From Hymenobacter metallicola (lineage in GTDB: Bacteria > Bacteroidota > Bacteroidia > Cytophagales > Hymenobacteraceae): a DNA stretch of 64,000 nt. The stretch is taken from the NCBI RefSeq assembly GCF_004745645.1, contig NZ_SRMB01000006.1:62001-126000 (forward strand), written 5' to 3'. Below, one piece after another: positions 1-64,000 of this stretch. Every line of letters begins with the position of its first letter. Within the stretch, counting starts at the first letter, position 1. The position numbers and the translations under genes were made by a program. The notes under the pieces were generated by a model. It worked only from the letters and a program-made list of their open reading frames with translations, searched no databases and was not told the DNA's origin.

Positions 1-208
1 GATTAGGCGCAGCGCAACAGCGGCTGACTTGCTGGTGCAGGGCTGGCACGCGGCTGCGCCCCGGCCAGACAGGTCTGGCCCGGTGCTTAAAAGCAGCTGG
101 GGGCGGCTGGGGCGGGCACTGGAAGAAGTGGGAAGGCCGGGGCGGCGGGTAGCGGGGATGAGTGAGGTAGCATAGCGGGAGGGTAGAAATGAGAATGGGT
201 AGTTGCTC

Positions 209-246
209 GTAAGTAGGCCGGGTGCCGGCCGCCGGGGCCGGCTTAC
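209..246 (-). terminator. Hairpin at the 3' end of the first minus-strand gene
   Basis: A GC-rich inverted repeat (GTAAG...CTTAC with nested GCCGG/CCGGC) overlaps the stop codon of the 243-1016 gene. It is shaped like a terminator but has no clear U run. Bases 1-208 hold nothing else I can support. Confidence 0.4.
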
Positions 247-1016
247 TTTCCGGGATACAGCCCCGTCAGCGCCGCTTTCTGGCTGGCATTCTTGGCCGCG
301 AGGGCTGCCCGCTTGCGCTGGCGTAGCTCTACCTGCTTCAGCTGATTGGCTTGGTCATTTTTGGTCGGGGCGGCCGTCGTAATCGGGTTGTCATAGAGGG
401 ATTCCGGCACGGCATCATCTGCCGCAGCTACCGGGGCTGAATGCGAAGTGTCAGCCGTAGAGGCCGTTTCAATAGTTGGAAATGCCGCTTCTTCCATGCC
501 CGTAGTGGTCGGGCTTTCCGGCTCGTCGATACCAAGCCTATCAAAAACCGACACTGCCGCCGTACCTAGCGCGTGAACCGAAGAGACTACCGGTGGCGCA
601 CCATCGGTCGGCGTGGCCTCTGCCTCCTCAGTGGCCGGCACCTCTGCTGTCATAGCGGCCTCATTCTCAGCTGCAGCATCCGCCGCAGATTCCGTAGCCG
701 CCAGCTCCCGCGCCGTGATTTGGTCGGCTTCCATGCGGTCCGCTTCTGCCTGTAGCTCCTGCTCCTCCTTGGCCCGGAAATCCTCTTCGGGCATCAAGCG
801 CGAGATGGGGTTGTCGGCTGACACGGGTGGCGCGGCTTCGGCCGGCGCGGGCGTCGGCTTTGGCCCATAGTGAAAGGAGCGCACCGACCGGTGGTTGCTG
901 GTGGCTACCAGCACCTCCGGCTTGCCCTTCCCGCTGCCGGTGAAGCGCCACCACACCAACCCCAACAGGGCCGCGAGGGGCAGAAGTACCAGCAGGAAGA
1001 ACAGGGCAGCTTGCAT
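243..1016 (-). CDS. Membrane-anchored hypothetical protein with disordered tail
   Basis: Not recognised. The 257-residue protein starts with one hydrophobic segment (about residues 3-23, followed by a Trp-Trp-Arg stop-transfer patch), so it is probably a single-span inner membrane protein with the rest in one compartment. Residues about 50-215 are rich in Ala, Glu, Pro and Thr and look disordered. The last 40 residues are basic and Gln/Lys/Ala-rich, likely helical. It is transcribed away from the 1285 and 1800 genes, from a shared 268-bp divergent region. A membrane tether or accessory transfer protein is possible, but nothing in the sequence proves it. Confidence 0.6.
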   Translation of the reverse strand: MQAALFFLLVLLPLAALLGLVWWRFTGSGKGKPEVLVATSNHRSVRSFHYGPKPTPAPAEAAPPVSADNPISRLMPEEDFRAKEEQELQAEADRMEADQITARELAATESAADAAAENEAAMTAEVPATEEAEATPTDGAPPVVSSVHALGTAAVSVFDRLGIDEPESPTTTGMEEAAFPTIETASTADTSHSAPVAAADDAVPESLYDNPITTAAPTKNDQANQLKQVELRQRKRAALAAKNASQKAALTGLYPGK

Positions 1017-1284
1017 ACTGGCGATGCTTTACGCCCCGTGTTCTGATAAAGTTCTGAAAGATTTCTAAAGTAATTCTTTTAAACTTCTTAAGAGTTTCTG
1101 CGTTAGCCGCAGTAGTCCGTTTCCGCAGCCTCTGCACCCATTAAGCTGACCGGCGGCTAATCGTACTATTTTGGCTTTTTGAGTTACCTGTTTGCAGCGT
1201 TTAGCTGCAATTTGTGTCTTTGTGGATTCTTTGCGTAAGCATCTGTCCACTCACACCTTTTGCACTATAACACCAACTGTTTAC

Positions 1285-1695
1285 ATGGTACCATCTCCAC
1301 ACATTTCGGCCCCGCTGGGCTTCCCCGACCTAAAGCTTTCCGTTCCCTATGCCGACGCCATCCGCTACGCCCAATTTCGCCTGTTGATGCTGGCCAAGGG
1401 GGAGTTGAAGTCGTTCTGCGAACAGCACGAACTGCCCTACACCAGCATCGTGGGCCTGAAAAACAACTCCCTCAAACGCGAAGAGCCGCGCTTACTACAG
1501 CGCCTGCTCCGCAGCCTGGCCGTCGATACGGAGGTAATCCGCATCCCCCCCAATAGCCAGAGTCCCCGCTTCCTGTTTCCCACGGTAGAAGCCCTGACCA
1601 CTTTTCAGCAGCAGCTCAAGTGCTTTGACAGTGGCAACCCTCCCCTTCCCGAATCCGAAGCCGCCACGGGCGGCGCGGAAACCCCTACCCCGTAA
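1285..1695 (+). CDS. Small HTH-like hypothetical protein
   Basis: A 136-residue protein. I chose the ATG at 1285 because the upstream in-frame extension (from 1192) lies in low-quality intergenic sequence. Residues about 20-80 are helical, with a KGELKSFCEQHELPYTSIVG stretch resembling a helix-turn-helix where a short helix is followed by a recognition helix; the rest is Leu/Arg-rich. The C-terminal 30 residues are Pro/Gly/Glu-rich. It lies 104 bp before the TOPRIM gene and in the same direction, so it may regulate or accompany it. Family not identified. Confidence 0.55.
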   Translation: MVPSPHISAPLGFPDLKLSVPYADAIRYAQFRLLMLAKGELKSFCEQHELPYTSIVGLKNNSLKREEPRLLQRLLRSLAVDTEVIRIPPNSQSPRFLFPTVEALTTFQQQLKCFDSGNPPLPESEAATGGAETPTP

Positions 1696-1799
1696 CCACG
1701 ACCGGATAGCCTTCCTGGTAGCCGAGCGGTACTTCTCACCGCTTTTCTTTCCCCGCCCGGAGCTACTGGTCATGTAAGACCACCAGTAAGCTACCCGCG

Positions 1800-4397
1800 A
1801 TGAATGCACCCCGTGAGAACGACCCCAACGAGCTTGACCGGTTCAAGCGTGATATTGACCTCGTAGACTACGCCGAGCGGCAGGGCTACCAGGTAAAAAA
1901 GGAAGGCAAGCGCGGCGACTGGCACCAGCTCGAAAAAGACGGGGAGGTGCTCATCGTCACGCGCAAAGACGACCATCAGGTGTACCTCAATACCGGCGAC
2001 GACCGGGACAAGGGCAGCGTCATTGATTTTGCGAAAACCCGGGGCGGTGATGGCCACGGGCTGAATTTGGGGCAGGTCCGCCAGCAGCTACGCGAGTATC
2101 TGAATGACGGGCCTGCCCCAACTCGTGCCTATGCCCCGGCCGCCGACGTGACCCGGCTGAACGCGTTACCCGTTGGCAACCCCGACCACGAGCGCCAGGC
2201 CGAGGAGGACCGTCGGACGCGGCTCATCTCCGAGGTGCTGGGCGTGAAGCGGGAACTGACCGACCGCACGTACCTGCACGGCCGGGGCATCGAGGACCAG
2301 ACCATCGACAGCCCGGCTTTTCGGGGCCGCATCTTCACCGCGCAGCAGAACGAGCACAAAAACACGGCTTTCCCTTTGTACAACGCCGAGGGGCTGGCCA
2401 GCGTCGAGCAGAAGAACGAGCACTACAAAAACCTGCTTCCATTGCCTAAAAACGGCATTTGGGTATCCCACCCCACCGAGGGGAAAGGCACTCAGGTGGA
2501 GCGCATCATCGTCAGCGAATCAGCCATTGATTCGTTGTCCCACCACCAGCTGAAAAGCGGCCAGGACCAGAAAAACACCATCTACATTGCCACCAGCGGC
2601 ACACCGACCGAGGCCCAGGTAGCCCTGATTCAGCGGGTGATTGACAAGCAGGAGCCCCGGGAGGTCGTGTTGGCCAACGACCGCGACGCCGGGGGGCGGC
2701 AGTTCAACATGAACTACCTGAATGAATTGCACCCGGCCCGGCCGCTGGTGCCCGTGGCCGAGCAGGAAGCCTACAAAGAGCCAACGCGGCCGGTGGAGTG
2801 GCACGCCACCAGCGACAAGTACCACACGGGCTTGAAAGTGACCTATCACCACGACTCGGCCGAAGCCGGCGCGCAGCAGGTGCAGCAGCTTAGCGACCGG
2901 GTAGGCCAGATGAACGGCACCCAGGAAGCCGGCCCCACCATTGCCCTGGAGGTGCAGCGCAGTTCCGACCGGGAAACGGTACTGCGGTTGTCGGTGGCCA
3001 AAGCCGACACCGCGCAGTTGGAGGTGCTGACCCACGAGCTATACCGGCAGCGCGAACAGCTACGCCCGGAGCCGGAGCGCCAGCAAGAGACGTTCCTGCG
3101 GGTAGATTACCCGGTAGCAAAAGACTGGAACCGCGACCTGGAGTTAACCCGGCTGGGCCTGAATGCCGAGCAAATCCGCGCCCAGGCCCAGCGCGACGAG
3201 CAGCAGCGCGAAGCGGAGCGGCAGCAGCGCCTCGCCGAGCAGCACCGCCAGGAGCAGGAGCAGCGCCAACTGGCGCGCCAGCAGGAGCAGCAGCGCCGCG
3301 AGAGCACCCCGGAAGCTCAAGAGCAGCGCGACGCGGAAGACCGCCGATTCAATCAGGCCGTGCTGGGCGCGGCCGTCGCCAGTACCGACGCCACGCCGGA
3401 GTCGCGCCCGTTCCGCTCCTACCAGTCCGAGCAGGAAGCCGCCGCGCACACCGCGCAGTTTGTGCACGCCCGAGATGCGGGGTTGGTTTTGCTGAAAGAG
3501 TACATCAACGATAACCCCGCCCCCACCGGCCGCAAGGTGGATGAAACCGAGCAGCAGGAAAGCCGTGACCGGGCGCGCTACGCCGAACGAAACCTAGCCC
3601 CGACGCTGGCCACTGTGCCGGCCGCTGAGGAGAAAACCGCGACGTGGAAGATTGACGAAGTTGCCCCCAACACCACCGGCCGCGCCGAGGCTTGGAAGGA
3701 GGTGCTGGATAACAGCTCGTACAGCTACAAGACGAGCGAAATCCGCAGCACGATTGACGAGCAGGGCATCCGCCGCGCTGAGTTCGATATGACCTATCGT
3801 AACGACCAGCCCGATATTGCCATCATCCACGCCATCATTACGAACACCAACGCCCGGGCCGACGCCGGCCAGGAAGTATATGCCGGCGTTAGCGTCAGCG
3901 AGAGCGAGGCCGACCGTGCAGCACGCCAAGTAGTCGCCGAGGCCGCCGCCATTCAGCCCCACAACCGCGACCGGAGCATGGACCAGGCATCGGCCACGCC
4001 GGCAGCCGAGGGGTCGCCGGAGCATCGGGCCGCCGAAGCAGTCCCCGCGCCGCAGGGCGACGAGAAGCAGGTCGTTATCAAGGTGGAAGAGGTTACGCCA
4101 GCGCTGGGTGCCCGCGGCCAGGCCGAAGCCGTGAAAGAAGCCGTGGCAGGCAGCGGCGCGAAGACCGGCGATATTCAGAGTACGACTGATGCGCAGGGCA
4201 TCCGCCACTCGGAGATGAAGGTTTCGTACCGAACAGACCAGCCCGAAATTGCCCGAATCAGCCAAACGCTCGATGCCGTGGCCAGCCAGCAGGGCAGCAG
4301 CGTGATTGAGCACAGCAGCGACCGGGCCGAGCGCCGCGAAATCAGCAAGGGCTACGAAATGGCCCAGCCGCAGCGTACCCAGGAAATCACCCGGTAG
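1800..4397 (+). CDS. TOPRIM primase-like plasmid protein with repeated C-terminal domain
   Basis: An 865-residue protein. The N-terminal 100 residues resemble the zinc-ribbon region of plasmid primases and DUF3991 proteins but without the cysteines. A TOPRIM-like fold follows: VSESAIDSL with candidate acidic E240, and ANDRDAGG with D294 and D296. Residues about 455-520 are a charged Gln/Glu/Arg coiled coil. The C-terminal third holds two copies of a ~90-residue domain (about 615-710 and 758-845), each with a G-(R/Q)-AEA-(W/V)-KE helix, a T-x-D-x-QGIR turn and a strand ending in Y-R-x-DQP-(D/E)-IA. A weaker third copy may lie at about 355-425. The same domain ends the zeta toxin at 54339. Probably a conjugation-associated primase acting on the incoming strand; that role is inferred. 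Followed by a strong bidirectional terminator. Confidence 0.75.
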   Translation: MNAPRENDPNELDRFKRDIDLVDYAERQGYQVKKEGKRGDWHQLEKDGEVLIVTRKDDHQVYLNTGDDRDKGSVIDFAKTRGGDGHGLNLGQVRQQLREYLNDGPAPTRAYAPAADVTRLNALPVGNPDHERQAEEDRRTRLISEVLGVKRELTDRTYLHGRGIEDQTIDSPAFRGRIFTAQQNEHKNTAFPLYNAEGLASVEQKNEHYKNLLPLPKNGIWVSHPTEGKGTQVERIIVSESAIDSLSHHQLKSGQDQKNTIYIATSGTPTEAQVALIQRVIDKQEPREVVLANDRDAGGRQFNMNYLNELHPARPLVPVAEQEAYKEPTRPVEWHATSDKYHTGLKVTYHHDSAEAGAQQVQQLSDRVGQMNGTQEAGPTIALEVQRSSDRETVLRLSVAKADTAQLEVLTHELYRQREQLRPEPERQQETFLRVDYPVAKDWNRDLELTRLGLNAEQIRAQAQRDEQQREAERQQRLAEQHRQEQEQRQLARQQEQQRRESTPEAQEQRDAEDRRFNQAVLGAAVASTDATPESRPFRSYQSEQEAAAHTAQFVHARDAGLVLLKEYINDNPAPTGRKVDETEQQESRDRARYAERNLAPTLATVPAAEEKTATWKIDEVAPNTTGRAEAWKEVLDNSSYSYKTSEIRSTIDEQGIRRAEFDMTYRNDQPDIAIIHAIITNTNARADAGQEVYAGVSVSESEADRAARQVVAEAAAIQPHNRDRSMDQASATPAAEGSPEHRAAEAVPAPQGDEKQVVIKVEEVTPALGARGQAEAVKEAVAGSGAKTGDIQSTTDAQGIRHSEMKVSYRTDQPEIARISQTLDAVASQQGSSVIEHSSDRAERREISKGYEMAQPQRTQEITR

Positions 4398-4424
4398 CCG
4401 GGCGCTTCGCGCCCAGTTAACTGA

Positions 4425-4483
4425 CTGGCCACAACGAAAAACACCGCCCTGATTTGCAGAGCGGTGTTTTTCGTTATGGCCAG
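4425..4483. terminator. Bidirectional terminator between convergent genes
   Basis: A 23-bp inverted repeat with a single mismatch (arms 4425-4447 and 4461-4483) around a 13-base loop. Runs of A and T inside the arms give a U-rich 3' side on either strand. It separates the TOPRIM gene (+) from the SulP gene (-). Confidence 0.9.
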
Positions 4484-4490
4484 TTGGATG

Positions 4491-6035
4491 TTAATACATG
4501 ACGTTGGCTCCGGCCACGGTGTAGAGCGGGTCTTCCATAATGTTGACCTCGATGATGGAATCGGCTTTGCCCAACAGGCGGCGGCAGTCGGGGCTGAGGT
4601 GGCGCAGGTGCACGGTTTTACCGGCCCGGTGGTAGCGTTCGGTGAGCTTGTTGAGTGCCTCAATGGCCGACATGTCAGCTACGCGGCTTTCCTTGAAATC
4701 AATAATGACTTCACGCGGATCGTCGAGCACGTCGAACTTCTCGCCGAAGGCCTGGGCTGAGCCGAAGAACAGCGGTCCGTAGATTTCGTAGTGGCGCACG
4801 CCGGCTTCGTCCACGTATTTGCGGGCCCGGATGCGCTTGGCATTCTCCCAGGCAAAGACCAGGGCGGCGATAATCACGCCGATGAGCACGGCCAGGGCCA
4901 GGTTGTGCAGCAGCACGGTGATGGCCGTTACGAGCACCATGACGATGAGGTCCGACACCGGCATCTTGCCGAAGGTTTTCAGCGAGGCCCACTCGAATGT
5001 GCCCACGGCCACCATAATCATGAGGCCGGTGAGTGCCGCCATCGGGACCCGCTCGATGAGTGACGCGCCAAACATGATGAACACCAGCAGCATGACAGCC
5101 GCCACGATGCCCGAGAGCCGCGCCCGCGCCCCGGAGGAGATGTTAATCAGGCTCTGGCCAATCATGGCGCAACCGCCCATGCCGAAGAGAAAGCCCGAGG
5201 CAATGTTGGCCGCGCCCTGCGCCACGCACTCCCGGTTGGTGCTGCCCCGCGTCTCGGTGATTTCGTCAATCAGATTGAGCGTGAGTAGGCTCTCAATCAG
5301 TCCCACCCCGGCCATGATGGCCGCGTAGGGAAAAATGATGCCCAGCGTGGCCAGCGTCAGCGGCACGGCCGGGATGTGGAACGGCGGAAACCCGCCCTTG
5401 ATGGAGGCAATGTCGCCCACGGTTTTGGTCGAAATGCCTAGCCCAATTACCAGCCCGGACACTACCAGAATGGCCACCAGCGAGGCCGGTACCACTTTGG
5501 TGAGGCGCGGCAGCCCGGCAATGATGAGAATGGTGAGGCCTACCAGCCCCAGCATGGTGTAGAGGGCTGAGCCCGTGAGCCACTGGTGGGCGCCGGCCGC
5601 GTCCACGGTCTGAAACTGCACCAGCTGCGAAAGGAAGATGATAATGGCCAGTCCATTGACGAAGCCGAACATGACCGAGTGCGGCACCAACCGAATGAAC
5701 TTGCCCAGCCGCAGCACGCCGGCGGCTACCTGCAGCACGCCCGCCAGGATGACGGTGGCGAAGATGTATTCCACCCCGTGGCTTTTGGCCAGAGCCAGCA
5801 GCACCACAGCAATGGCCCCGGTGGCGCCGGATATCATGCCCGGCCGGCCGCCGATGAGCGAGGTCACGAGGCCCATGACGAAGGCCGCATACAGACCCAC
5901 CAGGGGCGAGAGGCCGGCAATGAGGGAAAAGGCCACGGCCTCCGGCACCAGGGCCAGGGCTACCGTGAGGCCCGAGAGAATTTCGTTTTTGTAACTGACT
6001 TTGTACTGACTGAAGTACTGAACTACTTGTTGCAT
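4491..6035 (-). CDS. SulP family anion transporter with STAS domain
   Basis: A 514-residue inner membrane protein of the SulP family (sulfate, bicarbonate or other anion uptake). The N-terminal half has the family signature (GLTVALALVPEAVAFSLIAG) followed by about ten to twelve hydrophobic segments. Residues about 410-490 form a cytoplasmic STAS domain (EVIIDFKESRVADMSAIEAL). Length is normal. A TAnnTTTG box on the minus strand (6169-6176) lies about 135 bp upstream and is a plausible promoter. The next gene upstream, in the same direction, is a Na+/H+ antiporter, so Na+-coupled bicarbonate uptake is a reasonable guess. Substrate cannot be read from sequence. Confidence 0.92.
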   Translation of the reverse strand: MQQVVQYFSQYKVSYKNEILSGLTVALALVPEAVAFSLIAGLSPLVGLYAAFVMGLVTSLIGGRPGMISGATGAIAVVLLALAKSHGVEYIFATVILAGVLQVAAGVLRLGKFIRLVPHSVMFGFVNGLAIIIFLSQLVQFQTVDAAGAHQWLTGSALYTMLGLVGLTILIIAGLPRLTKVVPASLVAILVVSGLVIGLGISTKTVGDIASIKGGFPPFHIPAVPLTLATLGIIFPYAAIMAGVGLIESLLTLNLIDEITETRGSTNRECVAQGAANIASGFLFGMGGCAMIGQSLINISSGARARLSGIVAAVMLLVFIMFGASLIERVPMAALTGLMIMVAVGTFEWASLKTFGKMPVSDLIVMVLVTAITVLLHNLALAVLIGVIIAALVFAWENAKRIRARKYVDEAGVRHYEIYGPLFFGSAQAFGEKFDVLDDPREVIIDFKESRVADMSAIEALNKLTERYHRAGKTVHLRHLSPDCRRLLGKADSIIEVNIMEDPLYTVAGANVMY

Positions 6036-6168
6036 GAATCACACTGAAAAAGGGGCAAAAGAAAAGCCGCACCCATCCAGCAGGATGGGGCGGCCGGGGC
6101 ATTCTAAGCCGGTCGTCAGGGTGGGGTGAGCTTGAAAGTAGGAGACAGGAAAAAGGGCATTACGGAGG

Positions 6169-6176
6169 CAAAGGTA
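6169..6176 (-). promoter_or_regulatory. Bacteroidota-type -7 box upstream of SulP gene
   Basis: The minus strand reads TACCTTTG, matching TAnnTTTG exactly, about 135 bases before the SulP start. The -33 element is not obvious. Confidence 0.4.
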
Positions 6177-6212
6177 CGCTAAATCAGTTAATGGCAGGCT
6201 TTACTTACCCTC

Positions 6213-7544
6213 TCAGGGCTCAATAGTCGGCTCGGTGGGAGCCGTGCGCAGCAGCCCAAACCCCAGCGTGCCCGCCGTGAGCGACGCCACCAGAATAGCC
6301 AGCTTAGCCACATCGGTGCCGGCCGAATGTTCCCCCAGGGCCAATAGCGTGACGAAGATGGACATGGTAAAGCCAATGCCGGCCAGCAGCCCCGCCCCCC
6401 ACAACTGCCGCCACGAGACGCCGGGCGGCAGCGTAGCCCACCCCAGACGGACCGTGAGCCAGCTCAACGCTCCAATGCCCAGCGGCTTGCCTACCACGAG
6501 CCCGGCCAGAATGCCCAGCCCCAGCGGCGAAAGCAGCCCACGCACGGCCGACGGCTCAATCACCAGGCTGGTGTTGGCGAAGGCAAACAAGGGAATGATA
6601 CCGAAGCTCACCACCGAGTGCAACTGTTGCTCCAGCCGCTGCGCGGGCGAACTGCTGCGCAGGTACAGAAACTCCAATTCCTCGCTGATGACGCGTGGGG
6701 TTGCCTCGGGCTCCTGGGTTTTCTCGCGCAGCAGGGCCAGCCGCTCGTCCACGCGGCGCAGCAGCTCCGGCCGCGAGAAGGGAATGCGAAACGGGATGGC
6801 CGCCGCCAGCAGTACCCCGGCCAGGGTGGCATGAATACCCGATTTGAGCATAAAAAACCACAGCACCGCGCCCAGCGGCAGGTAGGCCCACAAGCTGCGT
6901 ATGCGCAGCCAGTTGAAGGCCAGCAGCACCGCCCAGGTCCCCAGCGCCAGGTACAGGTAGTGCAGATGCAGCTCCGTCGTATAGAAACCGGCAATAACCA
7001 GCACCGCGCCCAGGTCATCGACGATGGCCAGCGCGGTCAGAAATACTTTCAGGCCAAGCGGCACCCGTGGGCCCAGCAACTGCAGCACGGCCAGCGCAAA
7101 GGCAATGTCGGTGGCCATGGGAATGCCCCAGCCCCCGGCAGTGGGTGTGCCGTGATTGAAGACGGTAAACAGCAGTGCGGGCATAAGCATGCCGCCGAGG
7201 GCCCCGGCGATAGGCAGCGCGGCCTGGCGCGGTGAGGACAGCTCGCCGTCAAGCACTTCTCGCTTGATTTCCAGGCCCACGATGAGGAAAAACACGGTCA
7301 TCAGCCCGTCGTTTATCCATTCCACTACCGTGTGGTCGAGGGCGTAGCCGTTCACGGCCAGGCGCAGGTGCTGGTCCCAGATGGCGGGGAAGTAGCGGGC
7401 CGGCCCCCAATCGGTATTGGCCAGCACCAGCGCCAGTATGGCACTTATCATCAGGACAATGCCGCTAGCAGCTTCGCGGCGAAAAAACTCAGCAAAAGGC
7501 CGCACCAATGGACGGACAAGTGATTTGACAACCATCATGAACAA
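6213..7544 (-). CDS. nhaA: Na+/H+ antiporter NhaA
   Basis: A 443-residue protein with the NhaA hallmark pair of adjacent aspartates in IVDDLGAVLV (D176, D177), the GLEIKRE motif after the second span, and the MATDIAFALAVL segment. It exchanges two protons in for one Na+ or Li+ out and supports pH and sodium homeostasis at the inner membrane. Residues about 270-310 form a charged cytoplasmic insertion between the two halves. Two Met codons lie within the first three residues, so the exact start is uncertain by two codons. It is 177 bp upstream of the SulP gene on the same strand. Confidence 0.95.
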   Translation of the reverse strand: MFMMVVKSLVRPLVRPFAEFFRREAASGIVLMISAILALVLANTDWGPARYFPAIWDQHLRLAVNGYALDHTVVEWINDGLMTVFFLIVGLEIKREVLDGELSSPRQAALPIAGALGGMLMPALLFTVFNHGTPTAGGWGIPMATDIAFALAVLQLLGPRVPLGLKVFLTALAIVDDLGAVLVIAGFYTTELHLHYLYLALGTWAVLLAFNWLRIRSLWAYLPLGAVLWFFMLKSGIHATLAGVLLAAAIPFRIPFSRPELLRRVDERLALLREKTQEPEATPRVISEELEFLYLRSSSPAQRLEQQLHSVVSFGIIPLFAFANTSLVIEPSAVRGLLSPLGLGILAGLVVGKPLGIGALSWLTVRLGWATLPPGVSWRQLWGAGLLAGIGFTMSIFVTLLALGEHSAGTDVAKLAILVASLTAGTLGFGLLRTAPTEPTIEP

Positions 7545-7708
7545 GGTATAAGTAGCTGTTCATACGTGCTACAACACCAAAATAAGATGCAGCGACAGCA
7601 GCAGAGGGCTAAACTTATTGAAAGCGTTGCGTCAGGACCGACAACAAGAGGCAGATGAATAAGCATCGGTCCTTATTCCATTACCGACTCGACAAAGGAG
7701 CAACGATT

Positions 7709-7727
7709 GGGGCAGTGGGGGAAAAAA
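7709..7727 (+). repeat. GGGGCAGTGGGG-A(n) dispersed element, copy 1
   Basis: Reads GGGGCAGTGGGGGAAAAAA. Copies occur at 10237 and 52861 in the same orientation and at 12295 and 53991 inverted. Each direct copy lies 65-80 bp before a conserved promoter cassette; the inverted copies close accessory gene blocks. Confidence 0.7.
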
Positions 7728-7742
7728 GCGGAATAAATCTAT

Positions 7743-7815
7743 GTAAAATGCGCGTTAATAAATGTACATAATGCAACAATAAATGCATGATTTGCGTTTA
7801 ATAAGTATATAGCAA
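7743..7815 (+). promoter_or_regulatory. Conserved promoter cassette, copy 1 (ardC)
   Basis: Contains AAATGTA-N5-TGCAAC, then CATGATTTGCGTTTAATAAG. The same ordered motifs occur at 10262, 11084 and 52892. The ATGATTTGCG part resembles the Bacteroidota -7 box and the AAATGTA/TGCA half-sites look like a repressor or activator site. It ends 25 bp before the ardC start. Confidence 0.7.
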
Positions 7816-7839
7816 CACACACAACAGCAACCGCTTATC

Positions 7840-8895
7840 ATGAAAAAGACCACGAAAGCCGCCGCCAAGAAAGCCACCAGCAAGGCCACCACCACCCGCC
7901 CCGACGTTTACCAGATTGTAACCGACCGCATCATTTCGGCCCTCGAAGGCGGCATTATTCCGTGGCGCAAGCCGTGGAACGCGGTTTACGGTTTGCCCCG
8001 TAACTACGCCACCGGCCGCGTTTACAGCGGTATCAACCTGTTTTTGCTGCATTTCAGCGGTGTCCTGCCGTTTTTCATGACGTTCAAGCAGGCCCTCGAA
8101 ATGGGCGGTAATGTCCGTAAGGGTGCCAAAGGTCATCAGGTGGTGTACTACAACGTTTCCACCCGCGAGAACAAGCAAACCGGCAAAGAGGAAAAAATGC
8201 CCTTTCTGAAGTATTACACCGTGTTTTCGGTGGAGGATATTGAAGGCATTGCGTTCGATTTGCCCAAAGTGGAGAAGCGCGAGTTTACCCCCAGCGAGGT
8301 AGCCGAAGGTATTGTGGAGGCGTGGGACGGTAAGCCCGCCATTCAGCACCTGCACCAGCGCGCCTATTACTCTCCTTCACTGGACTTTGTGAATATGCCC
8401 AAGCCGGAGACGTTCACCACGTCGGAAGGCTACTACCAAACCCTTTTCCACGAACTGACCCACAGCACCGGCCACAAGTCCCGCCTTGACCGGGCCGACC
8501 TGACCGCCGGCGAAGGCAAGCAAAGCCTGAGCTATGCCCGCGAGGAGTTGACCGCCGAAATGGGTGCTTCGTTCCTGAGTGCCGCCGCCGGCATTGCCAC
8601 CGAGCAGACCGAGGAAAACGCCGTGGCCTATATCCAAAGTTGGTTGGAGCGGCTGAAAAATGATAAGCAGCTAGTCATCAAAGCCGCCAGCAAGGCCCAG
8701 AAAGCCGCCGAGCTGATTCTGGGTCACACCACTGAGCCGGACGAGCCGCAGGCTCAGGAGCAGCCCGCCGAGCAGTTGCAGCAGCCGGCGCCCGGCGCGG
8801 TGATGGTGGCCGCCACGAGCGAGGCAGCGCCCGAGCTTGATGCCATCGGCCGCGAGTACGCTGCCGCAGAGTTGAGCTGGCTAGCCGCCGCTTAG
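7840..8895 (+). CDS. ArdC-like antirestriction protein (DUF1738 / zincin)
   Basis: A 351-residue protein. The N-terminal ~130 residues match the ArdC single-strand DNA-binding domain (IISALEGGIIPWRKPWN, NYATGRVYSGINLFLL). The C-terminal part is a zincin-like domain with HELTHSTGH (HExxH at residues 204-208). ArdC proteins on conjugative plasmids bind entering single-stranded DNA and protect it from host restriction early after transfer. The first 20 residues are a Lys/Ala/Thr-rich basic tail, and the last 70 are Gln/Pro/Ala-rich. A conserved promoter cassette lies just upstream, suggesting coordinated expression with the small genes at 10358, 11180 and 52991, as expected of leading-region genes. 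Confidence 0.9.
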   Translation: MKKTTKAAAKKATSKATTTRPDVYQIVTDRIISALEGGIIPWRKPWNAVYGLPRNYATGRVYSGINLFLLHFSGVLPFFMTFKQALEMGGNVRKGAKGHQVVYYNVSTRENKQTGKEEKMPFLKYYTVFSVEDIEGIAFDLPKVEKREFTPSEVAEGIVEAWDGKPAIQHLHQRAYYSPSLDFVNMPKPETFTTSEGYYQTLFHELTHSTGHKSRLDRADLTAGEGKQSLSYAREELTAEMGASFLSAAAGIATEQTEENAVAYIQSWLERLKNDKQLVIKAASKAQKAAELILGHTTEPDEPQAQEQPAEQLQQPAPGAVMVAATSEAAPELDAIGREYAAAELSWLAAA

Positions 8896-8906
8896 CTCTC
8901 AGGGCC

Positions 8907-8934
8907 GGGGTAGCAGCAAAGCCGCTGCTACCCC
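8907..8934 (+). terminator. Perfect 11-bp hairpin after ardC
   Basis: GGGGTAGCAGC and GCTGCTACCCC pair perfectly around six bases, 12 bp after the stop codon. No U run follows. Confidence 0.6.
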
Positions 8935-8937
8935 AAA

Positions 8938-8985
8938 GCTCCTAGCCCTAGCCATAACTCTAGCCCTAGCTCTAATTCTAGTCTC
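8938..8985. repeat. CTAG-rich low-complexity stretch
   Basis: Five CTAG tetramers within 48 bp, arranged as CTAGCCCTAGCC twice and a shorter tail. CTAG is usually rare in bacterial DNA. Confidence 0.6.
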
Positions 8986-8992
8986 TTTCCTG

Positions 8993-9283
8993 ATGAAAGC
9001 CAGCGAAGCCCCCACCATTCAGCACCCCAACTGGAACCAGTACCGCAACCGGATAATAGCCGCCATCGCCGACGTGGAGGTAATGATGCAGCAGCTTGGC
9101 AAGGGCATCAACAGCGAGGTGCTGACCGAGGAGGTAGCCGAACGCCTGATGATGGAAATAGATACGCCCGAGGCGTACGAGGCGCTGCTAAAGCTGGTTC
9201 GGGCGACCCGAGACATAGCCCGCGAGGGGCTGCGCATGACCCGCGAGGAGCAGGGAGGCCAGTACGCCTTGATTCTCGTATGA
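8993..9283 (+). CDS. Small helical hypothetical protein
   Basis: Not recognised. The 96-residue protein is mostly helical and acidic with a Met-rich core (IADVEVMMQQLG) and no membrane segment or metal motif. It follows ardC by about 100 bp in the same direction and precedes two more small unknown genes. It is probably a cytoplasmic accessory protein of the plasmid leading region. Confidence 0.55.
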   Translation: MKASEAPTIQHPNWNQYRNRIIAAIADVEVMMQQLGKGINSEVLTEEVAERLMMEIDTPEAYEALLKLVRATRDIAREGLRMTREEQGGQYALILV

Positions 9284-9317
9284 TTCCCTTCTCCTGTCCA
9301 CCTTATACTACCTACCC

Positions 9318-9653
9318 ATGCCAGAATATAAGGATTTAGCCGTAGGCGAGGCCGTGTATTACCCCTTTGAGAAGGCGGTAGGGCTGATTTATGAAACCTA
9401 TACGTTCGTTGACGGACCCGACCACCGGCCCGGCGTTTCGCTGCTGCTGAGCGACGGGCGCAACGTGGGCGGCTTCAATGCCGAGGAGGCTGACCTATAC
9501 TTGGTGCCGCTGGGTGATACGGGCCTGCGCTACGAATTTGCTGACGTCGGCCAGCTGTCCGGCGACTTCCGGCGCGGCGTGTTTGCCGAGGCCTTCCACA
9601 ACGCCCACGTCCTGCACCTCTCGCGCACGTTGGCCATCGCCCCGCAGCGCTAG
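9318..9653 (+). CDS. Hypothetical protein, beta-rich
   Basis: Not recognised. The 111-residue protein has a strand-rich N-terminal half (LAVGEAVYYPFEKAVGLIYE, SLLLSDGRNVGGF) that looks like a small barrel or SH3-like fold, and a helical end. There are no cysteines and no signal peptide. It starts 34 bp after the 8993 gene and lies 56 bp before the next one, which suggests one transcript. Confidence 0.55.
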   Translation: MPEYKDLAVGEAVYYPFEKAVGLIYETYTFVDGPDHRPGVSLLLSDGRNVGGFNAEEADLYLVPLGDTGLRYEFADVGQLSGDFRRGVFAEAFHNAHVLHLSRTLAIAPQR

Positions 9654-9709
9654 GCCGCCGGCCGGGCCTGACCAGCCTGGCCGCTTCTTCATCCCTAACC
9701 AGTACCCCG

Positions 9710-10132
9710 ATGAGCCAAGCCGAGAAATTCGACCCCACCGCCCGGATTTACGCCGCGCAGGAAGCCTATTTAGCCATTGAGCAGCAACCCCAGGACAAAG
9801 CCGAAAAGCAGCTGTTGGAGCAAGCCCGCCGCTATGTACAGGCCCACAGCCACCAGAATGATTTACGCGACCTGGCCGGCCCAATCCGGAAACTGATGGG
9901 CAATGCTTACCAGGTAGGGTGCGGCGGCTCGCACATCTGGATTAAGCGTACCCCAGCCGACGCTGGGCCGCGTAGCCCGGAGCGGCTGGCCGTCGTCGCT
10001 GACCGGCTGACCACGGCCTACCGGGATTGGTTCGAGCCCAGGGTGCCCGGCGGCCCCCGCCGCAGCATCCGCACCGAGCAGGGCTTGCCCATTGCCGGGG
10101 TTGCAATCACTACCAGCACCCCTACGCGATGA
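9710..10132 (+). CDS. Hypothetical protein
   Basis: Not recognised. The 140-residue soluble protein has an amphipathic helical N-terminal half (AYLAIEQQPQDKAEKQLLEQ) and a Gly/Cys turn (YQVGCGGSHIWIKRTP) in the middle; the C-terminal 40 residues are Pro/Arg/Thr-rich. It is the last gene of the ardC-led block and is followed by the second GGGGCAGTGGGG element. Confidence 0.5.
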   Translation: MSQAEKFDPTARIYAAQEAYLAIEQQPQDKAEKQLLEQARRYVQAHSHQNDLRDLAGPIRKLMGNAYQVGCGGSHIWIKRTPADAGPRSPERLAVVADRLTTAYRDWFEPRVPGGPRRSIRTEQGLPIAGVAITTSTPTR

Positions 10133-10236
10133 CCAAGCGCGTGACGTGCATACTACACGAGTAGCCCCGCCGCCATCAAGCCACCGAGCGCAGCAGCCTT
10201 CCCGGTTGTTTCGCTCTTTTTTTGCCCATTCCAGCG

Positions 10237-10254
10237 GGGGCAGTGGGGGAAAAA
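10237..10254 (+). repeat. GGGGCAGTGGGG-A(n) dispersed element, copy 2
   Basis: Reads GGGGCAGTGGGGGAAAAA, the same orientation as copies 1 and 4. An inverted copy lies 2 kb downstream at 12295. Confidence 0.7.
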
Positions 10255-10261
10255 GCAGACG

Positions 10262-10330
10262 TAAAATGCATTATTAAAAATGTATAAAGTGCATCTATTT
10301 TGGTATGATTTGCGTTTAATAAGTAAGTAG
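10262..10330 (+). promoter_or_regulatory. Conserved promoter cassette, copy 2
   Basis: AAATGTATAAAGTGCATC, then GGTATGATTTGCGTTTAATAAG. It is nearly identical over the core to the cassette at 11084. It ends about 28 bp before the 10358 gene. Confidence 0.7.
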
Positions 10331-10357
10331 GAAACGCACCTAAACCCCCTTTTTGAT

Positions 10358-11011
10358 ATGGAAATTACCCCCGTTCCCCAGCCCGCCGCGCACCCTATCG
10401 TTCTGGTTGGCCCGCACCTTTTCAATCTGTCCAATGTGCAGATGTTCTACGGCGGTGCCGGTGCCGCCCTGACCGTGGCCGCATGGTGGAAGAAGCTCCC
10501 CGCTACCGTGTTTCTGCAAGTCACCCAGCGCGGCGCGGCCTTGTTGGCAACGATGGTCGGCGTAACCGCCCGCGGCCAGGTGGTGACGACGCCGGCTTGC
10601 TACTTAGGCCCGTTCCGCATCGAGGGCACCGAACGCGTGTTTTCTACCGTCCGGGAGCTAGGCGAGTACCTGTTGGCCCAGCGTACCGCAATGGTGCCGG
10701 CCGAGGGCACCGCCACGGTGCTGGGTTTGGATGGGAGCCTGACCGAGATACGCCCGAGCAAAGGTAAAACCTTCAAATTCGACCAGCTACGGCCCCTTAT
10801 CGGCGCCGATACGCTGGACATTCACTATTTCCAGCATGGCCCACTTGCCGGCTATATTCTGGTAATCGACAACAACGGCAAATACAGCGGGGCCGCGCTC
10901 AATTTGTTGGCTACGGCCGCTTGGTTTGATACCTACCCGCCCGAGCAGTACAGCCCGATTGATGTAGTAGTCGGCACCGTTGTTCTAATGAAATCCGAGC
11001 AGTTGCGCTAG
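10358..11011 (+). CDS. DUF3846-like domain protein
   Basis: A 217-residue protein. The C-terminal half (about residues 120-217) resembles DUF3846: a strand-helix start (KTFKFDQLRPLIGADTLDIH), a VIDNNGKYSG turn, an ALNLLATAAW helix and the closing DVVVGTVVLM. DUF3846 proteins are small plasmid and phage proteins of unknown function. The N-terminal half is beta-rich and not recognised. It has its own conserved promoter upstream and a strong terminator downstream, so it is probably a single-gene unit. Confidence 0.6.
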   Translation: MEITPVPQPAAHPIVLVGPHLFNLSNVQMFYGGAGAALTVAAWWKKLPATVFLQVTQRGAALLATMVGVTARGQVVTTPACYLGPFRIEGTERVFSTVRELGEYLLAQRTAMVPAEGTATVLGLDGSLTEIRPSKGKTFKFDQLRPLIGADTLDIHYFQHGPLAGYILVIDNNGKYSGAALNLLATAAWFDTYPPEQYSPIDVVVGTVVLMKSEQLR

Positions 11012-11026
11012 TTACTTCCGGTAAGA

Positions 11027-11054
11027 AAGCCGCCCCTGACCGGGCGGCTTTTTT
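11027..11054 (+). terminator. Rho-independent terminator
   Basis: AAGCCGCCC and GGGCGGCTT pair around six bases and are followed by TTTT, 16 bp after the 10358 gene. Confidence 0.9.
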
Positions 11055-11083
11055 CGTGCCCGTTCCGCAGAAACTCGCTGATA

Positions 11084-11150
11084 AAAAAACGCATAAATAA
11101 ATGTACAAAGTGCATCTATTTAGGTATGATTTACGTTTAACAGGTATAGC
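11084..11150 (+). promoter_or_regulatory. Conserved promoter cassette, copy 3
   Basis: AAATGTACAAAGTGCATC, then GGTATGATTTACGTTTAACAGG. Same arrangement as copies 1, 2 and 4, but no GGGGCAGTGGGG element precedes it. It lies 30 bp before the 11180 gene. Confidence 0.7.
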
Positions 11151-11179
11151 AAAGCTGCTCACCCTTTAGCCCTCTTTCT

Positions 11180-11467
11180 ATGCTGACCGCCCCCACTCCC
11201 GCCCCCGTTGCCACGCTTTCCAATGCTGGCCTGATGCTGATGGTACAGTCAGCCCGCAGCAACCTACGGCGCGTGCTGAACCACCCGGCTTTCACGCCGG
11301 AGCGCCGCCAGAAGGCCGAGGACCTGATTAGCAAATCCACTGACGCGGCCCAACTGATGAAGTGGAAGGTCCTAGCCATTGCCGAGAGCGAGAAATGGGA
11401 AGACGCTCAGCTTGAGAAAGAAGCCCGTGAGTTAGGCCCAGCCGCTCACCCCAACTACCTCTATTAG
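11180..11467 (+). CDS. Small helical hypothetical protein
   Basis: Not recognised. The 95-residue cytoplasmic protein is helical and charged in the second half (RRQKAEDLISKSTDAAQLMK). It has no cysteines or membrane segment. It is expressed from promoter cassette 3 and separated by 23 bp from the 11491 gene, so the two are likely co-transcribed. Confidence 0.55.
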   Translation: MLTAPTPAPVATLSNAGLMLMVQSARSNLRRVLNHPAFTPERRQKAEDLISKSTDAAQLMKWKVLAIAESEKWEDAQLEKEARELGPAAHPNYLY

Positions 11468-11490
11468 TCCCTACCCAAGTCCTTACTCCG

Positions 11491-12243
11491 ATGAAAAAGA
11501 CCAGCCCAGAAATGTCTGCTTCCAACCAGCCAGTTTACCATTTCCAGCACCGCGAGAACGGTAGCCTTATTGTAGTCCGGGGCGAGTTGTCCGATTTCTA
11601 CGGCTTCTATGATATAGAAGAGTTTGCCGGCACCGACCAACAGGATGCCGCGCAGCGGGCCGATGCTGGCTACTGGAAAGACCTTACTGACTTCTTGTAC
11701 TTGGAAGTGCCCGCCGAAGGGGCACCGCGGATTCTTGAACTCGTCGCCGGCACCGTAGACCAGGTGCAGGACGTGACCGCCCAGCACCCCGGCCCGTTTC
11801 GCATTCCGGGGCGGGTGCCCTTCACGGCCACTGACCAGGCCGACGAGTACGCGACGCTGAGCGACCTGGCTGCTGAAATGAAGCCCCAGCCCGCGCAATA
11901 CCGGGGGCGCATCGTGGCGCAGGGCGGGCTACTCCGGTGGTTTGCGTTTGAGGAAGAGATGGGCGGCAGCGGGGAATGCCCGTGGGAGCCGGTAGAGTTG
12001 AACTTGGGAGCCTATCCGCACGATTCGTACGCCTACCATTCTGGCAAGCGGGCCACCCCGGAGCAGGGCCAGAGCTACGGCACCGTAACCCTGTGGCAGC
12101 AGCCAGACGGGGCGCAGCGGTACTACGTCGAAATTGCGCCCACCGAGGGCCATGCTTTTCCCTACCTCGTAGCCCACACGCCAGCGGAGGTGCGTAGCTG
12201 GTATGATTTCCGATTTACGCCCTACGCCCCGCCGACGGTCTAA
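11491..12243 (+). CDS. Hypothetical accessory protein
   Basis: Not recognised. The 250-residue soluble protein is rich in aromatic and acidic residues (SDFYGFYDIEEFAGTDQQDA). Its strand-rich middle and a WYDFRFTPYAP end suggest a compact alpha/beta protein. A second Met at residue 8 could be the start. Together with the 11180 gene it forms the end of the promoter-3 unit and is followed by a long terminator. Confidence 0.55.
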   Translation: MKKTSPEMSASNQPVYHFQHRENGSLIVVRGELSDFYGFYDIEEFAGTDQQDAAQRADAGYWKDLTDFLYLEVPAEGAPRILELVAGTVDQVQDVTAQHPGPFRIPGRVPFTATDQADEYATLSDLAAEMKPQPAQYRGRIVAQGGLLRWFAFEEEMGGSGECPWEPVELNLGAYPHDSYAYHSGKRATPEQGQSYGTVTLWQQPDGAQRYYVEIAPTEGHAFPYLVAHTPAEVRSWYDFRFTPYAPPTV

Positions 12244-12245
12244 CC

Positions 12246-12291
12246 AAACTGGCCCATCCCCCGCACAGAGCGGGAGTTGGGCCAGTTTTTT
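12246..12291 (+). terminator. Rho-independent terminator
   Basis: A 19-bp stem with two mismatches (AAACTGGCCC... with ...GGGCCAGTTT) followed by six T residues, directly after the 11491 stop. Confidence 0.9.
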
Positions 12292-12294
12292 CTT

Positions 12295-12306
12295 CCCCAC
12301 TGCCCC
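12295..12306 (-). repeat. GGGGCAGTGGGG dispersed element, inverted copy 3
   Basis: The minus strand reads GGGGCAGTGGGGAAG, facing copy 2 at 10237 so that the two bracket the 10358-12243 genes. Confidence 0.6.
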
Positions 12307-12520
12307 TATTTTGTTTGCTAAGGAATGGTGGGGCGATTACTTATTTATACAGTGCCGGCCGGAAACAGACAGCAGTTGAGGTCCGATAGCAACGAGTGAG
12401 ATAATTTGTTAGGGCAACTGCGCCAACGGGCCATATTTTGCCGTACTCCCCAATGACGAATTTACCAGCGCATCAAGCAAAGAGGTAACTTTCCGGCTGG
12501 TATTACCCTTCATCCTCCTT

Positions 12521-12838
12521 ATGGCATCCACTTCCGCGCCCGCGCCCATTTCCTTTAAGGTCACTTTAGACAACACCGACCTGACCATCAAAGCCTCGAC
12601 GCTGGCGGAGTTGCTGGACGGAACCCGGATGCTGAAAAAGGATATTGTCGCCCTGTGGAACATCAATCCGCGCACCTACGATAAGCGCCATGACCAGCCG
12701 GGCGGCATGACCCAGGACGAGCTACACAAGCTTGCTGCAGCCCTGAAAGTGCCGTACCTAGATATTGCCAAGCTAGTGTATCAGGAGTGTGCGGCCGACC
12801 CCAACGCTCGTAAAACGCCACTCAACAAGGCCGAGTAA
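12521..12838 (+). CDS. HTH-like DNA-binding protein
   Basis: A 105-residue protein. Residues about 37-85 look like an XRE/lambda-repressor-type helix-turn-helix: KKDIVALWNINPRTYDKR (helix-turn-helix) followed by TQDELHKLAAALKVPYLDIA. It has a short strand-rich N-terminus. A small plasmid regulator is likely. It is followed by the 12853 gene after 14 bp, so the two are probably co-transcribed. Its target is unknown; the AAATGTA-N5-TGCA sites nearby are candidates. Confidence 0.6.
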   Translation: MASTSAPAPISFKVTLDNTDLTIKASTLAELLDGTRMLKKDIVALWNINPRTYDKRHDQPGGMTQDELHKLAAALKVPYLDIAKLVYQECAADPNARKTPLNKAE

Positions 12839-12852
12839 CATCTTGTGCTGCG

Positions 12853-13233
12853 ATGAACATCAACGACCTGCTTGTTCCCCGGCATCCCCTCCCGCGCCTG
12901 CACGAGCAGCAGGTGCAGGCGTTGCTGCAAATGCCGGAAACGGAACGTGCCGAGCAGGCGCAGCTGTTGCGCGTGGGCAATGCCGCGTATCGCTACCACC
13001 AATTAGCGGATAGCCACCTCACAGAAGTTGATTTTCACCACTGGCTAGCCGGGTTGCCGCCCCGGATGCGTCAGGCGATGACTGCCGCCGGTTTCGCGGC
13101 GGCAAATAGCAGCTGGGCTTTCCGCCGCCACGTGCTGGAACGCCGCGACCTTGGGTACACGGCCTTTATGCAGCAGCAGCTTTCGGCAGAGGATTGGGCT
13201 TTCCTGCAGCAGCAGGATGCCGAGTCAGCTTAG
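12853..13233 (+). CDS. Hypothetical protein
   Basis: Not recognised. The 126-residue helical protein is rich in Gln, His and Leu (LHEQQVQALLQMPETERAEQ; WAFRRHVLERRDLGYTAF) with no membrane segment. It starts 14 bp after the HTH-like gene at 12521. It could be a partner of that regulator. Confidence 0.55.
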   Translation: MNINDLLVPRHPLPRLHEQQVQALLQMPETERAEQAQLLRVGNAAYRYHQLADSHLTEVDFHHWLAGLPPRMRQAMTAAGFAAANSSWAFRRHVLERRDLGYTAFMQQQLSAEDWAFLQQQDAESA

Positions 13234-13272
13234 CGTGATGGTACTATCCAACGGCATAAGAAGGTCAAAAAG

Positions 13273-13289
13273 CCCGCGGAATTCGCGGG
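13273..13289 (+). terminator. Short hairpin after the 12853 gene
   Basis: CCCGCG and CGCGGG around five bases. The stem is short and no U run follows on the plus strand. Confidence 0.4.
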
Positions 13290-13312
13290 GGATAGCGCGG
13301 CAGGTAACGCAA

Positions 13313-13344
13313 ACCGGGCAACCTCCCATCGGAAGCTGCCCGGT
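13313..13344 (-). terminator. Hairpin at the end of the efflux/TlpA operon
   Basis: ACCGGGCA and TGCCCGGT pair around a 16-base loop and are followed by TTT on the minus strand, 26 bp after the TlpA stop codon. Confidence 0.5.
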
Positions 13345-13370
13345 CGAATCACATAATATACCTGATTGAG

Positions 13371-13985
13371 CTAGTTTTTTACCTGCTTGGCCAGGTCATC
13401 AAGGGCCGCCTTAAATTCGGGCGTGTCGTACTCGGCCATCCCGTCGTGGCGGGCGGCCACTTGCCCATCCGGGCCCAGAATGACCGTAGAAGGAATGGAG
13501 TTGGAGTCGAACGGCGGGGCTAGGGGGCCGGCGGGGAAATATACCGGGAAGGTATAGCCCTGGCGCTTGAGCATCGCCTGGGCCTTGGCGGGGTTCTCAT
13601 CCAGCGAGAGCATCACGAAGGCTACCTTTTTCGGGTCCATTTTCTTGTAAAGCGCGTGAATGCCGGGCATCTCGGCCACGCAGGGCGGGCACCAGCTAGC
13701 CCACAGGTTGACGAACACCACCTTGCCTTTGAGGTCACTCAGGTTGACGGATTTTCCATCTAGCGTGGTCAAAGGCAGGCTATGCGGATAGGCGGCCGTC
13801 CCGCCCGTCGGCGTGATGGGCGCGGCTGCCGAAGCCACCGTGGCTACCGGCACTTCGGCCTTCCAGAGGCCCGTGGCCAGTAGGCCGCGCTGAATACCAC
13901 CCAGAACCGGGGTGCGTAGCGGGGTGAACAAAACGAGGGCAAACAAAGCCAGCGGCAGCCACTGGAGAAGATTCTTACGATTCAT
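13371..13985 (-). CDS. TlpA-like thiol-disulfide oxidoreductase
   Basis: A 204-residue protein of the TlpA/ResA redoxin family. I chose the Met that begins MNRKNLLQWL (13985) because it directly precedes a clean membrane anchor (residues about 7-21). The thioredoxin fold carries WASWCPPC with C99 and C102 and a later cis-Pro region (SIPSTVILGPDG). It acts in the periplasm to reduce or shuffle disulfides. It is the last gene after TolC, RND and adaptor genes (52 bp gap), so it may maintain a thiol on the efflux proteins or serve copper/silver stress; that link is inferred. Confidence 0.85.
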   Translation of the reverse strand: MNRKNLLQWLPLALFALVLFTPLRTPVLGGIQRGLLATGLWKAEVPVATVASAAAPITPTGGTAAYPHSLPLTTLDGKSVNLSDLKGKVVFVNLWASWCPPCVAEMPGIHALYKKMDPKKVAFVMLSLDENPAKAQAMLKRQGYTFPVYFPAGPLAPPFDSNSIPSTVILGPDGQVAARHDGMAEYDTPEFKAALDDLAKQVKN

Positions 13986-14037
13986 GGTCAAAGGATTTAA
14001 GAGCGCAACACTAAACAAATGACAAAACGTTCATATA

Positions 14038-15207
14038 TCAAACCCCAGCGGGCTTACCCTCCGCGACTGTTAAGGGCTGGCCGTCGGGCACCTGCTCACC
14101 GGCTTCCCGGACTAGCTCATCGCCGGGCTGTAGCGGCCCAAACACCACCACGGTGTCGCGGCTGAGCAGCTGACCTTTGCGCACGGGCACCCACTGGGCC
14201 CGCCCCTGCTGCACGCGCACTACCTGAGCCTGCTTGGGCGCGTCCGGGGTGGCAAACACGGCCGAGGTGGGCACAGCACGAGCATTTAGCTCCGTCGGTA
14301 ATGCCACCACTACCTGGGCGTACATACCCGCTTTCAGGCGGCCGTCGGCGTTGGGCACGTCCATTTCCACCAGCTCCGAGCGCACCGTCTGACTCAGGCG
14401 GCTGGCGTTGCGGCGGAACACGCCGGTGAAGGTCTGGCCGGGAAAGGCCGGCACGGTGAACGGCACCGAAGCGCCCGGCTTCAGCCACTGGCCGGCCGCG
14501 GCTTCGGGCACGGCCACCTCCAGGCGCAGGGTGCGGCTGTTTTCCAGCGAAAACATAGGCGCAGCCGGCTGGCCCCCACCTGGCCCCACCAGGGCCCCGG
14601 CCGACACGTTGCGAGCCGTGATGATACCGCTGAACGGAGCCCTTACCACCAAATAATTGCTCAGCTCCCGGCTGGCCTGCAGCTCGGAATAGGCGGCCTG
14701 CACGTTGGCCTGGTCGGCCTGCATTTCGGCGCGGGCTCGCTCCAGGTCGTTGGGCGAGATGGTGCCCGGCTCCTGGCTGGTGCGCAATAGCCGTTCGTAG
14801 CTGGCCCGGGTGCCGGAAAGCTTGGCTTGGGTCGCCTGCCAGCGTGAGCGGGCTCGCGCCAGCTGGGCGGCCAGCTCCGGGGCTTCGAGCACGGCCAGCG
14901 TCTGGCCTTTGGTCACGCGCGCGCCGCGGTCCACCAATACCTGTTTCACGAAAGCCCCCACGCGGGGGAAAAGGTCCACCTGCTCATAGGGCTTGAGCTC
15001 GGCGGGCAACCGCAGCCGGCGTACGACCGGGGCGGCGCTCAGCCGGAAGGTCGTAACAGCGGCCGGGGCGGCGGGAGAGGACTTTTCGGCCGCCGGCTCC
15101 GAAGCCCCGGACGAGCAACTGCCCAGCGCGCCGCTCAGCAGCAGACCCACCAGTGATAAGGAAGCAGGTTTAGGTGAACGGGCAATCAATTTCAGGAAGG
15201 CATTCAT
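14038..15207 (-). CDS. RND efflux periplasmic adaptor (HlyD/MFP family)
   Basis: A 389-residue lipoprotein with a lipobox (GALGSC, Cys31) after a short hydrophobic segment. It has the adaptor plan: a biotinyl-lipoyl half (ELKPYEQVDLFPRVGAFVKQ), a helical hairpin (about 130-190), the second lipoyl half (VRAPFSGIITARNVSAGALV), then beta-barrel and membrane-proximal domains. It bridges the RND pump and the TolC channel. It follows the RND gene by 27 bp on the minus strand. Substrate not evident; no metal-binding His/Met cluster was noticed. Confidence 0.92.
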   Translation of the reverse strand: MNAFLKLIARSPKPASLSLVGLLLSGALGSCSSGASEPAAEKSSPAAPAAVTTFRLSAAPVVRRLRLPAELKPYEQVDLFPRVGAFVKQVLVDRGARVTKGQTLAVLEAPELAAQLARARSRWQATQAKLSGTRASYERLLRTSQEPGTISPNDLERARAEMQADQANVQAAYSELQASRELSNYLVVRAPFSGIITARNVSAGALVGPGGGQPAAPMFSLENSRTLRLEVAVPEAAAGQWLKPGASVPFTVPAFPGQTFTGVFRRNASRLSQTVRSELVEMDVPNADGRLKAGMYAQVVVALPTELNARAVPTSAVFATPDAPKQAQVVRVQQGRAQWVPVRKGQLLSRDTVVVFGPLQPGDELVREAGEQVPDGQPLTVAEGKPAGV

Positions 15208-15234
15208 AGTAACTCAGTAGGAAGAAAAAGAAGA

Positions 15235-18200
15235 TTAAGCAGCCTGTCGGGTGCGGGCGGGCAGCAGGGAGCCGGATTCGTAGCCCACCCGGCGCATGGC
15301 CCAGCCGAACACGTGGGGCAGCACCAGCAGCGAAGCCAGGGTGGAGGCGATGAGCCCGCCGATGACGGCCTGGCCCAGCGGAGCAATCTGGTCACCCCCT
15401 TCGCCCAGGCCCGAGGCCATGGGCAGCATGCCGGCAATCATGGCAATGCTGGTCATCAGAATGGGTCGGATGCGGGTGTCGGCCGCCAGGCGGGCGGCCA
15501 GCGGCACGTCGCGGTGCTCGTGGCGCAAATGGTCGGCGCTGGTGATGAGTAGAATGGCATTGGCCACCGACACGCCCACGCTCATAATCATGCCCATGTA
15601 GGACTGCAGGTTGAGCGTGGCACCCGTGGCCAGCAGCATGAGCAGGGAGCCCGCCACTACCGCCGGCACGACCGAGAGCACCACCAGCGAAAGGCGGAAC
15701 GACTGGAAGTTCGCCGCCAGCAGCAGGAAAATCACGACGATGGCCATGCCCAGCCCGGTCTGCAGACTGCTCATGGTGTCTTCCAGCAGCTGGGGCTGGC
15801 CCACGAGGTTGGCCACGACGCCCCGAGGGGGCTCCCCGACTTGTTTGAGGGCCTTACGCACGGCCTGGGCGGCCGTGCCCAGGTCCCGGTCCTGCACGTT
15901 GGCCGTGATGCTGACCAGCCGGTACGGGCCCTGGCGGTCAATCTGGCCGGGCATCATGCGGGCCGAGACGGTGGCCACCTCCCCAATGGTAGGGCGGGCC
16001 TGCCCGGCCTTGACGGGCAGCGCTTCTAAGTCCTGGAGCTGGGTGAGCTGGTCCTCGGGCAGCTGCACCTGCACCTGGTAGCCCAGGCCGGACTTGGGGT
16101 CGAGCCAGAGGTTTTTGCTAGTAAAGCGCGAGGAGGACGTGGCCGCCACCACGGACTGGGTGATTTCCTGGCTGGTGAGCCCGAACTGGGCGGCCCGCTC
16201 CCGGTCCACGTCGATGCGCAAAGCCGGGTACTGCAGGGGCTGGGCAATCTGCACGTCGCGCAGAAAGGGAATCTGGCGGAGCTGGGTCAGCACCTTGCGG
16301 GCGTGGCCGGCGGCTTCCTTCAGGTTTTTACCCCCCACATTCACCTGGATGGGCGTGGGTGCCCCGTCGCTCATCACCTTTTCCACCAGCTCAATCGGCT
16401 CAAAGCTTAGTTGTAAGCCCGGTTGCGCGTCGTGGATACGCTGGCGCAGCCGCTCCTTGAGCTGGCTCAGGTTCACGTGCACACCCTCTTTCAGGGCCAC
16501 CTGCATCAGGGCCTCGTGGGGGCCGGTGGTGAAGACGAATACCGAGTTGACGGCGAAGCTGGCCGGCTGGGTGCCCACGAAGGTGGAGCTGATTTCCACG
16601 TTGTCGGGGCCGACTTCTTTGTTGATGATGGCCTGCACGGCCGCCACCGTCTGCTCGGTTTTCTCCAGGCGGGTACCCACCTTCTCGCGCAGCCGCAGCT
16701 GGAACTGCCCGCTGTTGGCCTGCGGAAAGATGTCGGTGCCGATGACGGCAAATCCCGCTCCTACCACCAGCAGCGACAATGCCAGGTAGCCCAGCACCAC
16801 GCCACGTTGCCGGCCCTGAGCCCGCACGAGCAGGCGCTGGTAACCAGCCTGGAAGCGGGCGAAGAAGCCGGTTTGTTCAGCTGGTTCGTCGTGACCGTGG
16901 CCGGTGGCCGGCGCGTGGTCTTTCATCAGCCAGTTGGCCATCACCAGTACCAGGGTCTGCGAGAGCAGAAACGAGGCCACCATGGCAAAGCCCACGGCCA
17001 GCGACAGGGGCAGAAACATCGCCCGCGGCACGCCTTCCATAATCAGGGCCGGGGCGAATACGGCCAGGATACAGAGCAGAATCAGCAGCTTGGGCAGGGC
17101 TATTTCGCGGGCCGCGTCCCAGATGGCCTGGGCCTTGGGCTTGCCCCGTTCCAGGTGCTGGTGAATGTTCTCAATCGTCACCGTGGCCTCGTCCACCAGC
17201 ACGCCGATGGCCAGCGCCAGCCCCGAGAGGGTCATGATGTTGAGCGTCTGCCCGAAGAGCTTGAGCAGAATCACCGCCGACAGGACGGAAAGCGGAATGG
17301 TGGTGATGACGATGAGCACGCTGCGCCAGTCGCGCAGAAACAAGAGCACCATCAGCCCGGTGAGCACCGCGCCCAGGATGCCTTCTGTAACCAAGCTCTT
17401 GAGCGAGTTGGCCACGTAGGTGCTTTGGTCAAAGGCGTAGCTGAGCTTCACGTCCTCGGGCAGCAGGGCCCGCAGGGTGGGCAGCTTATCCTTGACCTGC
17501 TGCACCACCTTCAGGGTGGAGGCGTCGGCCTTTTTGATGACGGGCATGTAGATGGCCCGCTTGCCGTTGATGACGGCGTAGCCCGTCGTTACGTCGGCGG
17601 CGTCTTCCACCGTGGCCACGTCGCGCAGGTACACGCCCGGCCCAGCGCCAGTGCGCAGGGGCACGTCCAGAAAGTCGGCCGGATTCTCAATCAGCGAGTT
17701 CACCGGGGCCATGTAGGCCACGTCGCCCATCTTCACGTTGCCGGCCGCCGAGGGCTGGTTGCTGCTGGCGATGGCCTTCACCACGTCATCAGGCGTGAGC
17801 TGGTAACCGCGCAGCTTGGCCGGGTCGGCCTTCACCACGATGGTGCGGATGTTGCCGCCGAACGGGGCCGTGGACGTCACGCCGGGAATGGTGGTGAACA
17901 TGGGCCGGATGCGGCTGGCAGCCAGATCCTGGAGCTGGGTCAGCGAGCTTTTGTCGCTTTCCAGTACCAGCTGGCCCACCGGCAGGGAGCTGGCGTCGAA
18001 GCGCACCACCTGAGGGGGCAGCGTGCCGAGCGGCATAAAGGCCGTGGCCCGCGAAACCTGGGTGGCCACCTCGGCCGCGGCCTGCGCCATATCGGTGCCG
18101 GGATAAAAGGAGAGCTTGATGAGCGTCAGCCCCTGAATGCTCTTGGTCTCGATTTTCTTGACCCCGGACACGAACAGGAAGTTGTTCTGGAATTGGTTGG

Positions 18201-18393
18201 CCATGAAGCCGTCGAGCTGCTCGGGCGAGAGGCCCCCGTAGGGCTCGGCCACGTAGATGGCCGGCACGTCCATGCTGGGGAAAATATCCACGGCAATGTC
18301 GCGCACGGCGGCGAAGGCGAAAAAGAGGATGGCCAGCATGGCCACCACCACGGTGAGGGGCCGCTGCAGGGCCGACCGGATAAGTTCGTACAT
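15235..18393 (-). CDS. RND efflux pump, inner membrane permease (AcrB/HAE1-like)
   Basis: A 1052-residue protein of full RND length with the two repeated halves, large periplasmic loops after spans 1 and 7, and the fourth-span proton relay in GVLVDEATVTIENIH. This wording (VDEATVTIEN) differs from both the HME metal class and the standard HAE1 VDDAIVVVEN, so it belongs to a less studied branch. It exports substrates from the periplasm using the proton gradient. TolC lies 4 bp upstream and the adaptor 27 bp downstream, a complete tripartite system. Substrate unknown: drugs, solvents or metals are possible. Confidence 0.93.
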   Translation of the reverse strand: MYELIRSALQRPLTVVVAMLAILFFAFAAVRDIAVDIFPSMDVPAIYVAEPYGGLSPEQLDGFMANQFQNNFLFVSGVKKIETKSIQGLTLIKLSFYPGTDMAQAAAEVATQVSRATAFMPLGTLPPQVVRFDASSLPVGQLVLESDKSSLTQLQDLAASRIRPMFTTIPGVTSTAPFGGNIRTIVVKADPAKLRGYQLTPDDVVKAIASSNQPSAAGNVKMGDVAYMAPVNSLIENPADFLDVPLRTGAGPGVYLRDVATVEDAADVTTGYAVINGKRAIYMPVIKKADASTLKVVQQVKDKLPTLRALLPEDVKLSYAFDQSTYVANSLKSLVTEGILGAVLTGLMVLLFLRDWRSVLIVITTIPLSVLSAVILLKLFGQTLNIMTLSGLALAIGVLVDEATVTIENIHQHLERGKPKAQAIWDAAREIALPKLLILLCILAVFAPALIMEGVPRAMFLPLSLAVGFAMVASFLLSQTLVLVMANWLMKDHAPATGHGHDEPAEQTGFFARFQAGYQRLLVRAQGRQRGVVLGYLALSLLVVGAGFAVIGTDIFPQANSGQFQLRLREKVGTRLEKTEQTVAAVQAIINKEVGPDNVEISSTFVGTQPASFAVNSVFVFTTGPHEALMQVALKEGVHVNLSQLKERLRQRIHDAQPGLQLSFEPIELVEKVMSDGAPTPIQVNVGGKNLKEAAGHARKVLTQLRQIPFLRDVQIAQPLQYPALRIDVDRERAAQFGLTSQEITQSVVAATSSSRFTSKNLWLDPKSGLGYQVQVQLPEDQLTQLQDLEALPVKAGQARPTIGEVATVSARMMPGQIDRQGPYRLVSITANVQDRDLGTAAQAVRKALKQVGEPPRGVVANLVGQPQLLEDTMSSLQTGLGMAIVVIFLLLAANFQSFRLSLVVLSVVPAVVAGSLLMLLATGATLNLQSYMGMIMSVGVSVANAILLITSADHLRHEHRDVPLAARLAADTRIRPILMTSIAMIAGMLPMASGLGEGGDQIAPLGQAVIGGLIASTLASLLVLPHVFGWAMRRVGYESGSLLPARTRQAA

Positions 18394-18397
18394 GCGG

Positions 18398-19810
18398 CTA
18401 GGGCGTTACGGGGGTGAAAAAGAAGGAGAAGTCGCCGGCGGCGGCGGTTTGCAGCAGCACGGCCTGCCAGGCGGCGTTGGCGGTGAGCACCTGGTCCTGC
18501 TCGGCCTGCTGCAGCCCGTACAGGGCCTGCGTCACGTCGACCACGGTGGCGAGACCCGAGTTGTAAAGGGCCAGCTTCTGGCGGTAAGCCTGGCGGGCGG
18601 CGGCGAGCTGCAGCGGGGCCTGGCGGGCGCGCTCGGCGGCCAGCTGCAGGCGCTGCTCAGCGAGAGTGGCCTGGTTGCTGAGCTCCAGCTGCTGCTGGCG
18701 GTACTCGGCCTGCAGGCCCTGGGTGCGCAGGTTTTCGGCCTTGGCCTGGGCCTGCACGCGGGGCCAGTCAAGCAGGTCGAACACAAGGCCCACGCCCACG
18801 GCGTAGTTGAAGCGGGTGGGTGCGGCCCCGCCCAGCCCGTAGTCGGTCTGGCCATTGTAGCCCAGGCCGGAGCCCCGGCCCCACGTGGCGCCCAGCAGCG
18901 AAAGCCGGGGCCGGTACTGGCGGCGGATGACGGTTTCGCGGGCCTGCCCCAGGTCAATGGCCCGCTGCTGCAGCCCGAGCGTGGGGTGGGGGGCGGCCGG
19001 CGGCACCAGCGCGGGCGGCAGCGTGTGGTTGTAGAGCGTGTCGGGCTGCCAGGTGGTGCCGGGCTGGCCCAGCAGGGTGGAGAGGCGGGCCTGGCGGTCG
19101 GCTTCCTGCTCTTGGGCGCTGAGCAATGCCAGCTTCGACTGGGCCTCAGTGGCACGGGCTTGCGTGCTGTCAACGCCCGGGCGCAGGCCGTTCAGGGCCA
19201 GCCGGGTGATGGTCTTTTTGAGTACCGCAACGCGGCGCACGTCCTGCTCCCGCACCCGGCGCAGGCTTTGCGTGGCCAGCAAATCGAGGTAGGTCTGGGC
19301 TACGCGCAGCTGCTGGGTGAACAGCTCGTTGTCGGCATCAGCCTGGGCGTAGCCGCGGGCCGCTTCGGCGCGGGCCCGCTGGGCCGGGTACTGCCCGAAG
19401 GTCACCGGGCTCCACTCCGCCAGGGCCGTGCCCATACTGCCGAACACGGCGTTGTAGGAGTTATCCCCGCTCAGCGAGCCGCTGCTGGGGATGATGGTGC
19501 CGATGGGCAGCATGGTGCCCGCCACGGCGTTCGTGGAGCCGTAGCTCACCTGCCCGCTGAGCCGCACGGAGGGCAGGCGCTGGGTTTTAGTCTGGGCGAT
19601 ATCGGCCTCCGCGGCCTGCACCTGGTAGGCTTTGGCCTGCAGGTGCGGGGCCTGGGTGCGGGCCAGCTCCAGGGCTTCTTTTAAGGATAACGGTCGGCCC
19701 GCGACCGGGGCCTGGGCATGGCTGGCCGTTGTCGCCAGCAGCAGCGTGGCGGCCAGCAGCCAGCGGCCCGGTGACACCAGCCCCTGGGATAAATGACAAA
19801 AAGAAAACAT
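18398..19810 (-). CDS. TolC family outer membrane efflux channel
   Basis: A 470-residue protein with a signal peptide (LLAATLLLATTASHAQ) and two TolC-type helical repeats (LSLKEALELARTQAPHLQAK at the start of the first). It forms the trimeric outer membrane exit duct of the RND system. It is the first gene of the TolC-RND-adaptor-TlpA operon. A structured hairpin region lies 167 bp upstream of its start (see 19977-20033). Confidence 0.92.
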   Translation of the reverse strand: MFSFCHLSQGLVSPGRWLLAATLLLATTASHAQAPVAGRPLSLKEALELARTQAPHLQAKAYQVQAAEADIAQTKTQRLPSVRLSGQVSYGSTNAVAGTMLPIGTIIPSSGSLSGDNSYNAVFGSMGTALAEWSPVTFGQYPAQRARAEAARGYAQADADNELFTQQLRVAQTYLDLLATQSLRRVREQDVRRVAVLKKTITRLALNGLRPGVDSTQARATEAQSKLALLSAQEQEADRQARLSTLLGQPGTTWQPDTLYNHTLPPALVPPAAPHPTLGLQQRAIDLGQARETVIRRQYRPRLSLLGATWGRGSGLGYNGQTDYGLGGAAPTRFNYAVGVGLVFDLLDWPRVQAQAKAENLRTQGLQAEYRQQQLELSNQATLAEQRLQLAAERARQAPLQLAAARQAYRQKLALYNSGLATVVDVTQALYGLQQAEQDQVLTANAAWQAVLLQTAAAGDFSFFFTPVTP

Positions 19811-19976
19811 GGCTGAGAGAAGTCAGGACAGAAATCCGGGCCGGGCGCGCAGAGGCGTAGCCGGCCAGTTGACAGGCAGATTTGCTGGGGCTCTCAGGAA
19901 AAGGCGGGGCTGCTCGGTGGCCGGTGGCCGGGGCAGCAGAAGGGTGCCACGCAGGGTGGCAGGCCGGTCAGGGCAT

Positions 19977-20033
19977 AAAAAAACCCGTCATCACCCCCAC
20001 TAGCAGGGGCAATTAACCGGGTACAAACCCGGC
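19977..20033 (-). terminator. Terminator or attenuator before the efflux operon
   Basis: On the minus strand a GCCGGGT/ACCCGGT hairpin (20033-20015) is followed by a GCCCC/GGGGG hairpin closed by ACCCG/CGGGT and seven T residues (19983-19977). The ACCCG segment can pair either with the upstream GGGT or with the downstream CGGGT before the T run, the mutually exclusive logic of an attenuator. It can also be read simply as the terminator of the 20050-20421 gene. Confidence 0.6.
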
Positions 20034-20049
20034 TCCACTGCGCATTTTC

Positions 20050-20421
20050 CTAAGAAAAGCGAACGGGCGGAGCCTTGTTGGGGTGGTTGGCAAACGACTG
20101 CTCGGGGCCGGCATTCGGGCCGCGGGCAGGGTTGAGCGTGGGCTCGTCGGCCGGAAACAGGAGGCCGAAATACAGGGCCGGAAAGTCGTCGCCCAGCACG
20201 AGGTCGAGCGGCAGCAGCTTGGCTTTCGCTACCGGCGCGTGGTCGGCCTGCGGGTCCGCCTGTACGGTTTGCAGCTTCTTCTTGCAGAGGCCGGTCTGAG
20301 ATGGTGCCTGCTGGCTGCTATAGTCCGTAGGCGGTGCCAGGACCCGGGCAGGCAGTGGCTGGCAATGCAGGTAAATACCCGCATAGAGCAGCAACAGCAG
20401 ATGAGTCAGCAGACGAGACAT
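20050..20421 (-). CDS. Small secreted hypothetical protein
   Basis: Not recognised. The 123-residue protein starts with a hydrophobic signal-like segment (LLTHLLLLLYAGIYLHCQ) and contains few cysteines, including GLCKKK, and a hydrophobic patch LLPLDLVLGDDFPALYFGLL. It is Pro/Ala-rich and probably periplasmic or lipid-attached. It precedes the efflux operon on the same strand with a terminator-like structure between. Small secreted proteins of this kind often accompany metal efflux genes, but no metal motif is visible here. Confidence 0.5.
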   Translation of the reverse strand: MSRLLTHLLLLLYAGIYLHCQPLPARVLAPPTDYSSQQAPSQTGLCKKKLQTVQADPQADHAPVAKAKLLPLDLVLGDDFPALYFGLLFPADEPTLNPARGPNAGPEQSFANHPNKAPPVRFS

Positions 20422-20620
20422 AGACTAACGGGAGCAGGTGCAAAGGTGCACACTTTTGCCGGATAGCACGGAATGCAAAGGCGCACCAGTTTGCAAGAGG
20501 GTTGCAGCCCGACACCGGATATGCCCCCGGTTTCATACTATCTGCCCTCGTAAATAGCGGTCCGGTCGGTTGCCACCGGCCACCTAAACCGTTGGGTGCT
20601 GCCCCAGCTGACAGTCCCCG

Positions 20621-21316
20621 TTAGCCCTGGGGCGTCACGTTGAAAAAATTGCCCACCACGGCCGACAATGCCATGGCCAGCACCCCCCAGAAGGTTACCC
20701 GGGCGGCCGCTTTCAGCACGCTGGACCCACCTACGTAGGCGGCCAGTCCACCCAGCGCAGCCAGAAACAACAGGGAGGTAATGGAAACCGTCCAGCTCAG
20801 ATACGTCGCCGGGGCCACCAGAATGACCAGCAGCGGCAGCGCCGCGCCCACGGTAAACGTAGCCGCTGACGCCAGCACCGCCTGAATCGGGTTGGCGCTC
20901 ATGGTTTCGGAAATGCCCAGCTCCTCCCGGGCGTGGGTACCCAGCGCGTCCCGGGCCATCAGCTGCTCGGCCACCTGCGCGGCCAAGTCCGGTTCCACCC
21001 CGCGCTCCACGTAGATGGTGGTGAGTTCCTGATGTTCCGCGTCGGCATCGTTGATTAACTCGGCCTGCTCCCGGGCCAGGTCCGCCGCTTCCGTATCGGC
21101 CTGCGAGCTGACGGAAACGTATTCGCCCGTCGCCATGGACATGGCCCCCGCCACCAGCCCGGCCACGCCGGCCACCAGCACACTCTCCCGCGTGGCGCTG
21201 GCGGCAGCTACCCCCACTACCAGGCTGGCCGTGGAAATAATGCCGTCGTTGGCTCCGAGCACGGCGGCCCGTAACCAACCAATCCGATGCGTGCGATGCT
21301 GCTCCAGGTGTCTCAT
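20621..21316 (-). CDS. VIT1/CCC1 family transporter
   Basis: A 231-residue membrane protein of the VIT/CCC1 family, which moves Fe2+ or Mn2+. I chose the start at MRHLEQHRTHRIGW (21316), the usual N-terminus of the family. It has the signature LRAAVLGANDGIISTASLVVG, an AGAMSMATGEYVSVSSQADT stretch with metal-site residues, an acidic amphipathic loop (about 85-145) and three more spans at the C-terminus. It lies between the 5'-nucleotidase gene and the efflux operon on the same strand. Confidence 0.9.
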   Translation of the reverse strand: MRHLEQHRTHRIGWLRAAVLGANDGIISTASLVVGVAAASATRESVLVAGVAGLVAGAMSMATGEYVSVSSQADTEAADLAREQAELINDADAEHQELTTIYVERGVEPDLAAQVAEQLMARDALGTHAREELGISETMSANPIQAVLASAATFTVGAALPLLVILVAPATYLSWTVSITSLLFLAALGGLAAYVGGSSVLKAAARVTFWGVLAMALSAVVGNFFNVTPQG

Positions 21317-21423
21317 AGGGAAAGGGAAACGGGGTGAAGCCTTCTGTACGAACGCGCGCAACCGCAGGACATCATGACCCTCCGGCCGAATCGTCTAACG
21401 CTGATTTTGCAGGAACCAGCCGC

Positions 21424-23082
21424 TCACTTCGCCGCCACCACCTGCACCCGTGCCAGCGTGGGCGGCGCCACGGTGCTGCGTCTACGCATCCCCGCCTCCA
21501 CTACCTCCGTCACACCCTTGTCCAGCTTCTGGATATTCTGGCCCTTCGCGAAGGTGGTGTAGCGGTGGATGCCGCTGAGCATGCCGTTGTGGGTGACGAC
21601 CCGGTAGCGGCGCGGCGGGTTGAGCGGCTGCCCGTTTACCTGCACTTCACTCACGCGCTGGCCGGTGGGTTGGTTCAGGTCGGCCGTCCAGTCCAGCCCG
21701 CTGGACTGTAGTAGCCCGCCCACGCGGGCCAGGTCGTTGCCGGGGTTCTGGTTGGTGGCCGTCTGCTCCAGCAACTGGAGCACCTGCGCGCCGGTCAGCT
21801 CCAGCGTCACCACTTTGGAGGGGTGGGGCAGCAGGGTGTAAAGCATTTCGCGGGTGATGGGACCGGGTTCCAGCGACACGCCGTAGCCCACGCCGGGCAG
21901 GAAGGCCAGCTCGGCGCCGGTGGCTTCGCGCAGCAGCTGGCCGGCCAACTGGTCGAAGGGGCTGGCCGACTTGTACTGCCGCCCGATGCGGCCGGTAGCC
22001 GTGGCCAGCACCGCTTCCAGCTGCGCTTTGTGCGGGGCCCGCAGCGAGTCCACCAGTTGCGCTATCTTCGACTCGGCGGGGTATTCCGTGGTCCAGAGCG
22101 TGGGCGCGATGCCCTCCACGCTGGTCACCTTGCCGTCCTTCACCTGCACGGTAAGCTGGCCCAGCACGGCCGCGTCCGACAGCGCCTGCACCACCCACAC
22201 ATTCCCAATGTGGCGGGGCGGGGCAATCCGGTCGTGGGAGTGCGCCCCTACGATCAGGTCGATGCCCGGCACCTCCCGCGCCAGCAACTCATCCACCTTG
22301 GTGCCCTGGTGGGAGAGAATTACCACCACGTCGGCGCGGGCCTGTAGGCCCGGCACGTAGCGCCGGGCCGCCTCCAGGCCGCTGCCGAAGGTCAGCTCCT
22401 GGGTGTTATCGGGGTTGCCGGTCTGGGCCGTGTTGTGGTAGGCCAGCGCCAGCACGCCCACGCGTAGGCCGCCCACGGTAAACACCTGGGTCGGCTCACC
22501 CAGAAACGGCTGGCCCGTCGCTTTTTCGAGCACGTTGGCCCCACGCATGGGAAAGCGGGCCAACTGCTGCAGTTCGCGAGTGCGGGCCGTGCCGTAGTCG
22601 AAGTCGTGGTTGCCCAGGGCCATGAACTGGTAGCCCAGCGCGTTCATCAGCCGGATGTTGGCCGCGCCCTTGGTCAGGTTGGCCAGCAGGTCGTCGCTGA
22701 ATGTGTCGCCCCCATCCAGCAGCAGCACGTTGCCGGCACCCCGCTCCTGCCGGACCCGCTGCACGGCCGTGGCCAGGTGGGCAAAGCCGCCCACCTGGCC
22801 GGCGCGCTCAAACGAGGACGGGCTGCGGCCCGCGTCGCCGGTCTGGGCGGTAGCGTTGCCGGGACTCACGGCGAAGGGTCGGTGCCGGCCGTGGATATCG
22901 TTGGTGTGCAGAATGGTGAAGGAGCCACTGGCTGACTGAACAGGCGGCCGGGAAGTGGAGCCCTGGCAACTGCTCAGGCCCCAGGCCGTCGCTAGTACCA
23001 GACTGCCCAGCGCCACTCCGCGCCACGCGCATAAAAACCGCGAGAAAGAGGCGCCAGGCCGGTTATGCGAGAAAACTGACAT
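21424..23082 (-). CDS. Lipoprotein 5'-nucleotidase / metallophosphatase
   Basis: A 552-residue protein. I chose the Met at 23082 (MSVFSHNRPG), giving a signal peptide and lipobox ending at Cys39 (GLSSC); a longer frame upstream would overlap the divergent regulator. The calcineurin-like domain has TNDIHGR, LLDGGDTF, GNHDFDYG and GAHSHDR metal-binding motifs, followed by a 5'-nucleotidase C-terminal domain. It hydrolyses nucleotides or related phosphoesters in the periplasm or at the surface. It is divergent from the ArsR-type sensor of the sulfur island with an operator-like region between, so it may be part of that regulon; a SoxB-like role is less likely because it keeps the canonical GNHD. 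Confidence 0.88.
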   Translation of the reverse strand: MSVFSHNRPGASFSRFLCAWRGVALGSLVLATAWGLSSCQGSTSRPPVQSASGSFTILHTNDIHGRHRPFAVSPGNATAQTGDAGRSPSSFERAGQVGGFAHLATAVQRVRQERGAGNVLLLDGGDTFSDDLLANLTKGAANIRLMNALGYQFMALGNHDFDYGTARTRELQQLARFPMRGANVLEKATGQPFLGEPTQVFTVGGLRVGVLALAYHNTAQTGNPDNTQELTFGSGLEAARRYVPGLQARADVVVILSHQGTKVDELLAREVPGIDLIVGAHSHDRIAPPRHIGNVWVVQALSDAAVLGQLTVQVKDGKVTSVEGIAPTLWTTEYPAESKIAQLVDSLRAPHKAQLEAVLATATGRIGRQYKSASPFDQLAGQLLREATGAELAFLPGVGYGVSLEPGPITREMLYTLLPHPSKVVTLELTGAQVLQLLEQTATNQNPGNDLARVGGLLQSSGLDWTADLNQPTGQRVSEVQVNGQPLNPPRRYRVVTHNGMLSGIHRYTTFAKGQNIQKLDKGVTEVVEAGMRRRSTVAPPTLARVQVVAAK

Positions 23083-23123
23083 GTGAAAAGAATTTTTTTG
23101 GAACCAAAGAGGAAGGCAAGGTT

Positions 23124-23155
23124 GTATACATGAACAAATGAACATACATTTGTAG
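23124..23155. promoter_or_regulatory. Operator-like region between nucleotidase and regulator
   Basis: Contains TACATGAACAA (23127-23137) followed by ATGAACATAC. The identical 11-mer recurs at 23510-23520 in front of the TSUP gene, so both are probably bound by the regulator encoded at 23162. Confidence 0.65.
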
Positions 23156-23161
23156 CACCTT

Positions 23162-23485
23162 ATGAAAACGACCACTGCCACCGCTCCTGCCGACTTGAAT
23201 CTGACCACTGAGAAGATGGAGAAGGTGGCGTTCATTCTCAAGACCACGGCCCATCCGACGCGCATCGCCATTGTGCAGCTGCTCGCCAACCAAGAGCGCC
23301 TGTCCGTGACCGAACTCAGCGAGGAATTGAATATCGAGCAGAGCTTAGTGTCCCACCACTTGACCGGCATGAAGCTTAAGGGCATCCTGAGCAGCCACCG
23401 CGACGGCAAGAATATCTTCTACGCCCTGAAGATGCGCGAAGTGGTGGACGTGATTCAGTGCCTGGCCGGCTGCACGTTCCTGTAA
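23162..23485 (+). CDS. ArsR-type regulator of the sulfur island
   Basis: A 107-residue winged-helix protein of the ArsR/SmtB family (HPTRIAIVQLLANQERLSVT, then SEELNIEQSLVSHHLTGMK, the recognition helix region). The only cysteines are near the end, in QCLAGC. BigR/SqrR-type persulfide sensors use one Cys in the alpha-2 helix and one near the C-terminus; here both lie together at the end, so sensing would differ. It heads the sulfur genes and its predicted operator 11-mer occurs at its own and at the next promoter, suggesting repression of both. Confidence 0.85.
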   Translation: MKTTTATAPADLNLTTEKMEKVAFILKTTAHPTRIAIVQLLANQERLSVTELSEELNIEQSLVSHHLTGMKLKGILSSHRDGKNIFYALKMREVVDVIQCLAGCTFL

Positions 23486-23509
23486 GGGAGTCGGCTTTTT
23501 TTGCTGAAA

Positions 23510-23520
23510 TACATGAACAA
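23510..23520 (+). promoter_or_regulatory. Second TACATGAACAA operator copy
   Basis: Exact repeat of the 11-mer at 23127, located between the regulator and the TSUP gene, 35 bp before the latter's start. Confidence 0.6.
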
Positions 23521-23554
23521 CCTTTCATAACTACATACGTTCACCCGTTCACGC

Positions 23555-24370
23555 ATGTTACATTACCTCGGCTACTTCGCGGCTATTTTCATCGGCCTCT
23601 CCCTCGGCATCATGGGCGGGGGCGGCTCCATCCTCACCGTGCCGGTGCTGGTGTATCTGATGGGCGTAAGTCCGGTGCTGAGCACAGCATACTCCCTGTT
23701 TGTGGTGGGCTCCACCTCCGTAGTAGGCGCCTGGGGCTACTTCCGCAATGGGCTGGTGTCGCTGAAAACGGCCGTGGTGTTCCTGCTTCCTTCGCTGCTG
23801 GCCGTGTTTGCGGTGCGCAAGCTGCTGATGCCGGCCATTCCCCACGAGTTGTTCACGGTCGGCAGCATCGTGTTCACGAAAGACTTGCTGGTGCTGGTGG
23901 CCTTTGCCGTGCTGATGGTCGTAGCCGCCACGTCGATGATTCGCAGTAAGCAGGCCGAGGTCGTGCTCGACGAGGAGTTGCATCAGAAGCACGCGTTCAA
24001 TTACCCGCTCGTGCTGGGCATCGGCCTGGTGGTGGGCACGCTCACGGGCTTCGTGGGCGCCGGCGGCGGCTTTCTGATTATTCCGGCCCTGGTGCTGGGG
24101 GCCCGCCTGCCCATGAAGCTGGCCGTGGGCACCTCGCTGGCCATCATTGCCCTGAACTCGCTCATCGGTTTCACCGGCGACCTCAGCGCGGGCACGCCCA
24201 TTGCCTGGTCGTTTCTGGCGGGCTTCCTGGCCTTCGCCCTGGGTGGCATCGTCCTCGGCACGTACCTGGCCCGCTTCATTCCCGGCGCTAAGCTCAAGCC
24301 GGCCTTCGGCTGGTTCACGCTGGCCATGGGTACGTTTATTCTGCTGCGCGAGCTGGTCTTCACCTCCTAA
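23555..24370 (+). CDS. TSUP (TauE/SafE) family sulfite/sulfur-anion exporter
   Basis: A 271-residue inner membrane protein with about eight spans and the family repeats [20 protein letters not shown] and [24 protein letters not shown] proteins export sulfite, sulfoacetate or related anions; one next to a persulfide dioxygenase would remove the sulfite formed. It is the first gene after the regulator and leads a run of eight more plus-strand genes. Confidence 0.92.
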
Positions 24371-24462
24371 GCCGCTGACCCTCCCCCCGGCAGTTCTCGT
24401 TTTACTTCTTTTCCTGCGTTGCTTTCTTTTCGCTTCCACTCACCTCCCAACCGCTTTCCGTC

Positions 24463-25818
24463 ATGAAAATCGAACAGTTTGAAGACAAGGGCCTGGCCCA
24501 TTTCTCCTATGCTATCCTCAGCGAGTCGGCCCGCCAAATCGTGCTCATCGACCCGGCCCGCAACCCGCAGCCCTACTACGACTACGCGAAGGCGAATGAC
24601 GCCAAAATCGTCAGCATCATCGAAACCCACCCCCACGCTGACTTCGTGTCGTCGCACCTCGAAATTGCCCAGGCCACCGGCGCCGTCATCCGCGTGAGTA
24701 AGCTGCTGGGAGCCGACTACGCCCACGAAGCCTTCGACGAAGGGCAGGAGTTCACCGTCGGTAAGCTCACGTTCCGGGCCCTGAACACGCCCGGCCATTC
24801 CCCCGACTCGATCAGTATTGTGCTCAGCCGAGAAGGAAAGGACGAAGCCGTCTTCACCGGCGACACGCTCTTTATCGGCGATGTGGGCCGCCCCGACCTG
24901 CGCGAAAGCGCCGGCAACATGACGGCCAAGCGCGAGGAGCTGGCCCGGCAGATGTACCACTCGCTGCGCGACAAGCTCATGCCGCTGGCCGGCACGGTGC
25001 TCGTATACCCCGCCCACGGCGCGGGCAGCCTGTGCGGCAAGGCCCTGAGCGGGGCCAACAGCAGCACGATTGCCGATGAGAAATTTGGTAACCCCATGCT
25101 GCGGGAGTTGAGCGAGGCGGAGTTCGTGAAAGAGCTGCTCCAGGACCAGCCCTTCATCCCCAAATACTTCGGCTACGACGTGGCCCTCAACAAAGCCGGC
25201 GCGCCCGACTACGCGCCGAGCGTGCAGCAGGTGCCGCGCCTGACCGCCGGTGCAAAGCTGGAAACCGGTGCGGTCATCATCGATTCGCGTCCCGAGGCTG
25301 AGTTTAAAAAAGGGCACGCTGACGGCGCTATCAACATTCAACAGGGCGGCAAATTTGAAACTTGGCTGGGCTCGATTGTCGGCCCCGAGGAGCCATTCTA
25401 TCTCATTGCGGCCGACGAGGCCACGCTCGAAGACCTGATTCAGAAAACGGCCAAAATCGGGTACGAGCCGCTGATTAAGGGCGCGCTGGTGGGCACGCCC
25501 GCTACCGAAGCCACCATGCCCGTGCTGGACGTGGAGCAGTTCCGCCAGCACCCGGAGCTGTACACCATCGTGGACATCCGTAACGCCACCGAGCACCGCG
25601 ACGAGCCCATTTTTGCCGGCTCCCTGAGCATTCCGCTGCCCGAGCTGCGGGAGCGGGCTGGCGAGATTCCAACCGATAAGCCCGTGGTGGTGCATTGCGC
25701 CGGCGGCTACCGCTCGGCGGCCGGCTCCAGCATCGTGGCCGACGCGCTGCCCGGCACCCAGGTGCTGGATTTGAGCGAGGCCGTGAAATCCTTCCAGTCG
25801 GCTGCGGCCGCGCACTAA
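24463..25818 (+). CDS. Persulfide dioxygenase-rhodanese fusion (CstB-like)
   Basis: A 451-residue protein. The N-terminal metallo-beta-lactamase domain has ETHPHADFVSSH (H56, H58, D60), NTPGHSPD and FTGDTLFIGDVGRPDL, as in ETHE1-type persulfide dioxygenases. Two rhodanese domains follow: the first (about 265-350) lacks a catalytic Cys, and the second carries HCAGGYRSA with Cys412. Such fusions oxidise glutathione or other low-molecular-weight persulfides to sulfite and thiosulfate in the cytoplasm. Next to rhodanese and sulfur-transport genes it is the core enzyme of the island. Confidence 0.93.
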   Translation: MKIEQFEDKGLAHFSYAILSESARQIVLIDPARNPQPYYDYAKANDAKIVSIIETHPHADFVSSHLEIAQATGAVIRVSKLLGADYAHEAFDEGQEFTVGKLTFRALNTPGHSPDSISIVLSREGKDEAVFTGDTLFIGDVGRPDLRESAGNMTAKREELARQMYHSLRDKLMPLAGTVLVYPAHGAGSLCGKALSGANSSTIADEKFGNPMLRELSEAEFVKELLQDQPFIPKYFGYDVALNKAGAPDYAPSVQQVPRLTAGAKLETGAVIIDSRPEAEFKKGHADGAINIQQGGKFETWLGSIVGPEEPFYLIAADEATLEDLIQKTAKIGYEPLIKGALVGTPATEATMPVLDVEQFRQHPELYTIVDIRNATEHRDEPIFAGSLSIPLPELRERAGEIPTDKPVVVHCAGGYRSAAGSSIVADALPGTQVLDLSEAVKSFQSAAAAH

Positions 25819-25898
25819 TTCCGCCGGAGAGTGCCGCCGCCCAGCCCTGGCCGGGTGGCGGCTACGCTCAAGCCTTCACTTTTTATCCTATTTCCGCC

Positions 25899-26237
25899 AT
25901 GTTTGGTCTCTTTAATTCCGCTTCCAAAGCCTATCAGGACTTGAAGCCCGCTGACTTTTCTGCCGCCGTGCGCCAGCCCGGCGCAGTGCTACTGGACGTG
26001 CGCCGGCCCGACGAGTTTGCCGGCGGCCACCTGCCCGGCGCGGTGAACCTGGACGTGACCGCGCCCGACTTCGCCCGGCGGGTCGCGGTCCTAGATAAAA
26101 CCAAGCCCACCTACGTGTATTGCCGCAGCGGGGCCCGCTCAGCGACGGCCGCGGCTCAACTCACCGGGGCTGGCTTCACCACGGTGGCCAACCTGCTGGG
26201 GGGCGTGCTGGACTGGCCTGAAAAGCTGGTTCGCTAA
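25899..26237 (+). CDS. Single-domain rhodanese sulfurtransferase
   Basis: A 112-residue cytoplasmic rhodanese with the active loop YCRSGARSAT (Cys75) and the DVRRPDEF motif. I chose the Met at 25899 (MFGLFNSASKAY); the longer upstream frame overlaps the dioxygenase gene. It would carry sulfane sulfur between donors and the dioxygenase or other acceptors. Confidence 0.93.
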   Translation: MFGLFNSASKAYQDLKPADFSAAVRQPGAVLLDVRRPDEFAGGHLPGAVNLDVTAPDFARRVAVLDKTKPTYVYCRSGARSATAAAQLTGAGFTTVANLLGGVLDWPEKLVR

Positions 26238-26332
26238 CCCGCATCCATTTTCCACTTCCTTTTTAGCAAGGACTCCGGCCGGCAGCAGCTGCGGGCTGGC
26301 TGGAGCCCTATTTCCTTTGACTTTCTGACTTC

Positions 26333-26893
26333 ATGCTTGAATTACTTCGCCAGCCTTGGCCCTGGTATATCGCCGGCCCCCTCATTGGCCTGACCGTGCC
26401 GGCTTTGCTGCTCATCGGCAACAAGGCCCTGGGCATTAGCTCCTCGCTGCGCCACGTGTGCGCCGCCTGCGTGCCGGCCGGCATCCCGTTTCTGACCTAC
26501 AACTGGCGCGCGGAAATCTGGAACCTGTGGTTTGTGCTCGGCATCGGGCTGGGCGGCTACGTGGGCTACCAGCTGCTGGGCCACCCCGACACCATTGCCA
26601 TTTCGGCCGAAACCGTGCGCGACCTAAAAGCGCAGATGGGGTTGACCGATTTCTCGGGCCTGCTGCCCAAAGAGTTGTTCGCCCTGGAAAACCTGGCCAA
26701 CTGGAAAGGCTGGGTGTTCCTGGTGCTGGGCGGCTTTCTGGTGGGCTTCGGCACCCGCTACGCCGGCGGCTGCACCTCGGGCCACGCCATTTCGGGCCTC
26801 TCCAACCTGCAGTGGGTGTCGCTGGTGGCCGTTATCGCCTTCTTCGTCGGCGGCCTGCTCATGACCTGGGTGTTCTACCCGATGCTGTTCTAA
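26333..26893 (+). CDS. YeeE/YedE family sulfur transporter, first half
   Basis: A 186-residue membrane protein with about four spans and the family signature [20 protein letters not shown]. YeeE/YedE proteins bring thiosulfate or other sulfur compounds into the cell; the Cys in AGGCTSG is the conserved relay residue. Here the family is split into two genes, with the second half at 27557 and a methyltransferase gene between them. Confidence 0.92.
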
Positions 26894-26910
26894 TCCTTCC
26901 CCACCGCCAC

Positions 26911-27531
26911 ATGCCTACTAGCCTGCCTGCTGCCGCCGAGTTCTGGGATGCCCGCTACGAAAGCGAGGCCTATGCCTACGGCACCGAGCCCAACACCTAC
27001 TTCCGCCAGCAGCTGGATAAGCTGCCGCCCGGCCACCTGCTGCTGCTGGCCGAGGGCGAGGGCCGCAACGCCGTGTACGCCGCCCGGCGCGGCTGGCAGG
27101 TGACGGCCGTGGACTTCAGCGACGAGGCCCGCGCCAAAGCCCAGCGCCTGGCCGTAGCCCAGGGCGTGCACCTAACTTATCAGGTGGCCGATATCACCAG
27201 CCTGGGCTGGCAGCAGCCCGGCGCCTACGATGCCATCGGCCTGATTTACGCCCACCTGCCGCCCGTGGCGCGGTGGGCCGTGCACGCCGCCGCCGCCCGC
27301 AGCCTGGCACCCGGGGGGCACCTGATTCTGGAAGCCTTTAGTACCCGGCAGCTGGGCCTGCCCTCCGGTGGCCCTACGTCGGCCGAGCTGCTGTACGATC
27401 CTGACACTCTGGCCGCGGACTTTGCCGGGCTGAGCGTGCGGGAAAACCACGAGCTGGGCGTCGTCCTGCACGAAGGCAGCTTCCACTCGGGTCCGGCCAC
27501 TGTCGTGCGCCTGCTGGCGGTACGCTCTTAA
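26911..27531 (+). CDS. Class I SAM-dependent methyltransferase (TehB-like)
   Basis: A 206-residue cytoplasmic protein starting at the ATG at 26911. Motif I is LLLLAEGEGRNAVYAARRGW, motif post-I VTAVDFSDEA, and a VADITSLGWQQPGAYDAIGL acidic loop follows. The overall form (DARYESEAYAYGTEPN start) matches the TehB-like/thiol methyltransferase group that acts on small chalcogen compounds. It is inserted between the two YeeE/YedE halves, so methylation of thiols, sulfide or tellurite/selenite is a plausible role. Confidence 0.88.
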   Translation: MPTSLPAAAEFWDARYESEAYAYGTEPNTYFRQQLDKLPPGHLLLLAEGEGRNAVYAARRGWQVTAVDFSDEARAKAQRLAVAQGVHLTYQVADITSLGWQQPGAYDAIGLIYAHLPPVARWAVHAAAARSLAPGGHLILEAFSTRQLGLPSGGPTSAELLYDPDTLAADFAGLSVRENHELGVVLHEGSFHSGPATVVRLLAVRS

Positions 27532-27556
27532 CTTCTTTCTTCTTCTGTTACTTGAC

Positions 27557-27967
27557 ATGAAAAATCTTAAATACCTGGTGCTGGGCGTGTTGTTCGGCAT
27601 TATTCTCACCAAGAGCGAAGTCATCAGCTGGTGGCGCATCCAGGAGATGTTCCGCTTCCAGGCCTTCCACATGTACGGCGTTATTGGCTCGGCCATCCTG
27701 GTGGGCATGCTTTCCATTCAGCTCATCAAGCGTAACCACCTCAAGACCATCAACGGCGAGGAAATCCAGCTGGCCGACAAGAAGTACAACCACGGCACCT
27801 GGATCGGGGGCACTATTTTCGGGCTGGGCTGGGCCCTGACTGGGGCCTGCCCCGGTCCGCTGTTCGCCCAGCTGGGCAGCGGCGTGGCCTCGGCCGCCGT
27901 GCTGATTCTGGCCGCGCTGGCCGGCACCTGGACCTACAGCGCCCTGCGCGAGCGGCTGCCCATGTAG
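27557..27967 (+). CDS. YeeE/YedE family, second half (DUF6691-like)
   Basis: A 136-residue membrane protein with about four spans and the second family signature GLGWALTGACPGPLFAQLGS, containing the second relay cysteine. It completes the split transporter begun at 26333. Confidence 0.92.
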   Translation: MKNLKYLVLGVLFGIILTKSEVISWWRIQEMFRFQAFHMYGVIGSAILVGMLSIQLIKRNHLKTINGEEIQLADKKYNHGTWIGGTIFGLGWALTGACPGPLFAQLGSGVASAAVLILAALAGTWTYSALRERLPM

Positions 27968-28008
27968 TTACCGCGGCCTTACCGCCGGCTCCCCTTATCC
28001 CGTTTCTG

Positions 28009-29445
28009 ATGACTCGTTGGTTTCTGCTGGGAGCCGTGCTGCTGGCCAGCGCCCGGCTCAGTGTGGCCCAGTCCCTGGCCCCCGATACACTGCTGGCTCA
28101 CCCGGCCGCTCCGGCAGTAGCCGAACCGCAAGCGGCTATAGAGGCTGATTCGGTGGCCACCCGCTCGCTGGGCGAGGCCCTGCGCCGGGGCGAGTTCCAC
28201 GCCCACGCCCGCACCGTTTTCATGGCTACCCGCAACCGGGGCGCGGCCCCCGACTATCACGCCCAGGGCGTGGGCGCCGGCCTGCGCTACGAAAGCCGCG
28301 CCTGGCACGGCCTGCGGGTGGGCGTGGAAGGCTTCTTCCTCAAAAACCTGTTTTCCAGTGCCCTGGCCGCTGAGCCCGCCCGCCCGGAAAGCCGCTACGA
28401 GCTGGGCCTCTTCGACCAGGAGCACCCCCACCACCGCGAGATTCTGCACCAGGTGGAGGAGCTCTGGGTGAGCTGGCAGCCCCGGGCGGGTCTGCAGCTC
28501 ACCTACGGCCGGCAGCACCTAGACACACCTTTGCTCAACTCCCAGGACTCGCGGCTAAGTCCCAACTTCGTGCAGGGCCTGTGGGCGGTGGCCAAAGCCG
28601 GCCCCACCACCACGGTGCAGGGCGGCTGGCTGACCCACGTGGCCCCCCGCTCGCTGGACCGGTGGTATACTCTCGGGGAGGCCGTGGGCCGCTACTCGAT
28701 GGGCGTGGCCCCCGACAGCAGCCGCGCCGCCTACCTGGGCCGCGTGCCCACGCCCGGGCTGGCCGTGCTGGGCATGCGGCGCACGCTGGGGCCGCACGCC
28801 AGCGTGCAGGCCTGGCAGTATTTCGCCCCCCGGCTGCTGGCCACCAGCTGGCTGGAAGGTACGCGCACGTTTGCGCGCCCCGCCGGCCGCTGGACGGCCA
28901 GCGGCCAACTGCTGTGGCAGCGCAGCCTGACCGGCCAAGCCGGTGGGCCAACCAATCAACGGTATAACGAGCCCGGCGAGCAGGCCCGCGCCCTGAGCGG
29001 GCGCCTGGCCTATCAGCACCGGGCCCGGCAGTACGCGGCGCAGTATACCCGGCTCACGGCGCACGGGCGGTTTCTGTTTCCGCGCGAATGGGGCCGGGAG
29101 CCCTTCTACACCACCTTGCCCCGCGAGCGGATCGAAGGAGCCGGTGACGTGCACGCGCTGGGAGCCACCGTGGCCTGGCAGCGGCCGCGCGCGCCCCGGC
29201 TGGAAGCGGGCTACGGCTACTTCCGCCTGTCGCGGGAAGCACGGCTCAACAAGTACAGCCTGCCGGACTTTCACCAGCTCAATCTCACCGCCACGCACGC
29301 CTTTGCGGGCGCGGCCGACGGGCTGCGGCTGCGCACGCTGTACGCGGCCAAGTGGGGAGCCAACCGGGCTTCCTACCTGCCCGCCCGGGTCATCAACAAA
29401 GTTGATTTGCACCACCTGACCGTGGCGCTGGATTACGCGTTCTAA
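28009..29445 (+). CDS. Outer membrane beta-barrel (porin-like)
   Basis: A 478-residue protein with a signal peptide (LLGAVLLASARLSVAQ) and alternating strand pattern rich in Arg, Tyr and Trp through to a terminal aromatic (VALDYAF), typical of outer membrane barrels. It resembles OprD-like or other substrate-specific porins in plan. Located in the sulfur island, it probably lets a small sulfur anion cross the outer membrane. The family was not fixed by eye. Confidence 0.7.
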   Translation: MTRWFLLGAVLLASARLSVAQSLAPDTLLAHPAAPAVAEPQAAIEADSVATRSLGEALRRGEFHAHARTVFMATRNRGAAPDYHAQGVGAGLRYESRAWHGLRVGVEGFFLKNLFSSALAAEPARPESRYELGLFDQEHPHHREILHQVEELWVSWQPRAGLQLTYGRQHLDTPLLNSQDSRLSPNFVQGLWAVAKAGPTTTVQGGWLTHVAPRSLDRWYTLGEAVGRYSMGVAPDSSRAAYLGRVPTPGLAVLGMRRTLGPHASVQAWQYFAPRLLATSWLEGTRTFARPAGRWTASGQLLWQRSLTGQAGGPTNQRYNEPGEQARALSGRLAYQHRARQYAAQYTRLTAHGRFLFPREWGREPFYTTLPRERIEGAGDVHALGATVAWQRPRAPRLEAGYGYFRLSREARLNKYSLPDFHQLNLTATHAFAGAADGLRLRTLYAAKWGANRASYLPARVINKVDLHHLTVALDYAF

Positions 29446-29469
29446 CCACTGCTTATTTTACTTTGCCCT

Positions 29470-29937
29470 ATGCTTTCCCTGCGTTCATTGCTGGCATTGC
29501 TATTGCTGACCAGCCTTAGCCTGACGGTTTCCGCCCAAACCCCGACCCCGCCGGACAAGCCGGCCTTCGTGGGAGCGGTGGCAAAAAAAGCCCGGTACCG
29601 GGCCGTGTACCAGCTCGATAGCGACGACCCAAAGCTGATCAAGCAGACGCTGCGCAATATGAAAAACGCGCTGGCTGACCCGCGCCTGCTGGGCAAGCTG
29701 CAACTGGAGCTGGTCGTGTTCGGGGGCGGCACCGACGTGTTTCGCAAAAGCCAGCCCTACGAGGCCGAACTGCGGGCCTTGCAGCAGCAGGGTGTACTGC
29801 TGGCCCAATGCCAGAACACGATGAAGGAACGCCAGATCAGCCCGGACGAGCTATTTGCCTTCATTTCCTACGTGCCCACCGGCAACGGCGAATTAATTAT
29901 CCGGCAGCAGCAGGGCTGGGCGTTGGTGCATCCCTAA
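29470..29937 (+). CDS. Secreted DsrE-like protein
   Basis: A 155-residue protein with a signal peptide (LLALLLLTSLSLTVSAQ) followed by a DsrE/DsrF-like fold (YRAVYQLDSDDPKLIKQTLR, ELVVFGGGTDVF, GVLLAQCQNTM). The Cys in LAQCQNT is at the position used by sulfur-carrying DsrE proteins. Export to the periplasm suggests a role in handling sulfane sulfur outside the cytoplasm. Confidence 0.85.
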   Translation: MLSLRSLLALLLLTSLSLTVSAQTPTPPDKPAFVGAVAKKARYRAVYQLDSDDPKLIKQTLRNMKNALADPRLLGKLQLELVVFGGGTDVFRKSQPYEAELRALQQQGVLLAQCQNTMKERQISPDELFAFISYVPTGNGELIIRQQQGWALVHP

Positions 29938-29965
29938 CTTCCTGCTTCCTTGCCCTATCAACTCA

Positions 29966-31303
29966 ATGGCAATTCCTCAACTCGGTCTGCGTGAAAACTG
30001 GCACCAGTTTGCGCTGCTGGTGCTCATCAACGCCTTCGTGGGCGGGATGGTGGGATTGGAGCGCAGCATCCTGCCCCGCCTGGCCGAGCAGGAGTTCCAC
30101 CTGGTGGCCCGCTCGGCTATCCTCTCGTTTATCGTGGTCTTTGGCCTCACCAAGGCCTTGGCCAACTACTATGCGGGGGCCTGGGCCAATAATATTGGTC
30201 GCAAGAACCTGCTGCTCATCGGCTGGCTGTTCGGCCTGCCGGTGCCGCTGCTGCTGCTCTGGGCGCCCACCTGGGGTTGGGTGATTGCAGCCAACGTGCT
30301 GCTGGGGCTGAACCAGGGCCTGGCGTGGTCGAGCACCGTGGTAATGAAGATTGACCTGGTGGGGCCGAAGCAGCGCGGCCTGGCCATGGGCCTGAACGAG
30401 TCGGCCGGCTACCTGGCCGTGGCGGCTACGGCCTTCGCCTCGGGCTGGCTGGCCACCGAGTACGGCCTGCGGCCCTATCCGTTCTACCTCGGCATCGGGC
30501 TGGCGGTGCTGGGTTTGCTGGGCTCACTGCTGGTGCGCGACACCCGCCACCACGTGGCCCTGGAAGCCGCGCAGGCCCCGACCACCCCCACCGGCCCGCC
30601 GCTTTCGTTCTGGGACGTGAGCTGGCGACACCCCAACCTAGGCTCCGTTACGCAGGCCGGCCTGGTCAACAACCTCAACGACGGCATGGTGTGGGGTTTG
30701 CTGCCGCTGCTGCTGGCCAGCAAGGGCTTCACCCTGACGCAGATTGGCACCGTGGCGGCTGTATACCCGGCTGTGTGGGGCCTGGGCCAGCTGGTCACCG
30801 GCCCGCTGGCTGACCGGCTGTGTAAGAAGGACCTGCTGTTCTGGGGTATGCTGCTGCAGGGGGCGGTGCTGCTGGCCATGCTCTTCACCTCGTCTTATCC
30901 CGTGTTTCTGCTGTTGGCGGCGCTGCTGGGGGCGGGCACGGCGCTGGTGTACCCCACGTTTCTGGCCGCCGTGGCCGAGTACTCGCCCCTCCCGCAACGG
31001 GCCCGCAGCGTGGGTATCTTCCGCTTCTGGCGCGATGCGGGCTACGCCATCGGGGCCCTGCTGACGGGTCTGCTGGCCGATGCCTTCGGGCTGCCGGTTG
31101 CGCTGGCTGCCATCGGGGGCCTGACGGTGCTTTCCGCTCTGGTCATCCGGCGGCGCATGTACTGCCTGCCTGTGCCGGATGGGCTGGATACGCCCGGGGT
31201 TATTTGCATCCGCTCCTCCTCCACCTCCCGGGGTAACAGCACGCTGCTATATCGTTGGCTTAGCCGTCCGTATTCCCCGCCCTTGCCGAGCGGTGTGGGA
31301 TAA
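29966..31303 (+). CDS. MFS transporter, probably with extended tail
   Basis: A 445-residue protein with twelve spans and MFS signatures (GAWANNIGRKNLLLIGW after span 2; GPLADRLCKKDLLFWGM after span 8). The last ~50 residues after RRRM are Ser/Pro-rich with no homologous look and may result from a frameshift near the natural stop. It is the last gene before the Tn3-family transposon, which starts 69 bp after the stop. Substrate unknown; sulfur compounds are possible from context. Confidence 0.85.
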   Translation: MAIPQLGLRENWHQFALLVLINAFVGGMVGLERSILPRLAEQEFHLVARSAILSFIVVFGLTKALANYYAGAWANNIGRKNLLLIGWLFGLPVPLLLLWAPTWGWVIAANVLLGLNQGLAWSSTVVMKIDLVGPKQRGLAMGLNESAGYLAVAATAFASGWLATEYGLRPYPFYLGIGLAVLGLLGSLLVRDTRHHVALEAAQAPTTPTGPPLSFWDVSWRHPNLGSVTQAGLVNNLNDGMVWGLLPLLLASKGFTLTQIGTVAAVYPAVWGLGQLVTGPLADRLCKKDLLFWGMLLQGAVLLAMLFTSSYPVFLLLAALLGAGTALVYPTFLAAVAEYSPLPQRARSVGIFRFWRDAGYAIGALLTGLLADAFGLPVALAAIGGLTVLSALVIRRRMYCLPVPDGLDTPGVICIRSSSTSRGNSTLLYRWLSRPYSPPLPSGVG

Positions 31304-31366
31304 CCACGGCACGGGGTTCCTTCCCTCACGGCAACCTTTGCCCGTAAAACTCCGGACGCGCGGCCG

Positions 31367-31371
31367 TAGTA
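31367..31371. repeat. Target site duplication, left copy (TAGTA)
   Basis: The five bases before the left inverted repeat. An identical TAGTA follows the right repeat at 42268-42272, as expected for Tn3-family insertion. Confidence 0.9.
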
Positions 31372-31410
31372 GGGGTAGCGCTAGAGTAAGAACGGAAAAC
31401 AACGCTAAGG
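31372..31410 (+). repeat. Left terminal inverted repeat of the Tn3 element
   Basis: 39 bp, begins GGGGTAGCGCTAGAGTAAGA and ends in ACGCTAAGG. Four mismatches to the right copy, all in the outer half; the inner 20 bases are identical. Confidence 0.95.
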
Positions 31411-31549
31411 CCGGTTGGTCGAATTTCGGCGGGGGTGGGGTGTCTCAAAAAACGGGCGTTTTTTCGGCCCGGTGGCCTCGCTAGTTTGATAGGTACCTAA
31501 GGCTAGCAATAAATGTCTCATATGCTGTTCTCACGAATCAATGGCTCGC

Positions 31550-31557
31550 TATCTTTG
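31550..31557 (+). promoter_or_regulatory. -7 box of the resolvase gene
   Basis: TATCTTTG, an exact TAnnTTTG match, 30 bp before the resolvase start. The stretch between the left repeat and the resolvase (31411-31586) is where the res site should lie; no clear subsite could be assigned by eye. Confidence 0.6.
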
Positions 31558-31586
31558 CCTCCGTTGACTTTCTGAGAATACTGCCC

Positions 31587-32186
31587 ATGATTTTCGGCTA
31601 CGCCCGCGTCAGTACCCCCGACCAGCAGTTGCACCTGCAGACCGATGCCTTACAGGCTTACGGCTGTGCCGAAGTGGCCCAGGAAAAAGTGTCGTCGGTC
31701 AAGGAGCGGCCAGCGCTCCAGCATCTGCTGTCCCGCCTGCGGCCCGGTGACACACTCGTGGTCTGGAAGCTCGACCGGCTGGGCCGTTCCTTAAAAGACC
31801 TGGTCACGCTGGTGACGGGTTTTCAGGACAAGGGCATTCACTTTGTAAGTTTGCAGGACCACCTGGACACGACCACGGCCCAGGGCAGGCTCATGTTTAA
31901 CCTCTTTGCCTCCCTGGCCGAGTTTGAGCGCGACATCATCCGGGAGCGCACTCGCGCGGGTCTTACGGCCGCTCGGGCGCGCGGTCGGCAGGGAGGGCGA
32001 CCGAAAGGGCTTTCCAAAGATGCCTTGTCGAAAGCGCAGGCCGCCAAGACCCTGTATCTGCAGCAGGACAAGACCGTGGCCGAAATCGGCCAGTTGCTCG
32101 GGGTGGGCCGGGCCACCATCTACCGCTACCTCGCCTTCTTAGAGGTACCCACTGGGGGGAGTAAGGCCAATGAGGCCAACTTGTAA
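31587..32186 (+). CDS. Serine resolvase/invertase of the Tn3 element
   Basis: A 199-residue small serine recombinase. The catalytic Ser9 is in GYARVSTPDQQ; VVWKLDRLGRSLKDLV and AEFERDIIRERTRAGL are the family motifs, and residues about 140-190 form the C-terminal helix-turn-helix (VAEIGQLLGVGRATIYRYL). It would resolve cointegrates at the adjacent res site during replicative transposition. Confidence 0.95.
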   Translation: MIFGYARVSTPDQQLHLQTDALQAYGCAEVAQEKVSSVKERPALQHLLSRLRPGDTLVVWKLDRLGRSLKDLVTLVTGFQDKGIHFVSLQDHLDTTTAQGRLMFNLFASLAEFERDIIRERTRAGLTAARARGRQGGRPKGLSKDALSKAQAAKTLYLQQDKTVAEIGQLLGVGRATIYRYLAFLEVPTGGSKANEANL

Positions 32187-32238
32187 ACACATCACGCCGG
32201 TTATTCAATTTACGGAAAGAACTTTACCGGCCGAGCAA

Positions 32239-32273
32239 CAAAAAACAGGCTGCCAGCATCAGCTGGCAGCCTG
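32239..32273 (-). terminator. Terminator for the 32401 gene
   Basis: A perfect 12-bp stem (CAGGCTGCCAGC/GCTGGCAGCCTG, four-base loop) followed by TTTTTT on the minus strand. It also stops resolvase transcripts from the other side. Confidence 0.85.
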
Positions 32274-32400
32274 AATGAAACAGGGAGTGACCTCCCCGCG
32301 TGGGCAGTAAAGCAGGCGAACTATCAGACCTTGGCGGTAACCCGTGCACCCGGGCGGGTCTGGTTCCGCTGACGCCAGTTGGCGCTAGCTACCAGTTCCG

Positions 32401-32838
32401 CTACTTGGTTATTTCCTGACCGTTGGCTTCGAACAGGATGTCACGCTTCTTGCCGCCTTTCATCACTTCGGCCTCGTAGCTGGTCGCGCCCGTACTGGCG
32501 GTCACTATTTTGGCGGCTTCCGTGACTTTATACGCTTTGTAGGTGCTGGCCAGCTTGGCTTGCACGGCGGCCGGCAACTGCGTCGGTGCCATCTCCGATT
32601 CGGTTTCCAGCAGCTCGCCGCTGGCACTCAGCAGAGCGGACATTTCCACCTTGCCCTGCTCGAAACCGGCTTCGTACTTGTCGCCTTCCTTTTCCCATTT
32701 CACTTCTTTGACCTGGGCAAACTTCTGTTTGAACGCCGCTACCACGGTAGCGGGAACCTGGGTAGCCTTCAACTGTTGCGCGTGGGCGGGAGCGGCCAGC
32801 GCCAACGCGAAGGCGGCCAGAATGAGATACTGTTTCAT
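32401..32838 (-). CDS. Secreted PepSY-like protein
   Basis: A 145-residue periplasmic protein. I chose the Met at 32838 (MKQYLILAAFALALAAPAHA) because it gives a clean signal peptide; the longer frame is not coding-like. Two PepSY-like strands-and-helix units are visible (VVAAFKQKFAQVKEVKWEKE and VQAKLASTYKAYKVTEAAKI). PepSY-like proteins of Bacteroidota bind or modulate envelope proteins; role unknown. It ends the minus-strand cargo group. Confidence 0.8.
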   Translation of the reverse strand: MKQYLILAAFALALAAPAHAQQLKATQVPATVVAAFKQKFAQVKEVKWEKEGDKYEAGFEQGKVEMSALLSASGELLETESEMAPTQLPAAVQAKLASTYKAYKVTEAAKIVTASTGATSYEAEVMKGGKKRDILFEANGQEITK

Positions 32839-32920
32839 GGGGAGGGGGGGTGAAAATTGTATAGCCAAAACTACCCCCTGATTCTGTGGATAATCTGGAA
32901 TCCAGCGCCTCCCGCAAGAT

Positions 32921-33739
32921 TTATAAGACCAGCACCAATGTGGCGCCGGTAGCCCCGTTGGTGTAGCTGGGTAGCAGCACCGCCTGGCGGCCAAACCGGC
33001 TATCCGGGCCGACAATTTTCCGGGTGGCGCGTTGCAGCAGCGGGTACACCCGGTAGACTATTTCCGTGGACAGCATCCCGACCCCGGCCCCGGCCAGCAC
33101 GTCGGACAGCCAGTGGTTATCCTTGGCCACGCGCAGGCCGGCCACACCGGTGGCCACGGTGTAGCCGCCCACCCGGTACCAGATGCTTTGCGCGCCGTAC
33201 TCTTTATCCAGAAAACGGGCTGCTGAGAACGCCGCGCTGGTGTGCTGGCTGGGAAACGAGTCGAAGCTGTTGCCCTGGGGGCGCTCCACGCGGGTGATGC
33301 GCTTGAGGTTGGAGGTGATGGTGTTGTTGAGCGTATAGGTGAGGGCAAACAACACGGCCTGATTAAGGGTGTTATGCTCGCCCTTTATGCCCAGTAGGCC
33401 CAACCCCAGCGTGGTGTAGGCGGGGAGGTGGCGGAGTTGGTCGTCGGCGTTGGTGCGTACCCAACGCAGGTGCTCCTGGCTCTCTTCACGCACGGCTTCG
33501 TCGGCGTCAAAGACGGCCATGTGCTCCGTGGTGAATGCCCCGGCGGCCACCAGGGCCGCGGGCACCGCAAAGCCCCGTAGCAGTACCCTGCCGGAAGGCC
33601 GGGCCGGCCTCACTACGACCGAGGAGAGGGTCCGGGCACTGTCGGGAGCCGGAAGCGCCCGCAGCCCTTCTGCTTGTTGACCGTGCGCTGACAACGCCCA
33701 TAAGCAACCAAACACCGAAGAAAATGCCGCTTTTTTCAT
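32921..33739 (-). CDS. PAP2 family phosphatase
   Basis: A 272-residue protein with a signal peptide or anchor and the three PAP2 motifs: KRITRVERP, a PSQH variant of PSGH (FPSQHTSAAF) and LRVAKDNHWLSD. Such enzymes dephosphorylate undecaprenyl diphosphate, phosphatidate or lipid A. The Gly-to-Gln change in motif 2 is unusual. It starts 3 bp after the 33743 lipoprotein gene, and the two probably form one operon controlled by the site at 34278. Confidence 0.88.
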   Translation of the reverse strand: MKKAAFSSVFGCLWALSAHGQQAEGLRALPAPDSARTLSSVVVRPARPSGRVLLRGFAVPAALVAAGAFTTEHMAVFDADEAVREESQEHLRWVRTNADDQLRHLPAYTTLGLGLLGIKGEHNTLNQAVLFALTYTLNNTITSNLKRITRVERPQGNSFDSFPSQHTSAAFSAARFLDKEYGAQSIWYRVGGYTVATGVAGLRVAKDNHWLSDVLAGAGVGMLSTEIVYRVYPLLQRATRKIVGPDSRFGRQAVLLPSYTNGATGATLVLVL

Positions 33740-33742
33740 GAC

Positions 33743-34222
33743 TTATAGGGTTGATTTAGCAGCCGTGAGTGGGTGCTTCACCCGGCGCCCATCGGCTAGG
33801 AAGTAAAAGCGGGTGGCGGGGCCACCGGGCGCGGCCAGCAGCAGGTGGTAATGAAATCCGCGGGGCGTTTCGACCAGGTACATGGCCTGGCGCTGGTAGG
33901 CGCGGTAGTAGCGGCGCAGGGAGTCCTGCAACGCGGGGGGCACGTCCTCGTCGAGCATGGCCAGCCGGGTTTCCGTCACCTGGCCGGCCGCCGTCAGCCA
34001 CACCTGCACGGGAATGGTTTTCCAGACAAAAGAGGCATGCACCTGGTCCTGATCCGGCTGCCAGCGTAGTTGCTGCAGATGCGTACCGAATTTCTGCTGC
34101 AGGGCCTTGTGGGCAGCCGCGGGCAGGGGCTTGCCGGGGGCCGATTCACAACCAGTCAGCAGGCCGGCAAGGCCGCCGCTGAGCAGCAACAGAAAAGCAG
34201 GAAGGCGAAGCCGTAAACACAT
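33743..34222 (-). CDS. Small lipoprotein, PepSY-like
   Basis: A 159-residue lipoprotein. Using the Met at 34222 gives a lipobox (GLLTGC, Cys25). The rest has a strand-helix layout (LQQKFGTHLQQLRWQPDQDQ) resembling the PepSY-like protein at 32401. It has a predicted response-regulator site 56 bp upstream of its start. Confidence 0.7.
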   Translation of the reverse strand: MCLRLRLPAFLLLLSGGLAGLLTGCESAPGKPLPAAAHKALQQKFGTHLQQLRWQPDQDQVHASFVWKTIPVQVWLTAAGQVTETRLAMLDEDVPPALQDSLRRYYRAYQRQAMYLVETPRGFHYHLLLAAPGGPATRFYFLADGRRVKHPLTAAKSTL

Positions 34223-34277
34223 GCGGATAGAAGAATCCAAGCCCGAAACAGCTTGGTCCGACAGTTTAAGGGCCAAA

Positions 34278-34295
34278 TCTGAAGCAATCCTGACG
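34278..34295 (-). promoter_or_regulatory. Predicted response-regulator box 1
   Basis: Reads TCTGAAGCAATCCTGACG on the plus strand. Three similar 18-mers precede other cargo genes at the same distance and orientation. Confidence 0.7.
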
Positions 34296-34302
34296 CGGAG
34301 CC

Positions 34303-35615
34303 TCAGAACTGGGGCTGGCCCAGTTGGCTGACCCCTTCCCCTGTGGGGGCGGGGAACAGTGCTGGGGGGGCAAAGTCCACCCGCAGCGTGTGCAGACAGC
34401 CCGTCGGCTCAAAGTCGTAGCGCACGGCAAAACCGTAGTACTGGCAGATTTGCTGCACGATGGACAAGCCCAGGCCCGGTGAGTCGGAGGCCGCCTGGTG
34501 CTTGCGAAACCGCTCGAAAAAGCGGGCCGGGTCGCCGGTTACGGTCGGGCCCGTGTTGCGGACCTCCAGGTGCGTAGGCGTTAGTTTCACGTCAATGGTG
34601 CCGCCCCGGTGGTTGTGCTTGATGGCGTTCTGCAGCAGATTGTGTACCAGCGAATCGGCCAGGCCGGGATGCATCTGCAAGGAGGGCACGCCGCTGAGGT
34701 GGGTGCGTAGCGCCAGCTGGCGCACGTCGGCCAGCGACTCAAAATGCGCCACCTTCTCCTCTACCAGCCGGTCCAAGCGGACGTGGGAGGCCTGCTTGAA
34801 CTGCTGGTTCTCGATGCTGCTCAGCAGCGTGAGGGCTTGGTGCAGGCGCGAGAGTCGCAGCGTGGCCCCGTACAGCTCCGAGACCAGGGTGGCAAGCTCC
34901 GGGTTTTCTAGTTCCGGTCGCTGCAGCAGCTGCTCCAGCTGGGCCTGCATGATGGCCAGCGGGGTCTGGGTTTCGTGGGCCGCATTGGCCGTGAACTCCC
35001 GCACCGCCTCGTAGTCGGCGACCAGCCGCTGGCTCATCAGGGTCAGGGCCTGGTTGAGCTCGGCAAACTCATCGGTGGTCGTGAGGGGAAAGCGCAGTAC
35101 CTGGTCCTGCTGCACGCCGTAGCCGCGCAGTACCCGCAACGTGTTGCGAAACGGCGCCCACAGCCACTGGCCCAGCCACCGATTAATCAGAATGACGCCC
35201 AGCAGCAGCAAGCCCAGCACGCTTACCATCACGCCCAGCACCACGCCCAGCACGTCTTCGGTTTCCACCAGCGACTTGCGCAGCGTCACCCATACCAGCT
35301 TGTTGTCGACCCGCAGCGGAAACGTGAGCTGGCGGTGCGGCACCAGTTCCTGCTCGTGCGGGTCGAGCAGCAGCGTGTCGCCATAGCCGATGCGCTGGGG
35401 GCGGGGGCTGACGGCCATCTGGTACTCAAAGGGGGAGGTGGGCAGGTTCCCCCCGTCCTGCACGCGGCGCTCCAGGTACACCCGGCGGTTGACCAGCTGT
35501 TCTTCCACCTCGTGCTGCAGCGCGCCGAACAACCCATAGTAGAGCACCGCGCTGGCCACGATGAACAGCACCGTAGTCAGCAGCAGGTAGTAGCGGTTGG
35601 TTTTGGCCAGCAGCT

Positions 35616-35619
<4 letters not shown>
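34303..35619 (-). CDS. Sensor histidine kinase
   Basis: A 438-residue membrane kinase. Two spans (about 10-33 and 122-145) enclose a ~90-residue periplasmic sensor region. HAMP-like and HisKA regions follow with NAAHETQTPL (His215), then HATPase with NLLQNAIKHN and GLGLSIVQQI. It overlaps the response regulator stop region by 4 bp, so the pair is translationally coupled. By context it may sense cationic peptides or phosphate-lipid changes; that is inferred. Confidence 0.92.
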
Positions 35620-36293
<674 letters not shown>

Positions 36294-36357
36294 GAGCAAT
36301 GGGGCCAGGAGCACGCTTCCACCAACGGAATCGGTTGCGGCGAAGAAACCATGTAAA

Positions 36358-36375
36358 TCTGAAGAAAATCTGACG
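36358..36375 (-). promoter_or_regulatory. Predicted response-regulator box 2
   Basis: TCTGAAGAAAATCTGACG on the plus strand, 65 bp upstream of the response regulator start: an autoregulatory site. Confidence 0.75.
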
Positions 36376-36476
36376 AACGGCGTTCTTGCTTCCCGGCCTC
36401 ACGCCCGGGCTGACCGGGTAAGTGCAGGCATTGCCGGCAGCGGCAGGAAGTAGCAGGTTGGCAAAATCAGAATCGC

Positions 36477-37277
36477 CTACTGGGCCCGCCACGTAAAGCT
36501 AAGGCCCGGTGCGCCCCCGGAAAAACTGGGGCTTAGGCTGGTGCCGGCCCCCAGCAGCGGCCGGCGGCCCCAGCGGTAGCGGTGCGACAGCGAAGCCAGC
36601 TGCGCGGACAGGATGCCGATGCCCGCCCCGGTCACCACGTCACTCTGCCAGTGCTTATTATTTATCATGCGCAGCGCGGCCACGCTGGTGGCAATGGTGT
36701 AGGCGCCCACGCCGTACCAGGGACTCTGGTCGCGCAGCTCCAGATGCACGAGGGTGGCCGCCACGAAGGCCTGCGCCGTGTGGCCCGAGGGAAAAGCGTG
36801 CGGGGCCCCGTTGGGCCGCTCGATGTTGGTGGTGTACTTGAGCGCGTACACGCTAGCGAGCATGATGGCCTCGGCCTTGCCGATGAGCAGCAGCGTGTTC
36901 AGGCGGTCGTCGCGGGTGCGGGCCCCGGCCAGCGCCGCCACGCCTAATTCCAGGTAGGGCGCAAATTGCAAAAAGTCATCGGCCCGGGTGCGGAACCCAC
37001 CCAGGTGCTCCCCGATTTCCTCGCGGGCGTCGTAGGAGCTGTACAGGCCGCGCCCGTTGATGGTGCTGATGCCGTAGCCGATGAGGGCGGCCGGCACCAT
37101 ACCCGCCTGTGCCAACCGCCCCTGGTACCAGGGCTTGCCACTGGCGACTTGCCGCTGGGGCAACGACGCGGCGGGCACCGAATCGGTCAGTGCCACGCGG
37201 TACGGCACCTGGGCCAGCCCCCAATGCCCACTGGCCAGCAAGAAAAAAAGCGGCAACCCTCCGATAGTGCGGCGCAT
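36477..37277 (-). CDS. PAP2 family phosphatase
   Basis: A 266-residue protein starting at the ATG of MRRTIGGLPL (37277); a GTG five codons earlier is possible. Signal peptide, then the three PAP2 motifs: KYTTNIERP, FPSGHTAQAF and LRMINNKHWQSD, all canonical. It resembles lipid phosphatases such as LpxE/undecaprenyl-PP phosphatases in motif layout. A predicted response-regulator box lies 59 bp upstream. It is the second PAP2 gene in the transposon. Confidence 0.9.
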   Translation of the reverse strand: MRRTIGGLPLFFLLASGHWGLAQVPYRVALTDSVPAASLPQRQVASGKPWYQGRLAQAGMVPAALIGYGISTINGRGLYSSYDAREEIGEHLGGFRTRADDFLQFAPYLELGVAALAGARTRDDRLNTLLLIGKAEAIMLASVYALKYTTNIERPNGAPHAFPSGHTAQAFVAATLVHLELRDQSPWYGVGAYTIATSVAALRMINNKHWQSDVVTGAGIGILSAQLASLSHRYRWGRRPLLGAGTSLSPSFSGGAPGLSFTWRAQ

Positions 37278-37335
37278 AACCAACAAGTACACTGGCCGTG
37301 AGAAGCACCGCCGTGGCCCGAACCTACCAGCGGTT

Positions 37336-37353
37336 TCTGAAGCAAATCTGACG
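37336..37353 (-). promoter_or_regulatory. Predicted response-regulator box 3
   Basis: TCTGAAGCAAATCTGACG on the plus strand, upstream of the 36477-37277 PAP2 gene. It lies in the 442-bp divergent region that has no gene. Confidence 0.75.
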
Positions 37354-37636
37354 CAGCACGGCAGAGTTGGGGGGGTGAGCCGCCGGCCCCCCCGCCGGGC
37401 TCAACCAGCACAGAATTCCCCATAATCACCCGGTAGCTTGCCGCCGCATCGGCCGGTAAGCCGACGAAACAGTGCAATGGCCAAGACACGTCCCTTTTTT
37501 CGTCATGCCCAACATGTGACCGGCTTACGGGCGCCGCCCTGGACCTGCGCTGGCTCTCGCGCTACGCACACAGCTACTGGCTGGCCCGGCCCGCTGGCTA
37601 CTGCTCTGGCCGCAACCCACCGCAAAAAAAGGAGGG

Positions 37637-37654
37637 CTTCAGGTTTTCTTCAGA
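37637..37654 (+). promoter_or_regulatory. Predicted response-regulator box 4
   Basis: The minus strand reads TCTGAAGAAAACCTGAAG (16 of 18 bases like box 2), placed 66 bp before the Omp85-like gene in the same orientation relative to the gene as the other boxes. Confidence 0.65.
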
Positions 37655-37719
37655 TTCGGGTGGGAGCTTTGTCGGGTCCTTTCCACCTATTCAAAACTTT
37701 GCCACCTAGTCAAAAATCG

Positions 37720-39114
37720 ATGCACAAAAGCACGTTGCGTACCTGCCTGACGGCCACGCTCAGCTTGTTGGCCTTCGGGGCCTTCGCCCAGCAAATGGAC
37801 AGCCTCTCCTTTATCCGCTCCAAGCGCATGTCGGACGACGACTTGGCCAAGAAGCGCGAGGGGACGTTCGTCACCGGCCTGCCCGACCTCTCCTCCGACC
37901 CGGTGACGGGTTTCGGGGTGGGGGTGAAAACCAATATCATCTGGAACGGCCGCCGCGACAACCCGCTGTTTGCCTACACACCCTACCTCATGCGCCTGCG
38001 CGCCAACGCAGCCTACTTCACCACCAACGCCCGCGAGCTGACGCTTTCCCTGGACGTGCCCTACTACAAGGGCACCCGCTGGCGCTACCGCCTCGACTTC
38101 AAGGCCCAGCAAAACCCGGCCAACCTGTACTTCGGCTCGTCGGAAGCCACGCTGGGCCGCCTGCGCCTGCCCTCGGACCCGAACGCCACCTTTGCCACCT
38201 ACGCCGAATTCGACGCGGCCCGCAAGACGCTGCGGCCGGGCGGGCCCGGCGAGGCCGGCGAGGTGACCGATGCGCTGTCCAACCGATTCCGCGAAACCGA
38301 GTTCATGCTCAACCTCAAGGCCGACTACGCCCTGGGCAAGGGCCGGTGGCGCGTGATGGGCGGCTACGAGATTCAGCACCTGTCCTACAAAACCTTCCAG
38401 GGCACCGAAGCCGACGCCACCCGCAACGGCGAAGCCACCACGGCCCCCAACGGCACGTCGCTGCTCCAGCGCGACGCGCAGCAGGGGCGCATCTTCGGCC
38501 TCGACGGCGGGTGGGTATCCATCCTCCAGACGGCGCTGATTCACGATACGCGGGATTTTGAGCCCGACCCCACCCGCGGCGTGTACTTTGAGGCGGCCAA
38601 CGAGTTTTCCAACCCCATACTTGGCTCGCAGTTCAGCTTCAACAAGCTGTTTTTCCAGGGCCGGGCCTACCAGAAGCTGCCTGTGGGCAAGCGCACGGTA
38701 CTGGCCGGCCGGCTGGGCGCGGGCACCATCTTCGGGAAGGAAGCGCCATTCTTCGAGTTTCAGGACCAGTGGAGCCCCGACGGCAGCATCAACGCGCTGG
38801 GCGGGCGGCAGTCGTTGCGCGGCTACCGGGCCAACCGGTTCCTGGCCCGCTCGCTGGCGTTTACCAACGTGGAGCTGCGCGTGCGGGTGGCCGACGTGAA
38901 GCTGGGCAAGCAGAACTTCGGGCTGGGCGTGGCTCCGTTTGCCGATGCTGGCACGGTGCGCGACCGGTGGCAAGACCTGGGCCTGCGCGACGTTCGGTTC
39001 TCGTACGGGGCCGGGGCGCGCATCGCCTGGAACCTCTCCACCATGCTCTACGCGGACTACGGCCTGTCCAAGGAAGACCGGCTCTTCTATTTCGGCATCG
39101 GCCAGAATTTCTAA
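37720..39114 (+). CDS. BamA/TamA (Omp85)-like outer membrane protein
   Basis: A 464-residue protein starting at ATG 37720, with a signal peptide (LTATLSLLAFGAFAQ). It lacks POTRA domains and consists of a barrel with the surface-antigen signatures ALGGRQSLRGYRANRFL and a strand-rich C-terminus ending in Phe (LFYFGIGQNF). Standalone Omp85 barrels of this kind occur in Bacteroidota, some with phosphodiesterase or lipid-linked partners. It is under a predicted response-regulator box. Confidence 0.8.
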   Translation: MHKSTLRTCLTATLSLLAFGAFAQQMDSLSFIRSKRMSDDDLAKKREGTFVTGLPDLSSDPVTGFGVGVKTNIIWNGRRDNPLFAYTPYLMRLRANAAYFTTNARELTLSLDVPYYKGTRWRYRLDFKAQQNPANLYFGSSEATLGRLRLPSDPNATFATYAEFDAARKTLRPGGPGEAGEVTDALSNRFRETEFMLNLKADYALGKGRWRVMGGYEIQHLSYKTFQGTEADATRNGEATTAPNGTSLLQRDAQQGRIFGLDGGWVSILQTALIHDTRDFEPDPTRGVYFEAANEFSNPILGSQFSFNKLFFQGRAYQKLPVGKRTVLAGRLGAGTIFGKEAPFFEFQDQWSPDGSINALGGRQSLRGYRANRFLARSLAFTNVELRVRVADVKLGKQNFGLGVAPFADAGTVRDRWQDLGLRDVRFSYGAGARIAWNLSTMLYADYGLSKEDRLFYFGIGQNF

Positions 39115-39213
39115 CCCCGTGGCAGCGCGGCTCAGGGCTTCCCGGTTGGTTGTTCAGGTGTGATAACGGCGCAGTGCGCCGTTTGGCTTATTCCTTCGCT
39201 GTATCCCCGGCCC

Positions 39214-42200
39214 ATGCCCGTAGAATTTCTCAGTGACGAGCAGGCTGCCCGCTTCGGCTGCTATCCCGACGAGCCCAGTTCCGAACAGCTGGCCCGGTTC
39301 TTTTACCTGAGCGCGGCCGATGGCCACTTCCTGGCCACGCGCCGACGACCCGCGAACAAATTGGGGTGTGCCGTGCAGCTCTGCACCTTGCGCTTTCTGG
39401 GCACCTTCCTGACCGACCCGCTGCGGGTGCCCGCCGTGGTGGTGCAGACGCTGGCCGAGCAGCTGCACCTGCCCGCGGACGCCTTGGCCGCGTACCGAAC
39501 CCGGCCGAACACGTGGTACGACCACCAGGCCCGGATTGTGGCCCACCTCGGGTACACCGCGTTTGACGGGCGGCAGGCGTTTCGGCTCACCCGCTGGCTC
39601 TACGCGCAGGTGCTGACGAGCACCGTCCGGCCCAGCGTGCTGTTTGACTTGACCACGGCCCACTTGGTCGCGCAACGGGTCGTCTTGCCCGGCGTCTCGC
39701 TGCTGGCCCGCCTGATTGCGCGGGTGCGCGAGCGCACCGGCCGCCACCTCTACCGCCAGCTGCGTTCCCGCCTGGGCCCGCCCCAGCAAGCGGCGCTGGA
39801 AACCCTGTTGACCGTGTCGGCCGGGGAGCGGCTCACCCACCTGGAGCGGCTGCGCACTCCGCCCACCCGCGTGTCCGCGCCGGCGCTGGCGGCCGCCCTG
39901 CGCCGGGTGGACGAAATCCGCGCCCTGGGCGTGAGCGCCGTGCCCGTGGAGGACTTGCCCGAAGCCCGGCTCGCGCGCCTGGCCCGCCACGCCCAGCTGG
40001 CCTGGGCCCAGACGCTGGTCCGTATGGGCGAGGAACGCCGCCTGGCCACGCTGCTGGTCTTCGCCCAGACCCTGGAGCGCACCGCCACGGACGACGTGCT
40101 CGACCTCTTCGACGGCCTGCTGACGTCGCTGGCCCTGCGGGGCGAAACCAAGCGCCGGCGCCAGCGCCTGCGCTCGCTCAAGGACCTGGACCAGGCCGCG
40201 CTGCTGCTCCAGCAGGCCGTCGAGCTGCTCCTCGACGAGGCCGTACCGGCCGGGCAGGTGCGCCAGCAGGTGTTCGACCGCCTGGGCCAGGAGCCCTTGC
40301 GCGCCGCGGCGGCCACCGTGCAGGAATTGGCCAGTCCGCCGGAGGACCCGCTGGCCGAAGCGCTGAGCGGCAGTTATGCCACGGTGCGCCGGTTTTTGCC
40401 CGCGCTACTGACCGGCGTCGCCTTCGAGGGGACGCCCACCGCCAAACCGCTGCTGGAAGCCTGGGTCTTTTTGCAGCGGCAGGAAGCCGGCGGCCGGGGC
40501 CGCCCGAAGTGGTCGGCCGCGCCCCGCACGGTGGTCCCGAAGGGGTGGGCCCGACGGGTGTTCCCGGCCAAAGGAGCAGTGAATTCCCAGGCGTACACCC
40601 TCTGCGTGCTGGAGCGGCTGCAGCAGGCCGTGCGCCGCCGCGACGTATTCGTGCCGACCAGCGAGCGTCACGCCGACCCACGGGCCGAGCTGTTGCGCGG
40701 CGCGGCCTGGGAGGCGGCGCGGGATTCGGTGGCCCGGGCCCTGGACCGTTCCCTGGACCCGGCGGTGGAACTGGCCCGTTTGGGGCAGCAGCTGCGCACG
40801 GCGTATGCGGACGTCAGCGAGAACCTGGCGCAGAACACCGCTCTGCAGGTGGTTGAGCAAGACGGCCAGCCGGTCGTAACCCTTGGCGCCTTGCCGGCGC
40901 AAGGTGAGTCCGAGCACCTGGAGCACGTGCGCGAGCAGCTGACCGCCGCCCTGCCCCAGGTCGAAGTAGCGGCCCTGTTGCGGGAGGTGGACGCGTTTAC
41001 CGGCTTTGCCCGGGCCTTTACCCACGTGGCCGACGGGCAGTCCGCTGCCGCCGACCTGCCACTGAGCATCTGCGCCGTGCTGTTGGCCCAGGCGTGCAAC
41101 CTGGGCCTGAAAACCGTGGCCCGGGCCGACGTGCCGGCCCTAACGCTGGCGCGCCTGGCGTGGGTGCAGCAAAACTACCTGCGCGCGGAAACGCTCACCG
41201 CCGCCAATGCCTGCTTAGTGGATGCCCAGGCCGGGCTACCGTTGGCGCAGGCCTGGGGCGGCGGGGAAGTGGCCTCGGCCGATGGCATGCGCTTCGTCGT
41301 GCCCGTGCGCACGCTGCACGCGGGCTGGAACCGCAAATACTTCGGGTCCCAGCGCGGGGTGACCTACTACAACTTCACCAGCGACCAGTTCACGGGCTTT
41401 CACGGCATCGTCATTCCCGGCACCCTGCGCGACTCTTTATTCATCCTGGCCGGGCTGTTGGAGCAGCAAACCCGCCTGGACCCTCGGGAAATTATGGCCG
41501 ATACCCACGGGTACAGCGACGTGGTCTTTGGCCTGTTTTCGCTGTTGGGCTACCGCTTCAGCCCCCGCCTGGCCGACCTGGCGGACCAGCGCTTCTGGCG
41601 CCTCAACAAGGAAGACGACTACGGCCCGCTCAACGAATTGGGCCGCCACGTGGTCAACGCCCGCCTGATTCACGACCACTGGGACGACATGCTGCGCCTG
41701 GCCGGCTCCCTGAAACTCGGCAAAGTCAAGGCCACGGCCGTCATGCGTACCCTGCAGCGGGCGGGCTCCCTTTCCGGACTGGGGCGGGCGGTCGCCGAAT
41801 TGGGCCGCGTCGAAAAAACGCTATACCTGCTGGCGTACGTGCAGGACGAGGCCTACCGCCGGCGCATCCTGGTGCAACTCAACCGGGGCGAGGGGCGGCA
41901 CGCCGTGGCCCGGGCCGTCTTTCACGGCAAGAAAGGGGAGCTGCGCCAGCGCTACCGCGAGGGCATGGAAGACCAGTTGGGGGCGCTCGGACTCGTGGTC
42001 AACGCCTTGGTGCTGTGGAACACCCGCTATCTGCAGCACGCCCTGGAACGGTGGCAGCAGACGGAAGGCATAGTACCCCCGGAGGACGTGGCCCGCCTCT
42101 CGCCCTTGCTGCACGAGCACGTCAACATGCTGGGGCGCTACGATTTCAGCTTGCCCGAAGACATCGCCGCCGGCGAAATGCGCCCGTTGCGCAGCCCCGC

Positions 42201-42234
42201 CAGCTGGGCAGAACGACTGGCCGAATTTCCTTAG
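39214..42234 (+). CDS. tnpA: Tn3-family transposase TnpA
   Basis: A 1006-residue DDE transposase starting at ATG 39214 (MPVEFLSDEQAARFGCYPDE), the usual full length. Catalytic acidic residues lie in SADGMRF (D690) and ADTHGYSDVVF (D763), followed by the conserved LNRGEGRHA, YREGMEDQLGALGLVVNA and LWNTRYL motifs. It binds the 39-bp ends and cuts and joins during replicative transposition. The stop codon lies inside the right inverted repeat. No frameshift or stop was seen, so it looks active. Confidence 0.97.
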   Translation: MPVEFLSDEQAARFGCYPDEPSSEQLARFFYLSAADGHFLATRRRPANKLGCAVQLCTLRFLGTFLTDPLRVPAVVVQTLAEQLHLPADALAAYRTRPNTWYDHQARIVAHLGYTAFDGRQAFRLTRWLYAQVLTSTVRPSVLFDLTTAHLVAQRVVLPGVSLLARLIARVRERTGRHLYRQLRSRLGPPQQAALETLLTVSAGERLTHLERLRTPPTRVSAPALAAALRRVDEIRALGVSAVPVEDLPEARLARLARHAQLAWAQTLVRMGEERRLATLLVFAQTLERTATDDVLDLFDGLLTSLALRGETKRRRQRLRSLKDLDQAALLLQQAVELLLDEAVPAGQVRQQVFDRLGQEPLRAAAATVQELASPPEDPLAEALSGSYATVRRFLPALLTGVAFEGTPTAKPLLEAWVFLQRQEAGGRGRPKWSAAPRTVVPKGWARRVFPAKGAVNSQAYTLCVLERLQQAVRRRDVFVPTSERHADPRAELLRGAAWEAARDSVARALDRSLDPAVELARLGQQLRTAYADVSENLAQNTALQVVEQDGQPVVTLGALPAQGESEHLEHVREQLTAALPQVEVAALLREVDAFTGFARAFTHVADGQSAAADLPLSICAVLLAQACNLGLKTVARADVPALTLARLAWVQQNYLRAETLTAANACLVDAQAGLPLAQAWGGGEVASADGMRFVVPVRTLHAGWNRKYFGSQRGVTYYNFTSDQFTGFHGIVIPGTLRDSLFILAGLLEQQTRLDPREIMADTHGYSDVVFGLFSLLGYRFSPRLADLADQRFWRLNKEDDYGPLNELGRHVVNARLIHDHWDDMLRLAGSLKLGKVKATAVMRTLQRAGSLSGLGRAVAELGRVEKTLYLLAYVQDEAYRRRILVQLNRGEGRHAVARAVFHGKKGELRQRYREGMEDQLGALGLVVNALVLWNTRYLQHALERWQQTEGIVPPEDVARLSPLLHEHVNMLGRYDFSLPEDIAAGEMRPLRSPASWAERLAEFP

Positions 42235-42267
42235 CGTTGTTTTCCGTTCCTACTATAGTGCGACCCC
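42229..42267 (-). repeat. Right terminal inverted repeat of the Tn3 element
   Basis: 39 bp; the minus strand begins GGGGTCGCACTATAGTAGGA. It overlaps the end of the transposase gene by six bases. Confidence 0.95.
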
Positions 42268-42272
42268 TAGTA
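42268..42272. repeat. Target site duplication, right copy (TAGTA)
   Basis: Identical to the left copy at 31367-31371. Confidence 0.9.
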
Positions 42273-42332
42273 CGTTAGCAAGAAGTCACGCTGGCTACGG
42301 CCTGGCTCATGAACCTGGTTTTCCTTGCCCCT

Positions 42333-43769
42333 ATGCCCACCACCCTCTCCCTGTTCCAGCTTAACGACGTGCATGGCTACCTGAACCTGCACCAGGAGCT
42401 GTTTTACGGGCCCGCCGGCCCCACGTACCGGCCCTGTGGGGGCTACGCCCGCATTGCCACGCTGTTGCAGCAGTGGCGCCAGCAGTACCCGGAGAGTCTG
42501 CTATTCGATGGGGGCGACACCTTCCACGGTACCCGGCCGGTGGTGGACACCCAGGGCGAAATCCTGGTGCCCATCCTCAACGAGCTGGGGGTGGCAGGCA
42601 TGACGGCCCACTGGGATTTTGCCTACGGCCCCGCCCAGCTACGCCAGCTGGTTAACCAGTTGAACTACCCGTTGCTGGCGGCCAACGTGTATGACCAGAC
42701 CTCAGGGGACTTGGTATACGCTCCGTACCAGGTCTACGAGGCGGCTGGGCTGCGCGTGGGCGTCATTGGGCTGGCGTGTCCTATCGTCGACAAAACGATG
42801 CCCGCCCATTTCGGCGAGGGTCTGCGCTTCACCGATGGTATGCTGGAACTGCCGCGCTACGTGGCCCAACTGCGCCAGGCTGAACGCGTGGACTTGGTGG
42901 TATTGCTTTCCCACTGCGGCTTTCCGCAGGATGTAGCCTTGCTGCAGGCGCACCCCGGCGTGGACGTATGCCTGAGCAGCCACACCCACAACCGCCTCTA
43001 TGAGCCCTTCCGCGCCGGCGACTGCCTGGTTATCCAGTCCGGCGCCCACGGCTCCTTTGTAGGCCGCCTCACGCTGACCCTAGAAGGGGGCCGCGTCACG
43101 GCCCACGAGCACGAACTGCGCGAAGTCACGGCCGACCTAGTGCCCGACCCGGGCCTGCAGGCCCGCATTGACGCGGCGCTGCTGCCCTACGCCTACCTGC
43201 GGGAAACGGTGGGCGTCACGACTACGGGCCTGCACCGGGGTACCGCGGTGGAATGCCCCATGGATGATTTCCTGCTGGAAAGCCTGCGGGCCCGGGTGCC
43301 GGCCGACCTGTACTTTTCCAACGGCTGGCGCTACGGGGCCCCCGTGCCGCCCGGCCCGGTGCGCCTGGAAGACCTCTACAACATGGTGCCCATGGACCCC
43401 GAGGTTGAAACCGTGCAGCTGACCGGGGCCGAAGTCCGGCAACTGCTGGAAGCCAATCTGGAAAGCACTTACAGCGGGCAGCCCCTGCACCAGATGGGGG
43501 GCTACGTGAAGCGGGCTCTGGGCCTGAAAGCTTACTTTAAGATCGAGAACCCGCCAGGCAGCCGCCTGCAGACCGTGTACGTGCAGGGCCAGCCGCTGGA
43601 CCCCGCCCGCACCTACACAGCCGCTTTCATCACCGCGCAGGGCGTACCGCTCCGCTTCGGGCGGGAGCGGCGCAAGACCGGCCACCACGTCGTGGCGGCC
43701 ATGCGTGCCTACCTGGAGCAGCACCGCCCGCTGGCCATCGGCAACCACGAAACCTTTCAGGTGGTATAG
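42333..43769 (+). CDS. SoxB-like metallophosphatase / 5'-nucleotidase family
   Basis: A 478-residue cytoplasmic-looking protein (no signal peptide); an alternative ATG at 42309 would add eight residues. Calcineurin-like motifs: FQLNDVHGYLN, LLFDGGDTFHGT, LSSHTHNR, and a 5'-nucleotidase C-terminal domain. Instead of the usual GNHD it has MTAHWDFAYG, a wording like the GHWEF(T)YG of SoxB thiosulfohydrolases. With the sulfur island next to it before the transposon entered, a SoxB-like role on sulfur-bearing substrates is plausible, but SoxB is normally periplasmic. An ordinary nucleotidase remains possible. Confidence 0.8.
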   Translation: MPTTLSLFQLNDVHGYLNLHQELFYGPAGPTYRPCGGYARIATLLQQWRQQYPESLLFDGGDTFHGTRPVVDTQGEILVPILNELGVAGMTAHWDFAYGPAQLRQLVNQLNYPLLAANVYDQTSGDLVYAPYQVYEAAGLRVGVIGLACPIVDKTMPAHFGEGLRFTDGMLELPRYVAQLRQAERVDLVVLLSHCGFPQDVALLQAHPGVDVCLSSHTHNRLYEPFRAGDCLVIQSGAHGSFVGRLTLTLEGGRVTAHEHELREVTADLVPDPGLQARIDAALLPYAYLRETVGVTTTGLHRGTAVECPMDDFLLESLRARVPADLYFSNGWRYGAPVPPGPVRLEDLYNMVPMDPEVETVQLTGAEVRQLLEANLESTYSGQPLHQMGGYVKRALGLKAYFKIENPPGSRLQTVYVQGQPLDPARTYTAAFITAQGVPLRFGRERRKTGHHVVAAMRAYLEQHRPLAIGNHETFQVV

Positions 43770-43815
43770 CAACATCTACCTGCTTTGTTCCCCACGGCCC
43801 CCTTTCTTTCTCCTG

Positions 43816-44067
43816 ATGCCCCCTACCGCTTATGATCAGCAGGGCCTGGCCGCCGCTCGCACCCGCATGGCCAACGAGCGCACTTTTCTGACGTACGTGC
43901 GCACCAGCCTGGCCATGCTCGGTTTCGGCTTGGCCCTGATTCAGCTGCACCCCGTGCGGGCCGGCTCGCTGGGCTACTGGGCCGTGGGCTTGGCCGCATT
44001 GCTGCTCGTCATCGGCTGGGTACGGTTTCGCATGCGGCAGCGCGAGATTGAAAAGTGCCGCCTGTAG
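43816..44067 (+). CDS. DUF202 family small membrane protein
   Basis: An 83-residue protein starting at ATG 43816. The family pattern is LAAARTRMANERTFLTYVRT followed by two hydrophobic spans and a basic end (RFRMRQREIEKC). DUF202 proteins are small inner membrane proteins of unknown function. It follows the SoxB-like gene by 46 bp and is the last plus-strand gene before the arsenic operon. Confidence 0.85.
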   Translation: MPPTAYDQQGLAAARTRMANERTFLTYVRTSLAMLGFGLALIQLHPVRAGSLGYWAVGLAALLLVIGWVRFRMRQREIEKCRL

Positions 44068-44097
44068 TAGGCATTGGAGTAGGAAGCGAAATACTCC

Positions 44098-45183
44098 CTA
44101 AGCACTTTTGTTGTAGACTAGAAATAACTTGATTTCGTCCACCGTGGCTCGGGCCGAGCGGCCTACGCCAATCAGCGTAGCCGACGCAAAGCCGGTCCAG
44201 CTGCCGTAGCCTACCAGCCACAGGCCCGGTAGCGCGGTGGCCTGTGTGCCGGTCGTGGCCACCCGCCCATCGGGCTGCAGCACGCCTAGGGCCGCCAGAA
44301 AGGCTAGCGCCGGCCGGAAGCCGGTGCACCAGAGTACCGCGTCCACGGCTTCTTCCCGGCCATCGGCCCAGACTACGCCCGTGCGGGTGAATCGTACAAA
44401 GGGCCGCACGCTGCTCAGCACGCCCCGGCGGCGGGCCTCCTTTACCGAGTCCACCATCACCACATCGCCGAGCGTGGGCGGTGGCGCAGTTTCCTGGCCC
44501 GCATGGTAGCGCTGGGTCGCCTGCGTAAACAGCACCCGGCCATCCACGTCGTCGGGCAGAAAGCGCGGCTCTTTCTCCGTCACCCAGGTTGTGCGGGCAA
44601 CCTGCGACACTTCGGCCAGCAGTTGCGCGCCGGAATTGCCGCCGCCCACCACCAGCACCCGCTGCCCGGCAAAGGGCGTAGCGTCGTAGTAGTGGGCCGA
44701 GTGCAACTGCACCCCGCCGAAGTCGGCTTGCCCCGGATACGTCGGTACGAAAGGGTTGCGCCAACTGCCGGTGGCGCACACCACCGCCCCGGTCTGCCAA
44801 GTCCCGCCATCAGTCTGCACGGCGAAGCCCTTGCCCGACCGGCGCACGGCCTCCACACGCACGGGCCGGTGCACCGGCAGTTCATAGCGCTGCTCGTACT
44901 GCGTCAGGTAGTCAACCACCGCGTCGCGGGCAGGGAAGCCGTTGTCGGCCGGGCGTGGCATCAGCCAGCCGGGTAGCGAACTGGCGTCGGCCGGCGAGAA
45001 AAGCCGCAGCGAATCCCAGCCGTGGGGCCACGCCCCGCCCGGTTGCCCTTGGTCGTCCAACAGTGCGTAGACGAGGCCCGCCCGCCGCAGGTAGTAGCCC
45101 ACGGCCAGCCCGCTCTGGCTGGCCCCGATGACTAATACGTCGGTGGTGAAGTCGGCAGAAGCGGGCAGTGGGGCAGCGTTCAT
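44098..45183 (-). CDS. FAD/NAD(P)-dependent monooxygenase-like protein (ArsO-like)
   Basis: A 361-residue flavoprotein with an N-terminal FAD site ([20 protein letters not shown]) and an NADPH site ([17 protein letters not shown]), and the FMO-like [12 protein letters not shown] region. Related proteins (ArsO) are often the last gene of ars operons. It starts 5 bp after the arsC stop on the same strand. Its exact arsenic substrate is not known. Confidence 0.85.
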
Positions 45184-45188
45184 GGGCG

Positions 45189-45620
45189 TTATACGGTTTG
45201 GAACTGCGCCTGCACGAAGTCGTGGGCGTACGCTTTCACCTGGTCACGCACGGCCCGGAACTGCGCCATGATTTCCTCCTCACTGCCCGTCGCCTTGGCC
45301 GGGTCGGGAAAGTTGTGGTGCAGCTTTTGGGCCGTGGAGGGGAACACCGGGCACACCTCGTTGGCGTGGTCGCACACGGTCAGCACGTAGTCAAACGACA
45401 CGGCCGCATATTCATCAACGTGGTTGCTGGTGTGGTGCGAAATGTCCACGCCGTCTTCCGTCATCACGCGCATGGCCCGGGGGTTGAGTCCGTGGACTTC
45501 CACGCCGGCGCTGTACACGGCGGCCGTGTCGCCCAGTTCCTGCTGCAGGTAGCCATGCAGCAACTGGCTGCGGCAGGAGTTGCCGGTGCACAGCACCAGG
45601 ATGTTCTTCTTATCAGACAT
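45189..45620 (-). CDS. arsC: Arsenate reductase, low-molecular-weight phosphatase type
   Basis: A 143-residue protein with the P-loop [10 protein letters not shown] (Cys11, Cys16, Arg17) near the start, and a further cysteine in [10 protein letters not shown] of the redox loop. This is the thioredoxin-linked ArsC type that reduces arsenate to arsenite in the cytoplasm. It lies 26 bp after the ACR3 gene in the operon. Confidence 0.95.
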
Positions 45621-45646
45621 ATGGGTAGGGAGTTGTGATGTCAGAC

Positions 45647-46742
<1,096 letters not shown>

Positions 46743-46756
<14 letters not shown>

Positions 46757-47318
46757 GGGTGGTGGTTGGTTCAGGGATGGAATCGGGTAAGGATGGGGCC
46801 GGCCGGGGCGCGGGCATGCCCACCACGGAGCTACGCCGCTCCAGCAGCAGCGTGTCGCGCCAGAGGCCGTGCTGCTGGCCAATCCGCTCACGCCGGCCCA
46901 CCTCGCGGAAGCCCGCCCCCAGGTGAATGCTGATGCTGGTGGTGTTTTCGGGGAAAATGCTGGCTTGCAGGGTCCAGAGGCCGTACGCCTCGGACTCCGT
47001 GATGAGCGCGGCCAGCAGCTGCCGGCCCACGCCCCGCCCCCGGGCTTCGGCCGCCACGTACACGCTCACTTCGGCCACGCCGCCGTACACGCCGCGGCTC
47101 GATACGGGCGAGAGGGCTGTCCAACCTAGGACCCGGCCACTGCGGGCGTAGCCGCCGTCCACCGCCACCAGGCGGCTATGGGGCAGGTGGCCGTAGTCCC
47201 ACTCGGCCCAGGTGGGGGCTTCGGTTTGAAAGGTGGCCTGGCCCGTGGCCACGCCTTCTTCGTAAATGCGGCGCACGGCGGGCCAGTGCGCAGCGGTCAT
47301 GGGGAGGATATTTAGCAT
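46743..47318 (-). CDS. GNAT acetyltransferase (ArsN1/PAT-like)
   Basis: A 191-residue GNAT protein starting at 47318 ([20 protein letters not shown]). The acetyl-CoA loop is [14 protein letters not shown] and the substrate part [20 protein letters not shown]. In ars operons this family (ArsN1) acetylates the arsenic antibiotic arsinothricin; related proteins act on phosphinothricin. Its stop overlaps the ACR3 start. Confidence 0.88.
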
Positions 47319-47331
47319 GATAGCACAGGCG

Positions 47332-47661
47332 TTAGGCGCGTGGCCAGAACAGGATAATGGCGATGCCGGCACCGCAAACTAACCCGCCGATAATGTCAAA
47401 TCGGTCGGGCCGGAAGCCATCAAAGTACCAGCCCCAGGCAATGGACATGACCACGAACACGCCGCCGTACACGGCGTAGGTTTTGCCAAACGAGGTGGTC
47501 TGCCAGGTAGCCACCCAGCCGTAGGCTACCAGCAGCACGGCCCCGAGCACGCCGGTCCACAGGGGGCGGTCGGCTTTAAGCCATTTCCAGAGCAAGTAGC
47601 CACCCCCGATTTCACAGAGGCCAGCCAGGACATACAAGCCGAGCGGGGTAAGAAAGCGCAT
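47332..47661 (-). CDS. YnfA/UPF0060 family small membrane protein
   Basis: A 109-residue protein with four spans, starting at 47661 (MRFLTPLGLYVLAGLCEIGG), the length and pattern of YnfA. It has the family ends AYGGVFVVMSIAWGWYFDG and RFDIIGGLVCGAGI. These are SMR-like transporters; it lies within the ars operon, 13 bp before the acetyltransferase gene, so it may help extrude an arsenic compound. Confidence 0.88.
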   Translation of the reverse strand: MRFLTPLGLYVLAGLCEIGGGYLLWKWLKADRPLWTGVLGAVLLVAYGWVATWQTTSFGKTYAVYGGVFVVMSIAWGWYFDGFRPDRFDIIGGLVCGAGIAIILFWPRA

Positions 47662-47742
47662 GAAGAAAAGAACAAGTGACACGGTCGCCAGGTGACAGAA
47701 AATAGCGCCAATTAGCCACGAGACGGTTGAATTAAAGGGGCT

Positions 47743-48186
47743 TTAGCGGCGGTTGAGCAGATAGGCCCCGGCCACGAGCAGCAGCGCCCCGACCAGCCGG
47801 CTCAGAGTCAACGGGCTGCGCGTTAGCCCCAGCAGCCCCAACTGGTCGAAGAGCAAAGCGGTGAGCAACTGCCCGGTCACGACCAGAGCGAAGAGCGAAG
47901 CCGCGCCCACCCGTTGCAGCGAGAAAGTGATGGCCGCGATGTAGACCATGCCCAGGGCTCCGCCCGTCCACTGGTACCAGCGCACGCCCTGCACCGCCGC
48001 CAGCGGGGGCAGCTGTGTCTGGGTGCTGACCAGCACCGCAGCGGCGGCCAGCGTGCCCACCAGGTAAGACGCCAGCACGGCCCACATGACGCTGTGCAGG
48101 CCCCCGCGCAACTGGCTGTTCACAGCCGACTGCGTGGTCAGGGCCGCGCCGGCCAGCACCAGCACAAGGAAGGGAAGGTATTTCAT
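47743..48186 (-). CDS. DUF606/YdcZ-type DMT transporter
   Basis: A 147-residue membrane protein with about five spans, starting MKYLPFLVLVLAGAALTTQS and containing AVNSQLRGGLHSVMWAVLAS, the DUF606 pattern. It is half the size of EamA proteins, like a homodimeric transporter. Second small transporter of the ars operon. Confidence 0.85.
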   Translation of the reverse strand: MKYLPFLVLVLAGAALTTQSAVNSQLRGGLHSVMWAVLASYLVGTLAAAAVLVSTQTQLPPLAAVQGVRWYQWTGGALGMVYIAAITFSLQRVGAASLFALVVTGQLLTALLFDQLGLLGLTRSPLTLSRLVGALLLVAGAYLLNRR

Positions 48187-48209
48187 AGCAGCACGGAGCC
48201 GGTGGGGCC

Positions 48210-48983
48210 TTAGTAGGCCTTGCGCAGCATGTCGGCGTACTCGTTGGGCAGCGGCGAGGCCTCCACGGCCTGCGCAGCTTTCTCCACGTCGTATTCCACC
48301 CGAATAAGCTCGGAGTGCACGCTGCCCGGGTCGATGAGCGTGGTGTTTTTATCGAGGTGCAGCAACTGGTAGGCGGCGCGCGGGTCGCCGTCCTTGGGCT
48401 TGCCCACCGAGCCGATGTTGAGGGCGTGGCGGTAGCGGGTTTCGCCTTCCACCTCGTAGGCGAAGGTGCGGTGGTAGGGCTTGTGCGTGTGGCCGAAGAG
48501 CATGATGTCGGCGTTGGCCTCCTGCAGCACCCGCAGGAAGCTGGCCTCGGGCCGGTCCTCGAACAGGTACTCGTTGATTTTGCGGGGCGAGCCGTGCACC
48601 ATCAGCAGATTCAGGGTGCACGGCTCTTCCTCAAACTCCAGGCGCATGTGCTTGGGCAGTAGGCGCAGGTAGCGGCGCTCCGCTTCGCCCACGATGTGGT
48701 TGGTGTAGGCAATGCTCTGCGCACCCAGGTCCTTTTCGGTGTCGGTTTTGTAGGCGCAGCCGCAGTTGCTGCTGGCCAGGCCGATGCCCTGGTCGTAGTT
48801 ACCGGCCAGGGTGGGGATGCCGCGGCGGCGCACTTCGTTCACCACTTCATTGGGCCAGGGCGCGTAACCCACCAGGTCGCCCAGGCAGAAAATCATGTCG
48901 GGCCGGCGCTGCTCCATATCGGCCAGCACCGCTTCCAGGGCCGGCAGGTTGCCGTGCACGTCGGAGAAAAAGGCAATCGTCAT
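48210..48983 (-). CDS. Calcineurin-like metallophosphatase of the ars operon
   Basis: A 257-residue protein starting at 48983 (MTIAFFSDVHGNLPALEAVL). Metal-binding motifs: FSDVHGN, FCLGDLVGY, AGNYDQG (in place of GNHD), MVHGSPR and LFGHTHKP. These suggest an active phosphodiesterase or phosphatase. Such genes recur in bacterial ars operons (a metallophosphatase of unknown substrate). It lies between the transporter and the DUF6428 gene on the same strand. Confidence 0.88.
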   Translation of the reverse strand: MTIAFFSDVHGNLPALEAVLADMEQRRPDMIFCLGDLVGYAPWPNEVVNEVRRRGIPTLAGNYDQGIGLASSNCGCAYKTDTEKDLGAQSIAYTNHIVGEAERRYLRLLPKHMRLEFEEEPCTLNLLMVHGSPRKINEYLFEDRPEASFLRVLQEANADIMLFGHTHKPYHRTFAYEVEGETRYRHALNIGSVGKPKDGDPRAAYQLLHLDKNTTLIDPGSVHSELIRVEYDVEKAAQAVEASPLPNEYADMLRKAY

Positions 48984-49060
48984 CGAAAAAGAAGAAGAAA
49001 TGGAAGAAGGGAAAAGCAAAACGGCGCCACCCGCAAGGGCCGCGCCGTTGAACTGTCAAC

Positions 49061-49528
49061 CTAGCAGCACCCGCCGCCCGGGGTGCAGGCTGCACCGGCC
49101 ATTTGCAGCTGGGGCAGAGCAATCTGCTGGGCGTCGGGAATGCCGCAGGCATCCTGGGCCAGGCAGGCGGTTTGCTTGGGCGTGAGCACGAAATCGGTGC
49201 CGTCGAAGGTCAGGCCGAACTTGCCGATAGTGGCCTGCTGGTACTCTACTTCAATGTCCAGGTCTTCGCTACCCAGAATCTTTTCCGACAGGTTCAGGAT
49301 GTGCAGGAATTTCTGGGGGGCCAGGCGGTGGTCGTAGTCGCCGGCCTCCCAGAGCTGGAAGTTGGCTACCGTTTCCTTACGCTCCACGCCGCCGCAGTCG
49401 ATGAAGTGCTTGCTCACCAGACCGACTTCCGTAACGTGGAAGTGAGCGGGCAGGTGCTCACCCGTGGGCAGGCGGAAATTGATGGCTGCTACCGTGGTCA
49501 GGGCGTGCTTGATTTCGGAGATTTTCAT
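49061..49528 (-). CDS. DUF6428 family protein
   Basis: A 155-residue protein with conserved stretches FRLPTGEHLPAHFHVTEVGL and RKETVANFQLWEAGDYDHRL, and an end rich in cysteine (GAACTPGGGCC). DUF6428 proteins are found next to ArsR regulators. The terminal Cys cluster could bind arsenite, as a chaperone or sensor would; no function is proven. Confidence 0.8.
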   Translation of the reverse strand: MKISEIKHALTTVAAINFRLPTGEHLPAHFHVTEVGLVSKHFIDCGGVERKETVANFQLWEAGDYDHRLAPQKFLHILNLSEKILGSEDLDIEVEYQQATIGKFGLTFDGTDFVLTPKQTACLAQDACGIPDAQQIALPQLQMAGAACTPGGGCC

Positions 49529-49557
49529 GGTCAGTTGGATTGAGGTGGAAAAAGAAA

Positions 49558-49908
49558 TTAGCAGGCGCAGGCATCGTCCGGGCCGCAGGTCGCGCCGCTC
49601 GTGGCTTCGAGGAAAAAGGCGGTGAACTGCTGGTGGACGCGTTGCAGCAACTCCGTATTGAGGCAGTAGCAGACCGTGAGCCCGTCAATCTCGCCCCGAA
49701 TCAAATCCAGCGCCTTTAGCTCCTGCAGGTGCTGGGAAACCGTGGTGCGGGAGAGCGGCAGCTCGGCGGCAATGTCACCGGAGATGCAGGTCTGCTTGCT
49801 GGCCAGCAGCTGAATGATGGCCACCCGCGCCGGGTGGGCCAGGGCCTTGGCCACGCGGGACAAGTGCTGCTGCTCTTCGGTAAAGGCGGCGGTTTTAGCG
49901 TAGGTCAT
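49558..49908 (-). CDS. arsR: ArsR family arsenic regulator
   Basis: A 116-residue winged-helix protein ([20 protein letters not shown], then [20 protein letters not shown]). Cysteines include C36-like in KQTCISG and a terminal pair in [10 protein letters not shown], which may form the arsenite site. It would repress the operon and bind the palindromes at 50200-50240. Confidence 0.92.
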
Positions 49909-50170
49909 GCGAGGAAGTGGGAAGCGGTTCGGGGGAAATAGAAGGCACTGCCGTCGCCGTCAGCAGTTGGGTAAGCAGGGTTTCAGCCCGTTGGTAGGCG
50001 CGCTGCTCAGCTGCTTTGAGCCGCTGCTCGTCGCCCCCGCCCGGCAAGCCGTTGTAGCCGCCCTGGGTTTGCAGGCGCAGGCTTTCCAACACTAGGCATT
50101 CGGTGCGCAGCACCCGTTCGAGCACGACGCGCAGCAGGGGATGAACCGGCATATCAGGGGAGGAAGACAT
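49895..50170 (-). CDS. Small hypothetical protein leading the ars operon
   Basis: Not recognised. The 91-residue soluble protein is helical ([40 protein letters not shown]), with one Cys. Its end overlaps the arsR start by 14 bp, so it is probably translated first from the ars promoter. Confidence 0.55.
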
Positions 50171-50199
50171 AGCAGCAGGTAGCCAAGCAAGCAGGAAGT

Positions 50200-50240
50200 A
50201 TGTCGCAAATATACGACATTAAGTGACGTATGTTTACGTC
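50200..50240 (-). promoter_or_regulatory. Paired palindromic operators of the ars operon
   Basis: ATGTCG-N8-CGACAT (50200-50219) and GACGT-N6-ACGTC (50225-50240), both dyads, lie 30-70 bp before the first ars gene. They fit ArsR sites. Confidence 0.7.
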
Positions 50241-50386
50241 TTATAGTTTTTTCTCGCAAAACCCTATGACAGTAGCCCTGACAGGTAATGCCCTTCCCTC
50301 CCCTGGGCAACTGGCAGAGTTACTTGAAAGCCCCGATAAAGCCAACTGCTACGGTACTAGGCGTGGATTAGCGGTTTTTGGGCCAG

Positions 50387-51520
50387 CTACTTCTTATCAA
50401 ACCCCAGCGCGGCTTGCACCACCTGTCGGGCCAGTAGGGCATCCTTCTTCTTCTCCTCGCTGATTTGCTTGCCGACCCGCACGAAAACGGCGTTGCAGTA
50501 CTTCTGCTTGTCGTCAATCTTCTTCTGGCTATTCTCCTTGAGCTGCCACTCCCGCAGCAGCTTGCGGGCTTCGACTACCTCCATCACTTTGAGGTAAAGC
50601 GCAATGTTGCGGTCGGTAACCTTGAACTCCCGCAACCGGTCAATAACCGGGCGTAAGATTTCGTCGGCCAGCCACGAGGCCGGGATAACGGTAGACTGCT
50701 TGTGCAGCAGCTCGAAGCGCAGGCCCACAATCTTCTTCCGGCCCCGCCCCGCCCGGTTAGCTTCCAGGATAGGATTGTAGACGAAGGCGCAGGGCGTTCT
50801 TTCTAACTCCTTTTGGGCACCCAGCACCGTTTTCTTAATCAACTCGTTGGTGTCGGCGTGCTTCATCACCGGGTTGCCTTTCCGGTCCTTTTTTGGGGAG
50901 CCGTACTTGTCCAGTTCCTGGCCGCAGTCCATGAGCAGGCGGTATTCCTCCAGCGACACTTCCCACCAGCCGGTATCCCGAAACGCGGATAGTATCTCAA
51001 AGAACCGCATACTGTACCAGCTATGCAGGCCCATGTAGCCATCCAGCTTGTAGGTCGAGTACTGACCGGCAATCTGGACGAAATAAGGCGCGAGCTGCGG
51101 GTTGAGAATGATTGTAATGATGCCATCCTTGAAGCCTACGCGCCGTTCCTTGGTCGTATCCAGCAGGTGGCGGATGTACCACTCGCTCCCGTCCAGGCTC
51201 TCGAACTCCCAGGTGACGTGGGCCAACTCATAGATAGCTTTTTTCAGGAAGGAATATGCTGTGTCCGTATCAATGTCAGTGCCCTCGACTACGGAGGAAA
51301 CCCGCAGTTGATAGTAGTCGCGCAACTGCAAGTCATCTTCCTTGATTTGCTCCATCACCCGCGCCATAATGCGCTTGCCGTACACGGAAATTCTGCGCTG
51401 GTGGGCGAAGGTGGCCGCCCAATGCTGCTTGACCCGCGCCAGCGCTTCGGGCTCGTACTGCAGGTCTAGTTCCAGCATCGGAACGGGCAGGGTAACGCGG
51501 GGTAGTCGGTTTCCTAACAT
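50387..51520 (-). CDS. Plasmid replication initiator (Rep_3 / RepB family)
   Basis: A 377-residue initiator with two winged-helix-like parts (DYYQLRVSSVVEGTDIDTDT; LHSWYSMRFFEILSAFRDTG) as in Rep_3 proteins. It binds iterons and opens the origin. An in-frame stop directly upstream fixes the start at 51520. Five iterons and an AT-rich region follow its start. The C-terminus is Lys-rich. Confidence 0.92.
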   Translation of the reverse strand: MLGNRLPRVTLPVPMLELDLQYEPEALARVKQHWAATFAHQRRISVYGKRIMARVMEQIKEDDLQLRDYYQLRVSSVVEGTDIDTDTAYSFLKKAIYELAHVTWEFESLDGSEWYIRHLLDTTKERRVGFKDGIITIILNPQLAPYFVQIAGQYSTYKLDGYMGLHSWYSMRFFEILSAFRDTGWWEVSLEEYRLLMDCGQELDKYGSPKKDRKGNPVMKHADTNELIKKTVLGAQKELERTPCAFVYNPILEANRAGRGRKKIVGLRFELLHKQSTVIPASWLADEILRPVIDRLREFKVTDRNIALYLKVMEVVEARKLLREWQLKENSQKKIDDKQKYCNAVFVRVGKQISEEKKKDALLARQVVQAALGFDKK

Positions 51521-51623
51521 CTAGCCGATAGGTTACGGTTGCAGCCACCAGAGACACTTTTGCCTCATCCAGTGATATCAGGCCGAAACATACGGCGAAA
51601 AAACCAGCTTGTGTAAAAGTGCG

Positions 51624-51735
51624 CAGGTTTATTACCTTAAAGAAGCAGGTTTATTACCTTAAAGAAGCAGGTTTATTCACTCAAACTCACCTTAAAGAAG
51701 CAGGTTTATTACCTTAAAGAAGCAGGTTTATTCGA
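51624..51735. repeat. Rep iterons
   Basis: Five copies of CAGGTTTATT, beginning at 51624, 51646, 51668, 51701 and 51723. Three spacings are 22 bp and one is 33 bp, i.e. multiples of the DNA helical turn. Most copies are followed by ACCTTAAAGAAG. Confidence 0.93.
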
Positions 51736-51960
51736 TTTACTCCTTATTAGTTACTATTAGGGTTTACCTTACCATCTTCTTAAAATAACCTACAACTTTG
51801 TTACGCGAGAACGAGAAGAATTTAGGGTATAAAACTGTGTGGACAAGTCGAGAATCAACAAAACAAGACAGTCCAAAAAAGCATATACGCGAATAAAAAT
51901 GCTTTGTACTTTTTCAAGATTTAATTACCTTTTTCTGCTATTAGCAACTCCCTGTTATAC
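51736..51960. other. AT-rich origin region with DnaA-like box
   Basis: Strongly AT-rich DNA next to the iterons, with TGTGGACAA (51838-51846), one base off the DnaA box TGTGGATAA. Together these make the vegetative origin. From about 51960 to 52243 there is no gene and no other pattern I could support. Confidence 0.75.
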
Positions 51961-52243
51961 TCCCTGATTACCTCTCCAATTACTAACCCACAGCCAATCA
52001 AGACCAGCCGAGCCGGGAAGGACTGAATTAGTGCCTCAAGAGGCTGCAGAATCAACCCGCAGCCGTTCAAGTAGCGCTGCTACCATCCAGCCGCCAAGCC
52101 GCGCACAGGGCAAGTTTTAGCTATTCTCCGATGAAGCCAAGAACGGGTGCGGCATTCACTACCCCATGGACTTTAGTTAAAACTTTAGTCCAAAAGTTGA
52201 ATGAGCGGCCACCCTGCCTGCTGAAGCTACACTTCTCGTGAAC

Positions 52244-52717
52244 TCACCCAGTGGTACTCTGCAAGTCAAGCATAGCAATCAGGGCCAGGATTTTCTTTTC
52301 CTGCCGAGTGACGTCCGGCTGAGAAAACACCTCGTGCAGTAAAGCTCGTCGGTCTTCGGCGTTCCAAGCGTTAAACGACGTCAACACGCCGGCGTCGTCT
52401 AAGCAAGCTAGTACCTCGGCTTCGCGGACCAATACTGGGTTAGGCTCGCGATAGAGCGTGACGTGCACCGTGTCGCCAGCTTGCTTGCCCAAATGCTGGC
52501 GGATGGCAGCATTCACGGAGAGCATTTTGTCTTGGTTTTTGCGCGGGGCCAAATTCCGTGATTCAACCGTGTAGTCATCTATTGTGCCCGACACCTTGAT
52601 GTGACCCCACGTACCGGGAATATCACGCGAGTTCGGGATGATAAGGTGATAAGTCCAGGCTCCTTTGCCCGGCCAGTGCTGAAGCACTAACTCTTGGTCT
52701 CTCACGATGTAGCTCAT
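52244..52717 (-). CDS. DUF1905/YdeI-like protein
   Basis: A 157-residue protein starting at 52717 (MSYIVRDQELVLQHW). Residues 5-95 match the DUF1905 barrel (GAWTYHLIIPNSRDIPGTWG; KVSGTIDDYTVESRNLAPRK), and the tail is helical like YdeI/OmpD-associated proteins. Function unknown. Confidence 0.75.
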   Translation of the reverse strand: MSYIVRDQELVLQHWPGKGAWTYHLIIPNSRDIPGTWGHIKVSGTIDDYTVESRNLAPRKNQDKMLSVNAAIRQHLGKQAGDTVHVTLYREPNPVLVREAEVLACLDDAGVLTSFNAWNAEDRRALLHEVFSQPDVTRQEKKILALIAMLDLQSTTG

Positions 52718-52860
52718 AGCTACCAAGACCCCCAGAACGGGGGAAATGTTGCCAGACAACCAGGATGAAGGATTGGGCAAAATCTTTCACTTGGCCGCGG
52801 TCCGTCAGTTCTTGGTCCAAGCCACAATGAAACCAATACCACCATGCACTAGTCTACTCA

Positions 52861-52878
52861 GGGGCAGTGGGGAAAAAA
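52861..52878 (+). repeat. GGGGCAGTGGGG-A(n) dispersed element, copy 4
   Basis: Reads GGGGCAGTGGGGAAAAAA. It faces an inverted copy at 53991, so the two bracket the 52991 and 53455 genes. Confidence 0.7.
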
Positions 52879-52891
52879 GGTTGAATAATAC

Positions 52892-52960
52892 TTGCAAAAC
52901 ATACATTTGTAAATGTATGTTTTGCAACTTAGGATGCGCCTATTACGTTTAATAAGTGTA
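52892..52960 (+). promoter_or_regulatory. Conserved promoter cassette, copy 4, with perfect 36-bp palindrome
   Basis: A 17-bp inverted repeat with a two-base centre (52892-52908 and 52911-52927), then CTATTACGTTTAATAAGTG. The right arm is the AAATGTA-N5-TGCAAC half-site found in the three other cassettes. Confidence 0.8.
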
Positions 52961-52990
52961 AGCAACAACGTAAAAAACGCCCTTCTAGCC

Positions 52991-53392
52991 ATGAAAAGTA
53001 CCAATCTGTACCGCCCCGCCCGCCGCATCCCCGCCGCTCGTCTGGCTAAAATGCGCGCCACCCACGCCGCCAAGAAGGCCGCAACTGAGCAGGCCCGCCA
53101 GGAAGCGGCCCAACTGCGCTTGGCCACGCCCGAGTTTACCGCCGTGCCCAGCCTGAAAGCTTTACCGGGCGGGCTGCATTGGTCGGCCCAGCAGCCGGTG
53201 CCCCCAGTTGGGGTGTACGTGAGCGCCAACCAAGGCGGGAAGGTCGAAACGGTGAAGGTGTTGGGCTACTGTCACGCCGCCGGCTTTATCGGCCTCGTGA
53301 CCCAGCCCTTCCACCCCGGCAGCCGACGTGCCCACAAGATGCACCCCCGCGCCCACTGCGTTTTCGGCAGCCAGCTTGCTCAGGCAGCCTAG
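52991..53392 (+). CDS. Small basic hypothetical protein, paralogue of 53455
   Basis: A 133-residue protein starting at ATG 52991. The first 55 residues are basic and Ala-rich (helix, possibly DNA-contacting). The rest has VGVYVSANQGGKVETVKVLG followed by GYCHAAGFIGLVTQPFHP. The next gene has the parallel VHIHMNGFGPAVVRAYFHADGYLGVICQPDE, so they share a fold. Function unknown; promoted by cassette 4. Confidence 0.6.
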   Translation: MKSTNLYRPARRIPAARLAKMRATHAAKKAATEQARQEAAQLRLATPEFTAVPSLKALPGGLHWSAQQPVPPVGVYVSANQGGKVETVKVLGYCHAAGFIGLVTQPFHPGSRRAHKMHPRAHCVFGSQLAQAA

Positions 53393-53454
53393 CTGTATAG
53401 CACCAGCAGCTGGATAGCTCCCAATCTGATTTTCTCAATAGGAAATATACCGCT

Positions 53455-53832
53455 ATGCATACCACCCCCGCGCCGAAGCAGCCCCAGATTAGCTCTTGCC
53501 AGTGGCTGAATTCCGTGACCCCTTGCCCGCAGTGGCTGGGCTATCCAACCCGCCTGAGCCTGCCAATCAACCTCGATTGGTCGGCAGATTCGGCCCTGCC
53601 TGAAATCGGCTCCCGCGTTCATATTCACATGAACGGCTTTGGTCCAGCCGTCGTGCGGGCGTATTTCCACGCCGACGGGTACTTGGGCGTAATCTGCCAG
53701 CCGGACGAAATGCCCGACTGGTACCAAAAGCAGGCACCCGGCGTAACGCTAGGCCATTTCTTCGGCCGCGAGTTGGAGCCACGCCGGCCCCACCCCCCGC
53801 AGCAGCCTGCGCAACTCGTGCCCAACTGCTAG
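53455..53832 (+). CDS. Small hypothetical protein, paralogue of 52991
   Basis: A 125-residue protein with RVHIHMNGFGPAVVRAYFHA followed by DGYLGVICQPDEMPDWYQKQ, a beta-rich core related to the preceding gene. It ends at TAG (53830-53832); the same frame stays open for 42 more codons that encode an acidic, Pro/Glu/Asp-rich tail ending at 53961. Confidence 0.6.
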   Translation: MHTTPAPKQPQISSCQWLNSVTPCPQWLGYPTRLSLPINLDWSADSALPEIGSRVHIHMNGFGPAVVRAYFHADGYLGVICQPDEMPDWYQKQAPGVTLGHFFGRELEPRRPHPPQQPAQLVPNC

Positions 53833-53990
53833 GCCGCGGAAGTCGCTACCGGCACCGCGCAGGATTGGATACCGGAATACCCTCCCCAGGAGGAGACGGA
53901 CGACAACCAAGACAGCGAGGAGTACCCCGAGCATCCCGGCGACGAGCAGCGGGACCAGTAGGTAAGTCGCAGGGGCATCCCTTCCTTTTT

Positions 53991-54004
53991 CCCCAACTGC
54001 CCCT
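53991..54004 (-). repeat. GGGGCAGT(T)GGGG dispersed element, inverted copy 5
   Basis: The minus strand reads GGGGCAGTTGGGGAAAAA, with one extra T relative to the other copies. Confidence 0.55.
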
Positions 54005-54111
54005 CCCCTCTTTCAGTACCTGCTGGCCGGTTGCTGCGCTCATTTTCTTTGGCACAATGCCACTACTTTACCGGCGCTTGCGTTATATTCGTGTACCCTT
54101 TGCCTCCTGCC

Positions 54112-54339
54112 ATGAACTCCCCAGTAACCAACTTTCTCGCCCAGCTGACGACGCCGGAGTTTCAGAAATCCATTGGGGAGCAGTTGCGCGCTGAGGCCGC
54201 CGCCGCGAACACCTTCCTCTCCTACCGGGACGAGCAAGGCCGCTACGTGCACGAATACCCTGCCACCGGCGAGGTGTACGAGGTTTCGCTGACCCAGCCA
54301 CAGACGCGCCGGCTACTGCTTGACGCTGTAGGGGCCTAG
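54112..54339 (+). CDS. Putative antitoxin of the zeta toxin
   Basis: A 75-residue protein starting at ATG 54112. It is helical at first (NFLAQLTTPEFQKSIGEQLR) with a strand-rich YRDEQGRYVHEYPATGEVYE part. Its stop TAG overlaps the GTG start of the zeta gene by one base (TAGTG), as in tightly coupled toxin-antitoxin pairs. No similarity to classical epsilon was noticed; the antitoxin role rests on position. A TAnnnTTTGC box lies just upstream. Confidence 0.55.
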   Translation: MNSPVTNFLAQLTTPEFQKSIGEQLRAEAAAANTFLSYRDEQGRYVHEYPATGEVYEVSLTQPQTRRLLLDAVGA

Positions 54340-55319
54340 TGAGCGAAGTGCGGCCGGTGGAGCAGCAACCAGTACTCTATGTATTCGCCGGCCCAAACGG
54401 CGCTGGGAAAAGCACCTTGTTCAACGCAATGGCGGCTCGTAGTCCATCGGTGGAACAGGTGAACGGCGACGTACTGAAACAGCAGAACCCCCAACTCAGC
54501 GGCTTTGACGTGGAGGCGATGACCGCCCAGCGCATCAAAGAGCTACGTGACAGCAGGGTTTCTTTCTCGGTCGAGAGCAACTTAGCCCAGACCAATGACT
54601 ACAAACTGATTCATGGCGCGAAAGCCGCCGGCTACCGCGTTGAGTTGGTGTACGTCAGCTTGGAGTCGGTGCGCGAGTGCCAGGACCGGGTACTGAGCCG
54701 CGTAGCCAAGGGCGGGCACGACGTGCCCCCGGCCATCATCGAGCAGCGGTACCACCAGTCCCTTTCCCTGCTAAAGCAGAACTACAAGGAATTTGACCGC
54801 ATCGAGCTGATAGACAATACCAGTCGTCCATTTCAGCCGGGTGCGCTCATCGAAAAGGGCCTGATAGCTCCTTTGCAGTCACCGCCGCCGGAGTGGGTGA
54901 AGGGTGTCGTGACCCATGTCCAACGGATGGAACGGGTTAACCAGTTTTTAGCCCAACCGGCAGCGGACATGCAGCAGGCAACTATCCGGGTTACGGAAGC
55001 AGCGCGGGCACCCGGTGCCCGCGGCCAGGCCGAGGCAGTACAAGCGGCCGTTCGCATGAGCGGAGCACAGGTAAGCGACGTGCAGCCCGCCGCGGCGTCA
55101 GAGCAGGGCCAGCGGGTTAGCTATCTGAACGTGCAGTACAGCTTGAAAAGCCCGGAGCTAGAGCGCATCAGCACCACGCTTGACGCGGTGCATCGGCAGT
55201 CGGGCAGTGAAGTGATGGAAAGCGCTAAAGACCAGCAGCGCCGCCAGGCCCCAGGCCAGGCGCGGGAGGCCGGGCAAAGCCAGGCAACTGAGCGTGGCCA
55301 GGACCAGCAGGAGCGCTGA
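54339..55319 (+). CDS. Zeta toxin family kinase with added C-terminal domain
   Basis: A 326-residue protein starting at GTG 54339. Residues 12-190 form a zeta toxin fold: FAGPNGAGKST (Walker A, 18-26), QVNGDVLKQQNP, SVESNLA and RVAKGGHDVPPAIIEQRYHQ. Zeta toxins phosphorylate UDP-N-acetylglucosamine or related sugars and stop wall synthesis. Residues about 212-302 are a domain like the repeats of the TOPRIM protein at 1800 (GARGQAEAVQAAV, then SPELERISTTLDAV). The tail is Gln/Arg-rich and disordered. It lies just before the partition operon, as epsilon-zeta does in pSM19035-type plasmids. Confidence 0.88.
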   Translation: MSEVRPVEQQPVLYVFAGPNGAGKSTLFNAMAARSPSVEQVNGDVLKQQNPQLSGFDVEAMTAQRIKELRDSRVSFSVESNLAQTNDYKLIHGAKAAGYRVELVYVSLESVRECQDRVLSRVAKGGHDVPPAIIEQRYHQSLSLLKQNYKEFDRIELIDNTSRPFQPGALIEKGLIAPLQSPPPEWVKGVVTHVQRMERVNQFLAQPAADMQQATIRVTEAARAPGARGQAEAVQAAVRMSGAQVSDVQPAAASEQGQRVSYLNVQYSLKSPELERISTTLDAVHRQSGSEVMESAKDQQRRQAPGQAREAGQSQATERGQDQQER

Positions 55320-55350
55320 CCTCTCCCCTCCCCTACTCAAGTGAATCAAC

Positions 55351-55377
55351 AAAAAGCCCCGGCTTGTCCAAGCCGGG
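55351..55377. terminator. Terminator between convergent genes
   Basis: CCCGGCTT and AAGCCGGG around four bases; followed by TTTTT on the minus strand. It separates the zeta module (+) from the partition operon (-). The remaining bases 55378-55552 hold no gene. Confidence 0.75.
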
Positions 55378-55552
55378 ACTCTTCTATGTCGGGAGGTGCG
55401 TTGCCTCAGAAAGCAGGTTTTTACTGCTGTTCCAACAACAAGGGCAGCCCTGGTAGGAACTGCCCTTGGTTGGCGCTACAGCGCCAGAAAGGAGAAGCCA
55501 AGTGCCGGCGACCAAACCGACGACTTACCCCTAACCAGTGCTGCAAATTACG

Positions 55553-56116
55553 CTATTTACTTTCCGCTGGCTTAGCCGGTAGCTTGCCCTGCTTGCGCAG
55601 CTGCGCTTCGTAGTGCCGATGGGCGGCGACCAGGTACGCCTTTATGCTGACCGGGCTATCCTCCCCTTTGGGTAGCAGCACCAGCGACAGGCGAATCTCA
55701 TTCCAGACGCTTTCCGGGATTTTTACCGAGCGCTCGGTTTCCATCAGCACGGCATCCGGGGCGGCCGGCTTGCGCCCACGCCGGGGCCGCGCAGCGGGGC
55801 TAGCTATTGGAGCGGCTGCCGGCAGTGTGGGGGCCACCGTGGCCATCGCCTGAACAGGCGGTGCTGGCTGGCTGGTCGATGCAGCTGCAGGCTCAGGAGC
55901 CGCTGCGGGAGCCGGCGTTGGCTCCGGAGCCAACGGCGCATCGACCGGAGCCAGTGGGGCTACTGCAGGGTCGGCTACCGCCGGCGCAGCGTCAGCAGCC
56001 GTGGCACTGGCTGATTTGACCAGCTCCCCATCCATGCCTGCCCGGGCCTGATTCCGTCGCTCAGCAGAAACGGGAATACGCTGCCGAGGCTCGATTTTCG
56101 GTTTCTCGATACCCAT
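55553..56116 (-). CDS. Putative centromere-binding protein with RHH-like domain
   Basis: A 187-residue protein, 3 bp downstream of parA. Residues about 35-108 are Ala/Pro-rich and disordered. A basic AT-hook-like patch (RPRRGRKP, 110-117) precedes a ribbon-helix-helix-like domain, RSVKIPESVWNEIRLSLVLL followed by SPVSIKAYLVAAHRHYEAQL (129-173). RHH proteins such as omega and ParG bind short tandem repeats and recruit ParA; here the octamer array at 56960-57450 is the obvious target. It is also similar in plan to DUF3408 proteins of Bacteroides transfer elements. Confidence 0.65.
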   Translation of the reverse strand: MGIEKPKIEPRQRIPVSAERRNQARAGMDGELVKSASATAADAAPAVADPAVAPLAPVDAPLAPEPTPAPAAAPEPAAASTSQPAPPVQAMATVAPTLPAAAPIASPAARPRRGRKPAAPDAVLMETERSVKIPESVWNEIRLSLVLLPKGEDSPVSIKAYLVAAHRHYEAQLRKQGKLPAKPAESK

Positions 56117-56119
56117 TGC

Positions 56120-56896
56120 TTAGTTGGTTTTAGTGGTTGACGTATCGGCCGACTCGCTGATCTGGCTCCCGGCTTTGCGCTGGGGCAAGCCCAGGCGTTC
56201 TATTAGTTCCTCACACACGCGGCGTATTTCGGCATCCGTGTCCTTGTTGCCGCCAGCGTAGGTGCGGTAGGTAGGGTTGAGCAAGCTATAGAGCGTCGAG
56301 GCCCGGCTGTAGGCGGTGCGCAGGCCCAGGGAGGAGTTGAGGCGCGAGAGGCCCAGCCCGTCTATGTACTCATCCATGTCCTTTTCTTCCCGCCGGCCGG
56401 CAACGCGCTTGGTTGGGAGGCCGAAGTATTGAAAATCCAGTTGGGCTTCCTCCGCAGACTGCTTGATAGCTTCCAGAATGCCCATAAACTCCGCCGTAGA
56501 GGCCCGGTCCAGGTAATCCGATACCAGGGGCACAATTACCGCGTCGCAGGCCGTGAGCGCGTTGAAAACATCGTCGCCATCGGCCCGGCCGGGTACGTCG
56601 ATGATGATAAGGTCGTAATCCTGATTATCGGGATTGTCGATGAACTCGAAAATCTTATCCAGGGCCAGCGGGAATACATCGTAGGGGTACTTAGCCGCCG
56701 GGTCGGTTTTCTGAAGGTTAGCTAGGTTGTGCGCGTCCAGCTGAGCACGGGTTTTGACGATGCTCTGCTGATAGTCGCAATCCAGAACGGCAATCTTTAG
56801 CCCATACTCAGTGGCCAGGGGAGCGGCGAGCACGAGTAGCAGGGTTGATTTACCGGAGCCGCCTTTTTGAGTGGCAAAGCTGATAATTTTGGGCAT
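56120..56896 (-). CDS. parA: ParA family partition ATPase
   Basis: A 258-residue Walker-type ATPase with the deviant P-loop KGGSGKST (11-18), AVLDCDYQQS and DLIIIDVPGRADGD. It drives plasmid segregation by gradients on the nucleoid. The long gene-free stretch upstream carries the repeat array, and the RHH-like gene follows, the layout of type Ib partition loci. Confidence 0.93.
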   Translation of the reverse strand: MPKIISFATQKGGSGKSTLLLVLAAPLATEYGLKIAVLDCDYQQSIVKTRAQLDAHNLANLQKTDPAAKYPYDVFPLALDKIFEFIDNPDNQDYDLIIIDVPGRADGDDVFNALTACDAVIVPLVSDYLDRASTAEFMGILEAIKQSAEEAQLDFQYFGLPTKRVAGRREEKDMDEYIDGLGLSRLNSSLGLRTAYSRASTLYSLLNPTYRTYAGGNKDTDAEIRRVCEELIERLGLPQRKAGSQISESADTSTTKTN

Positions 56897-56959
56897 GGGT
56901 TTACTGGTTAGGGTTAAAGAACTTTACGCCGGGTGGTCAGTCAGGCGGATAGCGCAAAC

Positions 56960-57450
56960 ATACATAGAAAGTGGCGAAGTAGTTACGTGGCGAAGTAGCG
57001 ATGAGGTGAGGTAGTTAAGTAGCGACGTAGCGATAAATCTAAGTATTTAAGTAGCGATGTAGTGAAGTAGCGAATTAAATATGGTGATAAAGGGTAGCGA
57101 AGTAGTCAAGTGGTGAAGTAGCGAAAAAATGAGAACATTGATATAGCGTCGGTAGCGAAGTAGTCAGGTAGCGAAGTAGTGAAGAAATGCCAATGAACTA
57201 ACAATTTAAGTAGCGAAGTAGCGAAGTAGCCAAGTAGTGAGGTAGTGAATAATCAGATAGTACGTTGCAATGCCATTAGGTTTATAGGTAGCGATGTAGT
57301 CAAGTAGCGAGGTAGCGAAGAAATTAAATGATAGCTTGATGTTTAATTTTTATAGGTAGCGAAGTAGTTAAGTAGCGAGGTAGCGAATACTGATGCAATA
57401 GATGTAATCAGAGGATTGTTTAAAGTAGCGAAGTGGTGAAGTAGTGAGTA
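56960..57450. repeat. Octamer array, predicted centromere
   Basis: Eight clusters of tandem 8-bp units of consensus (A/G)GTAGCGA (variants AGTAGTGA, AGTAGTCA, AGTAGTTA). Most clusters hold four units, one has five; cluster centres lie about 50-85 bp apart with AT-rich DNA between. Examples: 57290-57325 and 57354-57388. The units are all in the same orientation. The array fills most of the 1-kb stretch between parA and the mobilization genes. Confidence 0.85.
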
Positions 57451-57745
57451 AATGATTAAAGAGGGATTACAGCGTCACCAAGGGGTTTCTAGCAGAAAGG
57501 TGAAAAGCGGTTAGTAAAAGGCCACGCAGGCTCTTCTCCCAATAGCCCAATTGGTGCAACATATCAAATAGAAGGTGGCGCATCAGAAAAGAAGGAGAGC
57601 CCCAGTCCGGGCTGTGGGGTAGTAATTCTAACTAGTAGCTTAGCGGTAGTCTTAGCAATAGTGGCAGCTGGTGATTTCACGGCCGTAGACAACATCGGGC
57701 AGGCAAAGCCGTAATGATATTCGTTCACTTCTTTTTAGCAAGAAG

Positions 57746-57809
57746 AGTAACACAAACACAGCGCTAAAGCACTGTATTTGTGTTACTTGAATTTCAGCAG
57801 AGCTGAAAT
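57746..57809. other. oriT-like region: two inverted repeats before the mobilization genes
   Basis: A 16-bp inverted repeat with one mismatch (57746-57761 and 57772-57787) is followed by a perfect 8-bp one (57791-57798 and 57802-57809). They lie 100-160 bp before the BfmA-like and relaxase genes, where a transfer origin is expected. The nick site cannot be named. Bases 57451-57745 hold nothing I recognise. Confidence 0.55.
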
Positions 57810-57905
57810 AATGTGACTATTATACTTAATAGTCTGATATACAGTATGTATTTGCTCACAAGATATCGTTGAATCGTAGTTTTAGCCACTGTTTCAGTTG
57901 TAGAA

Positions 57906-58430
57906 ATGGCCAAAGAGCAGAAGCCGCAGATTCGGGTAAATGCAACCAGCCATAGGGCCGCCGCGAAAGCCGCCACCCGGCTGAAAATGAGTCTTGGTGA
58001 ATACACTGAGGCAGCGTTGGACTACTTCACAAGCCGGCAACTCAACCCAGCGGACGATGTGGCCCGCGAGGGTCAGCTAATCATGCAGCAGGTGAAGAAG
58101 CTAGGCGACCGGGTTTTCAGCTATATGCAGGAGGAGGAGCGCAGCTTACTACTCCCCATGCTGGAAGAAATGCTGCGGTCCCGTATCACGCTGGAGCGGG
58201 TTCTACGGATGAATGAAATCCTGGTAAACAACCTGAATGGCCAGTTGAGCCTACTCAATGAAGGACAATTGGCGGCGCACCGGGAGACGCTAAAGAAGCT
58301 ACGGCAGCAGAATGACGAGGCCATAGAGCGTCAGCTAAAAGAGGCGCTGACCGGTGCTCAATCCATTAGTTCAGGCAAGACAGTAGGGGAGGGGCAGCCG
58401 GGTAAAAAGGATACCGAACCGAGTAGCTAA
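57906..58430 (+). CDS. BfmA/BtgA-like mobilization protein
   Basis: A 174-residue protein. The N-terminus is RHH-like (QIRVNATSHRAAAKAATRLK; MSLGEYTEAALDYFTSRQ), followed by a long helical part. It resembles BfmA/BtgA, the accessory DNA-binding component of Bacteroides relaxosomes. The relaxase gene starts 7 bp after its stop, so the two form a unit. Confidence 0.85.
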   Translation: MAKEQKPQIRVNATSHRAAAKAATRLKMSLGEYTEAALDYFTSRQLNPADDVAREGQLIMQQVKKLGDRVFSYMQEEERSLLLPMLEEMLRSRITLERVLRMNEILVNNLNGQLSLLNEGQLAAHRETLKKLRQQNDEAIERQLKEALTGAQSISSGKTVGEGQPGKKDTEPSS

Positions 58431-58436
58431 GCCAGC

Positions 58437-59456
58437 ATGTACGTTAAGCTAATCAACCCCGCGACGCACGGTAAAGCCGCTTATAATAACAGCGGCAGCA
58501 GCGCGCAGACGCTCAATTATCTGAAGCAGGAAGCGGCTAAAGATGGGCAGACAGCAACGTTTTTCGGGGCTGACCGCGACGGGATTGAAGCGGCAGAACT
58601 GATGCAGGAAATCGACACTAACGTGAAAGGATTGCGGGCGGATGATGCCAAGTTTTACTCGTTGGTGATTAGCCCCAGCGCCGACGAGTTGGAGCATATC
58701 GGTAATGACGAACAGAAGCTGAAAGCCTACACGCGGGCAGTGATGGAGCAGTACGCCGGCAACTTTAACCTAAAGGAAGGACGGCAGCTGCGCAGTGAGG
58801 ATTTGGTTTGGGGGGCCACAATCCACCAGGACAGGAGCTACCGGGGCACTGACCCCGAAGTGGCCGCCGGCCAAGCTCAGACGGGCGAGAAGAAGTCTGG
58901 TCTGCAAACGCATATTCACGTCATCGTGAGTGCCCGCGACCGGAGCCAGAAGATAAGCCTCAACCCCGCCGGCCGCCGGCAGCGGTTCGACTTAATCAAC
59001 TGGCAGACCCAGGCGGGCAAGCAGTTCGAGAAGCAGTTTGCCTACACCGCGCAGGAGCACGAAAAGGTAAAGGTCAAGCCGCGTGATGCCAGCCGCGATG
59101 CCAGCCGCGCCGCCAAGATTGGGGAGCGGATTGCGGTACTGAACAAGCAGGTGCTAAAGGCGCAGCAGCTTGACCCAGCGCGGGTGCAGAAGATAGCCCA
59201 GGGCCGCGAGTACGATAAGACCTTTTACCGTTCACTGGCCACCGTCGAACGCCGGGCGAAGGCGGGGGAGCCCATTGATAACGCGTACCACCTGTTGACC
59301 ACCGGCCGGGAGCAGCCTCAGCAGCAGCAAGCGGCTACCAGTGCCCTCCGCGCCTTGCAACAGGCCGTCCGTTCCGGCCGGGGCCGCGACGAGCAGACCG
59401 AGAGCATCGGCGAGAAGCGAGGCCGCACAGCCGGCGAGCTTGATATTGAAATGTAG
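58437..59456 (+). CDS. Relaxase (DUF5712/MobB-like)
   Basis: A 339-residue protein with the metal-binding LQTHIHVIVSARD motif (H159 and H161), and the N-terminal pattern MYVKLINPATHGKAAYNN of DUF5712 mobilization proteins. It would nick the transfer origin and stay linked to the strand. The C-terminal third is basic and Gln-rich. Followed by the coupling protein after 48 bp. Confidence 0.85.
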   Translation: MYVKLINPATHGKAAYNNSGSSAQTLNYLKQEAAKDGQTATFFGADRDGIEAAELMQEIDTNVKGLRADDAKFYSLVISPSADELEHIGNDEQKLKAYTRAVMEQYAGNFNLKEGRQLRSEDLVWGATIHQDRSYRGTDPEVAAGQAQTGEKKSGLQTHIHVIVSARDRSQKISLNPAGRRQRFDLINWQTQAGKQFEKQFAYTAQEHEKVKVKPRDASRDASRAAKIGERIAVLNKQVLKAQQLDPARVQKIAQGREYDKTFYRSLATVERRAKAGEPIDNAYHLLTTGREQPQQQQAATSALRALQQAVRSGRGRDEQTESIGEKRGRTAGELDIEM

Positions 59457-59504
59457 CGCCACCACCTAAAACGCTTATTCTTTCCAATAACCATCTACAC
59501 AGTT

Positions 59505-61790
59505 ATGTCTAGCCAACCACCCAGGGCTGCACCCAACACCCAGAACGTCGGGCTGATTTTCGCCCTGCTACTGCTGGCCATCATCGGCGGCGAGTATTAC
59601 ACGCTGCTGCATCGTGACGAGGTAGCCCAGGCCCGCGCCGTGCAGCTCACCCAGCCCGAGATAAAGGCCCTTACTCCCAAGGAAAAACTAGCCGCCCGGA
59701 TTGCCGCCATCAACGAGCGCCAGCGGCAGCGCAGGATTGCCAAGGCGCAGCTCGAAGCTGGCCAGGTAGTAGGGGAGGGGGGAGCACAGGCTGCCGTATC
59801 CGCGACTCACGCCACCGACCAGGCGCTGAGTAAAAGCGTGGCCCGCGCCGAGGCTGTAGCGAAGGCGGGCCAGGGGTTCAAGTCGAAGCTGCTGGTGAAG
59901 GCGGCCAAGTTCTACGGCCCGGCCGGGGTGTGGCTGCGGGCACTGCTGCTGCTGGCGGGCCTCGTGCTGGTGTTCGTGCAGAAGACTCCGGCCACGGTGC
60001 CAGGCAAGCCAAAACGCAAGCCCATCAACCAAAAGGCATTCCGCGTGGTGGCCGGAACAGGCGCGGCTGTGTTCCTTATTGCTGGCTACGTGCTGCTGAA
60101 TATGCACCACTACACGCCCGGCTTTATCACGTTCGGGTATCCGGGTGCCGCTACGGCCGTACTGGCCAGCGGTGGGCTGGTAGGGCTGTTGTGGGCCACT
60201 ACCAAGCGCCCGGCCTTCGGGCTGACCACCGAGCGCAAGAAGATAGAAACGCCGGACGGCATCTATTTCCGCACGGCAGATGGCGGTTGGATAACCATTG
60301 CCAACCCGTACCGGGGCACGCTGGTACTGGGCGGGGCCGGCGCGGGCAAGACCTTCTCGATAGGGGAGCCGATGGTAGAGCAGTTTGCCTACAAGAATTT
60401 CGCCGGCCTCATCTACGACTTTAAGTTTCCGGTGCTGGCGGAAACCGCGCAGAAAGCGTTGGTTCTGGCCGAGCGCCAGCGGGAGAAAGAGAAGCAGCAG
60501 GCGTCCAAGTACGCTGGCAGCATGATGGGCAAGGCCACGGCTAAGCTGACCACTGCCGAGCAGGAGCAGGACGAGCCGCCGGTACAGCTGCACATCATCA
60601 ACTTCCGGGACCTGACGCGCAGTGAGCGGGTGAACCCGCTGCGGCCCGATGATATGCCCGTGGTGGCCTTTGCTGAGGAATACAGCCGGGCTATCATCAA
60701 TAACCTGAATCCATCCAGCATCCGCAAGATGGAGTTCTTCGATACCAGCGCCGTGGCGTATCTGACCAGCATCATCTGGTTTTACCGCAAGCACTACCCG
60801 GCGCTGTGCACCATTCCCCACGTCGTCGCTACGGCGATGCACGACGACTTTAAGCACGTGCTGAGTATGCTCGACACGGACCTGGAGAGTGGCGACCTGG
60901 CCAGGTCCATCATTACTGCCGTGAAGCAAAAAGCGGAGAAGCAGATAGCCGCCGTAGTGGGCACGCTGCAGGTGATTCTAACCCGGATTAACAGCCCGCA
61001 AATCGTGTGGGTGCTGACGCCCAACGAAGCCGAGGGGGAAGGCTTCTCGCTCAATCTGAATGACCCGAAGGCCCCTAAGCTGCTGTGCATCGGCAATGAC
61101 CCCACCCTGAAGGAGACATTCTCGCCGGTGGTCTCGTGCGTGATAACGGTAGCGCTAAAGCTGATGAACCAGCAGCGCAAGCACCGCAGCTACGTGTTCC
61201 TCGACGAGGCCGCGACCATCTATGTGCCCGGCCTGGAGGTGATTCCGGCCACGGCCCGTAGCAACAAGGTGGCGATGGTGTACATGACGCAGGACCTGAG
61301 CCAGATGACGGATGCCTACGGCAAGGAAAAGATGCAGGTGATGGTGTCGAACCTGAACAACCAGTTTTTCGGCAAGGTCAACTCGCTGGAAACGGCCAAG
61401 TTCATTTCGGAGCTGGTAGGCCGCGAGGACAAGGAAATGATAAGCACCAGCACCGGCACGAGCCAGGGCGGTACCGGCAGCCGCAACAGCAGTTCCAACC
61501 AAAGCACCAGCTACCAGGAGCGCAACCTCGTTCGGGTGCAGGATACCATCGGCTTGCAGCAGGGGGAGTTCATTGGGCAGACGGTGGAAACCGAGAGCAC
61601 CTTTTTCCAAGGGACTATCACCCGGCCCGAGTGGACGGGGGAGCAGTTTCCCCTGCACCCGATGGTGAGTTTTGGCGGGCCAGACGACGACCCGGAGAAG
61701 GCCCTGGCCGACGCGGTGCAGGAGAATTTCATGCGGGTGCGTCAGGAGGTGCGGGATACGTTGGCCCTGCACGTAAACACCTTAGCATGA
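59505..61790 (+). CDS. VirD4/TraG-like type IV coupling protein
   Basis: A 761-residue inner membrane ATPase. Four hydrophobic spans lie in the first 235 residues, then Walker A in LGGAGAGKTFSIGEP (about 275-290) and Walker B in YVFLDEAATIYVPG (about 563-575). The C-terminal ~110 residues are Gly/Ser-rich then acidic. It links the relaxosome to the mating channel. No VirB-type channel genes lie in the window, so the plasmid is mobilizable from what is seen, or the rest lies outside. Confidence 0.93.
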   Translation: MSSQPPRAAPNTQNVGLIFALLLLAIIGGEYYTLLHRDEVAQARAVQLTQPEIKALTPKEKLAARIAAINERQRQRRIAKAQLEAGQVVGEGGAQAAVSATHATDQALSKSVARAEAVAKAGQGFKSKLLVKAAKFYGPAGVWLRALLLLAGLVLVFVQKTPATVPGKPKRKPINQKAFRVVAGTGAAVFLIAGYVLLNMHHYTPGFITFGYPGAATAVLASGGLVGLLWATTKRPAFGLTTERKKIETPDGIYFRTADGGWITIANPYRGTLVLGGAGAGKTFSIGEPMVEQFAYKNFAGLIYDFKFPVLAETAQKALVLAERQREKEKQQASKYAGSMMGKATAKLTTAEQEQDEPPVQLHIINFRDLTRSERVNPLRPDDMPVVAFAEEYSRAIINNLNPSSIRKMEFFDTSAVAYLTSIIWFYRKHYPALCTIPHVVATAMHDDFKHVLSMLDTDLESGDLARSIITAVKQKAEKQIAAVVGTLQVILTRINSPQIVWVLTPNEAEGEGFSLNLNDPKAPKLLCIGNDPTLKETFSPVVSCVITVALKLMNQQRKHRSYVFLDEAATIYVPGLEVIPATARSNKVAMVYMTQDLSQMTDAYGKEKMQVMVSNLNNQFFGKVNSLETAKFISELVGREDKEMISTSTGTSQGGTGSRNSSSNQSTSYQERNLVRVQDTIGLQQGEFIGQTVETESTFFQGTITRPEWTGEQFPLHPMVSFGGPDDDPEKALADAVQENFMRVRQEVRDTLALHVNTLA

Positions 61791-61816
61791 GGGGCAAAAA
61801 TTGCTGCTGAATAACC

Positions 61817-61859
61817 CGAAAAAGGGCTAAAAAGCGACGTTCAGGCCCTGTTTTTCGTT
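61817..61859 (+). terminator. Hairpin after the coupling protein gene
   Basis: CGAAAAAGGGC pairs with GCCCTGTTTTTCG (one two-base bulge) 27 bp after the stop; the 3' arm is U-rich. Confidence 0.65.
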
Positions 61860-61892
61860 TAAGTGATATCCACTCTCTCTTACCAGAATTCT

Positions 61893-62144
61893 ATGCAAGT
61901 ACCTACGTTTGCCCCCGCCGCCGCCGGCTTAACGCCCGAGCAGCTGAGCGCCCGCCAGGAGCGGGAGCGCCACGCCTCCAACTCGGTTTCTATTCTGATG
62001 AGCAACGGCCCCGCGCCCAGCGAGGAGGTAATGGCCCTGATGCAGCGCTACGTCGATGGGGAACTGACCTTAGACCAGGTGGACGAGCTGAACCGCGCCC
62101 GCCTGCAGGCCAAGTACGGCACGCCGGCAGCAACTGAGCAGTAA
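61893..62144 (+). CDS. VbhA-like Fic antitoxin, inhibitory motif altered
   Basis: An 83-residue protein starting at ATG 61893 (an upstream GTG at 61863 is less likely). It fits class I Fic antitoxins by size, position and the end ALMQRYVDGELTLDQVDEL. In the inhibitory helix, where VbhA has (S/T)xxxE(G/N), this protein reads SILMSN (S33-N38), so the glutamate is replaced by serine 37. It precedes the Fic gene by 18 bp. Confidence 0.8.
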   Translation: MQVPTFAPAAAGLTPEQLSARQERERHASNSVSILMSNGPAPSEEVMALMQRYVDGELTLDQVDELNRARLQAKYGTPAATEQ

Positions 62145-62162
62145 CCTGCAAGCACCCAGCGA

Positions 62163-63404
62163 ATGGCAGCCAACGACAAGTTCAGCAACGAAAACGGAGT
62201 ACTACTCAACAAATTCGGCATCAAGGATGCCGAAGTGCTACGGCAGGTGGAGAATGACAGTGCCTTGCCCAAACTGGCTAAACTCAATGAGTCGGGCGGC
62301 ATCCAGGGCGGGCAGTTTGACCATGCCCACCTGAAAGAGCTACACAAAAAGCTTTTTGAGGACGTGTACCAGTGGGCCGGCGAGACGCGGGCCGACCGGG
62401 GGTTTCAGGGTAACAAGGCCACCTACGTTACCGGCTTCAAGGAAACTATGACCTACGCCCCGCATAAGGAGATAGAGCAGCGGCTAGGGGCCATCGGGGA
62501 GCAGCTGGGTAAGGAGAACGGCTTAAAGGGCTTGGACCAGGACAAGTTCACCGAGCGGGCCGCCTACTACATGGACCAGTACAACCACACGCATGCTTTC
62601 CGCGAGGGCAACGGCCGCACCCTGCAGGCAATGGTTACCCAGTTGGGCAAGGAAGCCGGCTACCAGGTGGACTTTGGGAAAATCTCGCCCGAAGTGCTGA
62701 ACCGCAGCCGCGACGAGGCAATGGTACGGTTGTATCCCCCGGCTGAGGCCGATAAGAACCTCAAGCCCCTGCGGGAAATGTTGCAGCAGATAACGACTCC
62801 GGCACCGGGAGCCGCGGCCGAAAAGCTTCGCGACCCTAGTTTGGCCGCCGCGCCCCCGGAGTTGTCGCCGGCCATGAAGGCAATGGATGCCCGGCGGGAA
62901 TTGGAGGTGACGGGCTACCGGGCAGCAAACGTCATTGCCAATATGCCCGGCCCCGGCAATTACGACCAGGGCGTAAAGCTGGCCCAGCGGGTTTCAGCGG
63001 TTACCCAGGACCCCATTTCCATCAAAGGCCCCGGCATTATTGAAATGCAACTGGCCGCTGACAAGATTCTGAAGCATCCCGGCATGAAGGATATGACGTT
63101 GGACTTGGAAGACGCCAGGCGGCTACGTGCTTCATCGGTGCAGGTGGTGCAGCTAGCCGAGGGCAAGGAACTGGTGAGCCCCCAGCGGCAGCCGCAAGCT
63201 GCCGCACCGGCTGCCGTTGAGCGCACGGCCAACCCAGTGGCCATTGTGCCCAAAACCCACGAGGAGGCCCAGCCGCTCTTTATCAAAGCCGCCCGCGAGG
63301 TAGCCAAGGGCCTAGAAGAAAACGGCAAGGGACTCGATGCCGCCCGCCTGCGGGAGGTAGCCAGGTTTGTGGAGCGCAGCCCGGCTATTGCGGGCATGAA
63401 CTAG
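62163..63404 (+). CDS. Fic domain toxin with long C-terminal region
   Basis: A 413-residue protein. The Fic core (about 50-215) carries HAFREGNGRTLQ (144-155): the catalytic His144 and the GNGR loop are intact, but the last residue of the HxFx(D/E)GNGRxxR motif is Gln instead of Arg. Fic enzymes transfer AMP to target proteins. Residues about 235-413 are helical, with no named domain, and might serve as a delivery signal like the BID part of VbhT. The gene sits behind the coupling protein and its antitoxin. It ends at TAG 63402-63404; the same frame continues in the small gene at 63423. Confidence 0.88.
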   Translation: MAANDKFSNENGVLLNKFGIKDAEVLRQVENDSALPKLAKLNESGGIQGGQFDHAHLKELHKKLFEDVYQWAGETRADRGFQGNKATYVTGFKETMTYAPHKEIEQRLGAIGEQLGKENGLKGLDQDKFTERAAYYMDQYNHTHAFREGNGRTLQAMVTQLGKEAGYQVDFGKISPEVLNRSRDEAMVRLYPPAEADKNLKPLREMLQQITTPAPGAAAEKLRDPSLAAAPPELSPAMKAMDARRELEVTGYRAANVIANMPGPGNYDQGVKLAQRVSAVTQDPISIKGPGIIEMQLAADKILKHPGMKDMTLDLEDARRLRASSVQVVQLAEGKELVSPQRQPQAAAPAAVERTANPVAIVPKTHEEAQPLFIKAAREVAKGLEENGKGLDAARLREVARFVERSPAIAGMN

Positions 63405-63422
63405 GAAAATACTCATAAGGCC

Positions 63423-63572
63423 ATGCAGGCCGCCGGCAGTATCCCGAGCCTGAGCAGCAACAAGTACACCGATGAACTGCGTAACTCCGTCAGCGTACTG
63501 GAAAAACCACCTAAAATGATTGAGCGCAGCGGCCCCAGCGCCGGCCGCGACAGTAGCGGAATTGAACGCTGA
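63423..63572 (+). CDS. Small in-frame gene after the Fic stop
   Basis: Encodes 49 residues (MQAAGSIPSLSSNKYTDELR then NSVSVLEKPPKMIERSGPSA, ending in GIER). It is in the same frame as fic, separated by a TAG and six codons. The codon third positions are G/C-rich like neighbouring genes. It may be a separate peptide, a broken-off C-terminus, or a readthrough extension of Fic. Confidence 0.45.
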   Translation: MQAAGSIPSLSSNKYTDELRNSVSVLEKPPKMIERSGPSAGRDSSGIER

Positions 63573-63592
63573 TACTACCTAATCACCCGACC

Positions 63593-63808
63593 ATGCAAGA
63601 CGACGAGCTAAGCTTTATGGAGGATATGGTAGCCGGTACCGAGTTGCTGATGTGCAGCACTTGCGGCGAGGAGACGCTCCACGCCCACGATGAGGTACTG
63701 GATGTGTCGCCCGTTGCCACGGAGTTGAAAATGCAGTGTACCTGCTGCCAGACCACCCGGACGTGGACGGACTGGACCCCGCCCAGCAGCAAAGTGCGCC
63801 AGAATTAG
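63593..63808 (+). CDS. Small zinc-ribbon-like protein
   Basis: A 71-residue protein with MCSTCGE and MQCTCCQTTRTW, i.e. two CxxC-type pairs separated by about 27 residues, a zinc-ribbon layout. It is acidic at the N-terminus. A small DNA- or RNA-associated protein is likely; family not identified. Confidence 0.65.
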   Translation: MQDDELSFMEDMVAGTELLMCSTCGEETLHAHDEVLDVSPVATELKMQCTCCQTTRTWTDWTPPSSKVRQN

Positions 63809-63812
63809 CCAC

Positions 63813-63842
63813 AAAGGCCCCGTGGGTAACAACGGGGCCTTT
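63813..63842 (+). terminator. Hairpin after the zinc-ribbon gene
   Basis: AAAGGCCCCGT and ACGGGGCCTTT pair perfectly around eight bases. It also lies at the broken end of the methyltransferase remnant on the other strand. Confidence 0.75.
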
Positions 63843-63889
63843 GACTTGGTAATAATATTGTATTTACACCGAATACGGTTCCACAGGGC

Positions 63890-63970
63890 CTCGTACTGTT
63901 GGTCGAGGAGGCGAAACGGAACGTCCTGGTGGTGGGCTTTATCTTTACCAATCCAATGTAGGGTGGGCAT
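63890..63970 (-). pseudogene. Truncated start of a type III-like DNA methyltransferase (mod) gene
   Basis: The minus-strand frame from ATG 63970 encodes MPTLHWIGKDKAHHQDVPFR followed by LLDQQYE, the usual N-terminus of Mod-type adenine methyltransferases. After about 27 codons the similarity ends and the frame runs into the terminator and the antisense of the 63593 gene. No catalytic motif (DPPY) exists here. It looks like the leftover of a deletion. Confidence 0.6.
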
Positions 63971-64000
63971 AAGAAAGCGGAGCGTAATTGAGCTGATGAC

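Follow-up and report, generated by a model that had tools for sequence, protein, structure and literature searches.

Upstream of the plasmid-borne parA gene of Hymenobacter metallicola lies an array of 36 octamer slots, arranged in eight clusters and every one in the same orientation (positions 56970-57447 of the window, i.e., the whole stretch of 64,000 nucleotides analyzed here). This array very probably acts as the centromere (parS) in a type Ib-like ParABS module that comprises, along with the array, a small ParA and a putative RHH partner. The preliminary description had proposed the centromere of a ParA/RHH system, and comparison with relatives supports this well: essentially every close homologue of parA has an array upstream, which persists where the mob genes are reduced to a relic and is better conserved than its spacers, and the partner is predicted to contain an RHH domain. 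This assignment gives a likely function to a protein labelled hypothetical in most of the plasmid records examined and to its DNA site; no account of such a system in Hymenobacter was found in the open-licence literature. On the plasmid, parA and the partner gene run leftward and are followed by a zeta-like gene in the opposite orientation and a Rep3 initiator gene, and the mob operon runs rightward; this layout recurs in most related plasmids.

The octamer unit, read on the parA-sense strand, is CTACTTCG. The window has 22 exact copies of RGTAGCGA, the form on the opposite strand, compared to 2.7 expected, a count that none of 100 shuffles attains, and 17 of the 22 copies, throughout on the plus strand, sit at 56994-57431; the degenerate forms GTAGTGA, GTAGTCA, GTAGTTA, and GTGGCGA, added to the exact copies, make up the 36 slots. 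The array's own weight matrix yields 28 forward and no reverse matches over the 900 bp upstream of parA, and all 5 occurrences of a 24-bp three-octamer pattern in the whole 5.94-Mb genome fall inside the array. The GC content of the array region is 0.37-0.44, compared to 0.55-0.65 in the surroundings.

Proximal to parA is an octamer run of 8 + 4 slots in a single 8-bp register (56970-57073, plus strand), with a first cluster of 8 slots, one of them degenerate, at 56970-57033, and a second cluster of 4 slots, the first degenerate, at 57042-57073, in register with the former. Further away, likewise on the plus strand, are clusters of four octamers at 57093-57124 (GGTAGCGA AGTAGTCA AGTGGTGA AGTAGCGA) and 57151-57182, of five at 57209-57248, of four at 57287-57318 and 57355-57386, and, most distant from parA, of three at 57424-57447. 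The array noted previously is thus real, in a single orientation, and was placed to within 10 bp. The statement that clusters mostly contain four octamers holds for five of the eight; the other three have 8, 5, and 3, and the pair closest to parA is a single, longer run in register. The cluster centers are 50-90 bp apart and, judged by eye, display no clear preference in helical phasing.

The parA gene (56120-56896, minus strand) encodes a deviant Walker-A ATPase of 258 aa, with KGGSGKS at residues 11-17 and without an N-terminal HTH (Pfam AAA_31, E 6.7e-16), the homologues of which are 65-80% identical. Type Ib systems are recognized by a small ParA that has a deviant Walker A motif and lacks a DNA-binding domain at its N-terminus, which is what this protein is, by a short-repeat centromere upstream of the par operon, for which the array is the candidate site, and by a gene downstream of parA for a small RHH protein that binds the centromere and has a flexible N-terminus, for which the partner gene is the candidate. 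The TAnnTTTG sequence is the promoter box of Bacteroidota, and a putative parA promoter matching it, TATGTTTG, is located at 56955-56962 on the minus strand, 7 bp past the last octamer. Within 160 nt of parA, TAnnTTTG is found in 51 of 53 loci compared to 4.1 expected; in most loci, it starts 0-7 bp past the last octamer and, in some, overlaps the array. Because the array ends near this conserved box, autorepression is likely: given this position of the long run and the precedent of the RHH ParB of pSM19035, which represses its own promoters (PMC9499535), the partner would also repress its own operon.

The ParB-like partner gene, next to parA (55553-56116, minus strand), encodes an unannotated protein of 187 aa. 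The N-terminus carries a conserved basic motif, PRxRIPVSEEARxQARAGMGGE, in which R13 is invariant and R21 and R25 are nearly so, making them candidates for the N-terminal arginine with which type Ib partners stimulate the ATPase of ParA, followed by an Ala/Pro-rich linker, an RRGRKP patch, and a conserved C-terminal domain (residues about 128-176) with a beta-alpha-alpha, RHH-like arrangement. In the AlphaFold model, this domain consists of an extended strand and two helices (pLDDT about 81-90; domain mean 81), and the linker is disordered. The best structural match of the domain is the RHH ParB of pCXC100 (3no7; Z 5.9, rmsd 4.8 Å, 58 aligned residues, 12% identity), followed by the RHH antitoxin ParD2 (Z 4.7 and 4.3); for a 60-residue domain, a Z score of 5.9 with an rmsd of 4.8 Å represents a modest match. 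Foldseek searches detected no significant match for the C-terminal domain alone and only noise for the full-length model, the latter because the linker is disordered. Sequence comparison with Pfam and PDB gave no match, and none of the known ParB and RHH families is detectably related in sequence. The RHH-like domain recognized in the preliminary description agrees with both the predicted structure and its match to an RHH ParB, and the C-terminal domain is likely to adopt the RHH fold. The AT-hook-like patch fared differently: the window protein contains only RRGRKP, with no GRP core and no match to Pfam AT_hook. A true AT-hook, RGRPP, is found in the partner of a diverged sister clade (locus L016; Pfam E 0.013). 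In this clade (L016, L154-L176), ParA identity is about 40% and the octamer array is degenerate and weak.

To compare upstream regions across relatives, a cyclic repeat model with periods of 5-14 was fitted to the 900 bp preceding parA homologues, in a set of 115 unique regions. Period 8 wins in essentially all close-clade Hymenobacteraceae loci and in many more distant ones, with scores above 0 in 72 and above -20 in 92 of the 115 regions; the best control scores are -53.9 among 230 dinucleotide shuffles and -48.8 among 390 windows taken elsewhere in these loci. The array in the window scores +111 at period 8 and -57 at period 7 and thus does not match the 7-bp WATCACW repeats of the omega family. 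Among the close relatives, nearly all carry an array upstream of parA, in the same position and with the exact 8-bp step. The period is kept and the octamer sequence is not: it varies by plasmid lineage, with at least 10 octamer types among the compared loci. A search for the octamer near parA in other Hymenobacter plasmids, as suggested earlier, hence recovers 8-bp arrays in the same place, with sequences that differ between lineages. The array DNA has no match among PLSDB plasmids because octamers and spacers both diverge. To call the array a new version of omega-type heptads appears fair, given the exact 8-bp step and the clusters of about four in most lineages. No period-8 array was detected upstream of the ParA relatives in Flammeovirga and Flexithrix (L062, L063, L071, L074-L077) or in Bacteroides pBF9343 (L020).

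Comparison with near-identical plasmids of other species indicates that octamers evolve more slowly than spacers, i.e., are under constraint. Substitutions between the window and L022 affect 14 of 306 octamer and 57 of 325 spacer positions (Fisher P 1.4e-7), with 14/306 and 31/325 for L024 (P 0.02) and 22/306 and 73/324 for L131 (P 5e-8). Length changes within clusters in these comparisons amount to exactly 8 bp, that is, one octamer; in particular, the five-octamer cluster at 57209-57248 has one octamer more than its counterparts in all three plasmids. In H. psychrophilus (L023), a transposase-containing, IS-like insertion of about 1 kb, at about 3700-4700 of this locus, splits the array, and all octamers are kept. 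A loss of half of this array was considered and ruled out: the insertion displaced the distal clusters from the aligned stretch, and all of them are present.

Across lineages, most arrays combine one long run beside parA with a small number of distal clusters. Among 217 detected runs, which are not independent given that many loci share ancestry, the mode is four octamers (73 runs), followed by five (35) and six (30), and 16 runs are shorter than four. Although runs of one or two octamers are under-detected, planted three-octamer runs were recovered in 95-97% and two-octamer runs in 55-85% of the cases for high-information types, so that the scarcity of short runs is real in these types and less certain in low-information ones. 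In pSM19035, a stable ParA-ParB complex and activation of the ATPase need at least 4 contiguous repeats (PMC9499535), the working unit in that system. The agreement between this minimum and the mode of four is suggestive, and we infer that the two may be causally linked; the recurrent four-repeat clusters would then be the evolutionary counterpart of the four-repeat need for ParA activation in vitro.

Other roles for the array have to be weighed against that of a centromere. The array could belong to mobilization, as a segment of oriT or as an operator for the divergent mob operon, which starts at 57906, runs rightward, and encodes a BfmA/BtgA-like protein, the supposed ligand, a DUF5712 relaxase, and a TraG/VirD4 coupling protein. 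Indeed, in nearly all relatives the mob operon and parA flank the array, and partition proteins can bind close to oriT and influence transfer (PMC12421886). However, a separate oriT-like element is located on the mob side, at 57746-57787 with flanks (about 57700-57830), and consists of a short inverted repeat, CAGCTCTGCTG, then a longer hairpin, the sequence of which varies, and finally TCTTCTTGCTA; the same combination recurs upstream of mob in 106 of the 128 loci and likely represents the oriT for the DUF5712 (MOB-B type) relaxase family. Furthermore, plasmid DG25B (L006) retains parA, the partner gene, and the array, with the mob gene reduced to a relic of 49 aa, and the array abuts the parA promoter and varies in sequence with the par partner. 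Given the mob-relic plasmid that keeps the array, the separate oriT-like element, and the promoter box beside the array, the latter is best assigned to parA, and a mobilization role appears improbable. It appears just as improbable that the octamers serve solely as operators for parA transcription, with partition occurring at another site. The short distance between the last octamer and the promoter box, 0-7 bp in most loci, would suit an operator, but the clusters reach 480 bp upstream, far beyond the need of a repressor, their architecture is conserved, and in characterized type Ib systems the same sites do both jobs (PMC9499535, PMC5016525). Least probable of all is that the octamers are replication iterons for the Rep3-family initiator, the gene for which is on the same plasmid (50387-51520) and follows the partner gene in several relatives, given that rep has its own iterons directly upstream, in the form of perfect 22-bp direct repeats (51623-51732), and the octamers track parA and the partner across plasmids with little or no similarity in rep.

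If the array is the centromere, partner dimers would grip successive octamers via a beta-strand at the N-terminal end of their RHH domains and align side by side along each cluster, with each dimer probably taking up 8 bp. By analogy with pSM19035, at least 4 contiguous bound dimers per cluster would present their flexible N-terminal peptides to nucleoid-bound ParA, and the clustered partner would trigger the ParA ATPase, such that the plasmid follows the receding ParA. The octamer sequence would act as a specificity label on a constant 8-bp step and cluster design, so that co-resident plasmids are not confused.

Among known systems, delta/omega/parS of pSM19035 resembles this module in having a small ParA, a small RHH centromere-binding protein with a flexible N-terminus (RHH being predicted here), tandem non-palindromic repeats at the par promoter, and a working unit of four or more contiguous repeats, to which the commonest cluster size here, about four, corresponds. 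The two differ in the step (7 bp vs 8 bp, with a single orientation in the window's type) and in the layout, with separate sites of 7-10 contiguous repeats in pSM19035 and seven or eight clusters with AT-rich spacers within one 480-bp site here. Moreover, parA and the partner gene form one operon, the partner is a protein of about 187 aa with an Ala/Pro linker, and no sequence similarity was found between omega and the window partner. ParB of pCXC100, the closest structural match, acts on a centromere described as consisting of direct repeats only (PMC5016525). The comparison covers the protein domain, at only 12% identity over the 58 aligned residues. The parH site of TP228 mixes direct and inverted repeats and has another repeat unit, whereas the window array has one orientation; nevertheless, ParF-ParG-parH shares with it an RHH protein (a predicted one here), in TP228 with a mobile N-terminus, and AT-rich spacers between repeats. 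Such spacers are thought to aid cooperative binding (PMC5016525). In the ParMRC systems of Clostridium perfringens, an RHH adaptor is paired with a centromere made of direct repeats; these centromeres differ from one family to another and determine incompatibility, as demonstrated experimentally for the ParR families, so that related plasmids coexist (PMC9426499). Unlike here, the motor of ParMRC is the actin-like ParM rather than a Walker-type ParA, and the repeats vary in length and spacing too.

The octamer type tracks the predicted DNA-contacting beta-strand of the partner, with RSVKIP paired with CTACTTCG, HTVQIA with TTCTGcwn, KGVRIA with aCkACTTT, HSVKLS with TCTACTTT, QHVRMS with AywtrTta, and KNVRLL with TTATAA. 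Four branches of the ParA tree carry the S-x-K strand, each with an octamer core resembling CTACTT, and a G-x-R clade with an altered octamer is nested among them. This pattern is consistent with a recognition code, with ancestry as a confounder: similarity between octamer matrices correlates with whole-domain identity (0.48), ParA identity (0.47), and the best strand position (0.50), and column-wise correlation does not separate the strand positions from ancestry.

The H. metallicola genome contains two systems, on contigs C11 and C13, the latter with an array of the TTCTGCAN type, and the arrays do not cross-match (1 weight-matrix match vs 0.6 by chance in one direction and 2 vs 4.7 in the other). 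Among 13 genomes with at least two systems, none of the 19 co-resident pairs shares an octamer type, compared to 4.1 expected (P 0.007); same-type pairs in genome G102, which are 99.9% identical duplications in one contig, were taken as assembly dimers and counted once. This pattern fits partition-based incompatibility, to which replication or other incompatibility could contribute, and different octamers on a shared 8-bp rhythm with four-repeat blocks would explain how several such plasmids reside in one cell. There is perhaps an even chance that the centromeres and RHH proteins of Hymenobacteraceae plasmids form naturally occurring, mutually orthogonal pairs: the 8-bp step and the module of four octamers, the ParA-activating unit, would stay fixed, the letters would switch with a few beta-strand residues, and each switch would create a new compatibility group. 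The approximately ten natural octamer types on one scaffold offer a ready series for the study of RHH specificity change and the origin of incompatibility groups, and vectors for Bacteroidota could use the centromere-partner pairs as mutually compatible maintenance modules.

Beyond the close clade, 8-bp periodicity extends, unevenly, to a second Hymenobacter ParA family (L019, L065, L066, L070, L190), whose partners (L019, L065, L066) show no significant profile similarity to the window partner, and to ParA-DUF3408 pairs; it is strong in some loci, such as L090 (+92) and L190 (+64), and weak or absent in others. The ParA-DUF3408 pairs of ICE-type loci (L080-L093, L180-L192; Flavobacteria and others) resemble the window module in that a ParA gene precedes one for a small protein with a strand-helix-helix-like C-terminus, and many display upstream 8-bp periodicity, sometimes with a 4- or 6-bp sub-period. 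Unlike the window partner, these proteins match Pfam DUF3408 (E 5e-36), and the profile comparison between the two is not significant: neither the window partner nor any of 32 aligned relatives matches DUF3408 (PF11888), with an hhalign probability of 0.4%. Their periodic arrays are also weaker and, in some loci, absent. A strong octamer array (AAATCTTG) upstream of such a pair occurs on a contig of a Sulfuricurvum MAG (L090) and reflects either cross-phylum transfer from or to this Campylobacterota-labelled bin or a misbinned contig.

The parS sites bound by omega are located at the promoters of genes under its control, and in pSM19035 omega, epsilon, and zeta are under shared control. The parallel drawn in the preliminary description with the epsilon-zeta and delta-omega grouping does not hold here: the zeta-toxin-like kinase gene (54339-55319) runs opposite to parA, has no octamers nearby, and adjoins the par genes only in the window's plasmid subtype, lying 3-5 kb off in some other plasmids and going undetected in the fetched flanks of most. 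A small gene upstream of the kinase gene (54031-54339), with a weak match to DUF7462, may encode its antitoxin; outside the window's subtype, these two genes are not conserved as a pair. In Hymenobacter sp. BRD67 (L017), a tandem 20-bp repeat, CTGCTACCTGGCTAACTACC, is found upstream of parA, adjoining the oriT-like element.
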